64,000 nt of DNA, from positions 1 through 64,000 of the forward strand of contig CAMWTJ010000008.1 of NCBI GenBank assembly GCA_947177185.1, read 5' to 3'. Both the position numbers and the translations under genes were made by a program. The notes under the pieces were generated by a model. It had not been told where the DNA came from, made no database searches, and saw nothing but the letters and a program-made list of their open reading frames with translations. This DNA is from an uncultured Porphyromonadaceae bacterium. GTDB lineage: Bacteria; Bacteroidota; Bacteroidia; Bacteroidales; Muribaculaceae. This document shows, in pieces, positions 1 to 64,000 of the stretch. How positions within the stretch are numbered: the first letter of the stretch is position 1; every line of letters begins with the position of its first letter.

Positions 1-1377
1 GGGGCGCGCGGCGGCTTTGTCGCTGTCGGGGTCGAAGAACCCACGGGGGTAGATGGTGGCGCCGATAGCGTGCAGCATGTCGCGTGCATCGCTTCTGAAG
101 GCCGTCCAGTCGGGATATCCGAACACCTCTATCTCGGCTGTGCCGGAATCCGCGCGAAACGCTTTTAGAGCATGGCTCATTTTATTGAACTCGCTGATGG
201 TGCCGCTTGAGGGAACAATCACGTAGCGCTCCGATGCTTTCAGGCGGTCGAGGTCGCTTGAGCGGAGAGTGCCGTTGTAGGCCAGCTCTTCGGGCGCGAT
301 GCCGTCGGCGATATATTTCGAGCGTATGTAGTCGATAAATGCCGATTTTTCATTGCGGCCGGTGTTGTTGTGCAGCAGCACAGGGCGCATGTCGCCGAAG
401 CGCTCGCGCATGCCCTGATACGCTTTCGCATACATGGCCTCATGCGAAATATTGGCCTGAACTATGGCCGGAGTGTTGAGATAGCTTTCGTCTTTGAGAT
501 TGAAAATGTTCAGCACATAGCCTTCAGCCTCGCTGTTCATGGATTCTACGATGGAGCGCATAAGCCCGCTGTTTTCAGGGGCAATCACCACCGCCGCATT
601 GCAAATCGCAGGGTCGTTGCGGTCGAAATGCGCGCTGTCGAACACACTCAGCGTAATATCTGCCGCCTCCGAGTCCAGCGAATCGGCGGCGAGCAGCAGG
701 CCTCGGTAAAAGTCGGTGTATAGCTGTGCTTGCTTCGAGGGTGTTTCGTCATTGAGCCCGAACGGGAGCACAACAGCTATAGTAGCTGCGCGCATGCTCA
801 CGGAATCCGCTTCGGAATCGTACTCAGACAATAATATCTCGGGGTCTTCAGCCGTCGTGTTTTCCGTGGCCGGCTCCGGGTTCGGTGCGGCCACCACGGG
901 TTGCGGTTCGGGTATGTAAAGAGGCGTTTCGTTCGGCGCTGCTGCATGCTCGGCCTCGACAGCCGACGTGCGCACGGGAATAAGCACCACCGTGCCGGCT
1001 TTTATGCCGCTGTCAGTTCCGGGATTCAAGGCTATGATGTCGTCGGGCGTTACGCCGTATCGGTGTGCAAGACCGAAAAGTGTTTCGCCGCGTTTCACCT
1101 CATGGCTGAGCGTTGCTTTCCCGCTTGCGAAATCTTCGTACGGGAAATACAGCATAGTGCCCGGACGCAGCCCGTCGGCAGCACCGGGATTGAAACGTAT
1201 TATCTGGTCGCGGCTGATGCCCAGCGATTTGGCGAGTGCCAGCACATTGTCGCCGTGGTGCACCTCATAATAGTAATAGCGTCGTCCGTTGATGCTCTTT
1301 ACCGGCAGGTCCAGAGCCTGCGCGGCCAGTGAGGCGACGGCAAGAGCGCCGGCAATGGCAATATTTCGGAATATCAT
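1..1377 (-). CDS. LysM-domain protein with periplasmic-binding-like domain (3' end outside window)
   Basis: Read on the minus strand there are 459 codons without a stop, so the C-terminus lies beyond the window edge. A signal peptide (about residues 1-22) is followed by two LysM modules (roughly 36-82 and 92-135; both carry the GD/GE...A...G pattern and end in an FNPG/LNPG-like segment), a Pro/Glu-rich linker, and from about residue 183 a domain resembling the type-1 periplasmic-binding fold of branched-chain amino acid receptors. Bacteroidales have many such LysM plus receptor-fold proteins; they are probably periplasmic and bind peptidoglycan through LysM. The ligand is unknown. A TATATTTG promoter element sits just upstream of the start. 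Confidence 0.75.
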   Translation of the reverse strand, partial: MIFRNIAIAGALAVASLAAQALDLPVKSINGRRYYYYEVHHGDNVLALAKSLGISRDQIIRFNPGAADGLRPGTMLYFPYEDFASGKATLSHEVKRGETLFGLAHRYGVTPDDIIALNPGTDSGIKAGTVVLIPVRTSAVEAEHAAAPNETPLYIPEPQPVVAAPNPEPATENTTAEDPEILLSEYDSEADSVSMRAATIAVVLPFGLNDETPSKQAQLYTDFYRGLLLAADSLDSEAADITLSVFDSAHFDRNDPAICNAAVVIAPENSGLMRSIVESMNSEAEGYVLNIFNLKDESYLNTPAIVQANISHEAMYAKAYQGMRERFGDMRPVLLHNNTGRNEKSAFIDYIRSKYIADGIAPEELAYNGTLRSSDLDRLKASERYVIVPSSGTISEFNKMSHALKAFRADSGTAEIEVFGYPDWTAFRSDARDMLHAIGATIYPRGFFDPDSDKAAARP

Positions 1378-1393
1378 AAGTTCTATTTTTCTG

Positions 1394-1401
1394 CAAATAT
1401 A
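1394..1401 (-). promoter_or_regulatory. Promoter -7 element for the LysM gene
   Basis: TATATTTG on the minus strand fits the Bacteroidetes -7 consensus TAnnTTTG, 16 bases upstream of the ATG. No good -33 TTTG is seen at the usual distance. Confidence 0.45.
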
Positions 1402-1462
1402 ACGATTTTTTGCGAAGTATGCCGTATCGCGGTCAAGTAATATTCTTGAGGCCGCCGGGCGA

Positions 1463-1494
1463 TTTGGCGAAACAAAAAAAATGAACTACTTTTG
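1463..1494 (+). promoter_or_regulatory. Bacteroidetes-type promoter of the flippase gene
   Basis: TTTG at 1463-1466 and TACTTTTG at 1487-1494 are separated by 20 bases, matching the Bacteroidetes sigma-factor consensus (TTTG-N19/20-TAnnTTTG). It overlaps the upstream in-frame ATG at 1481, which therefore cannot be the start; transcription should begin near 1500. Confidence 0.7.
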
Positions 1495-1522
1495 TGTAGC
1501 TTTAAATATGATTTTTAGCGTA

Positions 1523-3001
1523 ATGAGCGAGCGACAACAACAGACGCCGGCCGAACGTGGCGAAAACACCTACCGCAGCATCCTGAAGGCTACTTCGGTG
1601 TTCGGTGGCGTGCAGTTCTTCCATATACTGGTGTCGCTCGTGCGTGGCAAACTTGTGGCCATGTTTCTCGGTCCCGCGGGAATGGGTATTTCGGCGCTGT
1701 ATGTGTCGTCCACGGCTACCGTGCAGAAATTTGCCTCACTTGGCCTTAACCTTGCCATAGTAAAGGAGGCCGGGCATAGCAAAGACGACCCCGAGGCGCT
1801 TGCCACGGTGGTGGCGGTGGCGCGCAGGATGACTCTGCTCACCGGCCTGCTCGGCGCGCTGATATGCGTGGCGTGCGCCCGCTTCTTCAGCCTGGGAAGT
1901 TTCGGCGACACATCGCATACATTTGCATACATGGCGCTGGGCGCTATGGTGTTCTTTTCTATAGCCGGCAATGGCGAGATGTCGCTGCTGCAGGGGGTGC
2001 ACGATGTGCGCAGGCTGTCGCGCGCCACCGTGGTTGGTTCTCTCGGAGGCCTCTTCGTGAGCGTTCCGCTGTATTACTACTACGGCGTCCGTGGTATTGT
2101 TCCGGCAATGATTGTTATGGCGCTGCTGGTCTATCTGTTCTACTTTGTTTCGGCGCGCAAGGCCATGCCGTCGGGAGTGCCTCTGCGCGCCTGGAGAGAA
2201 CACAAGGCTTTGGTGCGCCAGTTGTTGTCGATGGGCATCGTGCTCATGTCGGGCGACCTTGCCGGCAATATATCCGTGTATGCTCTGCAGGCCTACATCC
2301 GTGTGGCGGGAGATGTGTCGGATGTGGGATTGTTTCAGGGAGCCAATTCTCTCACCATACAATACAGCGGGGTGGTGTTCGCCGCGCTGGCGATGGACTA
2401 TTTCCCGCGGCTCAGTGCGGCTGCGTCCGACAATGCCGCCATGGCGAGTGTGGTGAACCGCCAGATAGAAATCGTGAGTTGCCTTGTGGCCCCGCTGGCC
2501 ACGGCGCTGATCATATGTGCGCCTCTTGTGGTGCGGATTCTCCTTACGGAAGAATTCGCCGCTATTGTGGGTCTTTTGCGGTGGATGGGATTTGCGCTGC
2601 TTGTACAGGGACTGATGTTTCCGCTCGGTTATGTCACTTTCGCCAAGAACAATAAAAAAGTCTATTTCTGGACTGAAGTGATTGGCACTAATGTGATGAT
2701 ACTTGTATTTTCTATGGTCGGATATCGCCTGTGGGGGCTTGTCGGACTCGGATATGCCACCGTGGCCGACAAACTGTTCTGGCTTCCGGCGTGCTATATG
2801 ATTAATTACCGTCTGTATGGTTGCCGCATGGAGCGCGGAGCTTTCAAGAGCATGGCGCTCGCCTTTGCCGCCGGAGTGGCTGTGTTTGTTCTGAGCATGG
2901 CGGGTGAAAACGCGGTGGCGTATGTAGCCATGTGTGCTGTGTGGCTCGTGATAGTGTATGTGGCGTTGCGTCGAATCAGATATTTGTTCAGCGTAAAATG
3001 A
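1523..3001 (+). CDS. Polysaccharide flippase, Wzx/O-antigen translocase type
   Basis: A 492-residue, very hydrophobic protein with about 12 predicted transmembrane helices and the N-terminal pattern of O-antigen translocases (a short charged leader, then helices around GGVQFFHIL and KLVAMFLGPAGMG). Such proteins flip undecaprenyl-linked sugar repeat units across the inner membrane. The ATG at 1523 was chosen because the promoter at 1463-1494 lies over the earlier in-frame ATG at 1481; the ATG at 1508 is also possible. It overlaps the next gene by ATGA, so the two are translationally coupled. The substrate glycan cannot be read from sequence. Confidence 0.85.
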   Translation: MSERQQQTPAERGENTYRSILKATSVFGGVQFFHILVSLVRGKLVAMFLGPAGMGISALYVSSTATVQKFASLGLNLAIVKEAGHSKDDPEALATVVAVARRMTLLTGLLGALICVACARFFSLGSFGDTSHTFAYMALGAMVFFSIAGNGEMSLLQGVHDVRRLSRATVVGSLGGLFVSVPLYYYYGVRGIVPAMIVMALLVYLFYFVSARKAMPSGVPLRAWREHKALVRQLLSMGIVLMSGDLAGNISVYALQAYIRVAGDVSDVGLFQGANSLTIQYSGVVFAALAMDYFPRLSAAASDNAAMASVVNRQIEIVSCLVAPLATALIICAPLVVRILLTEEFAAIVGLLRWMGFALLVQGLMFPLGYVTFAKNNKKVYFWTEVIGTNVMILVFSMVGYRLWGLVGLGYATVADKLFWLPACYMINYRLYGCRMERGAFKSMALAFAAGVAVFVLSMAGENAVAYVAMCAVWLVIVYVALRRIRYLFSVK

Positions 3002-4032
3002 CAATAATCGGAACCATAGCAGTAAAGATCTGGCGCAGAGCATGCAAAGCCACGCGTTATGGCGTCGGATTTGCCGACCAGCTGCGCGACTGCGCGTATC
3101 TGGTGCGGAATTCGTTCCGCCCCGGCACGCCCGACAGCCGCTTTGCAGAGCGTTACTATACGGCAACTGATACGGGCAGGCCCCGTGTGGAAGGAATAGT
3201 ATGCATATGCGACGGGCGGATGCTGCACGGAGGACCAACCGACCGTCTGCGCGGCATACTTACCACCTACCGCGAGGCACGCCGACGCGGCATCCCTTTT
3301 TATATCTCCTGGACAAGTCCTTTCCCGCTCGAAGACTATCTCGTGCCGGCCGGATTTGACTGGCGTATCAAACAAACGGATATATGCGCGTCGCTCGCCG
3401 GTGCGCTTCCTGTGATTATAGACGACCTGCCGAATCTGTTCGGCAAGATGCGCCTCAGAGCAGCCCTCGCAAGACGAAAACCACAGACGCACGTGTACAC
3501 CAACAGCGACGAAGCGCGCGGCGAATACGCCGCTTTGTACCGTGAGGTATTTCGCCCGTCGGAGGCTCTGCAACGCGAGGTTGACCGCCATCTGGCCATA
3601 CTCGGCAGCAGGTATTTTGCGTTTACGTTTCGCTTTCTGCAGTTACTCGGTGATTTTGAGGACTATCTGCCCACAGTGTTGCCGCCCGAACAGCAGAACG
3701 AATTCATGGAAATGGTAGAGGCCGAGATGCTGCGTCTTGTCGCAGGGCTGCCGGCCGACTGCCGCATACTTGTCACAAGCGACAGCCGCCGTTTTCTCGA
3801 TCACGTAAGGCATATCGACGAACGAATCTATGTGGTGCCCGGCGATGTGAAGAACGTAGACCGCACACAAGGCGACCATAAAGACGCGTGGATGAAAACT
3901 TTCGTAGACCAGCAGCTGCTCATGCACGCCTCACGCGTATATCTCATGCGCACCGGCGCGATGTATCCTTCGGGCTTCCCGCGCTTCGCCGCCGAAATAG
4001 GCAGAGCAGAATTTGTGTACCACAACTTCTGA
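2998..4032 (+). CDS. Possible fucosyltransferase-fold protein, surface glycan linked
   Basis: A 344-residue protein whose start overlaps the flippase stop (ATGA). Residues about 80-90 (HGGPTDRLRGI) resemble the GG-x-x-DRLRG nucleotide-sugar loop of NodZ-like alpha-1,6-fucosyltransferases and their relatives; a segment near residue 260 (ILVTSDSRRFLD) resembles the second conserved nucleotide-sugar motif of that superfamily. There are no transmembrane segments. Coupling to a flippase supports a role in building or decorating an exported glycan. The assignment rests on motif resemblance only. The gene converges with the ctp gene, with 18 bases between them. Confidence 0.5.
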   Translation: MTIIGTIAVKIWRRACKATRYGVGFADQLRDCAYLVRNSFRPGTPDSRFAERYYTATDTGRPRVEGIVCICDGRMLHGGPTDRLRGILTTYREARRRGIPFYISWTSPFPLEDYLVPAGFDWRIKQTDICASLAGALPVIIDDLPNLFGKMRLRAALARRKPQTHVYTNSDEARGEYAALYREVFRPSEALQREVDRHLAILGSRYFAFTFRFLQLLGDFEDYLPTVLPPEQQNEFMEMVEAEMLRLVAGLPADCRILVTSDSRRFLDHVRHIDERIYVVPGDVKNVDRTQGDHKDAWMKTFVDQQLLMHASRVYLMRTGAMYPSGFPRFAAEIGRAEFVYHNF

Positions 4033-4050
4033 CGGCTCGAAGCGCCGGCT

Positions 4051-5637
4051 CTAATTGAGCTTGCTGCTATACGCTTTCGGGTCGGTAATCAGTCTGAGGG
4101 CTTCGGTGTACACCGGGTTAAGCGGATTGGTGGAGCGCACATACGAACCGTTGTCGTAAAGGTCGCGGGCTATCAGCCCTTTCAGCATGGCGCGTATGAA
4201 AACCGCGCTACGCTCCCACTCCTCCGGATTGAATGGCAGCCCTTCGGCTTCAGCCGCTGCCTGCAGCTGTGTGTCTGTTTCAGGCGAGAGGGTGAACGCG
4301 GCATAGAATTCGTCCTCGGTAGGATACTCTTTCAGCCACGCTGCGCGATTGCGTTCCACTTTGTCGAGCACAAACGTGTTTACTATGCCTTTGGCCACAA
4401 GGTCGCGGTAGTAGGGCGTGAAATAAGTGGTGTCGACAGGCACAAACACGTCGGGCATGATGCCTCCGCCGCCATAAACCGTGCGGCCGCGCTTCAGCGT
4501 CTGATATTTGAGTGTTTCGTCGAAATGGATGCTGTCGGCGCTCCACAGTTCGCCGCTTTTATAGCGGTTGAGCATGTCGAGCTGATAGTCCTCGCCCTTG
4601 CCTTTTTCGTAGGGCTTCTGTATGCATCTGCCGGCAGGAGTGTAATACCGGGCGGTGGTGAGGCGTATCATCGACCCGTCAGGGAAGGGGAACGGCCGTT
4701 GCACCAGCCCTTTGCCGAAAGTGCGGCGGCCCACCACCACGCCGCGGTCATTGTCCTGCAGCGCACCGGCGAGAATTTCCGAAGCAGAGGCCGAATACTG
4801 GTTTACCATAACCACGATACGGCTCTTGGTGTCGCCTCCGCCCATCTCTACATTAAAGGTCATGGGCTCGCTGCGCATGCCTGCTGTGCTCACCACCGGC
4901 GCGCCCTTGGGCAGAAACTGCGACGCTATCTGCACGGCAGCGCCCAGATAGCCGCCGCCATTGTCTTCAAGGTCAAGAATCACATGGCGCATGCCCTTGC
5001 CGCGCAACTTGCGCACAGCTTGCGCAACCTCGTCGGAGGTGCTTTCGGCAAAGCGGCTCACGCGTATGTAGCCCACGGAGTCATTGGCCATGTAGGCGTC
5101 GTCCACACTGTAGATGGGTATGTCGTCGCGGCGCAGCACGAACTCTATAGGTGCGGCAGTGTCGCCACGTTTCACCATAAGTTTCACCACAGAGTCTTTA
5201 GGTCCGCGCAGATGCTTCATTATCTGCGTGTTTTTCATTTTCTGCCCGGCGAGTATAGTGTCGTTGGCGCTGATTATGCGGTCGCCGGGGCGTATGCCGG
5301 CTTTTTCAGACGGGCCACCCACCGTGGTCTGAATCACATAAACCGTGTCCTTCACCATATTGAACATGATACCGATGCCACTGAATTTTCCCTCAAGCGG
5401 CTGGTTGAGTTCTTTTGTTTCCTCAGGCGACGAATACTGCGAGTGTGGGTCGAGAGTGGACAACATGGCTTTTACAGCCTCGTTCACAAGGCTGTCTTCG
5501 TCCACTTGCTCCACATAGAAATTCGATATAATGCCTTCGGCATAACGCAGTTTTTGCGAAGGACTGAATTCGCGTGTCTGTGCGGCAGCGAGCAGCATTG
5601 CACTTCCGGCAAGAGCTGCGAGTATGATTTTTTTCAT
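4051..5637 (-). CDS. ctpA: S41 family C-terminal processing peptidase
   Basis: A 528-residue periplasmic serine protease. Signal peptide at 1-19; the family's N-terminal helical segment; PDZ domain at about 85-165 (FSGIGI, GIRPGDRI); peptidase S41 core with the catalytic serine inside SASAS (282-286) and the lysine in TFGKG (about 309), the Ser-Lys dyad of the Tsp/CtpA family. A long C-terminal extension after residue 400 is usual in Bacteroidetes. It trims C-termini of envelope proteins. It is third in a parE-coaD-ctp operon with a gap of only 7 bases after coaD. Confidence 0.92.
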   Translation of the reverse strand: MKKIILAALAGSAMLLAAAQTREFSPSQKLRYAEGIISNFYVEQVDEDSLVNEAVKAMLSTLDPHSQYSSPEETKELNQPLEGKFSGIGIMFNMVKDTVYVIQTTVGGPSEKAGIRPGDRIISANDTILAGQKMKNTQIMKHLRGPKDSVVKLMVKRGDTAAPIEFVLRRDDIPIYSVDDAYMANDSVGYIRVSRFAESTSDEVAQAVRKLRGKGMRHVILDLEDNGGGYLGAAVQIASQFLPKGAPVVSTAGMRSEPMTFNVEMGGGDTKSRIVVMVNQYSASASEILAGALQDNDRGVVVGRRTFGKGLVQRPFPFPDGSMIRLTTARYYTPAGRCIQKPYEKGKGEDYQLDMLNRYKSGELWSADSIHFDETLKYQTLKRGRTVYGGGGIMPDVFVPVDTTYFTPYYRDLVAKGIVNTFVLDKVERNRAAWLKEYPTEDEFYAAFTLSPETDTQLQAAAEAEGLPFNPEEWERSAVFIRAMLKGLIARDLYDNGSYVRSTNPLNPVYTEALRLITDPKAYSSKLN

Positions 5638-5644
5638 TCAGACG

Positions 5645-6130
5645 TCATTTAGTACGCGGTTGCGGTAAAAATGCGCTTACATCGCGACCATAAGAGGCGA
5701 GCTCGCGCACGATGGAGGAGGATACGGCTGCCAGTTCCGGCAGACTATATAATAAAACGGTTTCGATGCCGGAAAGTTGACGGTTTACGTCGGCGAGGTC
5801 ACGCTCGTAGTCGAAATCGCGTGTGGAGCGCACGCCGCGCAGCAAGGCAGTCGCACCTACGGCGTCGGCAGCATCGACGGTGAGGCCGTCGTAGACCATC
5901 ACATCCACGCGGTCTTCTCCGGCAAATACGCGCCGTATGGCCTCGGCGGCATCTTCGGCGTGGCAACGGTCGTCGGGCTTGGCGGAGTTGACGCCTACGC
6001 CCACTACGATGCGGTCGAAAATGTCAAGACCACGGACTACTATGGATTCATGCCCGGTGGTGAACGGGCGGAACGAGCCTGCAAACAGCGCTACACGCGC
6101 TTCAGGCTTCGATGGCGATGTCTTTGTCAT
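5645..6130 (-). CDS. coaD: Phosphopantetheine adenylyltransferase
   Basis: A 161-residue enzyme that transfers AMP from ATP to 4'-phosphopantetheine, the penultimate step of coenzyme A synthesis. Visible hallmarks: nucleotidyltransferase signature [10 protein letters not shown] (the T/HxGH motif) at about 17-26, and the C-terminal S-S-S-I-V-R segment corresponding to the ISSTxVR motif. Length is normal for the family. Its start overlaps the 3' end of parE by 29 bases, indicating cotranscription and coupled translation. Confidence 0.95.
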
Positions 6131-8039
6131 CTTCCACTACAAGATTGTCAATAATGAAGGTCTGACGGTCCATAGTGTTCTTGCCCATATAGAACTCGAG
6201 CAGTTCGGCCACGGCGTCGTCTTTTCGCAGTGTGACGCGGTCCACGCGCATGTCAGGACCTATAAATGTTCGGAATTCTTCCGGCGAGATTTCTCCCAGA
6301 CCTTTGAATCGGGTGATTTCGGCGTTCGCACCGAGGCGGTTTATGGCCGCTATGCGCTCCTCGTCGGTATAGCAATACACGGTGTCGTCGGCCGCAGCCT
6401 TGTTGCGGGAGCCGGTGCGTTTGGCCGTCTTTTTGTTGCGCACGCGAAACAGCGGCGTCTGGAGCACATATACGTGGCCTTTCTTGATAAGGTCGGGGAA
6501 AAACTGCAGGAAAAATGTAATCATAAGCAAGCGTATGTGCATGCCGTCCACGTCGGCATCGGTGGCTATGATCACGTTGTTGTAGCGCAGCCCGTCGATG
6601 CCTTCCTCAATGTTGAGGGCGGCCTGCAGCAGATTGAACTCGTCGTTTTCGTAGAGCACCTTCTGCGTCACTCCGAACGTGTTCAGGGGCTTGCCTCGCA
6701 GGGAGAATACTGCCTGCGTGGCCACATCGCGTATTTTTGTGATGGAACCGGCGGCCGAGTCGCCCTCGGTGATAAAGATGGAGGATGCGAGCTTCAGCGC
6801 GTCGTCGCCTTTTGTATCGTTGAGATGCACGCGGCAATCAAGCAGTTTTTTATTGTGCAGGCTCACCTGTTTAGCCTTCTCGCGGGCTTTCTTCGTTATG
6901 CCCGACATGGCTTTGCGGTCGCGCTCGCTTTCCTGTACTTTTTTTAGAATCACGTCGGCCACATCGAGGTTGCGGTGCAGGTAGTTGTCGAGCTCTTTCT
7001 TAATGAAATCGCCCACAAACTTGGCTATGGTGGGCCCTTCGGGGCCCATGTCGCGCGACCCGAGTTTTGTTTTGGTCTGCGATTCAAACACAGGTTCTTC
7101 GACTTTGACAGCCACGGCAGCTATGATACCGTTGCGTATGTCGGAATACTCGAAATTACGGCCGAAGAAATCTTTGAGCGTACGCGAAACAGCTTCTTTA
7201 AAAGCACTCAGATGCGTTCCGCCCTGTGTGGTGTGCTGGCCGTTGACAAACGAGTAATATTCTTCGCCATACTGGTTGGCATGCGTGATGGCTATCTCAA
7301 TGTCTTCTCCTTGCAGATGTATTATGGGGTAGAGCGGTTCTTTCGTCATGTTCTCCCGCAGCAGGTCGAGCAGACCGTTGCGCGAGTGGAATTTGCGGCC
7401 GTTGTACACAATGGTGAGGCCGGTGTTGAGGAAGGTATAGTTCTTGAGCAGCGGCTCTATGAATTCGTCGCGGTATTTGTAGTCGCGGAAAATCGATGGG
7501 TCGGGAGTGAAGCGTATCAGCGTACCGTTAGGAGCGTCCGAGGGCTCCAGCGGGCTTTCCTGCTTGAGCTCGCCATAAGCGAACACGGCGCGTTTGAATT
7601 CGCCGTCACGTGTGCTGATTATTTCAAATTCGGTGCTGAGGGCGTTGACGGCCTTTAAGCCTACGCCGTTGAGGCCTACGCTTTTTTTGAAGGCCTTGGA
7701 GTCGTACTTGCCGCCGGTGTTCATTTTCGACACCACATCAACAACTTTGCCCAGCGGCACGCCGCGGCCGTGGTCGCGCACCTCGACACTTGTTTCGTCT
7801 ATCGTTATTTCAATCTGGCGGCCGAAGCCCATCATGTACTCATCGATAGCATTGTCAAGTACTTCTTTAAGCAGGACATAAATACCATCGTCGCTGTTGG
7901 TGCCATCGCCGAGTTTGCCGATGTACATGCCGGGGCGGCGTCGGATATGCTCTTTCCAGTCAAGGGTCTGTATGGCGTCCTCGCTATAATTTACGGCTGC
8001 AGCAGGCTGCATGTTTTCCATGTCAAGTTCTTCGCTCAT
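6102..8039 (-). CDS. parE: DNA topoisomerase IV subunit B (GyrB/ParE family ATPase)
   Basis: A 645-residue GHKL ATPase subunit of a type IIA topoisomerase. N-terminal ATP-binding features include [13 protein letters not shown] (about 29-41), DNAIDE (63-68), DHGRGVPL (93-100) and [14 protein letters not shown] (122-135). The TOPRIM domain carries FITEGDSA (about 416-423) and DADVDG. The length and lack of the extra GyrB insert favour ParE. The -7 promoter element at 8045-8052 is only 6 bases from this ATG, so Met7 (8021) may be the real start. First gene of parE-coaD-ctp. Confidence 0.92.
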
Positions 8040-8044
8040 AGCTG

Positions 8045-8052
8045 CAAATTTA
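8045..8052 (-). promoter_or_regulatory. Promoter -7 element for parE-coaD-ctp
   Basis: TAAATTTG on the minus strand matches TAnnTTTG; GTTG at 8073-8076 is 20 bases further upstream and is a one-mismatch -33 element. Its closeness to the parE ATG implies an almost leaderless mRNA or initiation at Met7. Confidence 0.5.
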
Positions 8053-8119
8053 ACGATTTTTTTTCATATCCGCAACAATGCCGAACGTGCTGACGCAGAC
8101 TCTCGCATCGTGGCACAAT

Positions 8120-9043
8120 CTATTTTCCGGCTACAATCTCGATTCCGCCCACCTCGGTCGAACATTCGCCAAGCGGACCGTTGGCCTGCAGCACGCTTGT
8201 GGTGATGCGCACGAAATCTATACGCTCGAACACTATGCTGATGCCCTCAGGCGTGACGGCTGTGGATATGTCGAGCATGCTTCGGTCGTCCGAGTCGGGG
8301 TAGGCATCGGCATAACCTTCGTAGCATACGAGTTCGTACTGGCCGTTGTCGGGGTTGAAGCGTCCGTTGTCAGGCAACCGTCGCGCAGCGAAAGTCATGC
8401 TGCCGCCTTCGGCGTTCCATTGCGGAAAGAAGGGCTGTTTATGATGCGACGACACGCGGTTGATCCATCCTTCGCTGCCGTCGGAGAGAGTGTAGCGTAT
8501 GTATTTCGCATCAGTGGCGTCGGGGGCAGGCTCGTGATAGGTTACGGTCACATCCTGTCCGTCGTCGTAAAGATAGCCACTGAGCGCGCACCAGTCGCCG
8601 TCGTCAGGCAGGCCGTTGCCGTTGTTGTCTTGCATCACCTCCACTATTCCCGGTTCTGAAGAGCCGAACGGCCGCCCGTCGGGGCCTATGCCATGTATAA
8701 TTGCGTTTCCGCGCACGCGGAAATCCGGCCCCTGCGTGTTCCATATAGGCTTTTCGAGGCGCAGCGTGACAGAGCCGCCGAACGAGCCGAGTGTGACTAT
8801 GCGACCCGCGCACAGGTCGTCCTGCACCTTGCCGCGCATGGTTTCGGGGGTATCGCCGGATGTGTACAGAGGCAGCTTGTTCACAAACTGCCCGGGTGCC
8901 GGCGAATAATCAAGCACCACTACGTTGACTATTTTGCTCTCGCCGGCTGGTACATCGGGTTCTTCGGTGATATCGTTGGCGGTGTTGCAAGCCGCAAGGG
9001 CTATTGCCATGCCTGCCGGAAGCAGACGCAAATATCTGTTCAT
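8120..9043 (-). CDS. Lipoprotein of unknown function, last gene of the glycan operon
   Basis: A 307-residue protein with a lipoprotein signal (basic start, hydrophobic stretch, LAAC with Cys19) and then an acidic linker, so it is probably anchored in the outer or inner membrane. No named domain is recognised; the rest is beta-rich with many Gly/Asp turns and a segment with SDGSEGWINR that could be an SH3-like strand pattern. Its ATG overlaps the neuB stop (ATGA), so it is translated with neuB. It lies at the distal end of an eight-gene surface-glycan operon, but its job there is unknown. Confidence 0.7.
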   Translation of the reverse strand: MNRYLRLLPAGMAIALAACNTANDITEEPDVPAGESKIVNVVVLDYSPAPGQFVNKLPLYTSGDTPETMRGKVQDDLCAGRIVTLGSFGGSVTLRLEKPIWNTQGPDFRVRGNAIIHGIGPDGRPFGSSEPGIVEVMQDNNGNGLPDDGDWCALSGYLYDDGQDVTVTYHEPAPDATDAKYIRYTLSDGSEGWINRVSSHHKQPFFPQWNAEGGSMTFAARRLPDNGRFNPDNGQYELVCYEGYADAYPDSDDRSMLDISTAVTPEGISIVFERIDFVRITTSVLQANGPLGECSTEVGGIEIVAGK

Positions 9044-10047
9044 ATGCGTATGAGTGTGTCGTAGTCAAAGTCGTCCACGGCGGCCGTACCTACCACGCTG
9101 TCCCACAACATGGGCGAGATGCCGGAGCCCGGACGCTTGACCGTTATGTTTTCTTCAGTAAGAATTTCTCCTTTGCGGATAGGCCGTGCGGCCACAATGC
9201 TTTTGCGGGCTATTTCTATATTGGGCCGCTCGGCCTCCGCCACCACTTTTTGCCCGGAGCCGATGGCTTGTTCCACTCGGCGTATGTCGTCCACCATGGC
9301 CTTGAGTTCGTCCGGCTCGAGCGATGCCTTGTGGTCGGGGCCGGGCAGATTCCTGTCGAGCGTGAAATGCTTCTCTATGATGCATGCGCCCATAGCCACG
9401 GCTGCCACCGGGATAGCGATTCCCTGCGTGTGGTCGCTGTAGCCTACGCCGGCGCATCCGAGTGTTTCCAGCGCGCGCATCGCGCTCAGATTCACCGCTT
9501 TGGGCGGGGTGGGGTACTGGGTGGTGCAGTGCAGCAGCCATATCTGATTGCGGGGAGTGCCGGCCTGTTCAAGCACGCCTACGGCAGCTTCCACCTCGGG
9601 CAGAGTCGACATGCCGGTGCTCATGATAACGCGTTCGCCACGTTGTCCTATTTTCCGCAGATACGGCAGATTGGTGATTTCGCCTGAAGGAATTTTCCAG
9701 TAATCCATGCCGAGCGGCACAAGAGTGTCGATGCTGACAAGGTCAAACGGAGTGCTCATAAAACCTATGCCTTCGTCTTCGCACAGCGCGGCGAGTCCGG
9801 CATAGTCACACAGCGGCAGGTGTATGGCTTTGCACATTTCAAGCTGACTTTGCTCGCTGCCCGTGGTTTCTTTCTGATACTCCGCTTTCGGAGCTATGGA
9901 CGATATGACGAGCTCGGGCACTGCTGTCTGAAACTTCACATAGTCTGCTCCGGCAGCCTTGGCAGCAGCCACCATCCTGCGTGCGAGCTGCAGGTCGCCA
10001 TTGTGGTTTACACCCGCTTCTGCTATAATTATAGTATGTCGTGACAT
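9040..10047 (-). CDS. neuB: N-acetylneuraminate synthase family protein (NeuB-like)
   Basis: A 335-residue aldolase-type synthase that condenses phosphoenolpyruvate with an N-acylated hexosamine-derived sugar to make a nonulosonic acid. Hallmarks: IAEAGVNHNGD near the N-terminus, DYVKFQT, the GYSDHTQG stretch, HFTLDR, and a C-terminal SAF (antifreeze-like) domain from about residue 275. Sequence alone does not settle whether the product is sialic, legionaminic or a related acid. The upstream LegB-like dehydratase leans toward a legionaminic-type sugar. No CMP-nonulosonate synthetase is found in this window. Confidence 0.9.
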   Translation of the reverse strand: MSRHTIIIAEAGVNHNGDLQLARRMVAAAKAAGADYVKFQTAVPELVISSIAPKAEYQKETTGSEQSQLEMCKAIHLPLCDYAGLAALCEDEGIGFMSTPFDLVSIDTLVPLGMDYWKIPSGEITNLPYLRKIGQRGERVIMSTGMSTLPEVEAAVGVLEQAGTPRNQIWLLHCTTQYPTPPKAVNLSAMRALETLGCAGVGYSDHTQGIAIPVAAVAMGACIIEKHFTLDRNLPGPDHKASLEPDELKAMVDDIRRVEQAIGSGQKVVAEAERPNIEIARKSIVAARPIRKGEILTEENITVKRPGSGISPMLWDSVVGTAAVDDFDYDTLIRI

Positions 10048-10052
10048 TGCGA

Positions 10053-10997
10053 TCAGTCGTTATAAAACACCACTTCCTGTAGGTATCGGGCTATCTCGGT
10101 GCCGGGACGGTAGGATGCCGGAGCCGCGGGCACGCTGCGTGCTTCGTCGAGTATCATGCCGGGGATGTCGGCGCCGGCATGCACAGCGCACACGCATCCG
10201 CCGCCGAGGCGCGGGTTGATTTCCATTATGTACAGCCCGTCGCTGTCGAGGTCGTGTATCAGCTGCACAGTCACCGCGCCCCGCAGGCCGGTGGCTTCGA
10301 GGGTGCGCCGCACCAGCTCGACTGCTCGCGGAGAGTCTATGGTGATGCTTCGCACCACTTCTCCGCCGGCCACCTCCAGACGGCGACGCGGCACTATGGC
10401 AAGCGGCTCGCCGGACTGCACCGACACATAGCAGTCGACGCTGATTTCTTCGCGATGGTCGAAGCGCTGCTGTATCAGATAGTCGTTTCGGTCGGCCAGC
10501 TGCATTAAATCCGACTCCGAGTCAATCATTACGAGCCCTTGCGACGCCGAGCCGTGGCGAGGCTTGGCTATGAGAGGGGCAGTTACCTCGCAGCCCTGAA
10601 AAGTGGGAGGCACGGGCAGCGACAAATTCTCGAAAAACTCGGCTGCACGCACTTTGTCAAACATCAGTTCCGACAATTCGGCCGACGCGGCCGGCACAAA
10701 TACTTCAGGTTTCATGCCGTGAAGATTGGCCGCCACCGCTACCGCACCGTCGACAAAGGGCACCACTATATCTATCGAGTGTTTGTCGCACAGGTGCGCC
10801 AGATGTTCGTATATGTCGGCGTCGGCCCAGCGACGTCCTTCTACGATTGTACCCACTGCGGCAATGGGCAGATGCGTGCCGAGCTCGCTGCTGAAGATGT
10901 TGCAGTCAAGGTCGCGTCGGGCCGCAGCGCTTTTGAACAGCTTGGCCATGGCTACCCGCTTGGCCCCGCCCAAAAACAGTATATTGACCGCGCTCAT
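10053..10997 (-). CDS. ATP-grasp family ligase
   Basis: A 314-residue ATP-grasp enzyme of the carbamoyl-phosphate-synthase/PylC-like branch: an N-terminal Rossmann-like segment (NILFLGGAKRVAMAK), a central ATP-grasp with IAKPRHGSASQG (about 145-156), and a C-terminal metal-binding strand with IMEINPRLGGG. These enzymes activate a carboxylate by ATP and join it to an amine or thiol. Its position between the LegB-like dehydratase and NeuB suggests it modifies a sugar precursor, for example by adding an amino acid. That is inference from context. ATGA overlap with the upstream gene. Confidence 0.8.
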   Translation of the reverse strand: MSAVNILFLGGAKRVAMAKLFKSAAARRDLDCNIFSSELGTHLPIAAVGTIVEGRRWADADIYEHLAHLCDKHSIDIVVPFVDGAVAVAANLHGMKPEVFVPAASAELSELMFDKVRAAEFFENLSLPVPPTFQGCEVTAPLIAKPRHGSASQGLVMIDSESDLMQLADRNDYLIQQRFDHREEISVDCYVSVQSGEPLAIVPRRRLEVAGGEVVRSITIDSPRAVELVRRTLEATGLRGAVTVQLIHDLDSDGLYIMEINPRLGGGCVCAVHAGADIPGMILDEARSVPAAPASYRPGTEIARYLQEVVFYND

Positions 10998-11983
10998 CGG
11001 TTGTATATATCGGTTTTGTATTTGGCTAAGTTCTCGGGACGCACAAACCAGTCAATGGTCTTGCGCAGTCCTTGTTCCAGCGAATGTGACGGACGCCAGT
11101 CGGTGAGCGTGGTTATGAGCGTGTTGTCGCCGCACAGACGCCGCACCTCGCTTTTCGAAGGGCGCAGGCGTGCCGGGTCCACGACCCACTCCACGTCGGC
11201 ATCCATCAGCTTCGCTATGGTGCGCAGAGTCTGCTCCATGCTCACCTCCGTGCCGGTGGCAATGTTTATGTCGCGTCCTTCAATCCCTTCGGCACTCGCC
11301 AGGGCTATAAACCCGCGGCAAATGTCGGTGACATAATTGAAATCGCGTGTGGGCGACAGGTCGCCTACTTTTATGCTGCGCTCGCCGGCTGCAATCTGTC
11401 CGATAATGGTCGGTATGATGGCGCGGGCGCTCTGACGCGGTCCGTAGGCATTGAACGGACGCGCTATGACCACAGGCAGGTCGAACGCGTTGTAAAACGA
11501 AGCAGCAATGGCGTCGGCGCCTATCTTGGTGGCCGAATACGGACTTTGCGGCTGCCTCGGATGGGTTTCCGGGATGGGCACCTGCAGGGCCGTGCCGTAG
11601 ACCTCGCTTGTAGATGTGACCACGATGCGGTCCACACCCTCGGCCCGTGCTGCCTGACACATGTTGAGCGTGCCGCGGATATTAGTGTCGACATAGCTGT
11701 CAGGGGCCACATAGCTGTACGGGATGGCGATGAGAGCCGCGAGGTGCAGCACGGTGCCGCATCCGCGCGTAAGTTCGCGGCAGAAATCGCCGTCGCGCAC
11801 GTCGCCGCTTACGATTTCAAGGTCGGGGTGGCGCACGTCGTCCAGCCAGCCCCAGTTGTTGAAGGAGTTGTATTGCGCGAGCGCGCGCACTTTATAGCCT
11901 TGTGAAAGCAATGTTTCAGTGAGATGTGAGCCGATGAATCCGTCGGCGCCGGTTACGAGCACCGGCTTATTCTTGTCTATCAT
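10994..11983 (-). CDS. NAD-dependent 4,6-dehydratase/epimerase, LegB-like
   Basis: A 329-residue extended SDR enzyme. It has the NAD-binding GADGFIGSHL near residue 13, TSTSEVYG with the active-site Ser/Thr, the catalytic YSATK, and substrate-binding RPFNAYGPRQSARAIIP. The whole pattern is close to LegB-type UDP-N-acetylglucosamine 4,6-dehydratases and to GDP-mannose 4,6-dehydratases; LegB starts legionaminic or bacillosamine-type sugar synthesis. Placement before an ATP-grasp gene and neuB supports a nonulosonic acid route, but the aminotransferase and acetyltransferase steps are not in this operon. Confidence 0.85.
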   Translation of the reverse strand: MIDKNKPVLVTGADGFIGSHLTETLLSQGYKVRALAQYNSFNNWGWLDDVRHPDLEIVSGDVRDGDFCRELTRGCGTVLHLAALIAIPYSYVAPDSYVDTNIRGTLNMCQAARAEGVDRIVVTSTSEVYGTALQVPIPETHPRQPQSPYSATKIGADAIAASFYNAFDLPVVIARPFNAYGPRQSARAIIPTIIGQIAAGERSIKVGDLSPTRDFNYVTDICRGFIALASAEGIEGRDINIATGTEVSMEQTLRTIAKLMDADVEWVVDPARLRPSKSEVRRLCGDNTLITTLTDWRPSHSLEQGLRKTIDWFVRPENLAKYKTDIYNR

Positions 11984-11987
11984 GATT

Positions 11988-12443
11988 TCAGAACGTCTTG
12001 CGGAATTTATAATCTACTGTAGCTCCGTCTGTCGTGGTGTGCTGCAGATGCATGTGCTTGCTGTCGAGAGAAATTATATCGAGCCTGTTGATAGCGTTGG
12101 ACGTAAGCAGCAGCCACCACGGGGCGCTGTACTGCCCTTCGCCGGCAGCTGTGTTGTCGTCGCGGTGTGTGTAGTCTATGAAAATGGCGTTGTTATCGCG
12201 CTCCCAGCTGCCTATGCAATAGGCAAGCAGCGAGTGGCGGTCGTCGATCAGTTTGGTAAGCGCTATGGCGCCCTGGAACTGCATGAATGTGTGGTCGGGG
12301 CCAAGTTCCTGCACGGTGCCGTCCACCGACATTTCGTCGAGAACCCAAGTGCCGAACAGCGGCCCTATATCGCCGTCGTTGTGTGTGCAGCTGCCGCATG
12401 CTATGGCAAGGCACATAATAACGAGATGGACTATTCGTGTCAT
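11988..12443 (-). CDS. Small lipocalin-like lipoprotein
   Basis: A 151-residue protein. The start at MTRIVHL was chosen because it begins a clear lipoprotein signal (hydrophobic run ending in cysteines at residues 16 and 19); the longer upstream reading frame lies over the wzi 3' end. The mature part has the pattern LFGTWVLDEM near its N-terminus followed by alternating strands, typical of small lipocalin-like domains in Bacteroidales lipoproteins. Only 8 bases separate it from wzi. A ligand or function in the glycan operon cannot be assigned. Confidence 0.65.
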   Translation of the reverse strand: MTRIVHLVIMCLAIACGSCTHNDGDIGPLFGTWVLDEMSVDGTVQELGPDHTFMQFQGAIALTKLIDDRHSLLAYCIGSWERDNNAIFIDYTHRDDNTAAGEGQYSAPWWLLLTSNAINRLDIISLDSKHMHLQHTTTDGATVDYKFRKTF

Positions 12444-12451
12444 GTGAGTAT

Positions 12452-13990
12452 TTAATGTATAGATAGTGAACCCGAGTATCGCACTCCGAGAAATGCTCCG
12501 AAATTGTTGCCGCGCAGGCTGCCGGCATCGAAAGCTACCTGCATTTTCAACGACAACCCTTTCAGAATACGGTCGGCCCGCCATGCGGTTTCGGCCATGG
12601 CGGAATTGTTTATATAGCAATGCGCGCTCGGCAGACGTCCCATGCCCCACGCCTGCTGATAGCTGTACATCACGCGCCAGTCTATATCGTCGCCTATGGC
12701 GCCGGCCACTGCCACATGCACTCCGCGGGCTATGTTGTGGGCAAACATAGGTGTGCCGTCTGTATTATACACCGGCGCCTTCAGAAAAGGTGTGCCTATG
12801 GCCATGCCATAGTTGGCGTACGCGCCATACATATCGTTGTTGAAATAGTTGTCGCCTCCCGACGTGGCATTGGTCTGCGTCGTGCCGGGATAGTCGCCGG
12901 GCTCCCAGGGTATGGGGCCGCTTTCGTTTGTAAAATCGAGCCACTCTATGGCCGCTTCGGTTATTATGGCTCTGCGGGGGGAGTGGTAGGCTATGCCCCA
13001 CAGACCGTCGAGCCCGTTGAATTTGCCCAGGCCGGAACCGTCCTCCCAGGGATTCAGCAGATATGCGGATATCTCGGCGCCGGAGCGCAGGCGATAGCGC
13101 ATTTTCAAATCGATGGTGCCGAGCGACGAGCCTTTGTAGTACGCATCGCCGTTGCCTTCCATTGGCACAAGCATGTCAATGAAATCACGAAGGCGAGCGC
13201 CGTGTTTTTCCTCGCGTGTGAGTCGGCCGCGGTCGTACCATTTTGTTTCGCCGCCGAAGAGTCCGCCTACCTGCAGACCGGCCGTCACACTGAACGGCTT
13301 GGAGGGATTGCTGCGGAAATGCGCACGCTTGTAGGTGTAGAGCATGCCGGTGGCAAGCAAATCGTTGTAGCAGTTGAACTGGTCGCGTCGGAAGCCGTTG
13401 TCGGTAAATTTATTGTAGCTGATTACGCCGTCGATCTGCACCCAGCCGCGCGTAAGAGGGATATCTACGAAATCAAGGAATCCTACCTCCACTCCCGGCA
13501 GTCCGCGGGAGTTGTTGCTTCTGGCCGGGTCGCCGGAGCTGACAAGCGGATTGAGCAGATACGATTGTGGATTCTTTTGGCCGGCAGTCAGAAACACCTG
13601 TCTGTACTTGACAGTCGCATAAGCCTGCTGCACGACAAATGCCGCCGGCCGATACGATTGCGCTCCCCACGCTGCTGCCTCGCTGTCGTAATGCTCGTAT
13701 TCGGAAGCCGACGTGCGGTCGGCGGCCAGCTCTACGCCCGCCGCCCACGAAAAGCGGCGCGACTTATCCAGCTTCTTTTCAGCGGCTACATCGAGCATGG
13801 CTCCGCGGCGCCCGTTCATAAGACCGTTTTTCCACGACCCTATCATATATGGCGTGAAGCGCCCGGTGGAAGGCGCGGCCATAAGTGTCGCCTCGTAGTC
13901 GACCGTCATAGCCGGTTCGGCTGCATGAGCGAACGCGGCAACGGCAAGACACGCCGCCGCAGTGCTTATATGTTTGAATATCGGCCTCAT
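12452..13990 (-). CDS. wzi: Capsule assembly Wzi family outer-membrane protein
   Basis: A 512-residue protein with a signal peptide ending near AHAAEP and a beta-barrel-like remainder of amphipathic strands with many aromatic residues, matching the Wzi/capsule-assembly family in length and pattern. Wzi anchors capsular polysaccharide to the outer surface in Klebsiella and E. coli. The start (ATG at 13990) overlaps the stop of the upstream FdtA-like gene by ATGA; the longer frame to 14116 lies inside that gene and is rejected. This gene ties the operon to surface polysaccharide attachment. Confidence 0.85.
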   Translation of the reverse strand: MRPIFKHISTAAACLAVAAFAHAAEPAMTVDYEATLMAAPSTGRFTPYMIGSWKNGLMNGRRGAMLDVAAEKKLDKSRRFSWAAGVELAADRTSASEYEHYDSEAAAWGAQSYRPAAFVVQQAYATVKYRQVFLTAGQKNPQSYLLNPLVSSGDPARSNNSRGLPGVEVGFLDFVDIPLTRGWVQIDGVISYNKFTDNGFRRDQFNCYNDLLATGMLYTYKRAHFRSNPSKPFSVTAGLQVGGLFGGETKWYDRGRLTREEKHGARLRDFIDMLVPMEGNGDAYYKGSSLGTIDLKMRYRLRSGAEISAYLLNPWEDGSGLGKFNGLDGLWGIAYHSPRRAIITEAAIEWLDFTNESGPIPWEPGDYPGTTQTNATSGGDNYFNNDMYGAYANYGMAIGTPFLKAPVYNTDGTPMFAHNIARGVHVAVAGAIGDDIDWRVMYSYQQAWGMGRLPSAHCYINNSAMAETAWRADRILKGLSLKMQVAFDAGSLRGNNFGAFLGVRYSGSLSIH

Positions 13991-14424
13991 TTTTCTATTT
14001 CTTTTCTGAATGAGAGAAAATCGGAGTAACGGCGCAGGTACTCCGCCTCGTCGTAATGGTCGGATGCAAGTACGAGGCATACGGCACCCGACGAAAAATC
14101 GTCGATGGTACGCCATATGCCGGGGCGCACGAGCAGAGCGTGGTACGGACGGTTCAGCGTGAAGCGGCGTTTCAGATGGCCGTCGTCCAGCGTGACCGTA
14201 AAGCTGCCCGCAGCAGCTATGATGAGCTGTTGCAGACGTCGGTGCGCGTGCCCGCCGCGGCTTTCGCCTCCCGGCACATCATACAGGTAATACACGCGGC
14301 GCACGTCGAACGGCACAGTGTGGCCGCCCGACACAACGGAAAGATCGCCTTTTCTACGGCTGTGATGCCGGTCGAGCTCAAGTATGTCGCAGTCATGCAC
14401 CCGTGCGGCGCTTTTCTCGGGCAT
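13987..14424 (-). CDS. Sugar 3,4-ketoisomerase family cupin (FdtA/WxcM-like), copy 2
   Basis: A 145-residue cupin of the FdtA/QdtA/WxcM C-terminal family. Conserved features: YYLYDVPGGESRGGHAHRR (about 47-65), which holds the family's catalytic histidines, and the later PGIWRTIDDFSSGAVCLVLAS. These enzymes convert dTDP-4-keto-6-deoxyglucose to a 3-keto sugar, or act as sugar-nucleotide acyltransferase partners. It is a tandem paralogue of the preceding gene and overlaps it by 32 bases. Confidence 0.82.
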   Translation of the reverse strand: MPEKSAARVHDCDILELDRHHSRRKGDLSVVSGGHTVPFDVRRVYYLYDVPGGESRGGHAHRRLQQLIIAAAGSFTVTLDDGHLKRRFTLNRPYHALLVRPGIWRTIDDFSSGAVCLVLASDHYDEAEYLRRYSDFLSFRKEIEK

Positions 14425-14818
14425 AGGCTATGAATTGTTTGTAATTCTCGATATAATCGGCTCTGTCGTATGGCTCGGAGGCCACTACGAGCGCTACGGA
14501 GTTGGTGCTGAAATCAGACAACTGCCGCCACACTCCGGCCGGCACGTAAAGCCCGTAGTAAGAGCGGTTGAGGTGAAACGTAGAGCGACTGACACCATCG
14601 TCCACCGTGACGACAAAACTGCCCGACAGGGCTACTATCAGCTCACGGTTTCGGCGATACGCGTGCCCGCCGCGCTTTTCTCCGCCGGGCACATCGTAAA
14701 TCCAATAAGTGCGGGCGATGGCGAACGGCACGGCGTCGAGCTCTTCTATCACAGAAAGATTGCCTCTGCGGTCGAGGAATTTGGGAAGTTCTATGATCTG
14801 TGCTTCATCCATAATCAT
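14393..14818 (-). CDS. Sugar 3,4-ketoisomerase family cupin (FdtA/WxcM-like), copy 1
   Basis: A 141-residue cupin, first gene of the eight-gene minus-strand operon. It carries TYWIYDVPGGEKRGGHAYR and PAGVWRQLSDFSTNSVALVVAS, clearly paralogous to the next gene. A His-to-Tyr change (GGHAY versus GGHAH in copy 2) touches the motif that carries the catalytic histidines, so the two copies may differ in product or one may be a non-catalytic partner. A TATTTTTG promoter element ends 2 bases before this ATG, so Met3 (14812) or a leaderless start is plausible. Confidence 0.82.
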   Translation of the reverse strand: MIMDEAQIIELPKFLDRRGNLSVIEELDAVPFAIARTYWIYDVPGGEKRGGHAYRRNRELIVALSGSFVVTVDDGVSRSTFHLNRSYYGLYVPAGVWRQLSDFSTNSVALVVASEPYDRADYIENYKQFIAYAREKRRTGA

Positions 14819-14820
14819 GG

Positions 14821-14828
14821 CAAAAATA
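14821..14828 (-). promoter_or_regulatory. Candidate -7 element for the glycan operon
   Basis: TATTTTTG on the minus strand matches TAnnTTTG, just upstream of the first operon gene. No strong -33 element is seen, and the AT-rich context lowers confidence. Confidence 0.35.
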
Positions 14829-14872
14829 CAAAAAAATAATTAAAGAGCGGCTCGGCTTTATATAAAAATCAC

Positions 14873-14880
14873 TACATTTG
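14873..14880 (+). promoter_or_regulatory. Promoter -7 element for the M3 peptidase gene
   Basis: TACATTTG matches TAnnTTTG and ends 11 bases before the ATG at 14892 and 26 bases before the ATG at 14907; the latter gives a more usual leader length. Confidence 0.5.
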
Positions 14881-14891
14881 CATAATATATA

Positions 14892-17024
14892 ATGAAAACC
14901 AATCGAATGAAAAAGTTTCTCATACCTCTAACAGTTTTAATCTCAACAAGCTACATGACCAACGCGCAGAATCCGTTTTTCGATGAATTCCAGGGCGTGC
15001 ACGCTACGGCGCCGTTTTCAGCCATCGACAACTCTCACTGGATGCCTGCCATCGACCGCGGAATAGAGCTCGCGCAGCAAGAAGTGAACGCGATAACCAA
15101 ACAGCGTTCCACCCCTGATTTCGACAATACCATTGTGGCGCTCGAGCGTGTGGGCCGCGACCTCAATCGCGTGCTGAACGTGTTTTTCCCGCTACTTTCG
15201 GCCAATGCCGACGACGAAATGATGAATCTCAGCATCGAAGCGTCGCGCAAGCTGTCGGAATACTCCACAAACTTGATTCTGAACGAGCGTCTGTGGGATC
15301 GTGTGAAATATGTCTACGACCACCGCGACCAGTACACGCTCACTCCCGAGCAAAAAACGCTGCTGCAGAACACCTACGACTCGTTTGCTCTCTCAGGTGC
15401 CGCACTTGAAGGCGAGGACCGCGAAACTTTCAAGAAAATCAGCGCCGAGCTGTCGGAACTCACCACGCGTTTCGGCCAAAACGTGCAGAAAGAACTGCCC
15501 ACCTACGAAATATGGCTTACGGAAGCCGACATAACCGGCCTGCCTGAAAGCAGTGTTGCGGCTGCGTCGGAAGCCGCTGCCGCTAAGGGTCGCAAAGGCG
15601 AATTCCTGTTCACGCTCGACCAGCCCGTGTACATGGCTTTCATGAAATACAGCGACCGCCGCGACCTGCGCGAGCGCATGTATCGTCTTTACACAGGGCG
15701 CAACACCAAAGGCGAGTTTGACAACACTGAAGTGCTGCGCCGCATAGCCGAACTGCGCATGCAGATGGGCCGGCTGCTCGGAGCAGAGAATTATGCCGCG
15801 CACTCGCTGCAGCGCACCATGGCACGCAACCCCGAGGGCGTCTACAACCTCCTCGACCGTCTGCGCGATGCCTACAAGCCTGCATTGCAGAAGGAAATGA
15901 ACGAGCTTGCCGCGTATGCTTCCGGCATAGAGGGCAAAAAGATTGATATCAAGCCCTGGGACTACAGCTACTACGCCAATAAATTAAAGACCGAGAAATA
16001 TGCCTTCGACGAAGAAGCTCTGCGCCCGTATTTTGAACTCGGCAATGTGGTGGACGGTGTGTTCGGCCTCGCTACCAAGCTGTACGGCCTCACGTTCAAG
16101 CTCAACGACAGCATCGAGGTGTATCACCCGGATGTGAAAGCCTACGATGTGAACGGCCCCGACGGTTCTTACGTTGGTGTTCTGTACACCGATTTCTTCC
16201 CTCGCGCGAGCAAGCGTCCCGGAGCCTGGATGACAGGATTCCGCGACCAGTACGTGACAGAGGACGGCGTGGACGAGCGCCCGCATGTATCCATAGTGAT
16301 GAATTTCACCAAACCCACAGGCGACACTCCCTCGCTTCTTACGCCCTATGAGGTGGAAACGTTCCTGCATGAGTTCGGACACGCCCTGCACGGACTGCTC
16401 ACCGACGTAAACTATGCTTCGCTGAGCGGCACAAGCGTGTATCGCGACTTCGTTGAGCTTCCTTCGCAGTTCAATGAAAACTATCTTACGGAGCGTGAGT
16501 TCCTCGACGGTTTCGCACGCCATTATCAGACCGGCGAGGCCATACCGCAGGAACTTGTGGACGGACTCGTGCGCAGCGCTCAGTTCGGTGCGGCATACGC
16601 GTGCATGCGTCAGCTGATGTTCGGCTACCTCGACATGGCATGGCACACCATCAAAGAGCCTGTGAGCACGGATGTGGCAGCCTTCGAGCGCGATGCCACA
16701 GCCGGTGTGCAGATTTTCGAGCCGGTGGACGGTTCGCTCACTTCGCCTCAGTTCAGCCATATTTTCGCTGGAGGCTATGCCGCCGGATATTACAGCTACA
16801 AATGGGCTGAGGTGCTCGATGCCGACGCGTTCTCGATTTTCAAAAAGCATGGCATCTTCGACAAAGCCACCGCCGATGCTTTCAAGAACAATATACTGAC
16901 GCGTGGCGGAACTGAAAATCCGGCCGAACTTTATCGTCGTTTTGCCGGACGCGATGCCGAAATCGACGCTCTGCTTGAGCGCGACGGCATAAAGCAGCAG
17001 ATAGCTCTCCCTGAGAACCGCTGA
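14892..17024 (+). CDS. dcp: M3 family metallopeptidase, peptidyl-dipeptidase Dcp-like
   Basis: A 710-residue zinc peptidase with an N-terminal signal peptide (hydrophobic stretch ending near TNAQ), so probably periplasmic. The zinc motif HEFGHALHG lies near residue 493 and the third ligand region (FVELPSQFNENY) follows about 25-30 residues later, as in Dcp/oligopeptidase A. These enzymes release dipeptides from peptide C-termini or cleave small peptides. Starts at 14892 and 14907 are both possible; the second fits the promoter spacing better. The stop codon overlaps the next gene's ATG by one base. Confidence 0.93.
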   Translation: MKTNRMKKFLIPLTVLISTSYMTNAQNPFFDEFQGVHATAPFSAIDNSHWMPAIDRGIELAQQEVNAITKQRSTPDFDNTIVALERVGRDLNRVLNVFFPLLSANADDEMMNLSIEASRKLSEYSTNLILNERLWDRVKYVYDHRDQYTLTPEQKTLLQNTYDSFALSGAALEGEDRETFKKISAELSELTTRFGQNVQKELPTYEIWLTEADITGLPESSVAAASEAAAAKGRKGEFLFTLDQPVYMAFMKYSDRRDLRERMYRLYTGRNTKGEFDNTEVLRRIAELRMQMGRLLGAENYAAHSLQRTMARNPEGVYNLLDRLRDAYKPALQKEMNELAAYASGIEGKKIDIKPWDYSYYANKLKTEKYAFDEEALRPYFELGNVVDGVFGLATKLYGLTFKLNDSIEVYHPDVKAYDVNGPDGSYVGVLYTDFFPRASKRPGAWMTGFRDQYVTEDGVDERPHVSIVMNFTKPTGDTPSLLTPYEVETFLHEFGHALHGLLTDVNYASLSGTSVYRDFVELPSQFNENYLTEREFLDGFARHYQTGEAIPQELVDGLVRSAQFGAAYACMRQLMFGYLDMAWHTIKEPVSTDVAAFERDATAGVQIFEPVDGSLTSPQFSHIFAGGYAAGYYSYKWAEVLDADAFSIFKKHGIFDKATADAFKNNILTRGGTENPAELYRRFAGRDAEIDALLERDGIKQQIALPENR

Positions 17025-17506
17025 TGCAGACCCGGGAATTTTCCATCGCCCCCTCGGCCATTGCCGGCATGCTTGCCGGACGATGGCTCGGGAGGCGATG
17101 GTTTTATTTTGCTCTGCCGGTGGCTGTGGCTCTTGCGGCGTCGCTGACGGATGTGCGTTGGTTCGTGGTCGCCCTCATGCTGCTGTTTATAGTGTGGCCC
17201 ATGGCATTGTTTTTTGTGTGGACAGGCGAGGCGTTGCGGCCTGAAGCCGTACGCGCGGCCGTTCCGCACAGGATTGTTTTTGAAGAGTCGGGCTTCGTGA
17301 TAGAATACACCGCCGATGCCGACAGCGGGCGCGTGCCGCCGGATTCGGAAAGGTATGAATGGAAGGCCGTGCGCTCTATCGTATTCGGCAAACCTTACGT
17401 GCGCCTGGAATTATGTTCGGGCACATTTGTGGCGGTGCCGTACGATGCGCTGACGGCGGAAGAGTGGGGGCGTATTCAGTCTATGGGCCTCAGGCCGCCG
17501 GTATAA
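17024..17506 (+). CDS. Small membrane protein, YcxB-like
   Basis: A 160-residue protein with two adjacent transmembrane helices (about 27-42 and 45-65) followed by a short soluble beta-rich domain with YEWKAVRSIVFGKPYVRLEL. This layout resembles the YcxB-like family, whose function is unknown. Its ATG overlaps the Dcp stop, so it is coupled to dcp. Its 3' end overlaps the convergent carbonic anhydrase gene by 31 bases. Confidence 0.65.
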   Translation: MQTREFSIAPSAIAGMLAGRWLGRRWFYFALPVAVALAASLTDVRWFVVALMLLFIVWPMALFFVWTGEALRPEAVRAAVPHRIVFEESGFVIEYTADADSGRVPPDSERYEWKAVRSIVFGKPYVRLELCSGTFVAVPYDALTAEEWGRIQSMGLRPPV

Positions 17507-18018
17507 GTATCCATCACATATCCGGCCACGCCTATGCCCTCAGGCATCAGAGGGTGATGCTTTATCAGATCGACCGTTTCAGCCACGGCTGCGTCGGTGT
17601 CGTCAAAGCCGTGGAGCCAGTTGCGCAAATCTATGCCGCAGTGCTCCATGAGGGAAATGTGCTCGTCGCTGATGCCACGCTCGCGCATGAGCTGCAGCAT
17701 GTGTTCCGCATCCATGCCCTGCACGCCGCATCCGGTGTGTCCGACTACCATTATTTCTTCTACTCCGAGCTCATAAACCGCAATCAGCAGACTGCGCATA
17801 GTGGAGTCAAAGGGATTTGTGATGGTTGCACCTGCGTTTTTGATGATTTTCACGTCGCCGTTGCGCAGACCGAGAGCCGCCGGCAGGAGTTCCACCAGCC
17901 GGGTGTCCATGCACGATACTATTGCAATCTTTTTGTCGGGATACTTGTCGGTTGCAAAGCGCTCATACCCGCGCTCGGCTACAAAACTGCGGTTGAATTC
18001 GAGTATTTCGTCTATCAT
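17476..18018 (-). CDS. Beta-class carbonic anhydrase
   Basis: A 180-residue zinc enzyme interconverting CO2 and bicarbonate. The beta-class zinc ligands are visible: Cys in SCMDTR (about residue 36) and His/Cys in VVGHTGCG (about 96-99), with the Asp-Arg pair of CMDTR. No signal peptide, so cytoplasmic. A well-formed promoter lies upstream at 18047-18078. The short length fits the mycobacterial/Cab-like branch of beta enzymes. Confidence 0.92.
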   Translation of the reverse strand: MIDEILEFNRSFVAERGYERFATDKYPDKKIAIVSCMDTRLVELLPAALGLRNGDVKIIKNAGATITNPFDSTMRSLLIAVYELGVEEIMVVGHTGCGVQGMDAEHMLQLMRERGISDEHISLMEHCGIDLRNWLHGFDDTDAAVAETVDLIKHHPLMPEGIGVAGYVMDTYTGGLRPID

Positions 18019-18046
18019 TTCTGTCGGTTGAACGGATTTTCAGCCT

Positions 18047-18078
18047 CAAAATTACACAAAATTTATGCCCCGGGCAAA
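18047..18078 (-). promoter_or_regulatory. Bacteroidetes-type promoter of the carbonic anhydrase gene
   Basis: On the minus strand TTTG (18075-18078) and TAATTTTG (18047-18054) are 20 bases apart, matching the consensus exactly. The start codon lies 29 bases downstream of the -7 element. Confidence 0.7.
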
Positions 18079-18151
18079 ACATAGCGGACAATATGGATAC
18101 GGAGAGTCCCGCCTTGTGAACGATTGGCACGCCGTTTGCATTATATAAAAT

Positions 18152-20353
18152 ATGAACAATAAGGAAATCAACGAATTCAAGACAAATGCCGTTATCGCGC
18201 TCAGCGAGCGGCGCATACTCGATACAATCAAGCTCGTGCGCTCGCTGCCGCCGGCGGTATTGTCCTACGACATACGCGGCGCGTTGGACAGCGTGGAAGA
18301 ACATTACAGACTCATGCTTGAGTATTTCGCCCGCGGAGCGTCTGACCCCGGGCGCGAGTCGGCTCATGCGGCAATACTTACGGATCTGCGCGGCGTTGTG
18401 GACCGATGTGTGCGCGCGCTGCAGGCGGAAGCCACGCCATCGCAATATTTCAATGTAGTGCGCACCGTGGCAGTGCACCCTTCGCGCACTGTGGCCGATG
18501 TGCTTGCGGAATATGCCGATGTGCGTGCGCAGTTGGCGGCTACCTTTGATGTGGCCGGCATAGACACGGCCACGGACCGCATGCGTGCCGACGAGCGCCG
18601 GCTCGCCCGCGAACTTTTTGAGCGCACGTGGACAGAATATCCGCTTGGCAAGCTGTCATATACTGCGATTGCCGACGCTGTCGGACCTGACGGCACATTG
18701 TCACACGACATGCGCATGCGTGTGCTTGCCGCTATTGGCCTGGGACTTCTGGAGGTTTATGACGCGCACCGCTTCCATCTTTTAGCCGATATCCTCGACT
18801 ACACGTCCGACGAGAAGGAGGCTCTGGCGGCCATGGTGTGGCTGCTGACGGCTCTGTTCCGCTATCGTTCACGCAAACACTCCGACGAGGTGGAAGCCCG
18901 TCTTACGGCTGCTATGGACCATCCGCTGTGGCATGCGCGTGTGCGTGCAGCCAACCGCGCGCTGCTGCAAAGCCGCGACACCGAGCGTGTGGTGCGCCGC
19001 ATGCGCGACGAGCTGATGCCCGACATAATGCGCCTGAGCGAGGATATTCTCGACAAAAAAACGCGTGAGGAGCTGCTCGGCGATATTATGGCCGACGCTG
19101 AGGCCAACCCCGAATGGGAGGAAAAGCTGCGCAGCAGCGGCATGTACGACCGCATGCGCGAGCTCTCTGAAATGACGGGCGACGGCGCCGACGTGTTCAT
19201 GGGAGCGTTCGCGCATCTTAAAAGCATGCCGTTTTTCAGCTCTATAGATGCGTGGTTCACTCCTTTCGACGAGTCGCAGGCCGATGTGGCGGAAGCTCTC
19301 GGGGGCGATATGGCGCAGTTTGTGCAGATGCTGTGCCGCATGCCCATGCCTTGCGACAGCGACAAATTCTCCATGCTGTTTGCTCTCAGGAGCGGCCCCG
19401 CCGCCCAGCGCGAGGCGCTCGCCATGCAGCTGGGCGAGAACAGTGCCATGCTGGAGCAATTAAGCGAGATGCGATCGACGTCGGAGAGCGATACTGATTT
19501 GGCTGCAAGGTCTTACGCGCAGAATCTGTACCGCTTCTTTAAGCTGTATCCGCGTCACAATGAATTCTTTGACCCGTTTGCGCGGCAGATTATGCCCACA
19601 TCGCTTTCGATAGCCGGAAGGCAGATAGCCGACAGCGACACATTGCGCGAGTCGGCGGAACTGCTGTTTAAGATAGGCGCCTGGAGCGATGCGCGCGCGG
19701 CCATAGAGGCTGTGGCTTCTACGGAAGGCAATGCTTCGGCGGAGCTGTATCAAAAATCCGGCTACTGCTCCGAGCAACTCGGCGAATACAACACAGCTAT
19801 CGAAAGCTATACGCTGGCCGACCTTTACGACGACGCGTCGCCGTGGACTCTCAGACGACTGGCGGCATCGCTGCGGCGCACAGGCAATCCCGAGCGAGCC
19901 ATAGAGCCACTCAGGCGCCTGTGCCGTCTGCGGCCGGACGACAAAGCAGCCCGACTGAATCTGGCGTTCAGTCTGATTGAAAGCAGAGAATATGCCGAAG
20001 CCTCGAGGCTGCTTCAGGAACTTGAGGCGGAGAGCGACGATACGCGCCGCTTGTGGCGGGCGCAGGCCTGGACTGCTTTTATGACGGATGATTACGCTCG
20101 CGCGCGCAGATACTATGACATGGTTCGGTCTGACAATCCGTCGGCACGCGATTTCCTTAACATGGGCCATCTCGCATGGGTGGAGCGGCGCCTGCCCGAT
20201 GCTATCGAGGCGTACCGTCAGGCTATGTTGGCCGACAGCCTTACCGCAGAGCAACTGCGCGGACGCATAACCGAGGATTTCCCGGCTATAGTCCCCAAAG
20301 GCATACGCCGCTCCGAATTGCCCTTGCTGCTCGACGCGATACAGATGGCATAA
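18152..20353 (+). CDS. Large TPR-containing protein of unknown function
   Basis: A 733-residue acidic and Arg-rich protein without signal peptide or membrane segments. The C-terminal third (about 495-720) has tetratricopeptide-like helices (for example the repeats around YQKSGYCSEQLGEYNTAIESY and LNMGHLAWVERRLPDAIEAY). The N-terminal two-thirds are helical with no recognised family. TPR proteins usually scaffold protein complexes; no partner is indicated by the neighbours. It is a single gene between divergent carbonic anhydrase and convergent dxs-like genes. Confidence 0.75.
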   Translation: MNNKEINEFKTNAVIALSERRILDTIKLVRSLPPAVLSYDIRGALDSVEEHYRLMLEYFARGASDPGRESAHAAILTDLRGVVDRCVRALQAEATPSQYFNVVRTVAVHPSRTVADVLAEYADVRAQLAATFDVAGIDTATDRMRADERRLARELFERTWTEYPLGKLSYTAIADAVGPDGTLSHDMRMRVLAAIGLGLLEVYDAHRFHLLADILDYTSDEKEALAAMVWLLTALFRYRSRKHSDEVEARLTAAMDHPLWHARVRAANRALLQSRDTERVVRRMRDELMPDIMRLSEDILDKKTREELLGDIMADAEANPEWEEKLRSSGMYDRMRELSEMTGDGADVFMGAFAHLKSMPFFSSIDAWFTPFDESQADVAEALGGDMAQFVQMLCRMPMPCDSDKFSMLFALRSGPAAQREALAMQLGENSAMLEQLSEMRSTSESDTDLAARSYAQNLYRFFKLYPRHNEFFDPFARQIMPTSLSIAGRQIADSDTLRESAELLFKIGAWSDARAAIEAVASTEGNASAELYQKSGYCSEQLGEYNTAIESYTLADLYDDASPWTLRRLAASLRRTGNPERAIEPLRRLCRLRPDDKAARLNLAFSLIESREYAEASRLLQELEAESDDTRRLWRAQAWTAFMTDDYARARRYYDMVRSDNPSARDFLNMGHLAWVERRLPDAIEAYRQAMLADSLTAEQLRGRITEDFPAIVPKGIRRSELPLLLDAIQMA

Positions 20354-20378
20354 CAAAGCGCAGGCGTGCGCATCGTTA

Positions 20379-22142
20379 CTAACTGTGTGCGCCGAGCATC
20401 CCGAGTATGTCGGAGGCAATCTGACCGGCGGTCATGCGACATTCCTTCACGAGTTCCGATGCGTTGAATCTGTCGCGGAACTCTTTCGGCAGGCCGTAGC
20501 ACGCCACGCGCATGGCCGAACGACCATAGTACGCCGCTACTTTTTCGCCAAAACCGCCTGAAAGCACCCCGTCCTCAACCGTGACGGTGAGCACATGGTT
20601 GGCTTTCAGTTCGTCGAGCAGCGCGATGTCGAGCCCGGACAGGAAACGTGGATTTATCACCGTTGCGTTCGCTCCGCTGTCGGCAAGTATATCGGCAGCT
20701 TCTTCAGCAGTACGGAAGAACGTGCCGGCGCCGATTATCGCTACTTTGCTGCCGTGGCGCGTAACCTCGCTGCGGTTCAGTTCGCTGTAATCGGTCGGGA
20801 AACTGCGTCGGCTTTCCACCACGGCTCCTCCGGGCAGTTTTATCGCCACAGGATGCTTTTTCTGGCCCATAGCCCAGTCGAGCATGGCGAGGTATTCCTG
20901 CTTGCATGTGGGCGCAAGGCACACCCAGCCCGGAATGTTGCTCACGAGCGCGGTGTCAAACCAGCCGAGATGCGTCACATCGTTCATGGCAAATACCGAA
21001 CCGTGGAAGATGTTCAGCACCACAGGCATACCGTTTATGGACACATCCTGCGACAACTGGTCGTAGCTGCGCTGCAGGAAAGAGCTCACAACTCCGAACA
21101 CGGGGCGCATACCGCCTTTGGCCATGCCTGCCGCCATGGCCACTGCATCCTGTTCGGCAATGCCTACGTCAATAAACCTCTGACCGGCCTGTGCGCGCTC
21201 CGCAGGGCCGAATCCGAGCACGCCGGGTGTGCCCGCCGTGATAACGGCCACTTCGGGATTGCGCTCCATGGCGTCAAGCATATGGTCGCGGAATATGGTC
21301 GCGTAGTTCTGCTGCTCGGATATGTGCAGCGGCTCGCCTGTACGCAGGTCAAACGGAGCGCCGAAATGAAAAGATTCCTTGTGGGCTTCGGCAGGAGCAT
21401 AGCCCTTGCCTTTTTGCGTGCAAATATGCACCACCACCGGGCTGTCGCTGTCCTTTACGCTCAGGAAAGCATCCACAAGCGAACGCACATCGTTGCCATA
21501 GGCCACGTACAGATACTTGTAGCCCATAGCCTTGAACAGGTTGCACTCGGCCTGGCCGTCGGTCTGACGGAGCAGGCGCAGATTATCGTAGATTCCGCCG
21601 TGGTTTGGCGCGATAGACATGTCATTGTCGTTGATTACAACTATAAAGTTGGAACCGAGTGTGGCTCCATAGTCAAGACCTTCGAACGCCTCGCCGCCGC
21701 TCAGCGAGCCATCGCCCACCACGGCTATCACGTTGTAGCGCTCGCCGCGTATGTCGCGCGCCTTAGCCAGGCCGCTTGCCAGCGAAGCAGCAGTCGATGT
21801 GTGTCCTATCGTAAACAAGTCGTGCGGACTCTCTGCCGGAGATGTAAAGCCGCTCACTGTCCCGTATTCGTCGGGATTTGTGAACGCCTGCATGCGTCCT
21901 GTGAGCATTTTATGCACGTAGCACTGATGCGACACATCAAACACAATCTTGTCGGCAGGCGAATCGAACACGTAATGCAAGGCTACTGTAGCCTCCACCA
22001 TCCCGAGATTAGGGCCTATGTGGCCGCCACGGATGCTTAAACGTTCGAGAAGCGCCGAGCGGAGGTCGTCGCACAGCACAGACAGTTCGCCTACGGTCAT
22101 CGACTGTATGTCGGTCGGTGATTTTATTTTCTGAAGGTCCAT
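20379..22142 (-). CDS. dxs: 1-deoxy-D-xylulose-5-phosphate synthase (Dxs-like, short form)
   Basis: A 587-residue thiamin-diphosphate enzyme of the transketolase family. GDGSLSGGEAFEGLDY (about 142-157) is the Dxs thiamin-diphosphate motif, followed by INDNDMSIAPNHGG; HVSHQ-type and FDVSHQCYVHK stretches match the Dxs N-terminal domain, and IAEQDAVAMAAGMAKGG the pyrimidine domain. Dxs condenses pyruvate and glyceraldehyde 3-phosphate for isoprenoid precursors. It is shorter than the usual 620-640 residues, so it may be a second, diverged Dxs. A 119-aa gene lies 25 bases upstream, probably cotranscribed. Confidence 0.85.
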   Translation of the reverse strand: MDLQKIKSPTDIQSMTVGELSVLCDDLRSALLERLSIRGGHIGPNLGMVEATVALHYVFDSPADKIVFDVSHQCYVHKMLTGRMQAFTNPDEYGTVSGFTSPAESPHDLFTIGHTSTAASLASGLAKARDIRGERYNVIAVVGDGSLSGGEAFEGLDYGATLGSNFIVVINDNDMSIAPNHGGIYDNLRLLRQTDGQAECNLFKAMGYKYLYVAYGNDVRSLVDAFLSVKDSDSPVVVHICTQKGKGYAPAEAHKESFHFGAPFDLRTGEPLHISEQQNYATIFRDHMLDAMERNPEVAVITAGTPGVLGFGPAERAQAGQRFIDVGIAEQDAVAMAAGMAKGGMRPVFGVVSSFLQRSYDQLSQDVSINGMPVVLNIFHGSVFAMNDVTHLGWFDTALVSNIPGWVCLAPTCKQEYLAMLDWAMGQKKHPVAIKLPGGAVVESRRSFPTDYSELNRSEVTRHGSKVAIIGAGTFFRTAEEAADILADSGANATVINPRFLSGLDIALLDELKANHVLTVTVEDGVLSGGFGEKVAAYYGRSAMRVACYGLPKEFRDRFNASELVKECRMTAGQIASDILGMLGAHS

Positions 22143-22167
22143 ATGCTTGAAATGTGGTTTTTGTATT

Positions 22168-22527
22168 TCAGAAAGACAGTTTGCGACGCAGTTTGTCGAC
22201 CAGTCCGTCGCGCATAGGCTTAAGATTGACGGACACGGTATTGTCCTTCTTGTTTAGAAAGATAATAGAAGAGTGCATTACGATGGCCACCCAATTTTCA
22301 AACGGTACTATGGCATGTATCCTGTGCATTGGCAGGCGGTGAAACGGCGAGTTTTTGTCGATGCTGCCTATCACGAGTTCTGCGTTCATATCGTCGTCCA
22401 TATCCACACTCACATTGTGGTGCGGTCCGGCTACATCAAACAGCAGCGGCATATCAAGACAGTCCAGACTTTTGGGGAGTTTTGAATATTTCTTGTATAT
22501 GGCATCTATTACCTGTTGATTTATCAT
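22168..22527 (-). CDS. Conserved hypothetical protein upstream of dxs-like gene
   Basis: A 119-residue soluble protein with no signal peptide. An N-terminal helix (INQQVIDAIYKKYSKLPKS) is followed by a region of alternating strands (AELVIGSIDKNSPFHRLPMHRI) and a basic C-terminus. No family is recognised. It lies 25 bases upstream of the Dxs-like gene in the same direction, so the two are probably one transcript. Codon use looks like its neighbours. Confidence 0.6.
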   Translation of the reverse strand: MINQQVIDAIYKKYSKLPKSLDCLDMPLLFDVAGPHHNVSVDMDDDMNAELVIGSIDKNSPFHRLPMHRIHAIVPFENWVAIVMHSSIIFLNKKDNTVSVNLKPMRDGLVDKLRRKLSF

Positions 22528-22853
22528 ATCGGGGGAAACTTTGTACTGTTGCGGAATTTGCTTATATAACCGACGAGAGTATTATTTGTTTTAACCTTGA
22601 TAACATATTTAAAAGATTTTTACGCTTGTATCAGGTCTGTAACATCAATCCAACTTATATGCAACAACAAAGCGCACGGCAGCTCATGCCGCCTATATTC
22701 ACAGGCTGTCAGTGGGAAAGAGTACAGAAAAGCGATTAACGTACAAATATACAAAATATAGTGCAAATTAAGCCAAAATTTCATTATTTCAGTCAATTTT
22801 TGTAACTTTACACCGATTTTGCAATTAAATGCAGTCACTCAAACCAAAGAATT
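22528..22853. other. Non-coding AT-rich interval (326 bases)
   Basis: No convincing gene is seen. The stretch is AT-rich compared with its flanks and holds a possible TAnnTTTA element at 22803-22810 that could serve the rightward gene starting at 22854. No strong hairpin was noticed. Confidence 0.4.
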
Positions 22854-23936
22854 GTGCGAATATACTGCAATAAGCTACTGACTATACTCGTGATGCTTGC
22901 GGCATTACCGCATGCGGCTGAAGCATCGGAGGCTGCCGACAGTGCAGACGCGCGCGCAGCCATGCAGTTGCTGCCGTTTCACAGGCCGGTGGCATATGTC
23001 GATAGCGCGGGAACCGACAAATCCCGCAGCCGATATTTTTTAGTGGAGAATGTCGACGACGAATATTATGTGTTCAAGGTGAACGGCATGAGCAAGGCCC
23101 GTATGATTGAGTTGGCCGAAACTGCCGATAGCGCTACCGTGTCGGCTCCGATTTCTTCCGACTGTTTTTACGTGGAGGCCGGTGGCGAGGCGGAGTGCAG
23201 CACCGACAGCGTGACAGCCGCTCTCGACGCTGTCCACGAAGCGCGGACGCAGACGCAGGCCCCGTTGCAGCAGTTTCACCGCGAAATCACCCACAGGTCG
23301 TTTGTGCCCAAGGGACAGTGGATAACAGGTGTCAGCGTCACTTACTCGCAAAGCAATCAGGACAATTACAACTTCCTGATAATCGAGAATCTCAATGGCG
23401 ACAGCTACACGTTCAAGGTGAGCCCGATGGTGCTGTTTGCGTTTAAAAACGATCTCGCCGCGGGCGGGCGCTTCGCCTACAGCCGCACGCGCACACGACT
23501 CAAAAGCGCCGATGTAGTGCTCGGAAGCGATACGGAGTACAATATCGACCATCTGTTCAGCATCAGCCATAAGTACACCGCTACAGGAGCGTTCCGCATG
23601 TATCTCAGCCTTGGCGACAACACACGCTTCGGCATGTTCAACGAGTTGCAACTGGAGCTTGGAGGCGGGCAGAGCAAAATCGCCAACGGGATGGGACAGA
23701 ACCTGACCGGCACTTACGAAACGCATTTTGATTTCAGTGTGGGACTCGCTCCGGGCATAGTCTGCTTCCTGAACAATTACTCGGCCCTGGAGGTGAACGT
23801 TGGTGTGCTCGGTTATAACTACACACATACAAAAAGTGTGTCCGACCAGATATATGTGGCGCATCGCCGCTCCCGAAATGCCAATTTTAAAATCAACCTG
23901 TTCTCCATAATGTTCGGAGTGACTTTCTATCTATAG
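22854..23936 (+). CDS. Outer-membrane beta-barrel-like protein, paralogue A
   Basis: A 360-residue secreted protein read from a GTG start; an in-frame ATG is lacking upstream, and the signal peptide (MRIYCNKLLTILVML... to about residue 25) begins right there. An N-terminal region of about 130 residues is followed by a barrel-like domain beginning WITGVSVTYSQSNQDNYNF, with alternating hydrophobic strands and a C-terminal FGVTFYL. The domain is clearly related to the next gene's product. The pair is followed by a PCMD lipoprotein and a porin. Function unknown. Confidence 0.7.
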   Translation: MRIYCNKLLTILVMLAALPHAAEASEAADSADARAAMQLLPFHRPVAYVDSAGTDKSRSRYFLVENVDDEYYVFKVNGMSKARMIELAETADSATVSAPISSDCFYVEAGGEAECSTDSVTAALDAVHEARTQTQAPLQQFHREITHRSFVPKGQWITGVSVTYSQSNQDNYNFLIIENLNGDSYTFKVSPMVLFAFKNDLAAGGRFAYSRTRTRLKSADVVLGSDTEYNIDHLFSISHKYTATGAFRMYLSLGDNTRFGMFNELQLELGGGQSKIANGMGQNLTGTYETHFDFSVGLAPGIVCFLNNYSALEVNVGVLGYNYTHTKSVSDQIYVAHRRSRNANFKINLFSIMFGVTFYL

Positions 23937-23940
23937 CATC

Positions 23941-24795
23941 ATGAATATGAAACGTACACTCCTGCGGTTTATCCTCGCTGCCGCCGCGGCACTTTGCATC
24001 ACCGATGCTTCCGCGGCCGACGGAATAGTGCGCAAGCGGCTGTTCAATCCCGACAGCATACCCGACGAGCTGGTGCTTGTAGGTGCCGACACCGTGCATA
24101 TGATAATCCCCGAAGCCAACTACGGACGCTTCCACCGCGGCCTGTTCAACTGGCTATACGTGCCGGCAGGCAAATGGGGATTCGGGCTCAACGCATCCTA
24201 TGGCGAACTTGACACTGAAGATGTGCAGGTGCTCTCGCTGATAAAGAACGTGAATCTTAACGGCAAGACCTACAGCATACGTCCGTCCATCAGCTATTTT
24301 TTCAAAAGCAACCAGAGTATCGGACTGCAGTTCAACTACACGCGCGGAGAAGCCAACCTCGACCGCCTGTCGGTGGATTTCGACGATGACATAAATTTTG
24401 ACATCAGCGGAGTGAGCTATTATTCCGAGTCGTATGCAATCGCCACCGCTTACCGCAAATATGTGGGCCTCGGAAGAGCCAGCCGTTTTGCTGTTTTCAA
24501 TGAGGTCAGCCTCGAATTTCTTGCCGGTTCGTCGAGGTTCAAGCGCATGTATGGCGGCGAACCCAAGGACACCCGCACCATAACCACCCAGGGCTCGCTC
24601 AATTTCAGCCCGGGACTGTGTGTGTTTATTCAGGACAACGTGGCTTTCAATGTGTCGTTCGGTATTTTCGGAGTAAAATTCCGCAATGAGAAGCAGAGCA
24701 CCGACGGCGTCGACGAGGGCTCGCGTTTCACGTCCGGCGCAAATTTCCGTTTCAACATCTTCAACATCAGCCTTGGCATGATGGTGGTGATATGA
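23941..24795 (+). CDS. Outer-membrane beta-barrel-like protein, paralogue B
   Basis: A 284-residue protein with a signal peptide ending near TDASAAD. Its body (GKWGFGLNASYGELDTEDV, ISYFFKSNQSIGLQF, FAVFNEVSLEFLAGSS, SPGLCVFIQDNVAFNVSFGIFGV) aligns by eye with paralogue A but lacks A's extra N-terminal region. Only 4 bases separate the two genes. The strand pattern and Asn/aromatic-rich composition suggest an outer-membrane barrel. The partner lipoprotein downstream suggests an outer-membrane assembly of unknown substrate. Confidence 0.7.
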   Translation: MNMKRTLLRFILAAAAALCITDASAADGIVRKRLFNPDSIPDELVLVGADTVHMIIPEANYGRFHRGLFNWLYVPAGKWGFGLNASYGELDTEDVQVLSLIKNVNLNGKTYSIRPSISYFFKSNQSIGLQFNYTRGEANLDRLSVDFDDDINFDISGVSYYSESYAIATAYRKYVGLGRASRFAVFNEVSLEFLAGSSRFKRMYGGEPKDTRTITTQGSLNFSPGLCVFIQDNVAFNVSFGIFGVKFRNEKQSTDGVDEGSRFTSGANFRFNIFNISLGMMVVI

Positions 24796-24808
24796 TGTCT
24801 ATTGAGCA

Positions 24809-26377
24809 ATGAAACATCCCGTAACACGCTTTTTCGTAATATCGGCTCTGGCACTCGCGGCAGCGGCATGCATCCACAACGACATACCTTATCCGCGCAT
24901 ACAGGCCAATTTTCTCACATTCAGGGCGCAAGGCACAAAAGGTGCAGCGGCCATCGACTCGTTGTCGCGCACCGTCACTCTCACGTTTCCTGAGGAAACA
25001 GATATATATGATGTGAAGATCGACGGCTACAGCCTTACGCCCGGAGCGTATATATATGGCAATGATACCATCACATCGCTGGATTTGAGCGAATCGCGCC
25101 ACGTGACACTGCGTCTTTATCAGAACTATATCTGGACCATACGCGGCGTGCAGGATATAGAGCGGTATTTTACGGTCGACGGACAGGTGGGAGCCGCCAC
25201 CATCGACGTGCCAGCGCAGCGTGTCATTGTTTATGTGAGCGAGAGCGTGGACCTTTCGGCAGTGCGTGTGCTCACATGCAAGCTCGGAGCTATCGGAAGC
25301 ACCACTACACCCGAGATAGAAGGCGCGACGGTGGACCTTTCGAAACCCCTTACTGTGGACGTCGACCGCTATGGACGCAGGCAGACCTGGACCATATACG
25401 CCGAAGCTACCGCAAGCACCGTGCAGACACTCTCCGCCGACGGATGGACGTGCGTGGCGTGGGTGAGCGGCGCCGCACAAGCCGACCGCGACAACGGTGT
25501 GGAATTCAGAAAGGCCGGCGAACAGGACTGGACTCAGGCTCCGCAGGAGTGGGTGACCCACGACGGCGGCAGTTTTACAGCACGCCTTATCCACCTCGAG
25601 CCCGAAACCGAATATGAGGCGAGGGCATACAGCGACAGCGATTTCGGAGCCACTCTCACATTTACGACCGGCAGCCTGCTTCAGATGCCGAACAGCGACC
25701 TCGACCAATGGTGGCTCGACGGCAAGGTGTGGTGTCCGTGGGCCGAAGGCGGCGAGCCCTACTGGGACAGCGGCAACAAGGGCGCCACCACACTCGGCAC
25801 GTCGAATACGTTCCCGACCGAAGACACCAGCACAGGCACCGGGCTCGCAGCGCAGCTTGAAACCCGCTTTGTAGGCATTGGCATCATCGGTAAACTCGCC
25901 GCCGGCAATCTCTTTACGGGCTCGTACGTGCGCACAGACGGTACAAACGGCATACTGCATTTCGGACGTCCGTTTGCAGAGCGTCCGACGCGGCTGCGCG
26001 GCTACATGAAATATAAGACTGCTCCCATATCGAGCACTACCGCCGGGTTTGAGGATCTGAAGGACCGCCCCGACACGTGCATTATCTGGGCTGCGCTGAT
26101 AGATCAGGACTCGCCTTTCGAAATACGCACCAACCCGTCCAACCGTCAGCTGTTCAGCCCCGACCTGCACATCGTGGTGGCCTATGGCGACATACAGTGC
26201 GGAAAAGACATAGAGCAATATGTGCCTTTTGAGGTCGAGCTCGAATACAAGAGTACCTCCCGCAAGCCCAAATATCTGATTGTGACTGCATCAGCCAGCA
26301 AGTACGGCGATTATTTCACCGGGGGCAACGGAGCCACACTTTGGCTCGACGATCTGGAATTATTGTATGATTACTAA
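24809..26377 (+). CDS. PCMD domain-containing lipoprotein
   Basis: A 522-residue lipoprotein: signal with Cys21 in the AAAACIHND stretch, two Ig-like or DUF-type domains (about 30-115 and 115-215), a fibronectin-like segment (ETEYEARAYS), and a C-terminal PCMD domain starting near residue 295 (LDQWWLDGKVWCPW through LWLDDLELLYDY). PCMD (putative carbohydrate metabolism domain) proteins are common in Bacteroidetes and are thought to bind glycans. Adjacent to two outer-membrane barrels and a porin, it may be the surface-binding part of this locus. Confidence 0.8.
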   Translation: MKHPVTRFFVISALALAAAACIHNDIPYPRIQANFLTFRAQGTKGAAAIDSLSRTVTLTFPEETDIYDVKIDGYSLTPGAYIYGNDTITSLDLSESRHVTLRLYQNYIWTIRGVQDIERYFTVDGQVGAATIDVPAQRVIVYVSESVDLSAVRVLTCKLGAIGSTTTPEIEGATVDLSKPLTVDVDRYGRRQTWTIYAEATASTVQTLSADGWTCVAWVSGAAQADRDNGVEFRKAGEQDWTQAPQEWVTHDGGSFTARLIHLEPETEYEARAYSDSDFGATLTFTTGSLLQMPNSDLDQWWLDGKVWCPWAEGGEPYWDSGNKGATTLGTSNTFPTEDTSTGTGLAAQLETRFVGIGIIGKLAAGNLFTGSYVRTDGTNGILHFGRPFAERPTRLRGYMKYKTAPISSTTAGFEDLKDRPDTCIIWAALIDQDSPFEIRTNPSNRQLFSPDLHIVVAYGDIQCGKDIEQYVPFEVELEYKSTSRKPKYLIVTASASKYGDYFTGGNGATLWLDDLELLYDY

Positions 26378-27404
26378 ACGGTTATTGTCCATCATTTCAG
26401 CCGCTGCCATAGCGCATGCGGTCACAGCCGCGCCGGACAGCACTTCGGCGCCCTATAAAAAGTTTTTGCCTGAAGTGCATGCAACACTGCGTGCGCGATA
26501 TGAGTTGGCCACGGAAAGCGGCAACGGACGTTTTCAAGTGCGAAACGCCCGCGTCAATCTCAACGGCTCGCTCACGGATTTTCTCGGTTACTATCTTCGG
26601 GCCGATTTTTGCGACAGAGGCAGTTTCAAGATGCTGGACGCATATGCCATATTCAAACCCGACGCGCATTGGCGCGTAATGATGGGCCAGATGCGTGTGC
26701 CGCTGTCGGTGGACGCATCGCGCTCGGTACACAACTATTGGTTCGCCAACCGTTCGCTTCCGACGCGCGATATGTGGGGCTCGCGCAAAGTGGGCCTTAA
26801 AGCTCGCTACAGCTTTTCTCCGGCCGGAGCATCTGCGTTTGTGGAGGGCGGCATTTTCAGTTCCGCATCCACCTCGGCTCAGACCTCGTGGAGCAAAAAC
26901 TACACATATGCGGTGATAGGGGCGGTCGAGGCCGGCGACTGGACGCCAGAAATCGGTTTTCAGAGCAATGAACTCGGCAGCACACGTGTGAATCTGTGGA
27001 ACATGTCGCTTACGTGGGAGCGCGATGGCCTTTGGGAAGCGGAAGGCGAGGTGCTGTGGAAATGCTACAGCAACAACGCTGCGCGCACAGTGTTTGCCTA
27101 CAACCTGATGGCTCGCCGGTTCTTCCCGCTCAACTGTCGGTTTGCCAACCGTCTGTCGGCAGATTTGCGTTTTGACAGTTCGACCGACAACTGCGACGGT
27201 GCGCGCAACGAACATGGCGACCTCATAGTAACGCAGACAGCGCGCAAGCGCCTTACCGTGGGTGCTACACTCGCGTGGCTGAAAGGGCCGGTAAATACGC
27301 ATCTACGCCTTAACTACGAACAGTATTTCCACAAGGCCGGGCACATTTCGTCGCCATCCGACGGAGCGAACAGACTCTGCCTGGAGCTGATGCTCCATTT
27401 CTGA
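26367..27404 (+). CDS. Porin, phosphate-selective porin O/P-like
   Basis: A 345-residue outer-membrane porin with a signal peptide ending near VTAAPDS. The segments LRARYELATESGNGRFQVRNARVNLNGSLTDF and MLDAYAIFKPDAHWRVMMGQMRVPLS match the family pattern of OprO/OprP-type porins of Bacteroidetes, and the chain ends in LMLHF with the terminal Phe of barrel proteins. Such porins admit anions or small solutes. It overlaps the PCMD gene by 11 bases, so the four genes 22854-27404 form one operon. Confidence 0.75.
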   Translation: MITKRLLSIISAAAIAHAVTAAPDSTSAPYKKFLPEVHATLRARYELATESGNGRFQVRNARVNLNGSLTDFLGYYLRADFCDRGSFKMLDAYAIFKPDAHWRVMMGQMRVPLSVDASRSVHNYWFANRSLPTRDMWGSRKVGLKARYSFSPAGASAFVEGGIFSSASTSAQTSWSKNYTYAVIGAVEAGDWTPEIGFQSNELGSTRVNLWNMSLTWERDGLWEAEGEVLWKCYSNNAARTVFAYNLMARRFFPLNCRFANRLSADLRFDSSTDNCDGARNEHGDLIVTQTARKRLTVGATLAWLKGPVNTHLRLNYEQYFHKAGHISSPSDGANRLCLELMLHF

Positions 27405-27406
27405 TG

Positions 27407-27424
27407 CCGCCGCTCAGTCGGCGG
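27407..27424. terminator. Possible bidirectional hairpin between convergent genes
   Basis: CCGCCG and CGGCGG form a 6-bp stem with a 6-base loop between the porin gene and the AraC gene (whose 3' end it includes). There is no U-run, so termination is only a possibility. Confidence 0.3.
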
Positions 27425-28244
27425 AAGCGAGTACGTGGCGGCGGTATTCCCCCGGTGCCATGCCTGTGTGCTGCTTGAAGTAGCGTCCGAAAAACGACTG
27501 GTTGGGGAAATTAAGCTGCATGGCCACCTCCTTTATGCTCATATCCGGGTTCGCAAGCAAGGTTTTGGCCTCAGACACCACAAAGCGGGCTATCCAGCCT
27601 ACCGGCGACATCCCCGACTTGTCCCTTATGATAGCAGCAAAATACCGCGGCGTGAGTCCGAGTTCGCCGGCATAGAATCCTACCTCTCTTTCGTTTCGGA
27701 AATATTTCGAAAGCAAGGTCAGGAAGCGTGTGAAAAGCGTATCCGCACGGCTGAGCACTGTGGTTTCTGAAGCCGTACACGCCACATAGGCATCCATTAT
27801 CTCAAAAAGGAGCACCTGTATGAGGGCATCCACTATGCGGTCGGTGAACATGGAGGCCTCGCTGCGGCGGCTGCTGATAAGCCCCACCATGCGCGTTATG
27901 CGGCCGTATTGCTCGGCCGACAGCGATATGTGCGGCTGCACGCGTATTTTTGAGAGGTGCTGCGTTTCGCCGGCGGACTCAAGCGCCTTTAGCACTATTT
28001 CAAAATCTGCCGCACCGCCCACAGCCTGCAGATTGGGGTGGAACGAACGGACAGACGTGCGCGAAAAAGCCGCGTAGATGTAAAGGTCGCCGGGATGAAG
28101 CGTATATTCCTTGTCGTCGACAGCGAGAGTCACACTGCCGGCTGTGCACAGCAGAAACGCGTTCTGATTGCTTTGCACAGGCATTGTGCTCTCCAGTATA
28201 GTCGAGGCGTCGATATCAAACAGGGCAACCGATGAGTCAGTCAT
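27414..28244 (-). CDS. AraC family transcriptional regulator
   Basis: A 276-residue regulator with an N-terminal cupin-like sensing domain (LCTAGSVTLAVDDKEYTLHPGDLYIY) and a C-terminal pair of AraC helix-turn-helix motifs (YAGELGLTPRYFAAIIRDKSG; MSIKEVAMQLNFPNQSFFGRYFKQHTGMAPGEYRR). The start at MTDSSV was chosen because the -7 promoter element at 28270-28277 lies over the longer upstream frame. It is convergent with the porin operon and divergent from trpB2; its targets are not obvious. Confidence 0.88.
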   Translation of the reverse strand: MTDSSVALFDIDASTILESTMPVQSNQNAFLLCTAGSVTLAVDDKEYTLHPGDLYIYAAFSRTSVRSFHPNLQAVGGAADFEIVLKALESAGETQHLSKIRVQPHISLSAEQYGRITRMVGLISSRRSEASMFTDRIVDALIQVLLFEIMDAYVACTASETTVLSRADTLFTRFLTLLSKYFRNEREVGFYAGELGLTPRYFAAIIRDKSGMSPVGWIARFVVSEAKTLLANPDMSIKEVAMQLNFPNQSFFGRYFKQHTGMAPGEYRRHVLASAD

Positions 28245-28269
28245 AGGGTATAGTTTTTTATTTTGTAGA

Positions 28270-28277
28270 CAAAAATA
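28270..28277 (-). promoter_or_regulatory. Promoter -7 element for the AraC regulator
   Basis: TATTTTTG on the minus strand matches TAnnTTTG, 25 bases upstream of the chosen ATG. No good -33 element is visible. Confidence 0.5.
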
Positions 28278-28414
28278 ATAAAAATGAATTATTTTGTAGC
28301 ACAATTTTTCGAATATTCACCAAAAACAGCTCAATAACCTACATATCGGGCAGGATAGGGGTAGTGTGGCTTCAGGTTGTAAGCAGTGGCGCATGTGCCT
28401 GCTGTCGCAATATA

Positions 28415-28444
28415 TTGCTTTTCCCGAAATTAATGTTATATTTG
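28415..28444 (+). promoter_or_regulatory. Promoter of the trpB2 gene
   Basis: TATATTTG at 28437-28444 with a TTGC (-33-like, 28415-28418) 18 bases upstream. It lies inside the longer in-frame reading frame, supporting the ATG at 28486. Confidence 0.5.
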
Positions 28445-28485
28445 CGGTGTCAACAGTGAAAATTATCCACAAAAACCAATCAATC

Positions 28486-29856
28486 ATGAGCGAAAAGAAA
28501 AAGCGATATATGCTTGCGGAAGAGGATATACCCCGCAGATGGTATAACATTCAGGCAGATATGCCCAACAAGCCTATGCCTCCGCTCAACCCCGCTACGC
28601 GCGAGGTATTGCGTGCGGAAGATCTGTTCCCCATATTCGCGGAGGAGCTGTGCCGCCAGGAAATGAATCAGACCGACGCATGGATAGATATGCCCGAGGA
28701 GGTGCGCGAAATGTACAAGTATTACCGTTCGACGCCGCTGGTGCGCGCCTACGGTCTTGAAAAAGCACTCGGCACTCCGGCACATATATATTTCAAGAAC
28801 GAGAGCGTAAGCCCTATGGGGTCGCACAAACTGAACTCCGCCATACCGCAGGCATACTACTGCCGCCGGGAGGGTGTGACCAATGTGACCACCGAAACCG
28901 GCGCAGGACAGTGGGGAGCGTCCCTGGCCTATGCTGCGAAGCTTTTCGGCCTTGAGGCTGCGGTGTATCAGGTGAAACTCAGCTACGAACAGAAGCCCTA
29001 CCGGCGTAGCATGATGCAGACCTTCGGCGCGCAGGTCACCCCTTCTCCGTCTATGTCGACACGCGCCGGCAAGGACATACTGACAGCCAACCCAAATCAT
29101 CAGGGCTCGCTCGGCACCGCCATTTCGGAGGCAGTAGAGCTTGCACGCACCACGCCCAACTGCAAGTACACTCTCGGCTCGGTGCTATCTCACGTAACAC
29201 TGCATCAGACCGTGATAGGCCTTGAGGCTGAAAAGCAGATGGAAATGGCCGGTGAGTATCCTGATATTGTGGTGGCATGCTTCGGCGGCGGCTCCAATTT
29301 CGGCGGCATAGCGTTTCCGTTCATGCGCCACAACATCCTGGAGGGCAAGACAACGCGCTTCATTGCTGCCGAACCGGCATCGTGTCCGAAACTTACCCGA
29401 GGCGAATTCCGCTACGATTTCGGCGACGAGGCAGGCTATACGCCGCTTCTGCCCATGTTCACGCTCGGCCATAACTTCATGCCGCCGAACGTACACGCGG
29501 GCGGTCTGCGATACCACGGTGCCGGAGTGATTGTGTCGCAGCTGCTGAAGGACGGGCTGATGGAAGCTGTGGATGTGGAGCAGATCGAATCGTTCGATGC
29601 CGGAGTGCTTTTCGCGCGTTCGGAAGGCATCATACCGGCTCCCGAATCTTGCCATGCCATAGCAGCCACCATCCGCGAGGCGCTCAAATGCAAGGAGTCC
29701 GGCGAAGAGAAGGTGATACTGTTCAACCTCTCCGGCCACGGGCTCATTGACATGGCTTCGTACGACAAATATCTGGCCGGCGACCTCATAAATTATTCAT
29801 TGTCCGACGAGCAGATACAGCGCAACATCTCCGCTCTCGACAAAACCATGCATTAA
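28486..29856 (+). CDS. trpB2: TrpB2-type tryptophan synthase beta chain
   Basis: A 456-residue pyridoxal-phosphate enzyme of the TrpB-like (TrpB2) family, which is longer than classical TrpB at its N-terminus. The PLP lysine lies in MGSHKLNSA, the glycine-rich phosphate loop in CFGGGSNFGG, and the substrate segment in TTETGAGQWG. TrpB2 joins indole and serine to make tryptophan, or acts as an indole-salvage enzyme. No trpA or other trp genes are next to it, which fits indole scavenging. The gene converges with and overlaps the SprT-like gene by 4 bases. Confidence 0.9.
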   Translation: MSEKKKRYMLAEEDIPRRWYNIQADMPNKPMPPLNPATREVLRAEDLFPIFAEELCRQEMNQTDAWIDMPEEVREMYKYYRSTPLVRAYGLEKALGTPAHIYFKNESVSPMGSHKLNSAIPQAYYCRREGVTNVTTETGAGQWGASLAYAAKLFGLEAAVYQVKLSYEQKPYRRSMMQTFGAQVTPSPSMSTRAGKDILTANPNHQGSLGTAISEAVELARTTPNCKYTLGSVLSHVTLHQTVIGLEAEKQMEMAGEYPDIVVACFGGGSNFGGIAFPFMRHNILEGKTTRFIAAEPASCPKLTRGEFRYDFGDEAGYTPLLPMFTLGHNFMPPNVHAGGLRYHGAGVIVSQLLKDGLMEAVDVEQIESFDAGVLFARSEGIIPAPESCHAIAATIREALKCKESGEEKVILFNLSGHGLIDMASYDKYLAGDLINYSLSDEQIQRNISALDKTMH

Positions 29857-30539
29857 TCGGGGAAAACCGCATTGGAGATCTTCGCTCCGACGCGCACACT
29901 GCTACCCTGCCTTTCAAGCCGTCTTGCTCCCGCGAGCTCCTTACGGAGTTCTTCAGGGGCAAGACGGTACATTTTCAATACCCTGGAGCGCGGAAAGCGG
30001 TTGAAAAAAGGATTGTACGACAGCAGCCATACGCCGACGCTGATGCTGCGCTCTTGCATGACGGCGTCCCACAGTTGCAGAAGGCGCGTGCCGGCAGATA
30101 CAATGACGCCCGTGCGCCCGTCGGCCAGTCTGACAGCGCACAGCAGGTGGCGCCGCTTATCTCTGTCGGCACTCTGTTCCGCCTCGCCGGCTTTGTAGCT
30201 GATTGTGATGCCGCGGCCGAAGCTCCGGTTGATGCCGTCCATCATAGAGCGGAACACGGGCCCGTGGGCCGAACGGTCGGGAATACGGTAGTAGAGTATG
30301 TAGTAGTGTATCATCTCATGCAGCACGGTGTCTTCCACTACATTTTCGCTGCGGTCCGCCGCACGGCTGACAAGCAATTCAAATGTGCGTGAGCCGTCGG
30401 CGTCGCTACGGCACACCATCTTGCCGAGATATGAGCGCGCGTTTGTAACGCGAAACAACGGTTTCAGCAGCCGGCTGCCGAAACACAGGCTGTTGAATTC
30501 GTCGAATTTGCGTTCTATGTAGTCAACGGTCGGCCTCAT
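29853..30539 (-). CDS. SprT-like domain protein
   Basis: A 228-residue protein with the zinc-metallopeptidase-like motif HEMIHYY near residue 74 and the SprT-family N-terminal pattern (FNSLCFGSRLLKPLFRVTNARSYLGK). The C-terminal half has no recognised domain. SprT/Spartan relatives are linked to DNA-protein crosslink repair; this protein's substrate is unknown. Its start overlaps the pnuT gene by 17 bases, which puts it third in the TPP-riboswitch operon, where thiamin pyrophosphokinase is often found in other Bacteroidetes. Confidence 0.78.
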   Translation of the reverse strand: MRPTVDYIERKFDEFNSLCFGSRLLKPLFRVTNARSYLGKMVCRSDADGSRTFELLVSRAADRSENVVEDTVLHEMIHYYILYYRIPDRSAHGPVFRSMMDGINRSFGRGITISYKAGEAEQSADRDKRRHLLCAVRLADGRTGVIVSAGTRLLQLWDAVMQERSISVGVWLLSYNPFFNRFPRSRVLKMYRLAPEELRKELAGARRLERQGSSVRVGAKISNAVFPD

Positions 30540-31131
30540 CAGACGGACTACAGGGTTCGGCCGTGCGCATCAGACGCAACCATTTGCGATAGCCGAACGC
30601 CGCTATCACGGTATATACCGCATACAGAGTGGCATAGAGATATATCTGCTTATAGCAATACAGCCCCGTGCACACGGCATCCACTACAAGCCACGCCAGC
30701 CACTGTTCGGCATATTTGCGCGCCATCATCCACAACCCTACAATCGACAGTGCCGTAGTGAACGCATCGGCCACCGGCACATTGGAGTCCGTAAACTGAG
30801 TGAGCATAAACCATATGCCCCACCACAGTACAGCCGTGGCGAGCGCAATCACACCCCACACCGGGAGCGGAGTGCGGGTGATGCGGCGTGGCTTGGGATT
30901 GCGGCGCGATGTGCCACGGGTCCACGCCGTGAAACCGTAGACGGCTATTATCAGATAGTAGATGTTGATGGCAAAATCGGCATACAGGCCTTTTGAGTAA
31001 TAGAGCCACATGCTTATGGCCGGCATTACCACCGAGGCGAGCCACACCTTCGAGTCGGCATGATATTCCCACCAGAGATATATTATGCCGACTGTGAAAC
31101 CGAGTATTTCCAGAGCGAGGTCTATGGTCAT
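30523..31131 (-). CDS. pnuT: PnuC/PnuT-type transporter, probably for thiamin
   Basis: A 202-residue inner-membrane protein with about seven hydrophobic helices and the PnuC pattern (LEILGFTVGIIYLWWEY, ... WLVVDAVCTGLYCYKQIYLYATLY). PnuC homologues facilitate uptake of vitamins as unphosphorylated forms; the PnuT branch in Bacteroidetes takes up thiamin. The assignment to thiamin rests on its position directly after a TonB-dependent receptor under a TPP riboswitch. Its ATG overlaps the receptor stop by one base. Confidence 0.85.
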   Translation of the reverse strand: MTIDLALEILGFTVGIIYLWWEYHADSKVWLASVVMPAISMWLYYSKGLYADFAINIYYLIIAVYGFTAWTRGTSRRNPKPRRITRTPLPVWGVIALATAVLWWGIWFMLTQFTDSNVPVADAFTTALSIVGLWMMARKYAEQWLAWLVVDAVCTGLYCYKQIYLYATLYAVYTVIAAFGYRKWLRLMRTAEPCSPSDEADR

Positions 31132-33368
31132 CAGAAGCGGAGTGTTGCTGTCGCCATTACGTGCGCAGGAGCCTGCGCAGCGTAGCCGGTATAGATATAA
31201 AACTGTTTTTCGCCGTTGCTGCCCACTTCGTAGCCCGACGAGGCATAGCCGTTGCTGAAATATTTCTTGTTGAAAATATTATAGACTGAAAATCCCAGTT
31301 TCAGCTCCTTGATGCCGCCTATTTCGGTGAACGTGTAGGCGGTGTGGAGGTCGCTTACGCAATAGCCGTCAAGTGCCGCAGCCTCGGTGCGGGCGTTGTT
31401 CATGTACTGCTTGCTGATATAACGCGTCTGAAGCGCGACGTCAAACTTGCGGTATTTGAAATCGAACGTATTGTTCAGTATTATGTCCGGGGAAAAAGCG
31501 ATAGGAGTGTTTCCGCGGTCGAATGTCACAGGATTGGTCCATCCGTCCTCATAGATGTATTCCACAAAATTTTTTATGCGGTTTCGCGAGAAAGTGGCAT
31601 TTGCCTGCCATCCGAACCAGCGCACGGGTTTCCACGCAGCCTGTATCTCTATGCCGGCTCTGTAGGACGACGGCACGTTTTCGCTGAGGCTGTTGCCGGT
31701 GTCGGAAAGTTGGCCGGTCAGCACGAGCTGGTTCTTGTAGTCCATATAGTATAGGTTTACACCGGCCGAGAAACTCTTTGCGCTGAAGCTATAGCCCAGC
31801 TCGTAGTCGAAAAGGCGTTCGGCTTTAGGAGCGTGCGCCATGTCGCCGTCGGTGAAATTGTCGCGTGTGGGCTCTTTATGCGCCACCGACCACGATGCGA
31901 AAGCGCGGTGCGCGCCGTTTTCGTAGTTGAGTCCCACGCGCGGGTTGAAAAAGTTCCAATGGCGGTTCACGTCCAGGCGTGCGGGAGCTTCGGTGTTCCA
32001 GTCCCAGTTGTCGGACGCACCACGTATTGTGTAGTCAATGTGTCGGTACTGCATGTCGGCATATGCGCTGAACGGTTCGGATATCTGAACATTGGCGCGC
32101 AGAAACAGGTTTGAATCGAATTTGCGGCCCGCATTGTCGTAGTAGCGCTGCAGCGGGTCTATGGGGCCTATATAGTTGCGCACCCACTTTACCTGCCCGA
32201 AATGGTGGCCGTAGAAGAAACTCGCGGCGCCGCCGAATGTAGCGTCCACACGTCCGCGGCTATAATTGAAATTGACGTATCCGCCTCCAAAACTGTTGTC
32301 GTTTTTCTTCAGGCGTATGAGATCCGATTTTTTGATTTTGTTTCCGTCGGCGTCTACAAACGGTGTCAGCCCGTACTCTTCAAGCGTGCGCCCGGTCTTG
32401 TATTGGTCGTAATATCCGTCGTCCTTGGTGTAGTGCAATGCCGCGTTCAGACGCAGATTCTCGCATAAAACCTGCGAAAGCAACAGCTGGAAATGGTGCT
32501 GCACGTAGTTGTCGTTCTGGTCGGGATAAAACGCCGGATTTCCATCGGAATCAGTATAGGCTCCGCACGGGTTGTAGCGCCGTCCGTATTGCTCCATCTG
32601 CTCTTTCGACGCGTAGTCCCACGCCATATAGGTCTTTTCCTTGCCGCCGAAAGCGAGCAGACGCACAAGGGTGGTATAGCTGCGGTAGGCTGCCTGTCCG
32701 AAATAGCTCCACAATTCGGAGGATGCGCGGTCTATGTAGCCGTCGCTTCCGAGATGGCTCACGCGCGCGTCGAAGCTCCAGTGATCGCCAAGCACGCCGG
32801 AGCCTACGCGCAGTGTCTGCCTGTTAGAGTTATACATGCCGTATGCGCCGGAGAGTTCGGCATAGGCCTCGTCGGAAGGTGCGTCCGTTATCATGTTTAC
32901 GCTTGCTCCGAAGGCTCCCGCGCCATTGGCCGATGTGCCGACGCCACGCTGAATCTGCACGTCGCGGAGCGACGAGGCGAGGTCGGGCATATTTACCCAA
33001 TACACATTGTGGCTCTCAGGGTTGTTGATAGGAATTCCGTTGGCCATCACATTGATGCGCGATCCATCCGTGCCGCGGACACGCATGGATGTATAGCCCA
33101 TGCCGGCGCCTGCATCGGATGTTATGGTCACTGAAGGTGTGGCCTGCAGCAGAAACGTGATGTCGCGGCCGTCGTTGTCGCGCAGCAATTCTTTTTTGCC
33201 GATGGTGGTGAAGGCCACAGGCGTGCGGGTGGTGGCACGGTTGGCCACTACCTCAAGCTGTTTAAGAACTATGCCGGAATCAACATTCTCCTCGTGTGCG
33301 TTTGCTGACACTGCACACGTCAAGGCAAATCCCATGGCAAGGGATGCCGTAATAACAGTATTCTTCAT
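31131..33368 (-). CDS. TonB-dependent outer-membrane receptor, probably for thiamin
   Basis: A 745-residue receptor with a signal peptide (about 1-25), a plug domain (about 35-155, with TSMRVRGTDGSRINVMANGIP) and a 22-strand-type barrel ending in TATLRF with the terminal Phe. No carboxypeptidase-like leader is present, so it is not a SusC-type protein. The TPP riboswitch in its leader and the following pnuT gene make it the outer-membrane thiamin uptake channel (Omr1-like) by context and by known Bacteroidetes thiamin regulons. Confidence 0.88.
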   Translation of the reverse strand: MKNTVITASLAMGFALTCAVSANAHEENVDSGIVLKQLEVVANRATTRTPVAFTTIGKKELLRDNDGRDITFLLQATPSVTITSDAGAGMGYTSMRVRGTDGSRINVMANGIPINNPESHNVYWVNMPDLASSLRDVQIQRGVGTSANGAGAFGASVNMITDAPSDEAYAELSGAYGMYNSNRQTLRVGSGVLGDHWSFDARVSHLGSDGYIDRASSELWSYFGQAAYRSYTTLVRLLAFGGKEKTYMAWDYASKEQMEQYGRRYNPCGAYTDSDGNPAFYPDQNDNYVQHHFQLLLSQVLCENLRLNAALHYTKDDGYYDQYKTGRTLEEYGLTPFVDADGNKIKKSDLIRLKKNDNSFGGGYVNFNYSRGRVDATFGGAASFFYGHHFGQVKWVRNYIGPIDPLQRYYDNAGRKFDSNLFLRANVQISEPFSAYADMQYRHIDYTIRGASDNWDWNTEAPARLDVNRHWNFFNPRVGLNYENGAHRAFASWSVAHKEPTRDNFTDGDMAHAPKAERLFDYELGYSFSAKSFSAGVNLYYMDYKNQLVLTGQLSDTGNSLSENVPSSYRAGIEIQAAWKPVRWFGWQANATFSRNRIKNFVEYIYEDGWTNPVTFDRGNTPIAFSPDIILNNTFDFKYRKFDVALQTRYISKQYMNNARTEAAALDGYCVSDLHTAYTFTEIGGIKELKLGFSVYNIFNKKYFSNGYASSGYEVGSNGEKQFYIYTGYAAQAPAHVMATATLRF

Positions 33369-33374
33369 CTTTTT

Positions 33375-33450
33375 TCACTACGCCGGTATTACCCGGATCA
33401 GGTTCAAAGGGTATGATCTCAGCCCGGCCGTGCAGCCGGACACCCCTAAA
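33375..33450 (-). ncRNA. TPP riboswitch (THI element)
   Basis: The minus strand reads GGGGTGTC, a short hairpin (CGGCTGCACGGCCG region), CTGAGA, then ACCCTTTGAACCTGATC and GGGTAATACCGGCGTAG, which are the conserved blocks of the thiamin-pyrophosphate aptamer. Its 3' side ends only about 7 bases before the receptor ATG, so control of translation initiation is likely. Confidence 0.95.
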
Positions 33451-33498
33451 TATATGAATTGACTCTTGCCGAAGCATAGCTGGAGCGCTTTGGCGCTG

Positions 33499-33530
33499 CA
33501 AAATTAGTGAAAAAATCTTAAACAGGCAAA
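33499..33530 (-). promoter_or_regulatory. Promoter of the TPP-riboswitch thiamin operon
   Basis: On the minus strand TTTG (33527-33530) and TAATTTTG (33499-33506) are 20 bases apart, an exact consensus match. Transcription would start near 33492, upstream of the aptamer. Confidence 0.72.
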
Positions 33531-33552
33531 AACGACCTTCCGCAGGCACGGC

Positions 33553-33586
33553 AAAAAAAGCAGCACCCGGGATGCCGGATGCTGCC
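33553..33586 (-). terminator. Rho-independent terminator after fumarase
   Basis: On the minus strand a GC-rich hairpin (GCAGCA...TGCTGC with an inner CCGG pairing, 33560-33585) is followed by seven Ts. It lies about 30 bases beyond the fumarase stop. Confidence 0.8.
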
Positions 33587-33616
33587 GTATAAGTCAGGGT
33601 AGGGCTTGTGCAGCGC

Positions 33617-35266
33617 TTATTTGGCTATGGCGCAGCCTTTGCACTTTTCGGATATTTCGGTGAAGAAATCGTTGCCTTTGTCGTCCACAAGGATAAAGGC
33701 GGGGAAATCTTCCACCTCGATTTTCCAGATTGCTTCCATGCCGAGTTCGGGGTACTCAAGCAATTCCACGCTCTTAATGGAGTTTTTGGCAAGCACGGCA
33801 GCGGGTCCGCCTATGCTGCCAAGGTAGAAGCCACCGTGCTTGTGGCATGCTTCCGTCACCTGTTTGGAACGGTTGCCCTTGGCTATCATTATCATGGAAC
33901 CTCCTGCGGCCTGGAACTGGTCGACATAGGGGTCCATGCGGCCGGCAGTGGTCGGGCCGAACGAGCCGCTGGGCATGCCTGCGGGTGTTTTGGCGGGACC
34001 TGCGTAGTAAATGGGGTGATCCTTCAGATACTGCGGCATGGGTTCGCCGGCATCCAGGCGCTGCTTGATTTTAGCATGCGCGATGTCGCGGCCCACAATG
34101 ATAGTGCCGTTGAGCGACAGACGTGTGCTCACAGGATACTTCGACAGTTCGGCCAGCACCTCGGGCATCGGGCGGTTGAGGTCGATGCGCACCACTTCGC
34201 CTTCACCCTGCTTGCGGTATTCTTCGGGAATCAATTCTCCGGGATTGCTGTCGAGTTTTTCTATCCACAGACCCTCACGGTTTATCTTGGCCTTCACGTT
34301 GCGGTCGGCAGAACAGCTCACACCCATGCCTATGGGGCACGACGCTCCGTGGCGGGGCAGTCGGATTACACGTATGTCGTGGGCGAAATACTTACCGCCG
34401 AACTGCGCGCCGAGGCCAAGACATTCGCTGGCTTTCTTGAGCTCGTTTTCAAGTTCGATGTCGCGGAACGCATGGCCCAGTTCGTTGCCTTCGGTGGGAA
34501 GGTTGTCGTAGTATTTTACAGATGCCTTTTTCACGGTGGCGAGATTCATCTCGGCCGATGTGCCGCCTATTACGAAAGCGATGTGATAGGGCGGGCAAGC
34601 GGCTGTGCCGAGAGATTTCATTTTCTCAACGAGGAAGGGCACGAGCTTCTCGGGCGTGATTATGGCCTTGGTTTCCTGATACAGGTATGTCTTGTTGGCA
34701 GAGCCGCCGCCCTTGGCCACGAAAAGAAAATGATACTCATCGTCGGCGGATGCGTGTATGTCTATCTGTGCAGGCAGATTGCAGCCAGTGTTCACCTCGT
34801 CGTACATATTGAGGGGAGCGTTCTGGCTGTAACGCAGATTGTCGGTGGTATAGGTTTCGTACACGCCATGGCTGAGGTATTCCTCGTCGTCGGCACCCGT
34901 GAACACATATTGGCCTTTTTCGCCGTGCACGATGGCTGTGCCGGTGTCCTGACAGAAAGGCAGCTGGCCTTTGGCGGCCACCTCGGCATTGCGGAGCATG
35001 GTGAGTGCCACAAATTTGTCGTTGTGGCTGGCTTCGGGGTCGGAAAGTATGCGTGCCACCATCTCGTTGTGCTCACGACGCAGCATGAAGGCATTGTCGT
35101 GTGTGGCCTGACGGGCCAGCACCTTGAGGGCTTCCGGGTCTACCACGAGAAATTCGTGGCCGCCCCAGTTTTCCACCTTCACATAGTCGGACGTAAGGTG
35201 ATAGTATTCGGTAGTGTCCGGTCCGAGCGGAAACATTTCCTGGTACTTGAACGGTTTTGTTGCCAT
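33617..35266 (-). CDS. fumA: Class I fumarate hydratase
   Basis: A 549-residue iron-sulfur hydratase interconverting fumarate and malate. The N-terminal domain contains [10 protein letters not shown] with the first cluster cysteine and YDEVNTGCN-like and [18 protein letters not shown] stretches; the C-terminal domain has [22 protein letters not shown] and the [13 protein letters not shown] motif. Single-chain length fits the FumA/FumB class, oxygen sensitive, typical of anaerobes. Single gene with its own terminator; a -7 element lies at 35303-35310. The long opposite-strand frame covering it is a shadow. Confidence 0.94.
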
Positions 35267-35302
35267 TAGGATGTAAATTTATAGGAAATTGACTTTCTAC
35301 TG

Positions 35303-35310
35303 CAAAAGTA
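35303..35310 (-). promoter_or_regulatory. Candidate -7 element for fumarase
   Basis: TACTTTTG on the minus strand matches TAnnTTTG, 37 bases upstream of the fumarase ATG. No -33 match at the usual distance. Confidence 0.42.
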
Positions 35311-35332
35311 CAAAATTCCGCTGTATAATTCG

Positions 35333-35340
35333 TAAATTTG
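35333..35340 (+). promoter_or_regulatory. Promoter -7 element for the DUF3737 operon
   Basis: TAAATTTG matches TAnnTTTG; the chosen ATG at 35365 lies 25 bases downstream. It excludes the upstream in-frame ATG at 35338. Confidence 0.5.
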
Positions 35341-35364
35341 CATCACCAAAAAACAGAGTGTGTA

Positions 35365-36210
35365 ATGAAACTTATAAAAGATAAAGAATTCGGCGGCGAG
35401 CGCCCGTTGTTCGGCGGCTCCGACCTGCGTCTTGAAAATGTGACAATACATGCAGGAGAATCCGCCATCAAGGCCTGTCGCAATATAGAAGCTATAGGTT
35501 GCCGTTTCGAAGGCAAGTATCCGTTTTGGCACGTCGACGGCTTCCGCATAGACCGATGCGTGTTCACTCCCGGCGCACGCGCGGCGCTATGGTACTCGCG
35601 CGGACTGATGATGACCGACACACAGATCGACGCCCCGAAAATGTTCCGCGAGATGCGCGATCTCGTTCTGGAGCGCGTGCGGATTCCAGACGCGCAGGAA
35701 ACCATGTGGCACTGCTCGGGCATACGCATGCATGATGTGGAAACATCCAATGCCGACTATATATTCATGCATTGCAGCGACATATATATCGACCGCTATC
35801 GCCAGGACGGCAACTATTCTTTTCAGTATTGCAAATCCGTAGAAATACACAACGCCATAATAAACTCCAAAGATGCGTTGTGGAATACGGAGGATGTGAC
35901 AGTCTACGACTCCGAGCTGAACGGCGAATATCTCGGATGGCACTCGCGCAATCTGAAACTTGTGCGCTGCCGCATCAGCGGTACACAGCCGCTGTGCTAC
36001 TGCGACAACCTTGTGCTTGAGGACTGCGAGATGGCCGACGACTGCGACCGCGCGTTTGAGGACAGCAGCGTGCATGCCACCCTGCGCTCGCACATAGTAA
36101 GCATTGTCAATCCGCGTTCGGGCGAGATACATTGCCGCAGTGTTGGCGACGTTCACATCGACGAGTTCATTAAACAGCCGGCCGATTGCAAGATAATAAG
36201 CGATTTATGA
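35365..36210 (+). CDS. DUF3737 family protein, parallel beta-helix-like
   Basis: A 281-residue cytoplasmic protein that matches the DUF3737 family in length and its repeating pattern of short hydrophobic rungs (for example FWHVDGFRIDRC, MWHCSGIRMHDV, YIFMHCSDIYID, LGWHSRNLKLVRC), which suggests a right-handed parallel beta-helix. Function unknown. Its stop overlaps the PatB gene ATG by ATGA; DUF3737 genes next to PLP C-S lyase or aminotransferase genes are a known arrangement, so a shared pathway is likely. Confidence 0.82.
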   Translation: MKLIKDKEFGGERPLFGGSDLRLENVTIHAGESAIKACRNIEAIGCRFEGKYPFWHVDGFRIDRCVFTPGARAALWYSRGLMMTDTQIDAPKMFREMRDLVLERVRIPDAQETMWHCSGIRMHDVETSNADYIFMHCSDIYIDRYRQDGNYSFQYCKSVEIHNAIINSKDALWNTEDVTVYDSELNGEYLGWHSRNLKLVRCRISGTQPLCYCDNLVLEDCEMADDCDRAFEDSSVHATLRSHIVSIVNPRSGEIHCRSVGDVHIDEFIKQPADCKIISDL

Positions 36211-37370
36211 GTTTCGATTTCGACAAAGCTCCCGATCGTCGCGGCTCTGGCTCTTACAAGTGGGATTCCGCCGCCTCCGCCGATATGATTCCGCTGTGGG
36301 TGGCCGACATGGATTTCCATGTCGCGCCGGCCATTACGGAAGCATTGCTCCGCAGGGTTAGGCACGGAGTTTTCGGCTATGTCAAAGTGCCCGACGAATA
36401 CTACGACGCCCTCACAGGGTGGTTCGCACGCCGCCACGGGTGGCATATCAACCGGGAGGATGTGATTTATACGTCAGGTGTAGTGCCGGCACTTTCCGCC
36501 GTAATAAAGGCGTTGTGCCGTCCGGGCGACGGTGTGATAGTGCAGACCCCGGTCTACAATTGCTTTTTTTCGTCGATTCGCAACAATGAATGCCGCATAG
36601 TGGAAAATCCGCTTGTGCGGGTGAATTCTGCCGACGGTTTCACATACCGCATGGACCTTGAAGGGCTCGAGCGTCTTGCAGCCGACAATGCCAATACCAT
36701 GCTGCTTCTATGCAACCCGCACAATCCAGCAGGCCGATGCTGGAGCGCCGAGGAACTGAGCGCTGTGGCCGGCATATGCAGCCGTCACGGCGTGACGGTG
36801 GTGAGCGACGAAATACATTGTGAGCTGACCATGCCCGGATATACATACACACCATTTGCGCGTGTGTGCGGAGATGCCCGTACTGTAGTGTGCAACTCTC
36901 CGAGCAAAGCCTTCAACACCGCCGGACTTCAGATAGCCAATATCGTCGCCACAAACGCCGATATGCGTGCGGCGATAGACCGTGCCATAAATATCAATGA
37001 AGTGTGCGATGTCAATCCTTTCGGAGTCGCAGCCCTTGTCGCGTCCTACACCGAAGGCGAGCCGTGGCTTAAAGCATTGCTTGAATATCTACATGGAAAC
37101 TACTTGCTGTTCCGGCAGTTTATGCACGACGAGCTGCCCCAGATGCCCGTGGCGCGTCTTGAGGCCACATATCTGGCTTGGATTGATATCAGCTCCACGG
37201 GCAAAGGTGGAGAAGCCATAGAGCACGAGCTGATGGAAAGGAAACAGGTATGGGTCAACGGCGGAGCCATGTATGGCGACGACCGCTTTGTCAGAATCAA
37301 TCTCGCCTGTCCGCGCGAACGGCTCAAGGAGGGCTTGCGCCGCGTAGCCGACGGCTTGAAATCACTATAA
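36207..37370 (+). CDS. patB: PatB/MalY family pyridoxal-phosphate C-S lyase
   Basis: A 387-residue fold-type I PLP enzyme. Family features: IPLWVADMDFHVAP near the N-terminus, NPHNPAGRCW, DEIHCELTMPGY, and the PLP lysine in SPSKAFNTAGLQ (about residue 236). PatB/MalY enzymes cleave cystathionine or cysteine conjugates to release thiols, pyruvate and ammonia. ATGA overlap with DUF3737; the MATE transporter gene follows after 6 bases, suggesting one operon. Confidence 0.9.
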   Translation: MSFDFDKAPDRRGSGSYKWDSAASADMIPLWVADMDFHVAPAITEALLRRVRHGVFGYVKVPDEYYDALTGWFARRHGWHINREDVIYTSGVVPALSAVIKALCRPGDGVIVQTPVYNCFFSSIRNNECRIVENPLVRVNSADGFTYRMDLEGLERLAADNANTMLLLCNPHNPAGRCWSAEELSAVAGICSRHGVTVVSDEIHCELTMPGYTYTPFARVCGDARTVVCNSPSKAFNTAGLQIANIVATNADMRAAIDRAININEVCDVNPFGVAALVASYTEGEPWLKALLEYLHGNYLLFRQFMHDELPQMPVARLEATYLAWIDISSTGKGGEAIEHELMERKQVWVNGGAMYGDDRFVRINLACPRERLKEGLRRVADGLKSL

Positions 37371-37376
37371 GGAATT

Positions 37377-38801
37377 GTGGCTGAAGTAACAGACATACGC
37401 GACGGCATCGAACTCAACCTGGGCAGCAAACTTCTGCTGGCCGCCAAACTGTCGTTGCCGGCCATAATGGCCCAGCTGTCGAGCATACTCATGCAGTATA
37501 TCGACGCGTCCATGGTGGGGCGGCTCGGAGCCGACTGCGCGGCGTCGGTAGGCCTTGTGAGCAGTTCGCTATGGTTGTTCTGGGGCATATGCTCCATGTT
37601 CACCATGGGTTTTTCCGTTCAGGTGGCCCACCGCCTCGGAGCCGGCGAAACGGCCGACGCGCGTTCGGTTGTGCGGCAGGGCATCACCACCTGTCTGTGT
37701 TTCGGCGTGTCAATGGGCCTGATAGGACTGTCCATCTCGCCTTGGCTTCCGGCGTGGCTCGGCGGAGAAAGCCATGTGTTGCACGATGCGTCGATGTATT
37801 TCGGCGTTTTCGTGGCGGCATTGCCCATGCTTACCATGAACTATATGGCAGGCGGCATGTTGCGCTGCGCTGGCAACATGAAGGTGCCGAGCATGCTTAA
37901 TGTGCTGATGTGCGTGCTTGATGTGCTGTTTAATTTCTTCCTGATATTTCCGACGCGCGACATCGCTTTGGGCAGCTGGCAGATAACTGTGCCCGGCGCA
38001 GGCCTGGGAGTACTGGGGGCAGCGCTCGGAACGGTTCTTGCCGAAACGGTAGTGGCGGTGCTTATGCTTTGGCATCTTACCCGTCGGCAAAAAGACCTTT
38101 CGCTGCGCGGCACCCGCGGCAGTTTCCGTCCCACGCGGGAGGTGCTGCGCAGAGCCGTGCGCATTTCCGCGCCCATGACACTTCAGCAGGCGTTCTTCAG
38201 CGGGGCGCAGATTATGGTCACTATAATAGTGGCTCCGCTGGGCGTCGTGGCGATAGCCGCCAACGCGTTTGCCGTAACAGCCGAGAGTCTGTGCTACATG
38301 CCGGGCTTCGGCATTGCTGACGCGGCGACTGCACTGACCGGCCAAAGTTTCGGCGCGCGACGGCCGGCGCTCGTGAAAAGCTTCGGCTATATTACAGTAG
38401 CCATGGGCATGGCCGTTATGACGGTGATGGGAGCGATAATGTATGCCGCCGCTCCGCTTATGATGGAAATAATGACGCCCGTCGACGCCATACGCGAGCT
38501 CGGGTGTGAGGTGTTGCGCATCGAGGCATGGGCCGAGCCCATGTATGCCGCATCCATTGTGGCATACGGAGCTATGGTCGGGGTAGGCGACACAAGGATA
38601 CCCGCAGTGATGAATTTCGGCAGCATATGGCTTGTAAGAATACCTGTGGCGGCGCTGCTCGCACCTGCGATGGGGCTGCGCGGCGTTTGGATAGCCATGG
38701 CCTTCGAACTGAGTTTCAGGGGTGCGATATTTCTATGGCGACTGTTTTCAGGCGCATGGTACAGACACGGACATTTAAAAACCCACAATGAAAACAATTG
38801 A
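37377..38801 (+). CDS. MATE family efflux transporter
   Basis: A 474-residue membrane protein with about 12 helices in two halves. The typical MATE features are seen: LSLPAIMAQLSSILMQYIDASMVGRLG near the N-terminus and the second-half counterpart ISAPMTLQQAFFSGAQIMVTII, plus AATALTGQSFGA. It exports cationic drugs or metabolites using a sodium or proton gradient. The start is GTG at 37377, 6 bases after the PatB stop. The 3' end overlaps the HipA-like gene by 14 bases. Confidence 0.92.
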   Translation: MAEVTDIRDGIELNLGSKLLLAAKLSLPAIMAQLSSILMQYIDASMVGRLGADCAASVGLVSSSLWLFWGICSMFTMGFSVQVAHRLGAGETADARSVVRQGITTCLCFGVSMGLIGLSISPWLPAWLGGESHVLHDASMYFGVFVAALPMLTMNYMAGGMLRCAGNMKVPSMLNVLMCVLDVLFNFFLIFPTRDIALGSWQITVPGAGLGVLGAALGTVLAETVVAVLMLWHLTRRQKDLSLRGTRGSFRPTREVLRRAVRISAPMTLQQAFFSGAQIMVTIIVAPLGVVAIAANAFAVTAESLCYMPGFGIADAATALTGQSFGARRPALVKSFGYITVAMGMAVMTVMGAIMYAAAPLMMEIMTPVDAIRELGCEVLRIEAWAEPMYAASIVAYGAMVGVGDTRIPAVMNFGSIWLVRIPVAALLAPAMGLRGVWIAMAFELSFRGAIFLWRLFSGAWYRHGHLKTHNENN

Positions 38802-39588
38802 ACCGTTGCGCCGGGTGGCGCTTACACGTTACATAGAGCCGCTGCGCGAGGGCGGTTCGCTGCCGGCGCTGGCAGAGGCCGACGACGGCTTCCGTTACGC
38901 GGTGAAATTCCGCGGAGCGGGCCACGGGACGAAAATGCTCGTGGCCGAACTTATAGGCAGCGAGCTGGCGCGCGCTGCGGGTCTGCGCGTGCCGGAGCTT
39001 GTGTTTGTCGACGTGGACGAAGACTTCGGACGTACAGAGGGCGATGAGGAGATTCAGGACCTTCTTCGTGCGAGCCGCGGACTGAATCTCGGACTGCATT
39101 TTCTGTCCGGCACCTTCACCTGGGATACGCTCGTAAATCACACCGACGGGCTTACGGCCTCCAAAGTGGTGTGGCTTGATGCGTTTCTGCTCAATATCGA
39201 CCGCACCGTGCGAAACACCAACATGCTTGCATGGCGGCAGGAGCTATGGCTGATTGACCACGGTGCGTCGCTGTATTTCCACCACTCGTGGAGCGATTAT
39301 CGCAAAGCGGCATTGTCGCCGTTTGAATATATCAAAGACCATGCCCTGCTGCGCCGGGCCGACTGTCTGGACGACGCGGACGCTGCCATGCACCGGCTTA
39401 TTACGCCTGACGTGATAGACGCAGTGGTGGCCATGGTGCCTGACGAATGGCTCGAAGGAAACGATGATGGCGGCCCCGCTTCGCCCGAAGCGCGCAGGCA
39501 TGTATATTGCGAATTCCTGAAAACACGGCTCGCAAATTCTAAAATATTTGTAGAACATGCAAAATCCGTACGCAATGCACTTGTATGA
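38788..39588 (+). CDS. HipA-like kinase-fold protein
   Basis: A 266-residue protein resembling the short HipA-related kinase family: FRYAVKFRGAGHGTKMLVAELIGSELARAAGLRVPE (an ATP-binding, lysine-containing region), VVWLDAFLLNIDRTVRNTNML (the catalytic-loop-like D-x-x-L-x-N-x-D segment) and LWLIDHGASLYF (metal-binding DHG). It lacks the N-terminal couple domain of toxin HipA and has no HipB neighbour. The next gene encodes DUF3037, a usual partner of this family. Function unknown. Confidence 0.8.
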   Translation: MKTIEPLRRVALTRYIEPLREGGSLPALAEADDGFRYAVKFRGAGHGTKMLVAELIGSELARAAGLRVPELVFVDVDEDFGRTEGDEEIQDLLRASRGLNLGLHFLSGTFTWDTLVNHTDGLTASKVVWLDAFLLNIDRTVRNTNMLAWRQELWLIDHGASLYFHHSWSDYRKAALSPFEYIKDHALLRRADCLDDADAAMHRLITPDVIDAVVAMVPDEWLEGNDDGGPASPEARRHVYCEFLKTRLANSKIFVEHAKSVRNALV

Positions 39589-39949
39589 ATATGCCATAGT
39601 GCGCTATATGCCCGATGCCGCACGCGGCGAGTTTGTCAATATCGGACTTTTGATGATGTGCAAGCGACGTCGGTGGATACGCACTGAAATTTCGCTGCAG
39701 ACCGAAAAACTGCAGGCAATGGCGCCGGATTCCGATGCAGGCGCCATAGACCGCCAGTGCGATGTGTTCCGGCAGATTTGTTCCGGCAAGCCTGCCGACC
39801 ATCCGATAGCCTCGTTGCCGGCCGAGGAGCGTTTTCGATGGCTTACGGCCGTACGCAGCGCGAGTATAGTCACGTCGCGCCCGCATCCCGGAAAGTGCGA
39901 CGACCTGGACTCTACATTTGCAAGGCTGTATTCCGAACTTGTACTATAA
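39557..39949 (+). CDS. DUF3037 family protein
   Basis: A 130-residue protein with the DUF3037 signature LYEYAIVRYMPDAARGEFVNIGLLMMCKRR. Family alignment favours Met7 (39575) as the true start; the upstream ATG at 39557 lies within the HipA-like gene's 3' end. The HipA-like/DUF3037 pair occurs together in many bacteria, which suggests a joint function that is not known. Confidence 0.82.
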   Translation: MQNPYAMHLYEYAIVRYMPDAARGEFVNIGLLMMCKRRRWIRTEISLQTEKLQAMAPDSDAGAIDRQCDVFRQICSGKPADHPIASLPAEERFRWLTAVRSASIVTSRPHPGKCDDLDSTFARLYSELVL

Positions 39950-40013
39950 ATGAATAATTTTACAGTGCTCTAAAAAAGAACAAATCAGCGAACCGTCGTA
40001 TGCAAAAAAAGCG

Positions 40014-40021
40014 TACCTTTG
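40014..40021 (+). promoter_or_regulatory. Promoter -7 element for the aminotransferase-HAD pair
   Basis: TACCTTTG matches TAnnTTTG and precedes the ATG at 40048 by 26 bases; the earlier in-frame ATG at 40000 lies upstream of it and is rejected. Confidence 0.5.
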
Positions 40022-40047
40022 CGGCATCTATATTACACACAACTGAA

Positions 40048-41184
40048 ATGACTGATTCTATAAAGCTTTCGCTACCGCACATGGGCGGCAGCGAACAACA
40101 CTGGATAAACGAAGCCTTCCGAACGGGATGGGTCGTGCCCCTGGGGCCTAATGTCGATGAGTTCGAGCGCCTGCTGGGCGAATACATCGGCGCTCCGGGC
40201 CGTGTAGTGGCTTTAAGCGCCGGAACTGCCGCTTTGCATCTCGGGCTCGTGATGCTTGGGGTGGGTAAAGGCGATGAGGTGATTTGCCAGTCGTTCACTT
40301 TTTCCGCATCTGCCAATCCTATCCTATATCAAGGGGCCTCGCCGGTGTTTGTGGGAAGCGAATCATATACATGGAACATGGACCCGGCTGCACTCGACGC
40401 GTGCATAGCCGACCGCGTGCGCCTTACCGGCCGAAAGCCGAAAGCCATAATACCTGTGCATCTGTACGGCATGCCGGTCAAAATGGACGAAATAATGGAA
40501 GTGGCGCAGAAATGGGACATTCCTGCGCTGGAGGATGCAGCCGAGGCCCTTGGCTCTGAATATAAAGGCAAAAAATGCGGAAGTTTCGGCCGCTACGGCG
40601 CACTTAGCTTCAACGGCAACAAGATTATAACCACCAGCGGCGGCGGAGCACTCGTCTGCCCCGACGAGCAATCGGCAGCGCGTGTGAAATTCTATGCCAC
40701 GCAGGCGCGCGAAAACCGTCCGTATTACTACCATGAGGTAGTAGGCTACAACTACCGCATGAGCAATGTCTGCGCCGGTATAGGCATCGGACAGATGGAG
40801 GTGCTTCCAGAACGCGTGGAGCGGAGGCGTGCCATACATGCGCTGTACACGGAACTGCTGGCCAGTGTGCCCGGTGTAAAGGTGATGCAGAATCCCTCGG
40901 CAGCATACGACAGTAATTTCTGGCTATCCACCATACTCATTGACCCGACGCTCGGACGCACTCCTGACGAAGTGCGCCTGGCCCTTGCTGCAGAAGACAT
41001 CGAAACGCGTCTGCTGTGGCGTCCGATGCATATGCAGCCTGTCTTTGCCGACGCACCTTACTATAGTGCCGGCGGCGTTGAAGAACGTCTGTTTGACCAC
41101 GGACTCTGTCTGCCGAGCGGCTCTGTTCTCACGGACCAACAGGTGGAGCGTACGGCCGATGCCATCAGGCGTGCGTTGCAATGA
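40048..41184 (+). CDS. DegT/DnrJ/EryC1 sugar aminotransferase
   Basis: A 378-residue PLP-dependent sugar aminotransferase. Features: GWVVPLGPNVDEFE at the N-terminus, ALSAGTAALHLGLV, PVHLYGMPVKMDEIM, DAAEALGSEYKGKKCGSFGRYGALSFNGNKIITT with the PLP lysine. The pattern is close to EpsN/PglE-type aminotransferases that make UDP-4-amino-4,6-dideoxy-GlcNAc, the step after a LegB/PglF-like dehydratase; such a dehydratase is encoded about 29 kb away at 10994. The next gene overlaps it by ATGA. Confidence 0.9.
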   Translation: MTDSIKLSLPHMGGSEQHWINEAFRTGWVVPLGPNVDEFERLLGEYIGAPGRVVALSAGTAALHLGLVMLGVGKGDEVICQSFTFSASANPILYQGASPVFVGSESYTWNMDPAALDACIADRVRLTGRKPKAIIPVHLYGMPVKMDEIMEVAQKWDIPALEDAAEALGSEYKGKKCGSFGRYGALSFNGNKIITTSGGGALVCPDEQSAARVKFYATQARENRPYYYHEVVGYNYRMSNVCAGIGIGQMEVLPERVERRRAIHALYTELLASVPGVKVMQNPSAAYDSNFWLSTILIDPTLGRTPDEVRLALAAEDIETRLLWRPMHMQPVFADAPYYSAGGVEERLFDHGLCLPSGSVLTDQQVERTADAIRRALQ

Positions 41185-41843
41185 CGGGCAGACGTATAGT
41201 GCTGTTTGATCTCGACGACACACTCTATGCCGAGCGTGCGTTTCTGCACTCGGGATGGCGTGCTGTCGCAGCGGAGGCCGGGCGCAGAGGGCTTGCACCC
41301 GAAGTGGCGTACGACATGATGAGCCGCTCCGACAACGCTTTCGATGCGCTTAACCGCGCATTGCCCGAATTCGGAGTCGACGAGATGCTGCGGATATACC
41401 GAAGCCACATGCCTGATATCAGACTGTACGAGGATGCGGAGGTGGCTTTACGGCTGCTGGCTGAAAACGGCTGTGCCATTGGTGTGATTACCGACGGACG
41501 CGCCCTCACACAACGCAACAAAATAGCGGCGCTCAGCCTCGCGCCTGTGCTGGAGTACACCGGCATAAGCGAAGAAACCGGCTGCGACAAGTTCTCGCCG
41601 GAGCCATTTGAGCGTGCCATGCGGCATTTCGGACACGGCAACACGTTTTTTTATGTAGGCGACAATCCGGCCAAAGATTTTTTGAATCCGAACTCTATGG
41701 GTTGGCACACAGTGATGCTGCGCGAGCGAGAGTCAGGTCTGAACATTCACCCGCAACGCCTATGCGGGTTGCCGGAAGCGGCCTTGCCCGAATTTACGGT
41801 CGATAGTCTGGCCGATGTGCCGGGAATAGTTTTGCGCACTTGA
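41181..41843 (+). CDS. HAD family hydrolase
   Basis: A 220-residue haloacid-dehalogenase-superfamily phosphatase. Motif I is FDLDDTLY (about 8-15), motif II ITDGRA, motif III lysine KFSPEPF, and motif IV VGDNPAKDF. The helical cap is of the C1 type. ATGA coupling to the aminotransferase suggests a sugar-phosphate substrate, but the sequence does not identify it. Confidence 0.88.
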   Translation: MTGRRIVLFDLDDTLYAERAFLHSGWRAVAAEAGRRGLAPEVAYDMMSRSDNAFDALNRALPEFGVDEMLRIYRSHMPDIRLYEDAEVALRLLAENGCAIGVITDGRALTQRNKIAALSLAPVLEYTGISEETGCDKFSPEPFERAMRHFGHGNTFFYVGDNPAKDFLNPNSMGWHTVMLRERESGLNIHPQRLCGLPEAALPEFTVDSLADVPGIVLRT

Positions 41844-41875
41844 TTTGCAATATTGTCGCGGATTTAGTATTTTTG
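41844..41875 (+). promoter_or_regulatory. Bacteroidetes-type promoter of the WecG-like gene
   Basis: TTTG at 41844-41847 and TATTTTTG at 41868-41875 are 20 bases apart, an exact consensus match. Confidence 0.7.
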
Positions 41876-41897
41876 TATCGGATTACCAATAGTGCAC

Positions 41898-42605
41898 ATG
41901 CTTATGAAACAATGCAGCCTGCGTGGCGTTGACGTTTACCCATTCAGTTCGGCCGATGAAATAATTGATTTTGCCGATGCAAATAAAGGTATTCTTGTAG
42001 CTATTAACGCCGAAAAGGTGATGCATGCCACCGAACAGACACGCCGTATTATCAGCGACAATATCGGTTACTGCGACGGCAGTGGTCCTGTGCTCGCTCT
42101 GAGGCAGAAAGGCCATAAGGATGTGTGCAAGGTGGCAGGATGCGACCTGTGGCTGCTGATAGCCGAGCGCTTCCGCACATCTAAATCTTTTTATATAGTC
42201 GGCGCATCGGAGAGTGTGAACAAAGCTGTCGTAGACAAACTTAAACGCGACTTTCCGGGCATACGCATTGCCGGCCGGCGCAACGGCTTCTTTGCCGACG
42301 AAGCGGAGCGCAAGGCTCTTATCGACGATATTGCGTCCGTACGCCCTGACGTAGTGTTCGTAGCCATGGGCTCGCCACGCCAGGAACTGTTCATGGCAGA
42401 AATGCAGAAACGCCATCCCGACGCCATATATCAGGGTCTGGGCGGAAGCTACGATGTATATGTAGGCATACACAAGCGTGCGAGCCAGTGGTGGAGCGAC
42501 CATCACCTGGAGTCACTCTTTCAAGTGCTTCATGAACCCAAACGCATCAAACGCAAGATAAAGTACTGGCGTTTTGCGTGGTGGCTGCTTACACGGCAGT
42601 TTTAG
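41898..42605 (+). CDS. WecG/TagA/CpsF family glycosyltransferase
   Basis: A 235-residue glycosyltransferase of family GT26, cytoplasmic or membrane-associated. Features: INAEKVMHA, SGPVLALRQKG, FFADEAERKALIDDIASVRPDVVFVAMGSPRQE (the conserved G-x-P-R/K-Q-E motif) and a basic, aromatic C-terminus (RIKRKIKYWRFAWWLL) likely to contact the membrane. It transfers a sugar, often ManNAc or ManNAcA, onto a lipid-linked intermediate. GTG at 41892 and ATG at 41904 are alternative starts. It follows the sugar aminotransferase-HAD pair but has its own promoter. Confidence 0.9.
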   Translation: MLMKQCSLRGVDVYPFSSADEIIDFADANKGILVAINAEKVMHATEQTRRIISDNIGYCDGSGPVLALRQKGHKDVCKVAGCDLWLLIAERFRTSKSFYIVGASESVNKAVVDKLKRDFPGIRIAGRRNGFFADEAERKALIDDIASVRPDVVFVAMGSPRQELFMAEMQKRHPDAIYQGLGGSYDVYVGIHKRASQWWSDHHLESLFQVLHEPKRIKRKIKYWRFAWWLLTRQF

Positions 42606-42607
42606 GA

Positions 42608-42642
42608 TTAAAACCCCGTTCCTTGATATTTGTTAACGGGGC
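42608..42642. terminator. Hairpin terminator between WecG-like and DUF3108 genes
   Basis: CCCCGTT (42614-42620) pairs with AACGGGG (42635-42641). On the minus strand the stem is followed by TTTT, so it most likely ends the DUF3108 transcript, whose stop codon directly abuts it; it could also stop the rightward gene. Confidence 0.6.
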
Positions 42643-43410
42643 CTAAAATGGCGACACAAGCTCGCACTGCACTTTGCCCACCGGGAGTTTCCCCTCGAGT
42701 TTGAGCGGCAGCCGTTCGTTGCCGGTGCTTATCCAGGCGTCCATGTTGTCGGAGGTCTTCGTCTGATTCTTGCCGGTGAATACAAACGTGATGTGGTAGC
42801 AGGAATATTTCTTTCCCTTCAGACTCACCTCCTCGATACCTGCATATTTGAACGTGAGTTTTTCTTTCTGTTTTCCTGAGAAAATATTGATTGTCATGCA
42901 GTGTCCCGGCTGCCATTTCTCAAATGGCAGATTACGCATCACGTAGAACGACGACAGCATGTCGACCGTAGTGCCTTCGGCCTCAAGGGTGCGTGTTTCG
43001 TCACGAAACACTTTTCCCTTCTTTTCCACGTAGCGCACGCAGTCGCCGGTGTATCGGTAGCCCGAGCGCGAGAACCGCACGATGTCGTGCTTGTATTCAT
43101 TGCCTTCGTGGGCTATTTTTTCATAATAGACAGGGCTGAAATCGGCCCGGCGCATAGTAGTGTTCAATGTGTCGCGCACGCGATATATTCGGTCGGCCCA
43201 CGGCTCGGAAGCAGCAGTCAGCTGCGCGCTGCACGTGGCGCCGTTGCCCGCGAGCATGCGTATGTCGGCATAGCCGGCGGTCTTATTTATAAGTCCCCAG
43301 CGATACAGCACTTTGTAGCGCAACTTTTCGCCGGCAAAATCGCGTGTCTGCGCAAAAGCGGCAAGCGTGCAAGCAGCGGCGACGGCGACAAATAGGATTC
43401 GTTTTATCAT
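42643..43410 (-). CDS. DUF3108 domain-containing exported protein
   Basis: A 255-residue protein with a signal peptide ending near AAFAQ and the DUF3108 pattern: GEKLRYKVLYRWGLINKTAGYADIRM at the start of the mature part, then RFSRSGYRYTG and a beta-rich body ending KVQCELVSPF. DUF3108 proteins are predicted periplasmic with unknown function. Single gene between two convergent or tandem units, closed by a hairpin. Confidence 0.8.
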   Translation of the reverse strand: MIKRILFVAVAAACTLAAFAQTRDFAGEKLRYKVLYRWGLINKTAGYADIRMLAGNGATCSAQLTAASEPWADRIYRVRDTLNTTMRRADFSPVYYEKIAHEGNEYKHDIVRFSRSGYRYTGDCVRYVEKKGKVFRDETRTLEAEGTTVDMLSSFYVMRNLPFEKWQPGHCMTINIFSGKQKEKLTFKYAGIEEVSLKGKKYSCYHITFVFTGKNQTKTSDNMDAWISTGNERLPLKLEGKLPVGKVQCELVSPF

Positions 43411-43440
43411 AGGCGGGATAGGAGAGAATGGTGTAGTATA

Positions 43441-44082
43441 TCAGTTGTCGGTTTCGGCGGCAAACAGCGACGCGCGCTTTGCGAGCGTGATGCGCTTGTT
43501 GCGCCAGCATTTGCGGCACACGGCCACATAGCGCTCGTCGCCCCCGATTTCTACGAGAGCGCCTTCTTCCACAATATCACCATTGGAGTCTATGCGCGCG
43601 TTAATGATGGTCTTGTTGCCGCAGTTGCATGTCGATTTGATTTCGTCGAGAGTGTCGGCTATCTCAAAAAGGCGTTTTGAGCCTTCAAACAGGTGACTTT
43701 GGAAATCCGTGCGCAGGCCGTAGCATATCACGTTGCTTCCGAAATCGTCCACAACGCGGCTAAGCTGGTCGACTTGCGCGGCAGTGAGAAACTGCGCTTC
43801 GTCTATCAGATACCAGTCAATGCTTGTGCCGGTTTCCTCAACAGTCTTTCGTGCCACCTCATAAAGGTCTGTTTCAGGATATATCCACGTGCAATCGCGC
43901 TGTATGCCGATACGGGATTTGATCACGTTGTCGCCGTCGCGCGTGTCAACTACCGGCTTCATGCAGCGGTAGCTCATGCCACGTTCTTCGAAATTGTAGG
44001 CAGTGGTGAGTAGCAGGGCTGTTTTTGCAGAGCCCATGGTACCGTAGCGAAAATACAGTTTTCCTTTTTTATAGCGATACAT
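43441..44082 (-). CDS. tdk: Thymidine kinase, type II
   Basis: A 213-residue ATP-dependent thymidine kinase of the salvage pathway. P-loop GTMGSAKT (about 14-21), Walker-B-like LIDEAQF (about 93-99) with the catalytic Glu, the lasso domain, and a zinc site built from CNCG and CRKC cysteine pairs. The start at MYRYKKGKLYFRYGTMGSAKT was chosen by family alignment; the longer frame adds an unrelated leader. Confidence 0.94.
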   Translation of the reverse strand: MYRYKKGKLYFRYGTMGSAKTALLLTTAYNFEERGMSYRCMKPVVDTRDGDNVIKSRIGIQRDCTWIYPETDLYEVARKTVEETGTSIDWYLIDEAQFLTAAQVDQLSRVVDDFGSNVICYGLRTDFQSHLFEGSKRLFEIADTLDEIKSTCNCGNKTIINARIDSNGDIVEEGALVEIGGDERYVAVCRKCWRNKRITLAKRASLFAAETDN

Positions 44083-44181
44083 TTTTGCGTGTGTGTCGTG
44101 ATGAATGTATGAATGAGTTTGTGGCTGTAAAGATAACAACAAATTTGCATCCGAAAGCGTTCGGGATGCGAAAAGTTTTCT

Positions 44182-45273
44182 TCAGTCGGCCAATAAATCG
44201 CACATGATGGCGTCCGATACAATCCAATATTGCTCGGGTATGCGCAGCACGCTGCCTTCAAGCAGGAGGCGTCCGCTCTGCAGATACTGTCCGGCACGTA
44301 TCAGCACCCCCTCGGCCTCGGCCGGGTCAAGCACGCCGGTATCAAGTCCTGAAGCAGTGCGAAGTCCTGTGATAATACGGTCATTAAGGCGCTCCGACGC
44401 TGTTTCTTCCTCGATTGCGGCTCCGTCAGAAAGCCATTTTCCGATATCCGATGGTGAGCTTCGGCGCACATTGTTGCAGTCAAGGCTGTGCGCGCCGGGA
44501 CCAAGCCCGAGGTAAGGCGTAAAATCCCAATAGGATGCATTGTGGCGCGACCTCATGCCCGGTACGGCGAAATTGGATATCTCGTAATGCTCGAATCCTG
44601 CACACGCAGCCGCAGCACACAGCTCAGAATACATTTCGGCACATGTGTCGTCGTCCACCGCAGTTATTTTACCGGCCTGAAGCATAGCCGTAAGGCGCGT
44701 GCCCGGCTCGTAGCCGAGGCTGTAGGCCGACAGATGCTCAGGGCGTTGCTCAAGCAGGATGCCCAGGCTGCGGCGCCACGACGCAAGCGTCTGGCCGGGC
44801 AGACCGTATATTAGATCGCATGATATATTGCCGAAACCGGCAGCCCGCAGTGTGCTTATGGCGTCGAGTGCCTGACGGGCTGTGTGTCGTCGGCCCACAG
44901 CCGACAGCTCGGAGTCGTCAAGGCTCTGAATCCCCATGCTTACGCGGTTGAAACCCAGGCTGAGCCAAAAAGCGGCCGACTCGCGGCTCACGTCCTCGGG
45001 ATTGACCTCTATGGTGCGCTCCATGGCGCTATTCATCGGCATAACGGCGGCAATTCGCTCAAGCAGACTGTGAGGCAGACACGATGGTGTTCCCCCTCCG
45101 AAATACACCGTGCGCGGACTGTCGGAGCCGAGCTCTCCCGCACGCATAGCGTATTCTCGGATTATCCCTTCGGCCGTGCGCTCGGCCCAGCGCCCGACAT
45201 GCGGCGTGCTGAAAAAATCGCAATATGCGCATTTCGCGTGGCAAAAAGGGATATGTACGTAAATACCGGCCAT
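44182..45273 (-). CDS. hemW: Radical SAM heme chaperone HemW
   Basis: A 363-residue radical SAM protein with the [4Fe-4S] motif CHAKCAYC at about 11-18 preceded by IYVHIPF, the GGGTPS stretch near 55-60, and a HemN_C-like C-terminal domain. HemW inserts heme into respiratory proteins; it is distinct from coproporphyrinogen dehydrogenase HemN by the C-x3-C-x2-C pattern without the extra HemN cysteine. Last gene of the mlaE-mlaF-holB-addB-hemW run, 6 bases after addB. Confidence 0.92.
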   Translation of the reverse strand: MAGIYVHIPFCHAKCAYCDFFSTPHVGRWAERTAEGIIREYAMRAGELGSDSPRTVYFGGGTPSCLPHSLLERIAAVMPMNSAMERTIEVNPEDVSRESAAFWLSLGFNRVSMGIQSLDDSELSAVGRRHTARQALDAISTLRAAGFGNISCDLIYGLPGQTLASWRRSLGILLEQRPEHLSAYSLGYEPGTRLTAMLQAGKITAVDDDTCAEMYSELCAAAACAGFEHYEISNFAVPGMRSRHNASYWDFTPYLGLGPGAHSLDCNNVRRSSPSDIGKWLSDGAAIEEETASERLNDRIITGLRTASGLDTGVLDPAEAEGVLIRAGQYLQSGRLLLEGSVLRIPEQYWIVSDAIMCDLLAD

Positions 45274-45279
45274 AGAGAT

Positions 45280-48255
45280 TCAATCGTCGCGGGACACGCG
45301 GCCGCACATTGGCGCGAATATGCAATAAGAGCACGTCATCGATCCTTCAGCTGCCTGGACAAACGCTGTGTCGGGGTTGAAGATGTCGCCTATAAGACTG
45401 TGCAGAGCAGGAAGGAATTCGGCACTCACGCTGTGATAGTCTGCCACGGCTTCGCCACCGATGCTTATAGGCTGTATACCTCCATTGCTGTCCATAGTTC
45501 TAAAGGTGTATAGCACGGGTTGAATCGCCACATCTGTGTTCTGAAGCGCCGCATATGCCTCGCAGTACGCCAGAATCTGGAGTATGGCATCCGTGCGCGA
45601 ATCGTCGTGCCGGAAAAGCTGTTCTATGTCGGAGGCTTCCGTAAGGTCGCCGCCGGTCTTGTAGTCGATAAAACGCAGTCCATCCGCGGTAGCATCCACA
45701 CGGTCTATGTACATCTTGAAATTCACCGTCAGGCTGTCGTTGATTCTCCAGGGGCCTTTTATCAGCATCTCGCCTTCGCTGTAGCGATAGGAGTCTGATG
45801 CCGTCGGACACCAGGCATTGCTTTCGTGGCGAAACATGGCCGACAGAAAATCAATAATCAGGTCGCGCACTATCTGACCCTCAGCCGGCAATTCCACATC
45901 TTTGTCGAGAGCCTCACGGTGATAGTACTCTTTGGATATGATTCGTTCTATGAGCGGCGTATATCGCGCAGCCACGTCGTTGGCGAGTCCGTGCAATATG
46001 GCGCCTGTGATAGGAATACCCTTGTAATCGTCGTATATGCCTTGTGCAGCGGCATGCAGTATGGTACCATATACAGCCGACGTCATGTAGTCTGTGACTT
46101 CAAGCTCGTCGCGCAGTCCGCACACATATTGCAGAAAGAATTTCAGCGGGCAGTGCTTGAACGTTTTAAGCGCGGAAGCCGAAAGGAAGCGATCTCCGCC
46201 CGCCCGGAAGCGGCTGAGCGCATCAAGCACATGCGGTGTCTTGCCCACCCGCAGCACACGCTTCTCTGGCGGGTTTGCACCGACTTCCACCGAGCAGGAG
46301 CGCAGATGTGCGTCGGGGTGCATATAGCGCAGCTGCGTTATATAGCGGGAGGCTTCGCCGTCGCCCGAACTTGCGTCGCGAGAGTCGTACATCAGTGCCA
46401 CGCGCTTGGCCCGACCGAGCAACCTATAGAAATAGTACGACGATTCGGTTTCTTCGCGGTCGGTAGGTGGCAGGCCATAACCCGCCCTGAGATTGTTCGG
46501 AATCATTGTCTTCGACGCGCTGCGCCGCGGAAACACCCTGTCGTTCATCGACAGCATTATAAGATTGTCGAAATCGAGCCCTCGTGTTTCGGCCATGCTC
46601 ATTATCTGCAGACCTTTCAGCGGCGTACCGGCCATTGTGATGGTGTGCGCACGCAGTGCACGCTCAAACAGTGCGAAATAAGACTTTTCGCCAGCCTCAA
46701 TGCCGTGTGCGGCTACCTGAGCGGCAATGTCGCCAATCTCTTTGCGCAGATGCGAAAGTATGCTTGTTTCCCAGGAAGCGTCGGAGCCGGATTTGGCTGC
46801 AAGAAGGGCTCTAAGACCGTCGAGCAGCGCCATAAGATATCCGCTCACTCCCTCGATACGATATGTGTCGTCGACCGTGCCGAACACAAAAGCCAGGGCC
46901 GGAATCATGGCACACAGATCCGAGGCCGCCATGGTGTACAGATTGTTGTCGAGTATATGGCGACGCACCTGCGTACACTCCGCCGGCGCAATTGTGCGCA
47001 TGTGGGGGTGGGAGAGTACCTCGAGAATATCCTCATGGAAAAAGCGCCACTGTCCGCGTATAAGGCGTCCGCGCATCTGCATGGTCACCACCGAACGCAG
47101 CAGTGCCGCGAACGATGTATCGGCGAAAGGCACCCCCATCGTTATGTTGATTGCTTTTAATTCCTGCGGCAGGCTGTGCAGCATCGCCATAAGCAACGAT
47201 TCGTCGGGAAGAATCACGGCAGTGCCTATCGGGTCCGCCGGGTCAATGTAGCCGGCGGCCAGCCACTCGCTGAGTTTTTCGCAGGCCACCTTCGCCTGGG
47301 CTGTGCGGGAAGGTATGCCTATGATATCTATGCTCGGTTTTTCAGTTATGGCGTCGAGTTTAAAGCCGTCGGGCATGGGGAAACGCCGCACAAGACGGTC
47401 GAGGATGGCAAAGGACGCATTGTCGCGCGATATTTTGCCATCCGAATCAAGTATAAACGGCGATGCCGTGTCCCAGATGAACTCTGCGGCACCAAGATCT
47501 TTGAGCTTGTCGAAAATAAGTGTTTCGCTGACAGACGGCGCGCTGAAGCCCACGAACACGTATCTGTTGTCAGCGATTATGGCGCGCCCTTCTGTCCTTA
47601 GCCTGTCGAGGGCTTCGCGATGCTGCATGCCGGCCGTGGCGAGTCCGCGCCCGCGCAGTCTTTTTCGGAATTCGGCGTACATGTCGGCCAGCAAATCCCA
47701 TAATGAGAGAAAGCGCGCGGTCATGTCGCCGCTGTCGTCGCCGATATGCCGCCAGAACGAGCCTACCGATGCGGGAGCGGCGCTGTCGCCCCATATTTCC
47801 CGCACCACCTGCTTCTGCTCTTCCTCAAGATAGTCGGCCGATATTTCGTGCAGTCTGCTCAGATTCGTATAAAGCTCGCGCGCGTTGACGCAGTTTCTGT
47901 CTATGTCGTCGAAATCTGAAAGTATGATTTCTCCCCAAAACATAAATCGGTCGAAATCACGTGGTTTTCCCGCTCCCTGACGGCTTGCGAGCACATCGCG
48001 GTAAACATCGTACAGTTCGAAAATACAATCGCGGCGCGGGGCTTCGGGAACAGCTGCGAAACGCGACACAAGAGCCCCGATTGTAGCAAAACGCGGCATA
48101 AACGAGGTGCCTGAGATGCGTTGCTGCATATAGCGCTTCAGGAAGCGGCCGCTGCGGCGGTTGGGGAACACAAATATGATATCCTCAATGCGGTGGCGCG
48201 AAGCCGGACTTAGATAGAAATCAGCTACCTGTTCGAGAAACTTATGGGAAGCCAT
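45280..48255 (-). CDS. AddB-like PD-(D/E)XK nuclease/helicase-like protein
   Basis: A 991-residue protein of the AddB family as found in Bacteroidetes. The C-terminal nuclease shows FIDYKTGG (catalytic Asp-x-Lys of PD-(D/E)XK) and iron-sulfur cysteines (FKHCPLKFF; then CSYCIFAPMC near the end). The N-terminal UvrD-like part has VFPNRRSG where active helicases carry a GxGKT Walker A, so its motor may be inactive, as is common in AddB. AddAB resects double-strand ends; no AddA gene is adjacent. Confidence 0.85.
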   Translation of the reverse strand: MASHKFLEQVADFYLSPASRHRIEDIIFVFPNRRSGRFLKRYMQQRISGTSFMPRFATIGALVSRFAAVPEAPRRDCIFELYDVYRDVLASRQGAGKPRDFDRFMFWGEIILSDFDDIDRNCVNARELYTNLSRLHEISADYLEEEQKQVVREIWGDSAAPASVGSFWRHIGDDSGDMTARFLSLWDLLADMYAEFRKRLRGRGLATAGMQHREALDRLRTEGRAIIADNRYVFVGFSAPSVSETLIFDKLKDLGAAEFIWDTASPFILDSDGKISRDNASFAILDRLVRRFPMPDGFKLDAITEKPSIDIIGIPSRTAQAKVACEKLSEWLAAGYIDPADPIGTAVILPDESLLMAMLHSLPQELKAINITMGVPFADTSFAALLRSVVTMQMRGRLIRGQWRFFHEDILEVLSHPHMRTIAPAECTQVRRHILDNNLYTMAASDLCAMIPALAFVFGTVDDTYRIEGVSGYLMALLDGLRALLAAKSGSDASWETSILSHLRKEIGDIAAQVAAHGIEAGEKSYFALFERALRAHTITMAGTPLKGLQIMSMAETRGLDFDNLIMLSMNDRVFPRRSASKTMIPNNLRAGYGLPPTDREETESSYYFYRLLGRAKRVALMYDSRDASSGDGEASRYITQLRYMHPDAHLRSCSVEVGANPPEKRVLRVGKTPHVLDALSRFRAGGDRFLSASALKTFKHCPLKFFLQYVCGLRDELEVTDYMTSAVYGTILHAAAQGIYDDYKGIPITGAILHGLANDVAARYTPLIERIISKEYYHREALDKDVELPAEGQIVRDLIIDFLSAMFRHESNAWCPTASDSYRYSEGEMLIKGPWRINDSLTVNFKMYIDRVDATADGLRFIDYKTGGDLTEASDIEQLFRHDDSRTDAILQILAYCEAYAALQNTDVAIQPVLYTFRTMDSNGGIQPISIGGEAVADYHSVSAEFLPALHSLIGDIFNPDTAFVQAAEGSMTCSYCIFAPMCGRVSRDD

Positions 48256-48261
48256 TGGAGG

Positions 48262-49389
48262 TCAGCGTTTAAGCAGAAGTATCATTTTTATGGCCACGTC
48301 GAAGCATACTATTTTTCCGTTGGCGTTTGCGGCCACATCCACTCTGGCTTCGTCCATCACCCGCATCAGATCTTCAATATTCCGCTCGTTCACAAAACGT
48401 GAGAACCTGCTGCTGAACTGTTCTTCCTCCGGGGTCATGCAATTAAGCTGCGGCACGCGCAGGGCATATATATAGTTCTCGCGCAGCATGCGTGCCGCAT
48501 AGTCGAAAAATGCAGTCATGGCCTCACGTCCGCTGGCGGCGAGGTTGTTGCCCCACGTGCGCAATGCCACAATATCGCGCATATAGGCGAGTCGCATCAG
48601 TTGTATGAACATATCAAGCCGAATGCTGTCGGGCTGCGAGGTGTGGGCGAGCAGGCCGAGTGCGCGGTTCATGTCGCCCTCGGCAAGACGCGAGGCCTCG
48701 GCCGCAGCTCCGTCGGTGACTCCCCGCGCACGCATCAGATATTCCTGAATCTCTCTGTCGGTATATCGTGACACCGTTATGCGCTGTGTGCGCGAGTATA
48801 TGGTCGGCAAAATGCCGCGCGGGTCGTTGCTCACGAGAATCAGACGTGTGTCGTCGGCCGGTTCTTCAATCAGTTTGAGCAGCTTGTTGGCGGTCTGCTC
48901 CATCATGCGTTCAGGAAGCCAGAACAGCACCACTTTATATCGGGCTCCGTGGGCAGTGAATCCGAGGCGGCGTATGAGCTGCTCGCCTTCCTCTACATAA
49001 ATGCGCGGCTGGGCATTGGCATCGGCTATGCGTTCGAGCCACTGCCCGTAGTCCATAAACGGCGATTCGCTGACAAAGTCGCAGAAATCGCGCTGAAAAT
49101 CCGACGACAGAGCCGAGCTTCCCCCCTTTTTGTAGACAGGAAAGCTGAACACAGTATCAATATGGTTGAAGCCCTGATGCTGCAGGCAGGCAGGGCACAC
49201 ACCGCACGGCTCTCCATCGGCCGTGCGTGCCGAGCAGTGCAGATACTGCGCGGTGGCACGCGCGAGTGCGAATTTGCCGCTGCCCGACGGCCCCTCTATA
49301 AGAAGAGCGTGCGGCAGGCGGCCCGTGTCGACCATCTCACGAAGCCTTCGCTTTACATCGTCACGAAATGGAATGTCGGCAAATTTCAT
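48262..49389 (-). CDS. holB: DNA polymerase III subunit delta prime (HolB-like)
   Basis: A 375-residue clamp-loader subunit of the DnaX/HolB type. Walker-A-like GPSGSGKFA (the Thr/Ser after Lys is replaced by Phe, expected for the non-ATPase delta prime), a four-Cys zinc module (CSARTADGEPCGVCPAC, near 52-68), and LIEEPADDTRLILVSNDP. The ATG at 49389 overlaps the stop of the ABC ATPase gene (ATGA); the longer frame is rejected. Seven bases separate it from addB. Confidence 0.88.
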   Translation of the reverse strand: MKFADIPFRDDVKRRLREMVDTGRLPHALLIEGPSGSGKFALARATAQYLHCSARTADGEPCGVCPACLQHQGFNHIDTVFSFPVYKKGGSSALSSDFQRDFCDFVSESPFMDYGQWLERIADANAQPRIYVEEGEQLIRRLGFTAHGARYKVVLFWLPERMMEQTANKLLKLIEEPADDTRLILVSNDPRGILPTIYSRTQRITVSRYTDREIQEYLMRARGVTDGAAAEASRLAEGDMNRALGLLAHTSQPDSIRLDMFIQLMRLAYMRDIVALRTWGNNLAASGREAMTAFFDYAARMLRENYIYALRVPQLNCMTPEEEQFSSRFSRFVNERNIEDLMRVMDEARVDVAANANGKIVCFDVAIKMILLLKR

Positions 49390-50162
49390 TGAATCCTGCG
49401 TCCGTTGGCCACAACATACCTGCGCACTTGCTGGAACAGTTCGGTGGCGAATACAAATTCGTTGAGAGCCTGATTGCTTGTGGTATATATCTGGCTCATG
49501 TCGCCCACCCACTCGCGGTAGCCTTTGTTAATGAAAATAATGTTCTCGCCTATGCCCAACACAGAGTTCATATCGTGCGTATTGATTACTGTCGTGATAT
49601 TGTACTCATGGGTGATATCGTGCAGCAGCTCGTCGATAAGGATGCTTGTCCGCGGGTCAAGGCCGGAGTTGGGCTCGTCGCAAAACAGGTAACGCGGGTT
49701 GAGCGCGATAGCGCGCGCTATCGCCACACGCTTCTGCATGCCGCCGGATATCTCGCTCGGAAACTTGTTTTCCGCACCTTTCAGATTGACGCGCCCGATG
49801 CAGAAATGCGCGCGCTCAAGCATTTCCTCACGGCTCATCTGCGTGAACATTATCAGAGGGAACATCACATTGCCGAGCACCGTTTCCGAATCAAACAGCG
49901 CCGAGCCCTGAAACAGCATGCCGATCTCCTTGCGCAGCTCTTTTACTTCAGCTGCTCCCATGCTCATGATGTCGCGGCCGTCGAACAGTATTTCGCCCTG
50001 TTCGGGACGCATCAGCCCTACGAGCGATTTCAGCATCACAGTCTTTCCCGAACCGCTCTGGCCTATGATAAGGTTGGTCTTGCCGGTTTCGAAAGTCGCG
50101 CTCACATCGTGCAGCACAGTGCTGCCATCGAAGCTTTTGGTTATATTCTTTACCTCAATCAT
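49386..50162 (-). CDS. mlaF: ABC transporter ATP-binding protein, MlaF-like
   Basis: A 258-residue ABC ATPase: Walker A GQSGSGKT (about 34-41), the signature EISGGMQKRVAIARA, Walker B YLFCDEPNSGLDP. The pattern is that of MlaF/Mkl ATPases that power retrograde lipid transport for outer-membrane asymmetry. It overlaps the MlaE-like permease gene by 4 bases. Confidence 0.9.
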   Translation of the reverse strand: MIEVKNITKSFDGSTVLHDVSATFETGKTNLIIGQSGSGKTVMLKSLVGLMRPEQGEILFDGRDIMSMGAAEVKELRKEIGMLFQGSALFDSETVLGNVMFPLIMFTQMSREEMLERAHFCIGRVNLKGAENKFPSEISGGMQKRVAIARAIALNPRYLFCDEPNSGLDPRTSILIDELLHDITHEYNITTVINTHDMNSVLGIGENIIFINKGYREWVGDMSQIYTTSNQALNEFVFATELFQQVRRYVVANGRRIQ

Positions 50163-50908
50163 TGCAGAAGCAGTTTTGTAAGAATCACATCAAACAGCAA
50201 AATCAGGATGCTGCTGCTTACCACGCCGTTGGTGCTGGCGCGTCCTACATCGAGGGCGCCGCCTTTCACATAATATCCGAAAAATGAAGCCACCGAGGCT
50301 ATTATGAAGGCAAACACGAGCGACTTAATCAGACCGTACCATACGTACCACTCCTGAAACAAGGCCTGGAGTCCGTAGACGTATCGGCTCACTGTGATAA
50401 TGTCCGTGAACTGTGCCACAAGCCACCCGCCAATAAAAGATGTGGCGATACACAGCACCCCAAGCACAGGCATAAAGCATACAAATGCTATTATTTTGGG
50501 CATCACCAGATAATTGGCGGAATTCACACCCATTATCTCAAGAGCATCAATCTGCTCTGTGACACGCATGGTGCCTATCTCGGAAGCTATATTGCTGCCC
50601 ACCTTGCCGGCAAGTATAAGGCAAAGAATACTATTGCTGAATTCGAGCAGCACGATATCGCGCGTGGCAAGTCCCACGGAATACGCCGGTATCAGGGGCG
50701 ACGAGATGTTAAGCTGCATCTGTATGGCGATTACGGCGCCGATGAAAACAGAAATAATGAGCACTAGCGGAATTGAATCCACACCGAGCTTGACGACTTC
50801 GTCGAGCACGCGCTTGCCGAAAACACGCCAGCGGTCGGGAAGGGCAAACACACGCCGCATAAACATACAGTAGCGGCCGAAATTGGCTATGGAGTTTGTA
50901 ATAATCAT
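50159..50908 (-). CDS. mlaE: ABC transporter permease, MlaE-like
   Basis: A 249-residue inner-membrane permease of the MlaE family with four to five helices and the motif EVVKLGVDSIPLVLIISVFIGAVIAIQ... (an amphipathic helix leading into the first helices), GLATRDIVLLEFSNSI and GSNIASEIGTMRVTEQIDALEIMGVN. With MlaF it forms a phospholipid transporter; the MlaD-type substrate-binding partner is not in the window. The start at 50908 was chosen because the promoter at 50930-50961 overlaps the earlier TTG. Confidence 0.9.
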   Translation of the reverse strand: MIITNSIANFGRYCMFMRRVFALPDRWRVFGKRVLDEVVKLGVDSIPLVLIISVFIGAVIAIQMQLNISSPLIPAYSVGLATRDIVLLEFSNSILCLILAGKVGSNIASEIGTMRVTEQIDALEIMGVNSANYLVMPKIIAFVCFMPVLGVLCIATSFIGGWLVAQFTDIITVSRYVYGLQALFQEWYVWYGLIKSLVFAFIIASVASFFGYYVKGGALDVGRASTNGVVSSSILILLFDVILTKLLLQ

Positions 50909-50929
50909 AGTCGAGGACTTTATTGCCCA

Positions 50930-50961
50930 CAAATTTAGCGAAAAAACCGATAGGGCACAAA
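50930..50961 (-). promoter_or_regulatory. Bacteroidetes-type promoter of the mlaE-hemW operon
   Basis: On the minus strand TTTG (50958-50961) and TAAATTTG (50930-50937) are 20 bases apart, an exact consensus match, 21 bases upstream of the chosen ATG. Confidence 0.72.
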
Positions 50962-51041
50962 AAAATGGATGTATTCTTGACTATGCATGTCTAAGGGCTC
51001 TTGCCGAAGAGGTACTTGTTTACAGTTAATAATATTAGTCG

Positions 51042-51049
51042 TACCTTTA
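51042..51049 (+). promoter_or_regulatory. Candidate -7 element for the Crp/Fnr gene
   Basis: TACCTTTA differs from TAnnTTTG at the last base. A TTGTT about 21 bases upstream may serve as -33. Weak. Confidence 0.35.
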
Positions 51050-51107
51050 CGTTATAATAAAAACAAATCCGCATCCTGCACTGACAGTCTGTAAAAGAAA
51101 ACCAAAC

Positions 51108-51671
51108 ATGCCATCCACTAATTTCAACACATATTATGATAATATCGACCATGATTTCTGGAAGAAACTGTGTGTCGAGCAGGGCATATTGCGAAATTAC
51201 AATCCGGGTGACTTTTTTATCGAGCACGGTCAGGTTGGACGATATATCGGCTATATCAAGACGGGCACATTAAAATATGTGGCTTATACTGCTGATGGAA
51301 CCGAGTCTGTGGTCGGCTTGGAGTTCGCGGGTGAATTTGTCGCTGATTTTCCGTTCTCCCTCTATGGACAGAAATCCCGTATTTCGATTATCGCCGTAAC
51401 TCCCTGCGAAATATACTGTGTATCGGCAAGAGAGATAAGCATGCGTTTGAAATCGGATGAAGAATTGTATCGGATTGTTGCCGAAACAAATGTGGCACTT
51501 TTCGACACCACCTACAACCGCTATATCGATCTGCATGTAAAATCGGCGCAGGAGCGGTACAATGAACTCATTGAAAAATACAGCGACATATTTTCATATT
51601 TCTCTCTCAAAGATATCGCCTCATTCCTTAATATCACACCCACTCATTTGAGCAGACTAAGAAAACTTTAA
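51108..51671 (+). CDS. Crp/Fnr family transcriptional regulator
   Basis: A 187-residue regulator with an N-terminal cyclic-nucleotide-binding-like domain (YNPGDFFIEHGQVGRYIGYIKTGTLKYVAY, about 31-60) and a C-terminal winged helix with LKDIASFLNITPTHLSRLRK as recognition helix. It lacks the cysteines of Fnr and any obvious cAMP-contact Arg/Ser pair, so the signal is unknown. A perfect palindrome lies between it and the next gene, a receptor; the receptor is a likely target. Confidence 0.85.
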   Translation: MPSTNFNTYYDNIDHDFWKKLCVEQGILRNYNPGDFFIEHGQVGRYIGYIKTGTLKYVAYTADGTESVVGLEFAGEFVADFPFSLYGQKSRISIIAVTPCEIYCVSAREISMRLKSDEELYRIVAETNVALFDTTYNRYIDLHVKSAQERYNELIEKYSDIFSYFSLKDIASFLNITPTHLSRLRKL

Positions 51672-51686
51672 TCTTTTTCTGTCGGC

Positions 51687-51702
51687 CTCAACATATGTTG
51701 AG
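51687..51702. promoter_or_regulatory. 16-bp perfect palindrome, probable Crp/Fnr-type operator
   Basis: CTCAACATATGTTGAG is a perfect inverted repeat located between the Crp/Fnr gene stop and the receptor promoter, just upstream of the -7 element at 51724. Its half sites TCAAC/GTTGA differ from the Fnr and Crp consensus, as expected for a diverged Bacteroidetes member. Confidence 0.55.
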
Positions 51703-51723
51703 AGCAAAGTCGCGATTTCTATC

Positions 51724-51731
51724 TAACTTTG
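51724..51731 (+). promoter_or_regulatory. Promoter -7 element for the receptor gene
   Basis: TAACTTTG matches TAnnTTTG and lies 23 bases before the receptor ATG; the palindrome at 51687-51702 occupies the -33 region. Confidence 0.55.
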
Positions 51732-51754
51732 CCATTAAATCAATCTAAACCGCA

Positions 51755-53593
51755 ATGAGTAATCGACTGAAGTTATTGGTACTAACCTTGTTATTTGCCT
51801 GGGGCGCAATAGCACAACCTGCCGGACAGGATTCTATAAAGACTCAAGAATTGAACGAAGTGGTTGTAGAAGCGAAATTGCAATCCACCTCAGCTACAGT
51901 ATCTACATATATCCCTACGAAACGCCAACGCAATGCCGCACAAAACGGTCCTGAACTGCTCAACCACATGGCTATACCGCAGCTCGGACTGGTGTCGGGG
52001 CATAATGTAACCACCAATTCAGGACAGAAGGTGGACCTTTACATTGACTATGTGCCGGCATCGGAACAGGATCTTAACGGTATGCGCATGGCCGATGTGA
52101 AGAAAGTGGAATATTACGATTTTCCCACCGACCCGCGTTTTCAAGGCTCGCAGCACGTGGTTAATTTCATAATGCAGAAATATGAATATGGCGGATATGT
52201 GAAAGCATACGCAAACGAATTCTTCATTGCCAACTCAGGTCAGCTCAACCTCTTCTCCAAACTCCAGTTTAAGCGTATGACCTTCGACATAGGCGTCGGC
52301 GGATGGTATTCGGCCAATGACCATATGAGTCAGTCTACAATAGAAACATATCGGTTGCCACAGACCGACGGTTCTGTAAAGACCTTCGAACGAATATCAG
52401 AGCCCGACTATGCCAAAGTGCGTCATCAATCCTATTGGCCTACTTTCAAGGCGACGTATCTTACTGACAAGATAACTATGGTGAACACTTTGGGCGCTAA
52501 TTTCTTCCGTTCGCCCAAGCAGAATACAGCCGGAACGGTACGCTTTTCTCCGGCCGATTTCCCCACGACAGAATATAGCGACGAGCAGAACAGCATCACC
52601 AACTCAATTACCTATTCGGGCTTCTGGAACTTTATCCTGCCACATGGCAATAGCCTTAGCTTCAATCCATATTACTCTTATTCGCATACCAATCAGCATA
52701 GACTGTATTCAGAGACTTCAGGCTCAACCTTCGCGAACGGCGCGAAAGATGATTCGCACCGTGCCACTGCATCATTGCGCTTCGTGCACGATTTCGGTAA
52801 GTCAGGAAAAATCACAGCCATTGTCAACGGAACGCTTCTCTCCAATCGCACCAACTATTCGGGCACATCGACCGCTACCGACCGCCTTACCACTTATCGC
52901 GTGGGGCCCGGATTGTTTTATAATTACAACACCGGCAAATTCAATGGTCTGATTGGCGGCGGCTTCAACTACGACCACTCCACATTGGCTTCTGAATCGG
53001 AGCACTCCACACAGCCGTGGGCTGATTTATCTCTCCAGTATGCTTTTAACAATAAAAATTCCATAAGCGCAGAATTTCACCATGCCACATGGACTCTGGC
53101 GTCATCGTATCGCAGCACGGCCATAATTCAGGCCAACCCGTTGTTCCGTTATACCGGCAACCCCGATGTGACTCCATATAAAAGCTGGGATGCAAGCCTC
53201 CGATATGTGTTCATGCCCAACAACAAGTTCAATTTCGCCGCTTTCGGTCAGACTACCGTAATCACCGACCGATACGCTTACGTCTACAAAGCATCGCCCG
53301 ATGGGATTCTCCGCACCATACAGCAAAAGGGAGTAGGCAATTACCTCTCATGGTTATACGGAGTGCAGGGCACGGCAAGGCTGCTTGACAACAGATTGAT
53401 GGTCAACGGACAGGTGGCTCACCGCATAGTTCGTAACGGTGTGCCTTTCAACTGGACGAAACAACGTGTCCTTTGGTATCTTCAGGCGTTTTATTATGTC
53501 GGTGGCTGGAATTTCGGACTGCAATACCAGTCGCCTCAGGAGTATTGCGACGGATATGTATGGGCCACAAAACGAAGCGTGCAAAGTGTGTGA
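51755..53593 (+). CDS. TonB-dependent receptor-like outer-membrane barrel, truncated by the prophage
   Basis: The 612-residue frame has a signal peptide (about 1-21), a plug-like domain (about 32-145 with LNEVVVEA and VKKVEYYDFP) and a long barrel with many aromatic strands. It ends in SVQSV instead of the barrel-terminal aromatic residue, and similar receptors are usually around 690 residues or longer. The reading frame enters the putative Mu-like left end at about 53557, so roughly the last 11 residues are phage sequence and the last strands of the barrel are missing. The gene is therefore probably non-functional in this strain. Confidence 0.75.
   Translation: MSNRLKLLVLTLLFAWGAIAQPAGQDSIKTQELNEVVVEAKLQSTSATVSTYIPTKRQRNAAQNGPELLNHMAIPQLGLVSGHNVTTNSGQKVDLYIDYVPASEQDLNGMRMADVKKVEYYDFPTDPRFQGSQHVVNFIMQKYEYGGYVKAYANEFFIANSGQLNLFSKLQFKRMTFDIGVGGWYSANDHMSQSTIETYRLPQTDGSVKTFERISEPDYAKVRHQSYWPTFKATYLTDKITMVNTLGANFFRSPKQNTAGTVRFSPADFPTTEYSDEQNSITNSITYSGFWNFILPHGNSLSFNPYYSYSHTNQHRLYSETSGSTFANGAKDDSHRATASLRFVHDFGKSGKITAIVNGTLLSNRTNYSGTSTATDRLTTYRVGPGLFYNYNTGKFNGLIGGGFNYDHSTLASESEHSTQPWADLSLQYAFNNKNSISAEFHHATWTLASSYRSTAIIQANPLFRYTGNPDVTPYKSWDASLRYVFMPNNKFNFAAFGQTTVITDRYAYVYKASPDGILRTIQQKGVGNYLSWLYGVQGTARLLDNRLMVNGQVAHRIVRNGVPFNWTKQRVLWYLQAFYYVGGWNFGLQYQSPQEYCDGYVWATKRSVQSV
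53569..53585 (+). repeat. Left-end transposase-binding-site-like repeat, copy 1 (L1-like)
   Basis: AAAACGAAGCGTGCAAA, preceded by GGGCC, about 12 bases from the presumed terminal TG. The same 17 bases recur 92 bases downstream. The core CGAAGCGTGCAAA resembles the Mu end-site consensus (GAAGCGCGAAA-like). Confidence 0.6.
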
Positions 53594-53660
53594 TGCTGAT
53601 TTTGGGTGAAATGCTTTTGATGTCAGTTAGTTAGGTGGAGTAGGGGAGTGGGGCCGAAAT

Positions 53661-53677
53661 AAAACGAAGCGTGCAAA
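53661..53677 (+). repeat. Left-end transposase-binding-site-like repeat, copy 2 (L2-like)
   Basis: Second exact copy of AAAACGAAGCGTGCAAA, again preceded by GGGCC (with a 5-base rather than 2-base gap), 92 bases from copy 1. Mu L1 and L2 are about 105 bases apart. Confidence 0.6.
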
Positions 53678-53680
53678 AAG

Positions 53681-53774
53681 TTTACATGGGCTTAATTTGG
53701 GTTTACATGGACGGCTCGTTTTGATGCCGCAGGTTTACATGGAATTTGCATGAGCTTATCGGGGGATTTACATA
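53681..53774 (+). repeat. Four TTTACAT direct repeats
   Basis: TTTACATGG occurs at 53681-53689, 53702-53710 and 53734-53742, and a diverged copy TTTACATA at 53767-53774. Spacings are 21, 32 and 33 bases, two and three helical turns. They directly follow the L2-like repeat and may be further protein-binding sites. Confidence 0.6.
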
Positions 53775-53894
53775 CCCCATGAAGTCGTTCGTCGGAGCGA
53801 TAGAGGGTAGGGCGGTCGCAATTGTGAGCCGCTTTTTTATGTACCGCTGAAAAATTTATCATTATTAAAAATATACCATATAGATATTATTTGG

Positions 53895-53902
53895 TATATT
53901 TG
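53895..53902 (+). promoter_or_regulatory. Promoter -7 element for the 81-aa phage gene
   Basis: TATATTTG matches TAnnTTTG and ends 20 bases before the ATG at 53923. No consensus -33 element is seen. Confidence 0.5.
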
Positions 53903-53922
53903 CGCCAATAAATCAAGAGTAT

Positions 53923-54168
53923 ATGGCAAAGGTTATACATGTTCATCTAACACAACCCATTGAGGGAACGAAGCGCAAGGACTGGTATTTCAGCAGTATA
54001 AAGGCCATTTTCAGTGTGTTTGCAGCGGATCAGGTTGGTGCGACCTACAACTACCTACGCCATGCAGGGCTGACAGGGAATGGCACAGTCGTCACTAAAC
54101 GCGCTATAATCAAGCAGTCTACGCTCATATCGGGCGGAGGTGGCGCAGACTATAAGGATGGCGTTTGA
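53923..54168 (+). CDS. 81-aa protein of unknown function at the prophage left end
   Basis: A small protein (MAKVIHVHLTQPIEG..., then DWYFSSIKAIFSVFAADQVGATYNYLRHAGLTG...) with a mixed alpha/beta pattern and a Gly-rich tail. It has its own promoter and sits outside the repressor, between the transposase-binding-like repeats and the repressor, where Mu carries no gene. No family is recognised. It may be a lysogenically expressed cargo gene, because it lies beyond the repressor and has an independent promoter; this is inference. Confidence 0.55.
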   Translation: MAKVIHVHLTQPIEGTKRKDWYFSSIKAIFSVFAADQVGATYNYLRHAGLTGNGTVVTKRAIIKQSTLISGGGGADYKDGV

Positions 54169-54623
54169 ACGGCCTTATAGGGCAAATATAACGGTATTTT
54201 AGGGGCATTGTCGACTTTGTGTCGATGATGCCCTGATTTTTGCGCCCGAGAGTGGGTTAAAACGGGTTAAAAACGGTTTGGGGTGACAGTAGGAGTGACA
54301 GTTTGGGGTGACAATTAGGAGTGACAGTTCCAAAAGTTAGGAGTGACAAATTCGCGGATTTTGACAGCAAATAACTGTGATGAGATAAACGCCCAAAATC
54401 GGGCATCATTTTTCAAAAACGGCGTTTAAGTGTGAAGCAAAATACCCCCAATTTTGCCGCGCCATCGGATAGAATAAGCCTAAAATCAACGTCTTTGCCT
54501 ATGTTCGCCTATGATAAAGGGGAGGGGTACGCTTAAAATCAGGTGCCGGGGGTGCCACCGAGGGTCAATTGAGATGACAAGGGAGCGATGCAATGGTTCG
54601 TAGATCGTCGGGTGACATGGGTG
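54169..54623. other. Repeat-containing non-coding region downstream of the repressor gene
   Basis: About 455 bases without a convincing gene. It contains five GGRGTGACA repeats (54280-54348), an A+T-rich stretch with GGGTTAAAA repeats (about 54254-54275), and near its end a small GGTGCC/GGTGCCACC palindromic stretch. Frames seen here are short shadows. Confidence 0.55.
54280..54348 (+). repeat. Five GGRGTGACA iterons
   Basis: GGGGTGACA at 54280 and 54305, GGAGTGACA at 54292, 54318 and 54340. Start-to-start spacings are 12, 13, 13 and 22 bases, close to one or two helical turns. They lie about 0.75 kb from the presumed left end, a distance similar to the Mu internal enhancer, and not at the repressor promoter. 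Confidence 0.65.
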
Positions 54624-55061
54624 TCAGGTCGGCACAGTTTCCGAAGTATGGGCATACTGGGGGGAAGCATGCACCCGGGCATTTCGCTCCAACTCTTCTA
54701 TGCGTGCTTTTAGCATTCCTATTTCTTGGTTTAGTCGCCCAATTTCTTGGTCCTTGTCTTTTATGTAAGCCCAAACGTCGGCTTGTTGGTGAGTGTCTGG
54801 TGGTTGAATGTTGGTGTTTGCATCGGTGCTTTCTGTTGGATTGGAAAGTAGCATATTCCCTTTTCCTAACAATAGCCATGTAGGGTTGAGGTCGGGGTAT
54901 ATTTCGATAATTTTCGACACCCATTGGCTTGAAATATCAGTTCCCTTGCTTATACTACGCGAAATAACTCCATTAGAGCACCCTATCTGCTGCTCTAATG
55001 CTCTGATGCTAATCCCTTTTTCATTGAGAAAGGCCGCGAGGTTGTCGGAAAAGTTCGCCAT
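54624..55061 (-). CDS. Phage repressor with HTH and coiled coil
   Basis: A 145-residue protein pointing left. The N-terminus is a helix-turn-helix (ISIRALEQQIGCSNGVISRSISKG, about 17-40) followed by SSQWVSKIIEIYPDLNPTWLLLGKG, a pattern common to CI-like regulators in Bacteroidetes phages. The C-terminal part (about 95-125, IKDKDQEIGRLNQEIGMLKARIEELERNA) is a heptad coiled coil for oligomerisation. There is no LexA-type protease domain, as in Mu repressor. Divergent orientation to the early operon with operator-like repeats supports the lysogeny-repressor role. Confidence 0.82.
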   Translation of the reverse strand: MANFSDNLAAFLNEKGISIRALEQQIGCSNGVISRSISKGTDISSQWVSKIIEIYPDLNPTWLLLGKGNMLLSNPTESTDANTNIQPPDTHQQADVWAYIKDKDQEIGRLNQEIGMLKARIEELERNARVHASPQYAHTSETVPT

Positions 55062-55103
55062 TGTCGGAAAATTTCTATGAAAATATTTTATTGTGTCGAA
55101 AAT
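55042..55103 (-). repeat. Operator-like TTGTCGGAAAA repeats at the repressor start
   Basis: TTGTCGGAAAA at 55042-55052 (inside the first repressor codons) and 55061-55071, and a diverged TGTCGAAAAT at 55094-55103. They flank the repressor start and reach the early promoter at 55110, a typical place for repressor operators. Confidence 0.55.
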
Positions 55104-55109
55104 TATCTA

Positions 55110-55117
55110 TATCTTTG
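55110..55117 (+). promoter_or_regulatory. Early promoter -7 element of the prophage
   Basis: TATCTTTG matches TAnnTTTG; an AT-rich stretch lies where -33 would be. It points into the rightward early genes and is directly followed by a palindrome. Confidence 0.6.
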
Positions 55118-55123
55118 CAGCGT

Positions 55124-55137
55124 GTTCCAAATGGAAC
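55124..55137. promoter_or_regulatory. GTTCCA-AA-TGGAAC palindrome at the early transcription start
   Basis: A 14-bp inverted repeat with 6-bp perfect arms starting 7 bases after the early -7 element, about where transcription should begin. It could be a regulator binding site for the early promoter. Confidence 0.5.
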
Positions 55138-55203
55138 GAGCGGCCAAAGATACGAAATTTGGCGCACATAGACAAAAATTAACAGTTAAGCAAACATAAA
55201 CAA

Positions 55204-55608
55204 ATGAGTGAGACAATGACAGACGAACAGAAAAAGCAGGGGATTGACCGGCAGATTGCATCAATCATCCGCCACGCAGAAGAGCGTATCGCCAAATATG
55301 CAGCCCAGGCCGCCGAGAACTACCGAAACTTCTTCCATTGGAATGCCGGCAACATGTACGAGGCTCACATGGAACTGGAATTCTTCACAGGTATACGCGG
55401 TATAACCAAGACCGGTGACATGGACGAGGTGACCCGCCGACTTGAGCGCCATATCCGAAACATCGAGCGAGAACTGATTGACTCATCGGCTTTCGGTAGC
55501 TGTTCCAACGAGGTGGTCAACCTCGAACACCGGCTCGAACTCGACGGCAAACGCGAGATTCGTCAGGAACTCAAAAAACTACTCTACATCGCTAACTACA
55601 ATGGCTAA
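55204..55608 (+). CDS. Phage early protein of unknown function (134 aa)
   Basis: First gene after the early promoter. The protein is mostly helical and highly charged, with two likely coiled-coil segments (about 10-40 and 85-130) and no recognised domain. It overlaps the next gene by 8 bases. In Mu this position holds ner, but this protein has no visible helix-turn-helix, so that role is not supported. Confidence 0.65.
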   Translation: MSETMTDEQKKQGIDRQIASIIRHAEERIAKYAAQAAENYRNFFHWNAGNMYEAHMELEFFTGIRGITKTGDMDEVTRRLERHIRNIERELIDSSAFGSCSNEVVNLEHRLELDGKREIRQELKKLLYIANYNG

Positions 55609-55825
55609 TATGGCAACCTCCTATAAAATCAGAATCAACGACTTCCATACGGATCCAAACAAAAGCCGGGTGCTTGATCTGGAAATAGAGTACCCAACCC
55701 TTGAGGGTGCTTCCGACGCAGGGTGGGCAATTGCCGAGGCCTTTGCCGCAATCCACGGGCTGGGGTGCGAAAACCAGGGAGACCAGTTTATTGCCTACTA
55801 TACTGAGGGTGAAAAAGAAGGCTAG
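55601..55825 (+). CDS. Small phage early protein of unknown function (74 aa)
   Basis: A 74-residue protein starting MANMATSYKIRINDFH, overlapping the preceding gene; Met4 (55610) is an alternative start. The strand-rich start (YKIRINDF, RVLDLEIEYP) and an internal Ala-rich helix (GWAIAEAFAAIHG) suggest a small alpha/beta fold. Function unknown. Confidence 0.6.
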   Translation: MANMATSYKIRINDFHTDPNKSRVLDLEIEYPTLEGASDAGWAIAEAFAAIHGLGCENQGDQFIAYYTEGEKEG

Positions 55826-55831
55826 GGAGCC

Positions 55832-55882
55832 ATGACACTTGAGATATACGATAGCGAGGGTAAGCGTTGTGAAGACCTCTGA
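55832..55882 (+). CDS. Possible 16-codon ORF before the structured RNA region
   Basis: ATG at 55832, six bases after the previous stop, gives MTLEIYDSEGKRCEDL and a stop. It may be a leader peptide or the remnant of a longer gene; there is no way to tell from sequence. It is followed by the hairpin-rich region. Confidence 0.25.
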   Translation: MTLEIYDSEGKRCEDL

Positions 55883-55917
55883 CGATAAAGGGGGTGAGAT
55901 CCAAGAGAGGGCCATCC

Positions 55918-56061
55918 CGCGCAAGAGAGCGCGAAACGCGAGATAATAATCGCAATCAAATTTTCCACAGTCGCCGGGATTGCAAGCCCGGCGACACTTG
56001 GGCGGCCAGGATGGTGAGCGACCATGGCGCAAGTATCGGGGTTCGATTCCCCGACCGCCCA
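55918..56061 (+). ncRNA. Structured RNA candidate with shortened tRNA-like domain
   Basis: Between two early genes lie a 5-bp hairpin (CGCGC/GCGCG, 55918-55933), a 9-bp perfect hairpin (GTCGCCGGG with CCCGGCGAC, 55970-55995), and then a tRNA-like fold at 56000-56061. The last has a 6-bp acceptor-like stem (GGGCGG with CCGCCC), a perfect 5-bp T-arm with loop TTCGATT (56037-56053) and one internal hairpin (ATGGT/ACCAT, 56011-56025). It is 61-62 bases long, with one arm fewer than a normal tRNA, and has no encoded CCA. No family is recognised. Confidence 0.5.
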
Positions 56062-56075
56062 CTAATAATCAAACG

Positions 56076-56297
56076 ATGAAACGACTTTCAGAACAAAGGA
56101 TAGACCGAGCCATAAGGCTACTGTTGCAGACGCTGGAGCAGAACGTAGCCGATGCCGGGACAATTCTCGACGAGTTCGAGGCTACGCACGACGACTGCGA
56201 GTTGTGCGACTCAAAGCAATACAACGCGCTCAATGCCGGCTACTTTGCCATGAAGGAGGCCTTCGACAAAATCAGTAATCAACTAAATAAAAAGTGA
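56076..56297 (+). CDS. Small phage early protein of unknown function (73 aa)
   Basis: A 73-residue helical protein starting MKRLSEQRIDRAI and ending NQLNKK, with an internal CELCDSK pair of cysteines. The ATG at 56076 starts 14 bases after the tRNA-like element; the longer in-frame reading runs back through that RNA and is rejected. Function unknown. Confidence 0.6.
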   Translation: MKRLSEQRIDRAIRLLLQTLEQNVADAGTILDEFEATHDDCELCDSKQYNALNAGYFAMKEAFDKISNQLNKK

Positions 56298-56301
56298 GAC
56301 T

Positions 56302-56625
56302 ATGAAGGATCAGATAAAAAATCTAATGATTCTGTCTTCCATTGCAGAGTGCAGAAAAGCAATTGACTTTCTATCGCAGGCCGGAGAGTTGCCAGCAACG
56401 ACTGTAATGCTTCGTGGCGAGAAGCACCCATGTCCCAAATCGCCTGCCAACGACATGCCCATGTATCGGGGGCATCAATTAGTTCTCCGGGACGATAATA
56501 CTTTGGTATGCCGGGAGTGCGGCCGCAAATACCGCTCAGTTCGTCAAGAACTGACAAGGGAAGAGCAACGTCTTTATGAAACGCTGTCTCCGAGATGTTC
56601 GTTCGAGCAACAAGTTGAACTCTAA
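56302..56625 (+). CDS. Phage protein with zinc-ribbon-like CxxC motif (107 aa)
   Basis: A 107-residue protein with an N-terminal helix, a HPCPKS stretch and a CRECGRKY CxxC pair (about 71-78), which may form a small zinc ribbon. It starts 4 bases after the previous gene's stop. An opposite-strand frame of similar length is regarded as a shadow. Function unknown. Confidence 0.6.
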   Translation: MKDQIKNLMILSSIAECRKAIDFLSQAGELPATTVMLRGEKHPCPKSPANDMPMYRGHQLVLRDDNTLVCRECGRKYRSVRQELTREEQRLYETLSPRCSFEQQVEL

Positions 56626-56701
56626 GGATAAACTTCATAACTTTCTATTTGGAATTCGGCTATAAAGTTAACAAAAATATCAATACAAAATAAGTGAGAA
56701 A

Positions 56702-57082
56702 ATGAACAAGTACATCTCAGTAAGCAAGGAGGGCATCAAGGCCCTGCAGCGCACCTTCAAGGTCAACGGAAAGGAAATATGCGAGCGGTGCGTCAAGAAC
56801 GCCCTGGCCTACCGCACGAATAACGAGCTCGCCCGGAAGATACGTTTCGCGGCAGTGAAGCACCACGGAGGCTGCACCTACTACAATATCCCGGAGGGAG
56901 AGTTCTTCTTCGACTCAGACAGTTGTGCGTTTGCAGTCTATGCCAACGGGGCCGAGGTCCGTCTTGATAAGCAGACTGGGGAAGGCTTCATCTATAGTCC
57001 CAAAGGTGAGCTTATTGAAAGACGAGAGCATGTCTTGTTGACACAGATTCCGGAACTTTCGCGCATAGCCCAGGCACTTTAA
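56702..57082 (+). CDS. Phage early protein of unknown function (126 aa)
   Basis: A 126-residue protein with a helical N-terminal third (KEGIKALQRTFKVNGKEICERCVKNALAY) and a strand-rich C-terminal half (FFFDSDSCAFAVYANGAEVRL). No domain is recognised. It directly precedes the transposase gene, the position of small regulators in Mu-like phages. Confidence 0.6.
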   Translation: MNKYISVSKEGIKALQRTFKVNGKEICERCVKNALAYRTNNELARKIRFAAVKHHGGCTYYNIPEGEFFFDSDSCAFAVYANGAEVRLDKQTGEGFIYSPKGELIERREHVLLTQIPELSRIAQAL

Positions 57083-57093
57083 CCCTTGTGACA

Positions 57094-59112
57094 ATGGAAT
57101 ACTACGACGGACGGAAATGTATCAGGCCAAGCGAACTCGAAGCGGCCGGCATAATGACGCAGGAATACTGCCGTCAGCTTGCCTCGCGCAAGAGGATTGA
57201 GATGGCTCGCTCCGGCAGAGGCAAAGGCAACTATGCCCTCGTCGTGGTCGAGTCACTGCCGACGCAGTATCTTGAAGAGGTTAAGGAAAAACTGGGTAGC
57301 GGCGACGAAATTCTTGCCGCCGGGTGGTTCTGCGAGAACTACGAGCGCGATCAGAAAGCCGTGATATGGTTCAACGACCGTCAGAAATGCCCCATCGAAT
57401 TCAAGGACGAAAAGAAGCGTCGTCAATGGGTGGAAGAGTGCGTGGTCAACGCCAGTGTCCTCAACTGCTGTATCCGGCTTTACAGCCGGGCAAGCGATTT
57501 TCAGCGGATACTTGGCAATACCTACCAGTGGGAGAAAATGGCAAAGGCTGTCGAAAGTCTGCGGGAGCAGTTCGGCCATACGCTGCCGACCTCGATGTTC
57601 CGCTTCCGCAAGAAGGTGGCCGAATACAAGCGCGACGGGTATGCCAGTCTGATCAGCGGCAAGTTCGGCAACCAGGCGGCGCGCCGGATGACCCACCGCG
57701 AAGAGCGCGTCATACTCGGCATAGCCTGTCTTGAGAATCAGCCCTACAACACCACAGTCCGGGAAATGTATATAATGTTCCTCACGGGCGAGCTTGACGT
57801 TTACGACATCGATACCGGCGAGCTCTACGACCCCGAAACTTTCGCAAAGAAAGGCGAGGACCCGTGGATTCCAAGTGATGCTACCATCGCCAACTACCTC
57901 AACAAACCCAAAAACAAGCTGCTGATAGAGAACCGTCATCGGAGCCGTACCGCCTTCATGCACGAGCAGATGCCCCACATGCACCGCCACAACGGCCAGT
58001 TCTCCCTGTCACAGATTACGATGGACGACGTTGACCTTCCGCGTCGTATGAGAGGCAACGAGCGGGTACATGCCTACTACGCCTACGACGTGGTGAGCCA
58101 GTGCCGAATCGGGGCCGCCTACGCCCGGAAGAAGGACGAAGACCTTGTGGTGGAATGCTTCCGCGACATGTTCCGGCTGATCGAGCGCAATGGGTGGGGC
58201 ATGCCGGCCGGCATCGAGGTCGAGCAGCACCTCATGAGCCACTACAAGGACGGCTTTTTACGAGCCGGTGTCGCCTTTCCCTTCGTACACTTCTGCGCGC
58301 CACAAAACTCACAGGAAAAGTACGCCGAGCCTCTGAATGGTGCTTTCAAGCGGTCGATAGCCCACAAGAACCATGCAGGAACAGGAAGGTTCTACGGCAA
58401 AGGCAAGAACCGCACCGAGAGCAAAAAGATCAGCGACGAGACCAACGACACATGGGAAGATAAGAGATACTACACCTTCGAGGAACTTGTGGCCGATGAC
58501 CGTGCCGACAACATGGAGTGGAACAACACCCTGCATCCGAACCAAAAGAAATACCCCGGCATGACCCGATGGGACGTGCTTGCGGCAAACATCAACCCGA
58601 CACTGCAGCCCCTCGATAAGTTGACCTTGAGCCGGTATATAGGTGAGAGGGTGCCGACGAGCATTCGGCGCAACTCTACCGTTAGGGTTTGCCACGAGGA
58701 CTGGTGGTTGAGCGCCCCGGAGATACTTGAGAAGCTCGAACCGAACAACTACAAGGTCACGGCCTACTATCTGCCTGACGAGAGCGGTGCCCCCACCGAG
58801 GTCTACATATTCCAGGATGACCGCTACATCGACAGGGTGGAGAAAGTGCAGACCTATAACCGCGTCATGGCAGAGCAGACGGAGGAAGATGTTGCCAATT
58901 ATATCGAGCAGCGCAAAAAGGTTGCCAAATTCGAGGCATACGTGCGCGACAACGCCGCCCCGCGCATCGGAACGGTAAAACCCACGGTCGCCTCTGAAAT
59001 TGCGGCAGAGGCCGTAGAAATGCCTTCGTCGGCGATTGCTCCGGAAGAAGATGACACGGTGTCAAGATTCGCAGACATGGACTGGGGTCAGGTCGGATTT
59101 TATGACTCTTAA
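57094..59112 (+). CDS. Mu-like DDE transposase (MuA family, Bacteroidetes type)
   Basis: A 672-residue transposase. N-terminal DNA-binding segment (about 1-200), a catalytic rve-like core (ITMDDVDLPRR with the first acidic residues near 311-312, YAYDVVSQCR, then GIEVEQHLMSHYKD near 373-386, and QEKYAEPLNGAFKR with Glu near 412), and a C-terminal domain after about 470. The second catalytic acid appears to be Glu instead of Asp. It would carry out strand transfer for replicative transposition. The GTG at 57088 is an alternative start. Followed by MuB-like ATPase, as in Mu. Confidence 0.9.
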   Translation: MEYYDGRKCIRPSELEAAGIMTQEYCRQLASRKRIEMARSGRGKGNYALVVVESLPTQYLEEVKEKLGSGDEILAAGWFCENYERDQKAVIWFNDRQKCPIEFKDEKKRRQWVEECVVNASVLNCCIRLYSRASDFQRILGNTYQWEKMAKAVESLREQFGHTLPTSMFRFRKKVAEYKRDGYASLISGKFGNQAARRMTHREERVILGIACLENQPYNTTVREMYIMFLTGELDVYDIDTGELYDPETFAKKGEDPWIPSDATIANYLNKPKNKLLIENRHRSRTAFMHEQMPHMHRHNGQFSLSQITMDDVDLPRRMRGNERVHAYYAYDVVSQCRIGAAYARKKDEDLVVECFRDMFRLIERNGWGMPAGIEVEQHLMSHYKDGFLRAGVAFPFVHFCAPQNSQEKYAEPLNGAFKRSIAHKNHAGTGRFYGKGKNRTESKKISDETNDTWEDKRYYTFEELVADDRADNMEWNNTLHPNQKKYPGMTRWDVLAANINPTLQPLDKLTLSRYIGERVPTSIRRNSTVRVCHEDWWLSAPEILEKLEPNNYKVTAYYLPDESGAPTEVYIFQDDRYIDRVEKVQTYNRVMAEQTEEDVANYIEQRKKVAKFEAYVRDNAAPRIGTVKPTVASEIAAEAVEMPSSAIAPEEDDTVSRFADMDWGQVGFYDS

Positions 59113-59137
59113 AACGAAATTATAACAGCATTAGAAT

Positions 59138-60010
59138 ATGATTACAACCGAAATCAAACAAAAAATCACCGCTGCGATCACGTCGGCCAGGAAGAACTAT
59201 CCGAGCGACGCCAAGCATGCCGCCTCGCTCGGCATCACCACATCGGTTTACAGTGCGGTCAAGAAGGGCCAGACCGACCGGGTGCTGAGTGATGCCAACT
59301 GGATAAGCATTGCCCGCAAGCTCGGCGTCAACCTCCGCGACGAAATTGAATGGAAGGCTGCCAAAACCCCGGTATTCCAGTACGTCACCGCGCAGCTTGA
59401 GTTCTGTCAGCAGTCGAGCGTCAGCGGCATACTCTGCGATGAACCTAATATCGGCAAGACCTTCACCGCCCGGCTCTATGTTCAGAGCCACCGCAATGCC
59501 GTCTACATTGACTGCTCCCAGGTCAAGACCAAGCTGAAGCTCATTCGTAAGATTGCAGCCGAATTTGGTGTCGACAGCAAAGGCCGGTACAGCGATGTAT
59601 ACGATGACCTCGTGTTTTACCTCCGCTCCATCGAGCAGCCCCTCATCATACTTGACGAGGCAGGCGACCTCCAGTACGAGGCCTTCCTTGAGCTGAAAGC
59701 ATTGTGGAATGCCACCGAGCGCTGCTGCGCATGGTACATGATGGGAGCCGACGGCCTCAAGGAGAAGATCAACCGCTCAATCGAGTGCAGGAAGGTCGGC
59801 TATACCGAGATGCTGAGCCGCTACGGCGACCGCTTCAGCAAGGTCACGCCCGACAACGGCGACGACCGCAGGGCTTTTCTGAATGAACAGGCCCGGATAG
59901 TGGCGAAAGTCAACGCCCCGGAGGGCGCCGATATAGCACAGATCGTTCGCAAGACCCAGGGTGGTCTGCGCCGTGTATATACCGAAATCGAAAAACTAAA
60001 AAGACAGTAA
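59138..60010 (+). CDS. MuB-like AAA ATPase, transposition target-selection protein
   Basis: A 290-residue protein with an N-terminal HTH-like region (HAASLGITTSVYSAVKKGQ), a P-loop DEPNIGKTFTA (about 109-119) and Walker B LIILDEAGD (about 168-176), the pattern of MuB/TniB/ExeA-type ATPases. It delivers target DNA to the transposase and gives target immunity in Mu. Starts 25 bases after the transposase stop. Confidence 0.88.
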   Translation: MITTEIKQKITAAITSARKNYPSDAKHAASLGITTSVYSAVKKGQTDRVLSDANWISIARKLGVNLRDEIEWKAAKTPVFQYVTAQLEFCQQSSVSGILCDEPNIGKTFTARLYVQSHRNAVYIDCSQVKTKLKLIRKIAAEFGVDSKGRYSDVYDDLVFYLRSIEQPLIILDEAGDLQYEAFLELKALWNATERCCAWYMMGADGLKEKINRSIECRKVGYTEMLSRYGDRFSKVTPDNGDDRRAFLNEQARIVAKVNAPEGADIAQIVRKTQGGLRRVYTEIEKLKRQ

Positions 60011-60013
60011 GCC

Positions 60014-60280
60014 ATGAGTATGAAATTGACAGTGACATTCAAAGGCGGTCGCAGGCGTGTTTTGAAATCGCCGGAAGATTTTAAAACAATCGACAAAAAC
60101 CGGAAGGCGATGTTCGTTATGGATGACTGGAAAGTATATACCGGGTATTCAGACGGAGAGGTCGATGAGGAAGGCGATTTCGGCATATTCGGAACCATTC
60201 ATGGTATAGCACTGCCATTCAACAGGATGCTCGGATGGTGCTACGAAACAGTAGAACGTAAAACCAAAAAACAAAGATAA
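60014..60280 (+). CDS. Small phage protein of unknown function (88 aa)
   Basis: An 88-residue protein starting 3 bases after the MuB-like gene. Strand-rich start (KLTVTFKGGRRRVLKS), acidic middle (DGEVDEEGDFG) and basic tail. No domain recognised; the position suggests a transposition or replication accessory. Confidence 0.55.
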   Translation: MSMKLTVTFKGGRRRVLKSPEDFKTIDKNRKAMFVMDDWKVYTGYSDGEVDEEGDFGIFGTIHGIALPFNRMLGWCYETVERKTKKQR

Positions 60281-60282
60281 CT

Positions 60283-60909
60283 ATGCCGAAGAGAGCATTC
60301 AGCCCCAAAGAGGTGCTTGCCAAGACATATAAGACCCTACCATGGGACGGCGAGTGGGCCGAGGCATTCGGGCTACCCACAATCAACGAAACATGGTTGA
60401 TTCACGGGCCTTCCGGCTCCGGCAAGAGTAGTTTCGTGATGCAGCTTGCCCGGAAGCTCACCGAGTATGGCACCGTCCTCTTCATGAGCTATGAGGAAGG
60501 GGTAGGGCAGTCCTTTCAGAAGCGCATCGCCAGGTTCAAGATGAATGAAGTGCAAGGCCGCTTCCGCATTGCTACCGCTGACACTATTGAAGAGCTGACT
60601 GCGAGGCTCAAATGCAAGAAGAGTCCGAAGTTCATCATTATCGACAGCTTTCAGGCGGCAGGGTGGGAGTATCCCGAAACAGAGGCTCTGATAAAGCGGT
60701 TTCCTCGAAAATGCTTCATCTTCATCAGTCAGGAGTACAAGGGGCAGCCGATGGGCAAACCGGCGCAGAAACTCAAATATCTTGCCGGTGTAAAAGTGAG
60801 GGTAAGCGGCTACAAGGCATACTGTCAGGGTCGTTTTATTCCGGCGCCGGGCGTCTACTACACAGTGTGGGCTGAAGGAATATTGAAAACAACCAATAAC
60901 ATCGGATAA
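60283..60909 (+). CDS. P-loop ATPase, RecA/AAA-like
   Basis: A 208-residue ATPase with Walker A GPSGSGKSS (about 42-50), Walker B FIIIDSF (about 114-120) and a downstream IFISQE sensor-like segment. The layout resembles RadA/DnaB-type RecA-fold ATPases of phages. It lies directly after the MuB-like block and is cotranscribed (3-base gap), so it may act in phage DNA metabolism. A second ATPase beside MuB is not part of classical Mu. Confidence 0.75.
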   Translation: MPKRAFSPKEVLAKTYKTLPWDGEWAEAFGLPTINETWLIHGPSGSGKSSFVMQLARKLTEYGTVLFMSYEEGVGQSFQKRIARFKMNEVQGRFRIATADTIEELTARLKCKKSPKFIIIDSFQAAGWEYPETEALIKRFPRKCFIFISQEYKGQPMGKPAQKLKYLAGVKVRVSGYKAYCQGRFIPAPGVYYTVWAEGILKTTNNIG

Positions 60910-60910
60910 T

Positions 60911-61129
60911 ATGAGCAAGAAGCGGACAATGATAGTGATTGAACCTGACGGCAGGATACACAAGGAAGCGTTTATGACAGCCCCGATGGTATGCCCTTAC
61001 TGCAACGGCAGAGGCGGATTCCGCCATGATGCTGTGAGTGGGCCTGAATTCCAATGCTGCCCTGACTGCGAGGGAACGGGCGAGGTTGTGGCCATGGTAA
61101 CGATAGACTGGAAACCGAATATAAAATAA
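60911..61129 (+). CDS. Mini zinc-finger protein, DnaJ-like CxxCxGxG (72 aa)
   Basis: A 72-residue protein with CPYCNGRGG and CPDCEGTGE, two CxxCxGxG-type motifs as in the DnaJ zinc domain, in about 35 residues. It starts 1 base after the ATPase stop. Another protein of the same design is encoded at 62492. Such small proteins may act as RNA or protein binders; the role is unknown. Confidence 0.65.
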   Translation: MSKKRTMIVIEPDGRIHKEAFMTAPMVCPYCNGRGGFRHDAVSGPEFQCCPDCEGTGEVVAMVTIDWKPNIK

Positions 61130-61135
61130 GAGATT

Positions 61136-61618
61136 ATGGAGCAGCAAGTAACTAACTTCAGACGGTTCTATGCCGCGATAAAGACTCTTGACTTTGTCGC
61201 AGATCGCGATGATGTCAAAAAGAACCTCGTACACCAGTACACCAATGGGCGAACCGACAGCCTCCGCGAGATGACCCGGGCCGAGTATGACCGATGCTGC
61301 GAAGACCTTGAGCGCAAGGCCGGGCGACAAGACGAGCTTCGCAAAGAGCGTAGCAAAACCCTCAAGCTAATGCAGCAGATGGGTGTCGACACTACCGACT
61401 GGGGGCGCGTCAATCTGCTGTGCCGTGATGCCCGGATAACCGGCAAGGATTTCTACCATATCACCGCCGAGGAACACCGGGAACTGCGACGGAAGCTCAA
61501 GAGTATCGAGCGCAAAGGCGGCATACGCCGGCAGCCGGTGGAAATGCCGGAGCCGCCAAAGACTCAGCAATCCCGGCAGCAAGTAATAATAATTCCAATG
61601 AGCATGGGGCAAGCATAA
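61136..61618 (+). CDS. Phage early protein of unknown function (160 aa)
   Basis: A 160-residue, charged, mostly helical protein (EMTRAEYDRCCEDLERKAGRQDELRKERSK; ITAEEHRELRRKLKSIERKGG). It occupies the slot where Mu carries gp16/gemA-type genes and has a similar helical, basic character, but the match is not strong enough to name. Starts 6 bases after the previous gene. Confidence 0.55.
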   Translation: MEQQVTNFRRFYAAIKTLDFVADRDDVKKNLVHQYTNGRTDSLREMTRAEYDRCCEDLERKAGRQDELRKERSKTLKLMQQMGVDTTDWGRVNLLCRDARITGKDFYHITAEEHRELRRKLKSIERKGGIRRQPVEMPEPPKTQQSRQQVIIIPMSMGQA

Positions 61619-61625
61619 TAAAAAC

Positions 61626-61799
61626 ATGAAAAAACGCCATTGGAAAATCAAACTCAAGGAACGCACTACCGGGCAGATCCTCACCCCCGAATACATCGGC
61701 TACAAAGACCGCGAAAAGGTGATAGAGTTCTTCGGACTCGAGAACCAGGATGTCGAATGGTACGAGATAGAGGAAGTGCCCTGCAAAGAAAACGATTAA
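61626..61799 (+). CDS. Small phage protein (57 aa)
   Basis: A 57-residue protein: MKKRHWKIKLKERTTG, then ILTPEYIGYKDREKVIEFFG and an acidic tail. It was too short to be listed as a long frame but is tightly packed (7 bases after the previous stop, 23 before DUF3164). The alternating charged and hydrophobic pattern suggests a small alpha/beta fold. Function unknown. Confidence 0.5.
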   Translation: MKKRHWKIKLKERTTGQILTPEYIGYKDREKVIEFFGLENQDVEWYEIEEVPCKEND

Positions 61800-61822
61800 C
61801 CAACCATCTAAAAATAAGTGAT

Positions 61823-62479
61823 ATGACAGAACAAGTTGAAATGACAGCCGAAGAGCGTCAGGAATTCGAGGCTTACAGAGCCGAAAAAGAAAAAAAGCGT
61901 CGTGAGCAGGAACGCAAAGAGCAGCGCAAGCAGTACGCCGACATGGTGGATGACGAAATATCCACCACGATCCCTCAGCTCCGCGAACTGAGCGACCAGA
62001 TCAAACTGGTCAAGGAAACTATCTTTGGCAACTTCGAGACAATCCTCAAGATGAAGTCCGAGATTACCGGCGTTGCCCGTGACAATCAGAACAGCCACAC
62101 GTTCACCAATTCCGACAGCACCCTGCGCGTCATCCTTGGGGTGAACACCATCGACGGTTACCGCGACACTGTCGAGGATGGCATAGCAATGGTAAAGGGC
62201 TACATCGAGAGCCTGGCCAAAGACGATGCCACCAAGGCTCTCGTTAATGCCGTGCTCCGCCTTTTGAGCCGTGACGGGCAGGGCAACATAAAGGCCAGCC
62301 GAGTGCTTCAGCTTCGCAAAATGGCAGAGGATAGTGGCAACGAGCAGTTCCTCGAGGGTGTGAAAATCATCGAGGAGGCTTACCAGCCCACCATCTCCAA
62401 AAAGTTCATCCGTGCCCAGTACAAGAATGACAAGGGCGCATGGTGTTATATACCCCTCGGCATGACAGATGTCGACTAA
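61823..62479 (+). CDS. DUF3164 family protein
   Basis: A 218-residue protein matching DUF3164: a highly charged, coiled-coil-prone N-terminus (EERQEFEAYRAEKEKKRREQERKEQRKQYADM) and a conserved C-terminal domain with GVNTIDGYRDTVEDGIAMVKGYIESL. DUF3164 proteins are characteristic of Mu-like phages and are often called sulfate-transporter-like by mistake. Function unknown. The ATG at 61823 was chosen; the longer frame lies over the previous gene. Confidence 0.82.
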   Translation: MTEQVEMTAEERQEFEAYRAEKEKKRREQERKEQRKQYADMVDDEISTTIPQLRELSDQIKLVKETIFGNFETILKMKSEITGVARDNQNSHTFTNSDSTLRVILGVNTIDGYRDTVEDGIAMVKGYIESLAKDDATKALVNAVLRLLSRDGQGNIKASRVLQLRKMAEDSGNEQFLEGVKIIEEAYQPTISKKFIRAQYKNDKGAWCYIPLGMTDVD

Positions 62480-62491
62480 AACGTAGCGAAA

Positions 62492-62689
62492 ATGGAAAAA
62501 GAGATCAAAAGACCGCCCCGGATTGCAGTGTGTCGGGAATGCAACGGCACCGGGATACAGAGGACTGAATCACCACAACGGCATCCCGAACTATGCCCCC
62601 AGTGTGAAGGCAGCGGTAGGGTTACAGTAAGCAGCGTGACCACACTTGACATCAGACCTTATAAACAGAAAACGATAAAAATCATATAG
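62492..62689 (+). CDS. Mini zinc-finger protein, DnaJ-like CxxCxGxG (65 aa)
   Basis: A 65-residue protein with CRECNGTGI and CPQCEGSGR, the DnaJ-type zinc motif pair, and a basic tail (PYKQKTIKII). Parallel in design to the protein at 60911 but with a different spacing, so they are probably related only by motif. Function unknown. Confidence 0.6.
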   Translation: MEKEIKRPPRIAVCRECNGTGIQRTESPQRHPELCPQCEGSGRVTVSSVTTLDIRPYKQKTIKII

Positions 62690-62695
62690 CAATCG

Positions 62696-62962
62696 ATGGC
62701 AAACAAGCGCGGCATGTCCTACAGAAAGCGCGTAGAAGATATAAACCGGATATATGACCAACACGCCAAAAGCGGGTTGACTAACCGGGAGATATGGCGG
62801 AGGTACATATATCCGGTTTATTGGATCAGCGAGCGCACTTTCTACAACATCATGAACGCCACGGCAGGGCTTGAAAACCCGGTCGTGGCGTCCGACGTGC
62901 CAGGCCTTTTTGATTTTATCGACGAAAATCCCGAAACAGACAACCCTAATGAGCGAACTTGA
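62696..62962 (+). CDS. Possible HTH regulator of phage (88 aa)
   Basis: An 88-residue protein with helices RVEDINRIYDQHAKSG, TNREIWRRYIYPVYW and SERTFYNIMNATAG, a helix-turn-helix-like arrangement. It sits at the border between early genes and morphogenesis genes, where Mu has the Mor/C middle and late activators, so an activator role is an attractive but unproven idea. Overlaps the next gene by 14 bases. Confidence 0.55.
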   Translation: MANKRGMSYRKRVEDINRIYDQHAKSGLTNREIWRRYIYPVYWISERTFYNIMNATAGLENPVVASDVPGLFDFIDENPETDNPNERT

Positions 62963-63512
62963 CCAACAGACTCGTGCTGTCTTCAGAAGCATATTGCGCG
63001 ACATACAGGTCGAGCTTGGAGATGAGTTCGACCAAAACTTCGAGCGGCAGGCATTCTTCAGTCAGGCATGGGCGCGGCGCAAGAGTCCGACGCGCCCTGG
63101 TGGTCTGATACTGGTTGATTCCGGTGGCTTGAGACAGAGTGTCCGCAGTGAAATCCGCGAAAGCAGTATCGTATTTCTGTCAGACCATCCGGGAGCTGCC
63201 ATTCACAACGAAGGTGGCGAAATCAAAGTGACGGCCAGAATGAAGCGTTACTTCTGGCACAAATATTATTCCGCTACCGGCTCCTTCGGCCGCCGAAAAG
63301 ACGGCTCCCTCCGGCAAAACAAAAAGAATAGCCAACTATCCTCCGAAGCCGATTTCTGGAAAGCGATGGCACTCATGAAGGTCGGAAGTACCATCAAGAT
63401 ACCGCAGCGCAAATTCCTCGGCACGTCGCCGGAAGTAGAAACAGCAGTCAGGCAGATCATCGAGGAGAATCTTAACGAGTACATCAACAATATAGACTTC
63501 AATATAAGATGA
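62949..63512 (+). CDS. Phage virion morphogenesis protein (Mu gpG-like)
   Basis: A 187-residue protein of the Mu gpG/phage virion morphogenesis family. Features: LVDSGGLRQSVRSEI (the conserved LxxSGxLxxS segment), HNEGGEIKVTARMKRYFW, and a C-terminal region with PQRKFLGTSPEV (the conserved PxRxFLG). In Mu, gpG is needed for tail attachment or head completion. The ATG at 62949 gives the family start; the next gene overlaps by ATGA. Confidence 0.85.
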   Translation: MSELDQQTRAVFRSILRDIQVELGDEFDQNFERQAFFSQAWARRKSPTRPGGLILVDSGGLRQSVRSEIRESSIVFLSDHPGAAIHNEGGEIKVTARMKRYFWHKYYSATGSFGRRKDGSLRQNKKNSQLSSEADFWKAMALMKVGSTIKIPQRKFLGTSPEVETAVRQIIEENLNEYINNIDFNIR

Positions 63513-63985
63513 GAGAAGAATTATACCGCAAACTTAAAACCCGGCTTGAGGCAATGTGTATCAATGCCGCCGGAGAGTATTATGAACGCCCGGACGAAGC
63601 AGACATGAATGACGAACTGTATCCCCGTGCGATCAAACACATCGACCTATGGAACCATAATGTAGAGTTCCTCGAGCAGGAGGCTCCGTGGCCACGCCCG
63701 GCAGTGTTCATCGAATTTGTGCCCTTTAAGTGGCATGCCGTCGTGCCCGGAGTCGAATACCGGGCGCAGCCACTGATCAACCTCCATGTGGTGACCGACT
63801 GGGCGGAACAGAAAAACATCGGCGAGTTCCGGCTGCTTGACAAGATCCATGAGCAGCTTGCCGGACTGGAAGGCGAGAACTTCATGGAGTTCGACATCGA
63901 CAGCTCCGCCACCAACCATAATCACGAGGATATTGTCGAGAACATAGAAACCTATACTTGCGTCGGGTTCCGTCATCTGAAATAA
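63509..63985 (+). CDS. Probable phage tail-completion or minor tail protein (158 aa)
   Basis: A 158-residue protein with a pattern seen in phage tail-terminator/minor tail (gp37-like) proteins: an N-terminal helix, PRPAVFIEFVPFKW, PLINLHVVTDWAE, FRLLDKIHEQLAGLE, then a C-terminal VENIETYTCVGF strand. It directly follows the gpG-like gene, with an ATGA overlap, as in other Mu-like phage tail modules. Family assignment rests on pattern and context. Confidence 0.65.
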   Translation: MREELYRKLKTRLEAMCINAAGEYYERPDEADMNDELYPRAIKHIDLWNHNVEFLEQEAPWPRPAVFIEFVPFKWHAVVPGVEYRAQPLINLHVVTDWAEQKNIGEFRLLDKIHEQLAGLEGENFMEFDIDSSATNHNHEDIVENIETYTCVGFRHLK

Positions 63986-64000
63986 GGCCACATAAACGCG

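Follow-up and report, generated by a model that had tools for sequence, protein, structure and literature searches.

The window, by which we mean the whole stretch of 64,000 nucleotides that was analysed, comes from an uncultured Porphyromonadaceae bacterium (assembly GCA_947177185.1, contig CAMWTJ010000008.1, here C8). It contains the 5' part of an outer-membrane receptor-like gene (51755..53558, plus strand), whose native sequence runs through 601 complete codons and one base into codon 602; the open frame itself (51755-53593, 612 aa) reads beyond 53558 through phage DNA to a stop at 53593. The gene was called a receptor on the basis of a signal-peptide-like start and of plug-like and barrel-like features that resemble those of TonB-dependent receptors; searches of Pfam, NCBIfam and the PDB gave no significant match for its family. 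Its upstream neighbour is an intact gene for a Crp/Fnr-type regulator of 187 aa (51108..51671, plus strand; Pfam cNMP_binding, E 8.6e-12). A preliminary description of this DNA had suggested that the regulator may have lost its target when the receptor gene was disrupted. We find little support for this idea: among 19 loci from other genomes, a single one (L018, 86% identical) has the Crp/Fnr gene next to the receptor homologue, a count that covers about 1.5 kb upstream for most loci and less for L019 and L022.

The end of the frame holds the elements on which that description was built, namely the string TGTATGGGCC (53557-53566) and an exact 17-mer, AAAACGAAGCGTGCAAA, at 53569-53585 and again 92 bp downstream at 53661-53677 (both on the plus strand, designated L1 and L2), each with GGGCC upstream (53562-53566, ending 2 bp before the first copy, and 53651-53655, ending 5 bp before the second). 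The pair is the sole exact 17-mer that recurs at 17-200 bp within the window, and no such recurrence arose in 100 first-order Markov sequences of equal length. With up to two mismatches allowed, the 17-mer was found in the host assembly only at its two window copies. An inverted, L3-like copy at 53708-53728 was considered and set aside, as it did not look conserved when compared by eye with a few relatives. Directly after L2 comes a helically phased TTTACAT array (53681..53773, plus strand; exact copies at 53681, 53702, 53734 and 53767), followed by a bulged terminator-like hairpin with a T run (53810..53838, plus strand), which reads rightwards, that is inward, and fails a strict terminator test.

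The genes farther inward are those of a Mu-like prophage, as had been proposed. An 81-aa open reading frame (53923..54168, plus strand) is conserved in related prophages, with 60-71% identity in L079, L080, L085 and L091, and a helix-turn-helix repressor-like gene lies near the left end on the minus strand (54624..55061; PHROG transcriptional regulator, E 2e-6). The plus strand then encodes a MuA-like transposase of 674 aa (57088..59112; phrog_310 transposase, E 9.1e-44) and a MuB-like AAA ATPase (59138..60010; phrog_296 DNA transposition protein, E 6.3e-40; Pfam AAA_22), and after these a phage ATPase (60283..60909; phrog_6891, E 1.9e-74), a DUF3164 protein (61640..62479; Pfam, E 4.1e-12), a Phage_tail_S/neck protein (62871..63512; Pfam and PHROG profile matches) and the conserved phage protein phrog_6911 (63509..63985; E 9.1e-28). 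Gene order in L079 and L080 is that of the window prophage along the part compared. Relatives among the genome contigs include Muribaculaceae, which makes a host of that family likely.

Contig C8 extends past the window and ends at 73675, 20,117 bp into the phage. This additional part carries a reverse transcriptase gene (C8:66577-68199, minus strand; phrog_1423, E 7e-106); a search of the 6 kb around it for the template and variable repeats of a diversity-generating retroelement, such as Hankyphage has, found no direct repeat of at least 40 bp. A methyltransferase-like gene and two neighbours (C8:64080-65918) lie on the minus strand in the middle of the phage, likewise in L079 and L080, but the G184, G226 and G152 phages carry the same group close to the right end and in plus orientation.

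Homologues of the receptor-like protein were searched for in 60 other genomes, 36 of them from the same genus, and 29 genomes besides the window's own gave a match. Open frames of these homologues commonly measure about 700 aa, and some exceed 800. Against homologues of about 700 aa, similarity ends at the junction, just before the 17-bp repeat. The two closest relatives (83% and 79% identity) run past this point to about 700 aa, with GTCAACGG where the window has GTATGGGC, and each of the seven longer aligned homologues has about 95 additional residues. Comparison with uninterrupted homologues thus bears out the earlier proposal that the gene is disrupted. We infer that the receptor lost about 95 C-terminal residues, and for that reason its barrel is probably non-functional. 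A search of the rest of the host assembly for the lost C-terminus turned up only a 42% paralogue. The absence of a terminal aromatic residue, which had been put forward as a sign of truncation, is true of the window frame; as an argument it carries no weight, because the seven longer homologues end in ILK, ILQ or ILR and lack such a residue as well.

The exact position of the phage end was sought in related prophages. The 17-mer is present in 13 stretches of viral contigs, five of which have the exact pair 92 bp apart. In nine of the 13 (L030, L033-L035, L037-L041), the terminus TATGGGCC or TATAGGGC is followed by outward divergence, with a single base outside the terminus in L037 and one site common to L038 and L039; as to the others, L029, L031 and L036 are unrelated places and L032 matches at L2. 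A broad pattern applied to viral contigs was too loose, its two-copy filter being passed by 12 of the 80 listed loci. Of 81 loci from the window, viral contigs and genomes, 48 had an end marked by a wider left-end pattern, one of which, L091, was misplaced; its true left end was identified separately, and it is excluded from the 47 correctly placed ends discussed here. In all 47, L2 lies 91-94 bp inward of L1. Forty-six begin with TA and one with TG (L261, on the same contig as L032), a proportion to be read with the knowledge that the pattern was drawn from early examples with at most two changes allowed and favours TA ends. The base before the terminal T varies (G 16, A 15, T 9, C 8 among the 48, misplaced L091 included). 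Near-duplicates are part of the set, which holds 44 distinct flank strings, one of them cut short. The prophages L079 and L080 are 99.1% identical, yet differ at five of their first 12 terminal bases.

As relatives share a TA..GGGC terminus and the preceding base is unconserved, we place the left end of the window prophage at T53559 (5'-TATGGGCCAC..., 53559..53568, plus strand), the point where receptor homology stops. The preliminary description was right to locate the end within codons 600-602, since T53559 falls in codon 602, and was mistaken as to the base, for which it had offered 53557 or 53561. Its comparison of the repeats with the L1/L2 sites of Mu fared well, the same arrangement being conserved when the ends of related prophages are aligned. 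The layout of putative sites in these relatives is L1, then L2 91-94 bp inward, a phased TTTACAT-like array and, often, a terminator.

In the right ends of relatives the repeat recurs in inverted orientation, as two or three copies spaced by about 22 bp; most of these right ends finish in GCGATTATA or GCGGATTATA, and their inverted sites end ..ATTATA or ..ATTTA. Five right ends with no identified left end (L272, L281, L289, L301, L302) were set aside, and the right flank of L279 is the same as that of L085. Elements with TATAATCCGC ends (L046, L053, L060, L064) were at one point taken to be IS21-like, an assignment that we rejected as the same sequence is found at the right ends of related phages. 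Exact 4-bp direct repeats flank 14 of the 15 prophages with both ends paired, a tally that was 13 of 14 by count, the L089/L217 pair (GTAA) having been added by eye; both ends were confirmed on one contig for nine pairs, and the ends of L079 are on different contigs by position. The other repeats are CTAT, CATT, CTTC, TGTA, CGTA, ATGC, ACTG, CGAG, GTAC, AAAA, TTTT, CAAG and CACG. The sole pair with no repeat is G184 copy A, on contig C1, with mismatched flanks AGAG and TATA; that genome has a second copy, and a rearrangement between the two copies is possible. When a 5-bp duplication was tried on nine pairs, the fifth base was excluded in five and ambiguous in four. The 5-bp duplication predicted earlier for this prophage (GGATA or ATGTA) is therefore at odds with the 4 bp seen in 14 of 15 paired relatives, and on the same ground we predict a 4-bp duplication, TATG (53555..53558, plus strand). 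Its right copy was not found in the host assembly, nor was right-end sequence; the right junction, TATG with the rest of the receptor, was likewise not found in the viral contigs searched. The right end of the window prophage is predicted to read ..CGATTATA or ..CGGATTATA, then TATG and the last receptor codons.

Taken together, these data make it very likely that a Mu-like Bacteroidota prophage inserted after base 53558, in codon 602 of the receptor-like gene, in the orientation that sets the phage left end against the 5' portion of the gene. This reading follows from the coincidence of the point where homology stops with a terminus and L1/L2 repeats conserved in the family, and from the occupation of unrelated sites by relatives, nearly always between 4-bp direct repeats when their ends are paired. 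By analogy with Mu, the MuA-like transposase would bind L1, L2 and the inverted right-end sites and pair the ends, then nick them and join them to a target whose strands are cut 4 bp apart, and the MuB-like ATPase may help in the choice of target; repair would then have duplicated TATG.

We have considered whether metagenome misassembly might instead have joined the receptor gene to the left end of a phage that was free or inserted elsewhere. The host assembly is fragmented into 82 contigs, replicative transposition gives rise to many junctions, and the right side of the prophage was not found in the assembly. The join, however, sits exactly on the conserved phage terminus, where an arbitrary misjoin would rarely fall, and we hold misassembly to be highly improbable. 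Even less credible is a Mu-type arrangement, with a 5-bp duplication and a left end at 53557 (TGTATGGGCC) or 53561 (TGGGCC). Mu proper is TG-ended, and its stagger is 5 bp according to the relevant part of PMC3362531. TG does precede T53559 in the window, as it does the corresponding T of L034, L035 and L051, and the terminus of the relative L261 reads TG, but any of the four bases can come before T, and repeats that directly adjoin T measure 4 bp in 14 of 15 pairs. The most implausible reading is that a stop near residue 612 is natural for the receptor and that the repeats are something else: the open frame itself is the only support found for it, whereas seven aligned homologues are about 95 residues longer and the last residues of the frame are encoded by the conserved phage end.

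The 28 host flanks compared show no mutual similarity, matching only themselves. Near-identical phages lie at different sites (L258/L260, 99.93%; L307/L308, 99.92%); the clade therefore moved recently, which suggests an active transposase.

Among 30 left ends, the commonest spacings between TTTACAT-like units are 10-11, 21-22, 32, 42-44, 53-54 and 64-65 bp, with a best period of about 10.75-11 and smaller off-phase peaks at 17, 28 and 37 bp; as the 30 ends are related sequences, these counts are not independent. The heptamer is only mildly frequent in the window as a whole (11 copies on both strands, a number reached by 4 of 100 shuffles). The array is possibly an enhancer or repressor array. 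A strict rightward hairpin-plus-T terminator is present at about 210-340 bp in 18 of the 30 left ends; 50 shuffles averaged 0.06 and never exceeded 1, the opposite strand gave none and a control stretch further inside gave five. In the window, the terminator region folds with z = -1.41, and 19 of 200 shuffles fold as well. The left-end terminator likely shields the prophage from host transcription.

The proposed active-site acids of the window transposase are D313, E379 and E414. At E379, Glu is found in 19 of 19 aligned clade rows and in 78 of 78 readable sequences (the window plus the best 80 of 147 viral loci, 3 of these 81 not being extractable), and no invariant Asp lies between D334 and E414 in the 19 aligned rows. 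Asp occupies this position in Hankyphage p00 and in the transposases of the G184, G226 and G152 phages. Two of three alignment modes paired MuA D269/D336/E392 with D313/E379/E414, and the third paired only the last two acids for the window. A profile comparison with p00 was concordant on E379 and E414, an earlier local one having aligned the N-terminal third only. The transposase profile had no significant match to MuA alone or in the PDB, and narrow literature searches, one of them in full text, turned up no recognisable case of a D-E-E-type transposase among the titles listed. Judged by alignment only, the clade transposase appears to carry Glu at the position of the second catalytic Asp of MuA and Hankyphage. 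If real, this substitution would be an experiment of nature on how strict the requirement for that aspartate is in transposases. It is conceivable, though on balance doubtful, that these prophages form a clade of active Mu-like phages that combine a D-E-E transposase with a left end in which the two transposase sites are coupled to the TTTACAT array, as a built-in transposition enhancer or architectural element, and are followed by a terminator that shields against host transcription.

The element is a Bacteroidota transposable phage of a known kind, distantly related to Hankyphage and to the Porphyromonas transposable phages; the features of such phages that are present in the window are a MuA-like transposase followed by a MuB-like ATPase, and a left terminus that begins with TA and bears L1 and L2. 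Hankyphage p00 (BK010646) shares with it the MuA/MuB-like genes, a repressor near the left end, a reverse transcriptase gene, TA at both deposited ends and a AAAACGAAGCG repeat followed by TTTACAT copies. It differs in its transposase, where the match, of 27.5% identity, covers only 31% of the query. Insertion of Hankyphage and its relatives in Bacteroides and Phocaeicola is described as random, as in the window family, in the parts of PMC6199706 and PMC12135933 that deal with it. The Porphyromonas gingivalis transposable phages ('Alisviridae') likewise have a MuA-like transposase and non-site-specific insertion. In 10 records, their transposases show 23-27% identity along 40-64% of the query, and record BK068096 resembles the window family in having GATTATA at its end and departs from it in a deposited left end that begins CTTTATG, not TA.

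The two groups are also in conflict in print as to the size of the duplication: the pertinent section of PMC6199706 gives the repeats flanking Hankyphage as 5 bp, whereas that of PMC10367356 attributes conserved termini and 4-bp bounding repeats to the Porphyromonas phages. The only p00-like prophage that could be paired here, G341, fits 4 bp (TTTT), its right end being 98% and its left end 77% identical to those of p00. Now that the position of the left end, the length of the duplication and the arrangement of the end are fixed for this gut phage group, insertions can be called to the base. Phage Mu (Muvirus; AF083977) arranges its repressor, transposase and MuB genes in the same order and has, in the passages of PMC3562280 and PMC3362531 devoted to its ends, several transposase sites per end in unequal left and right layouts, as in the window family. 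It starts with TG, unlike the TA-ended family of the window with its terminus TATGGGCC, and its 5-bp stagger, given in the same part of PMC3362531, contrasts with the 4 bp of the paired relatives of the window prophage.
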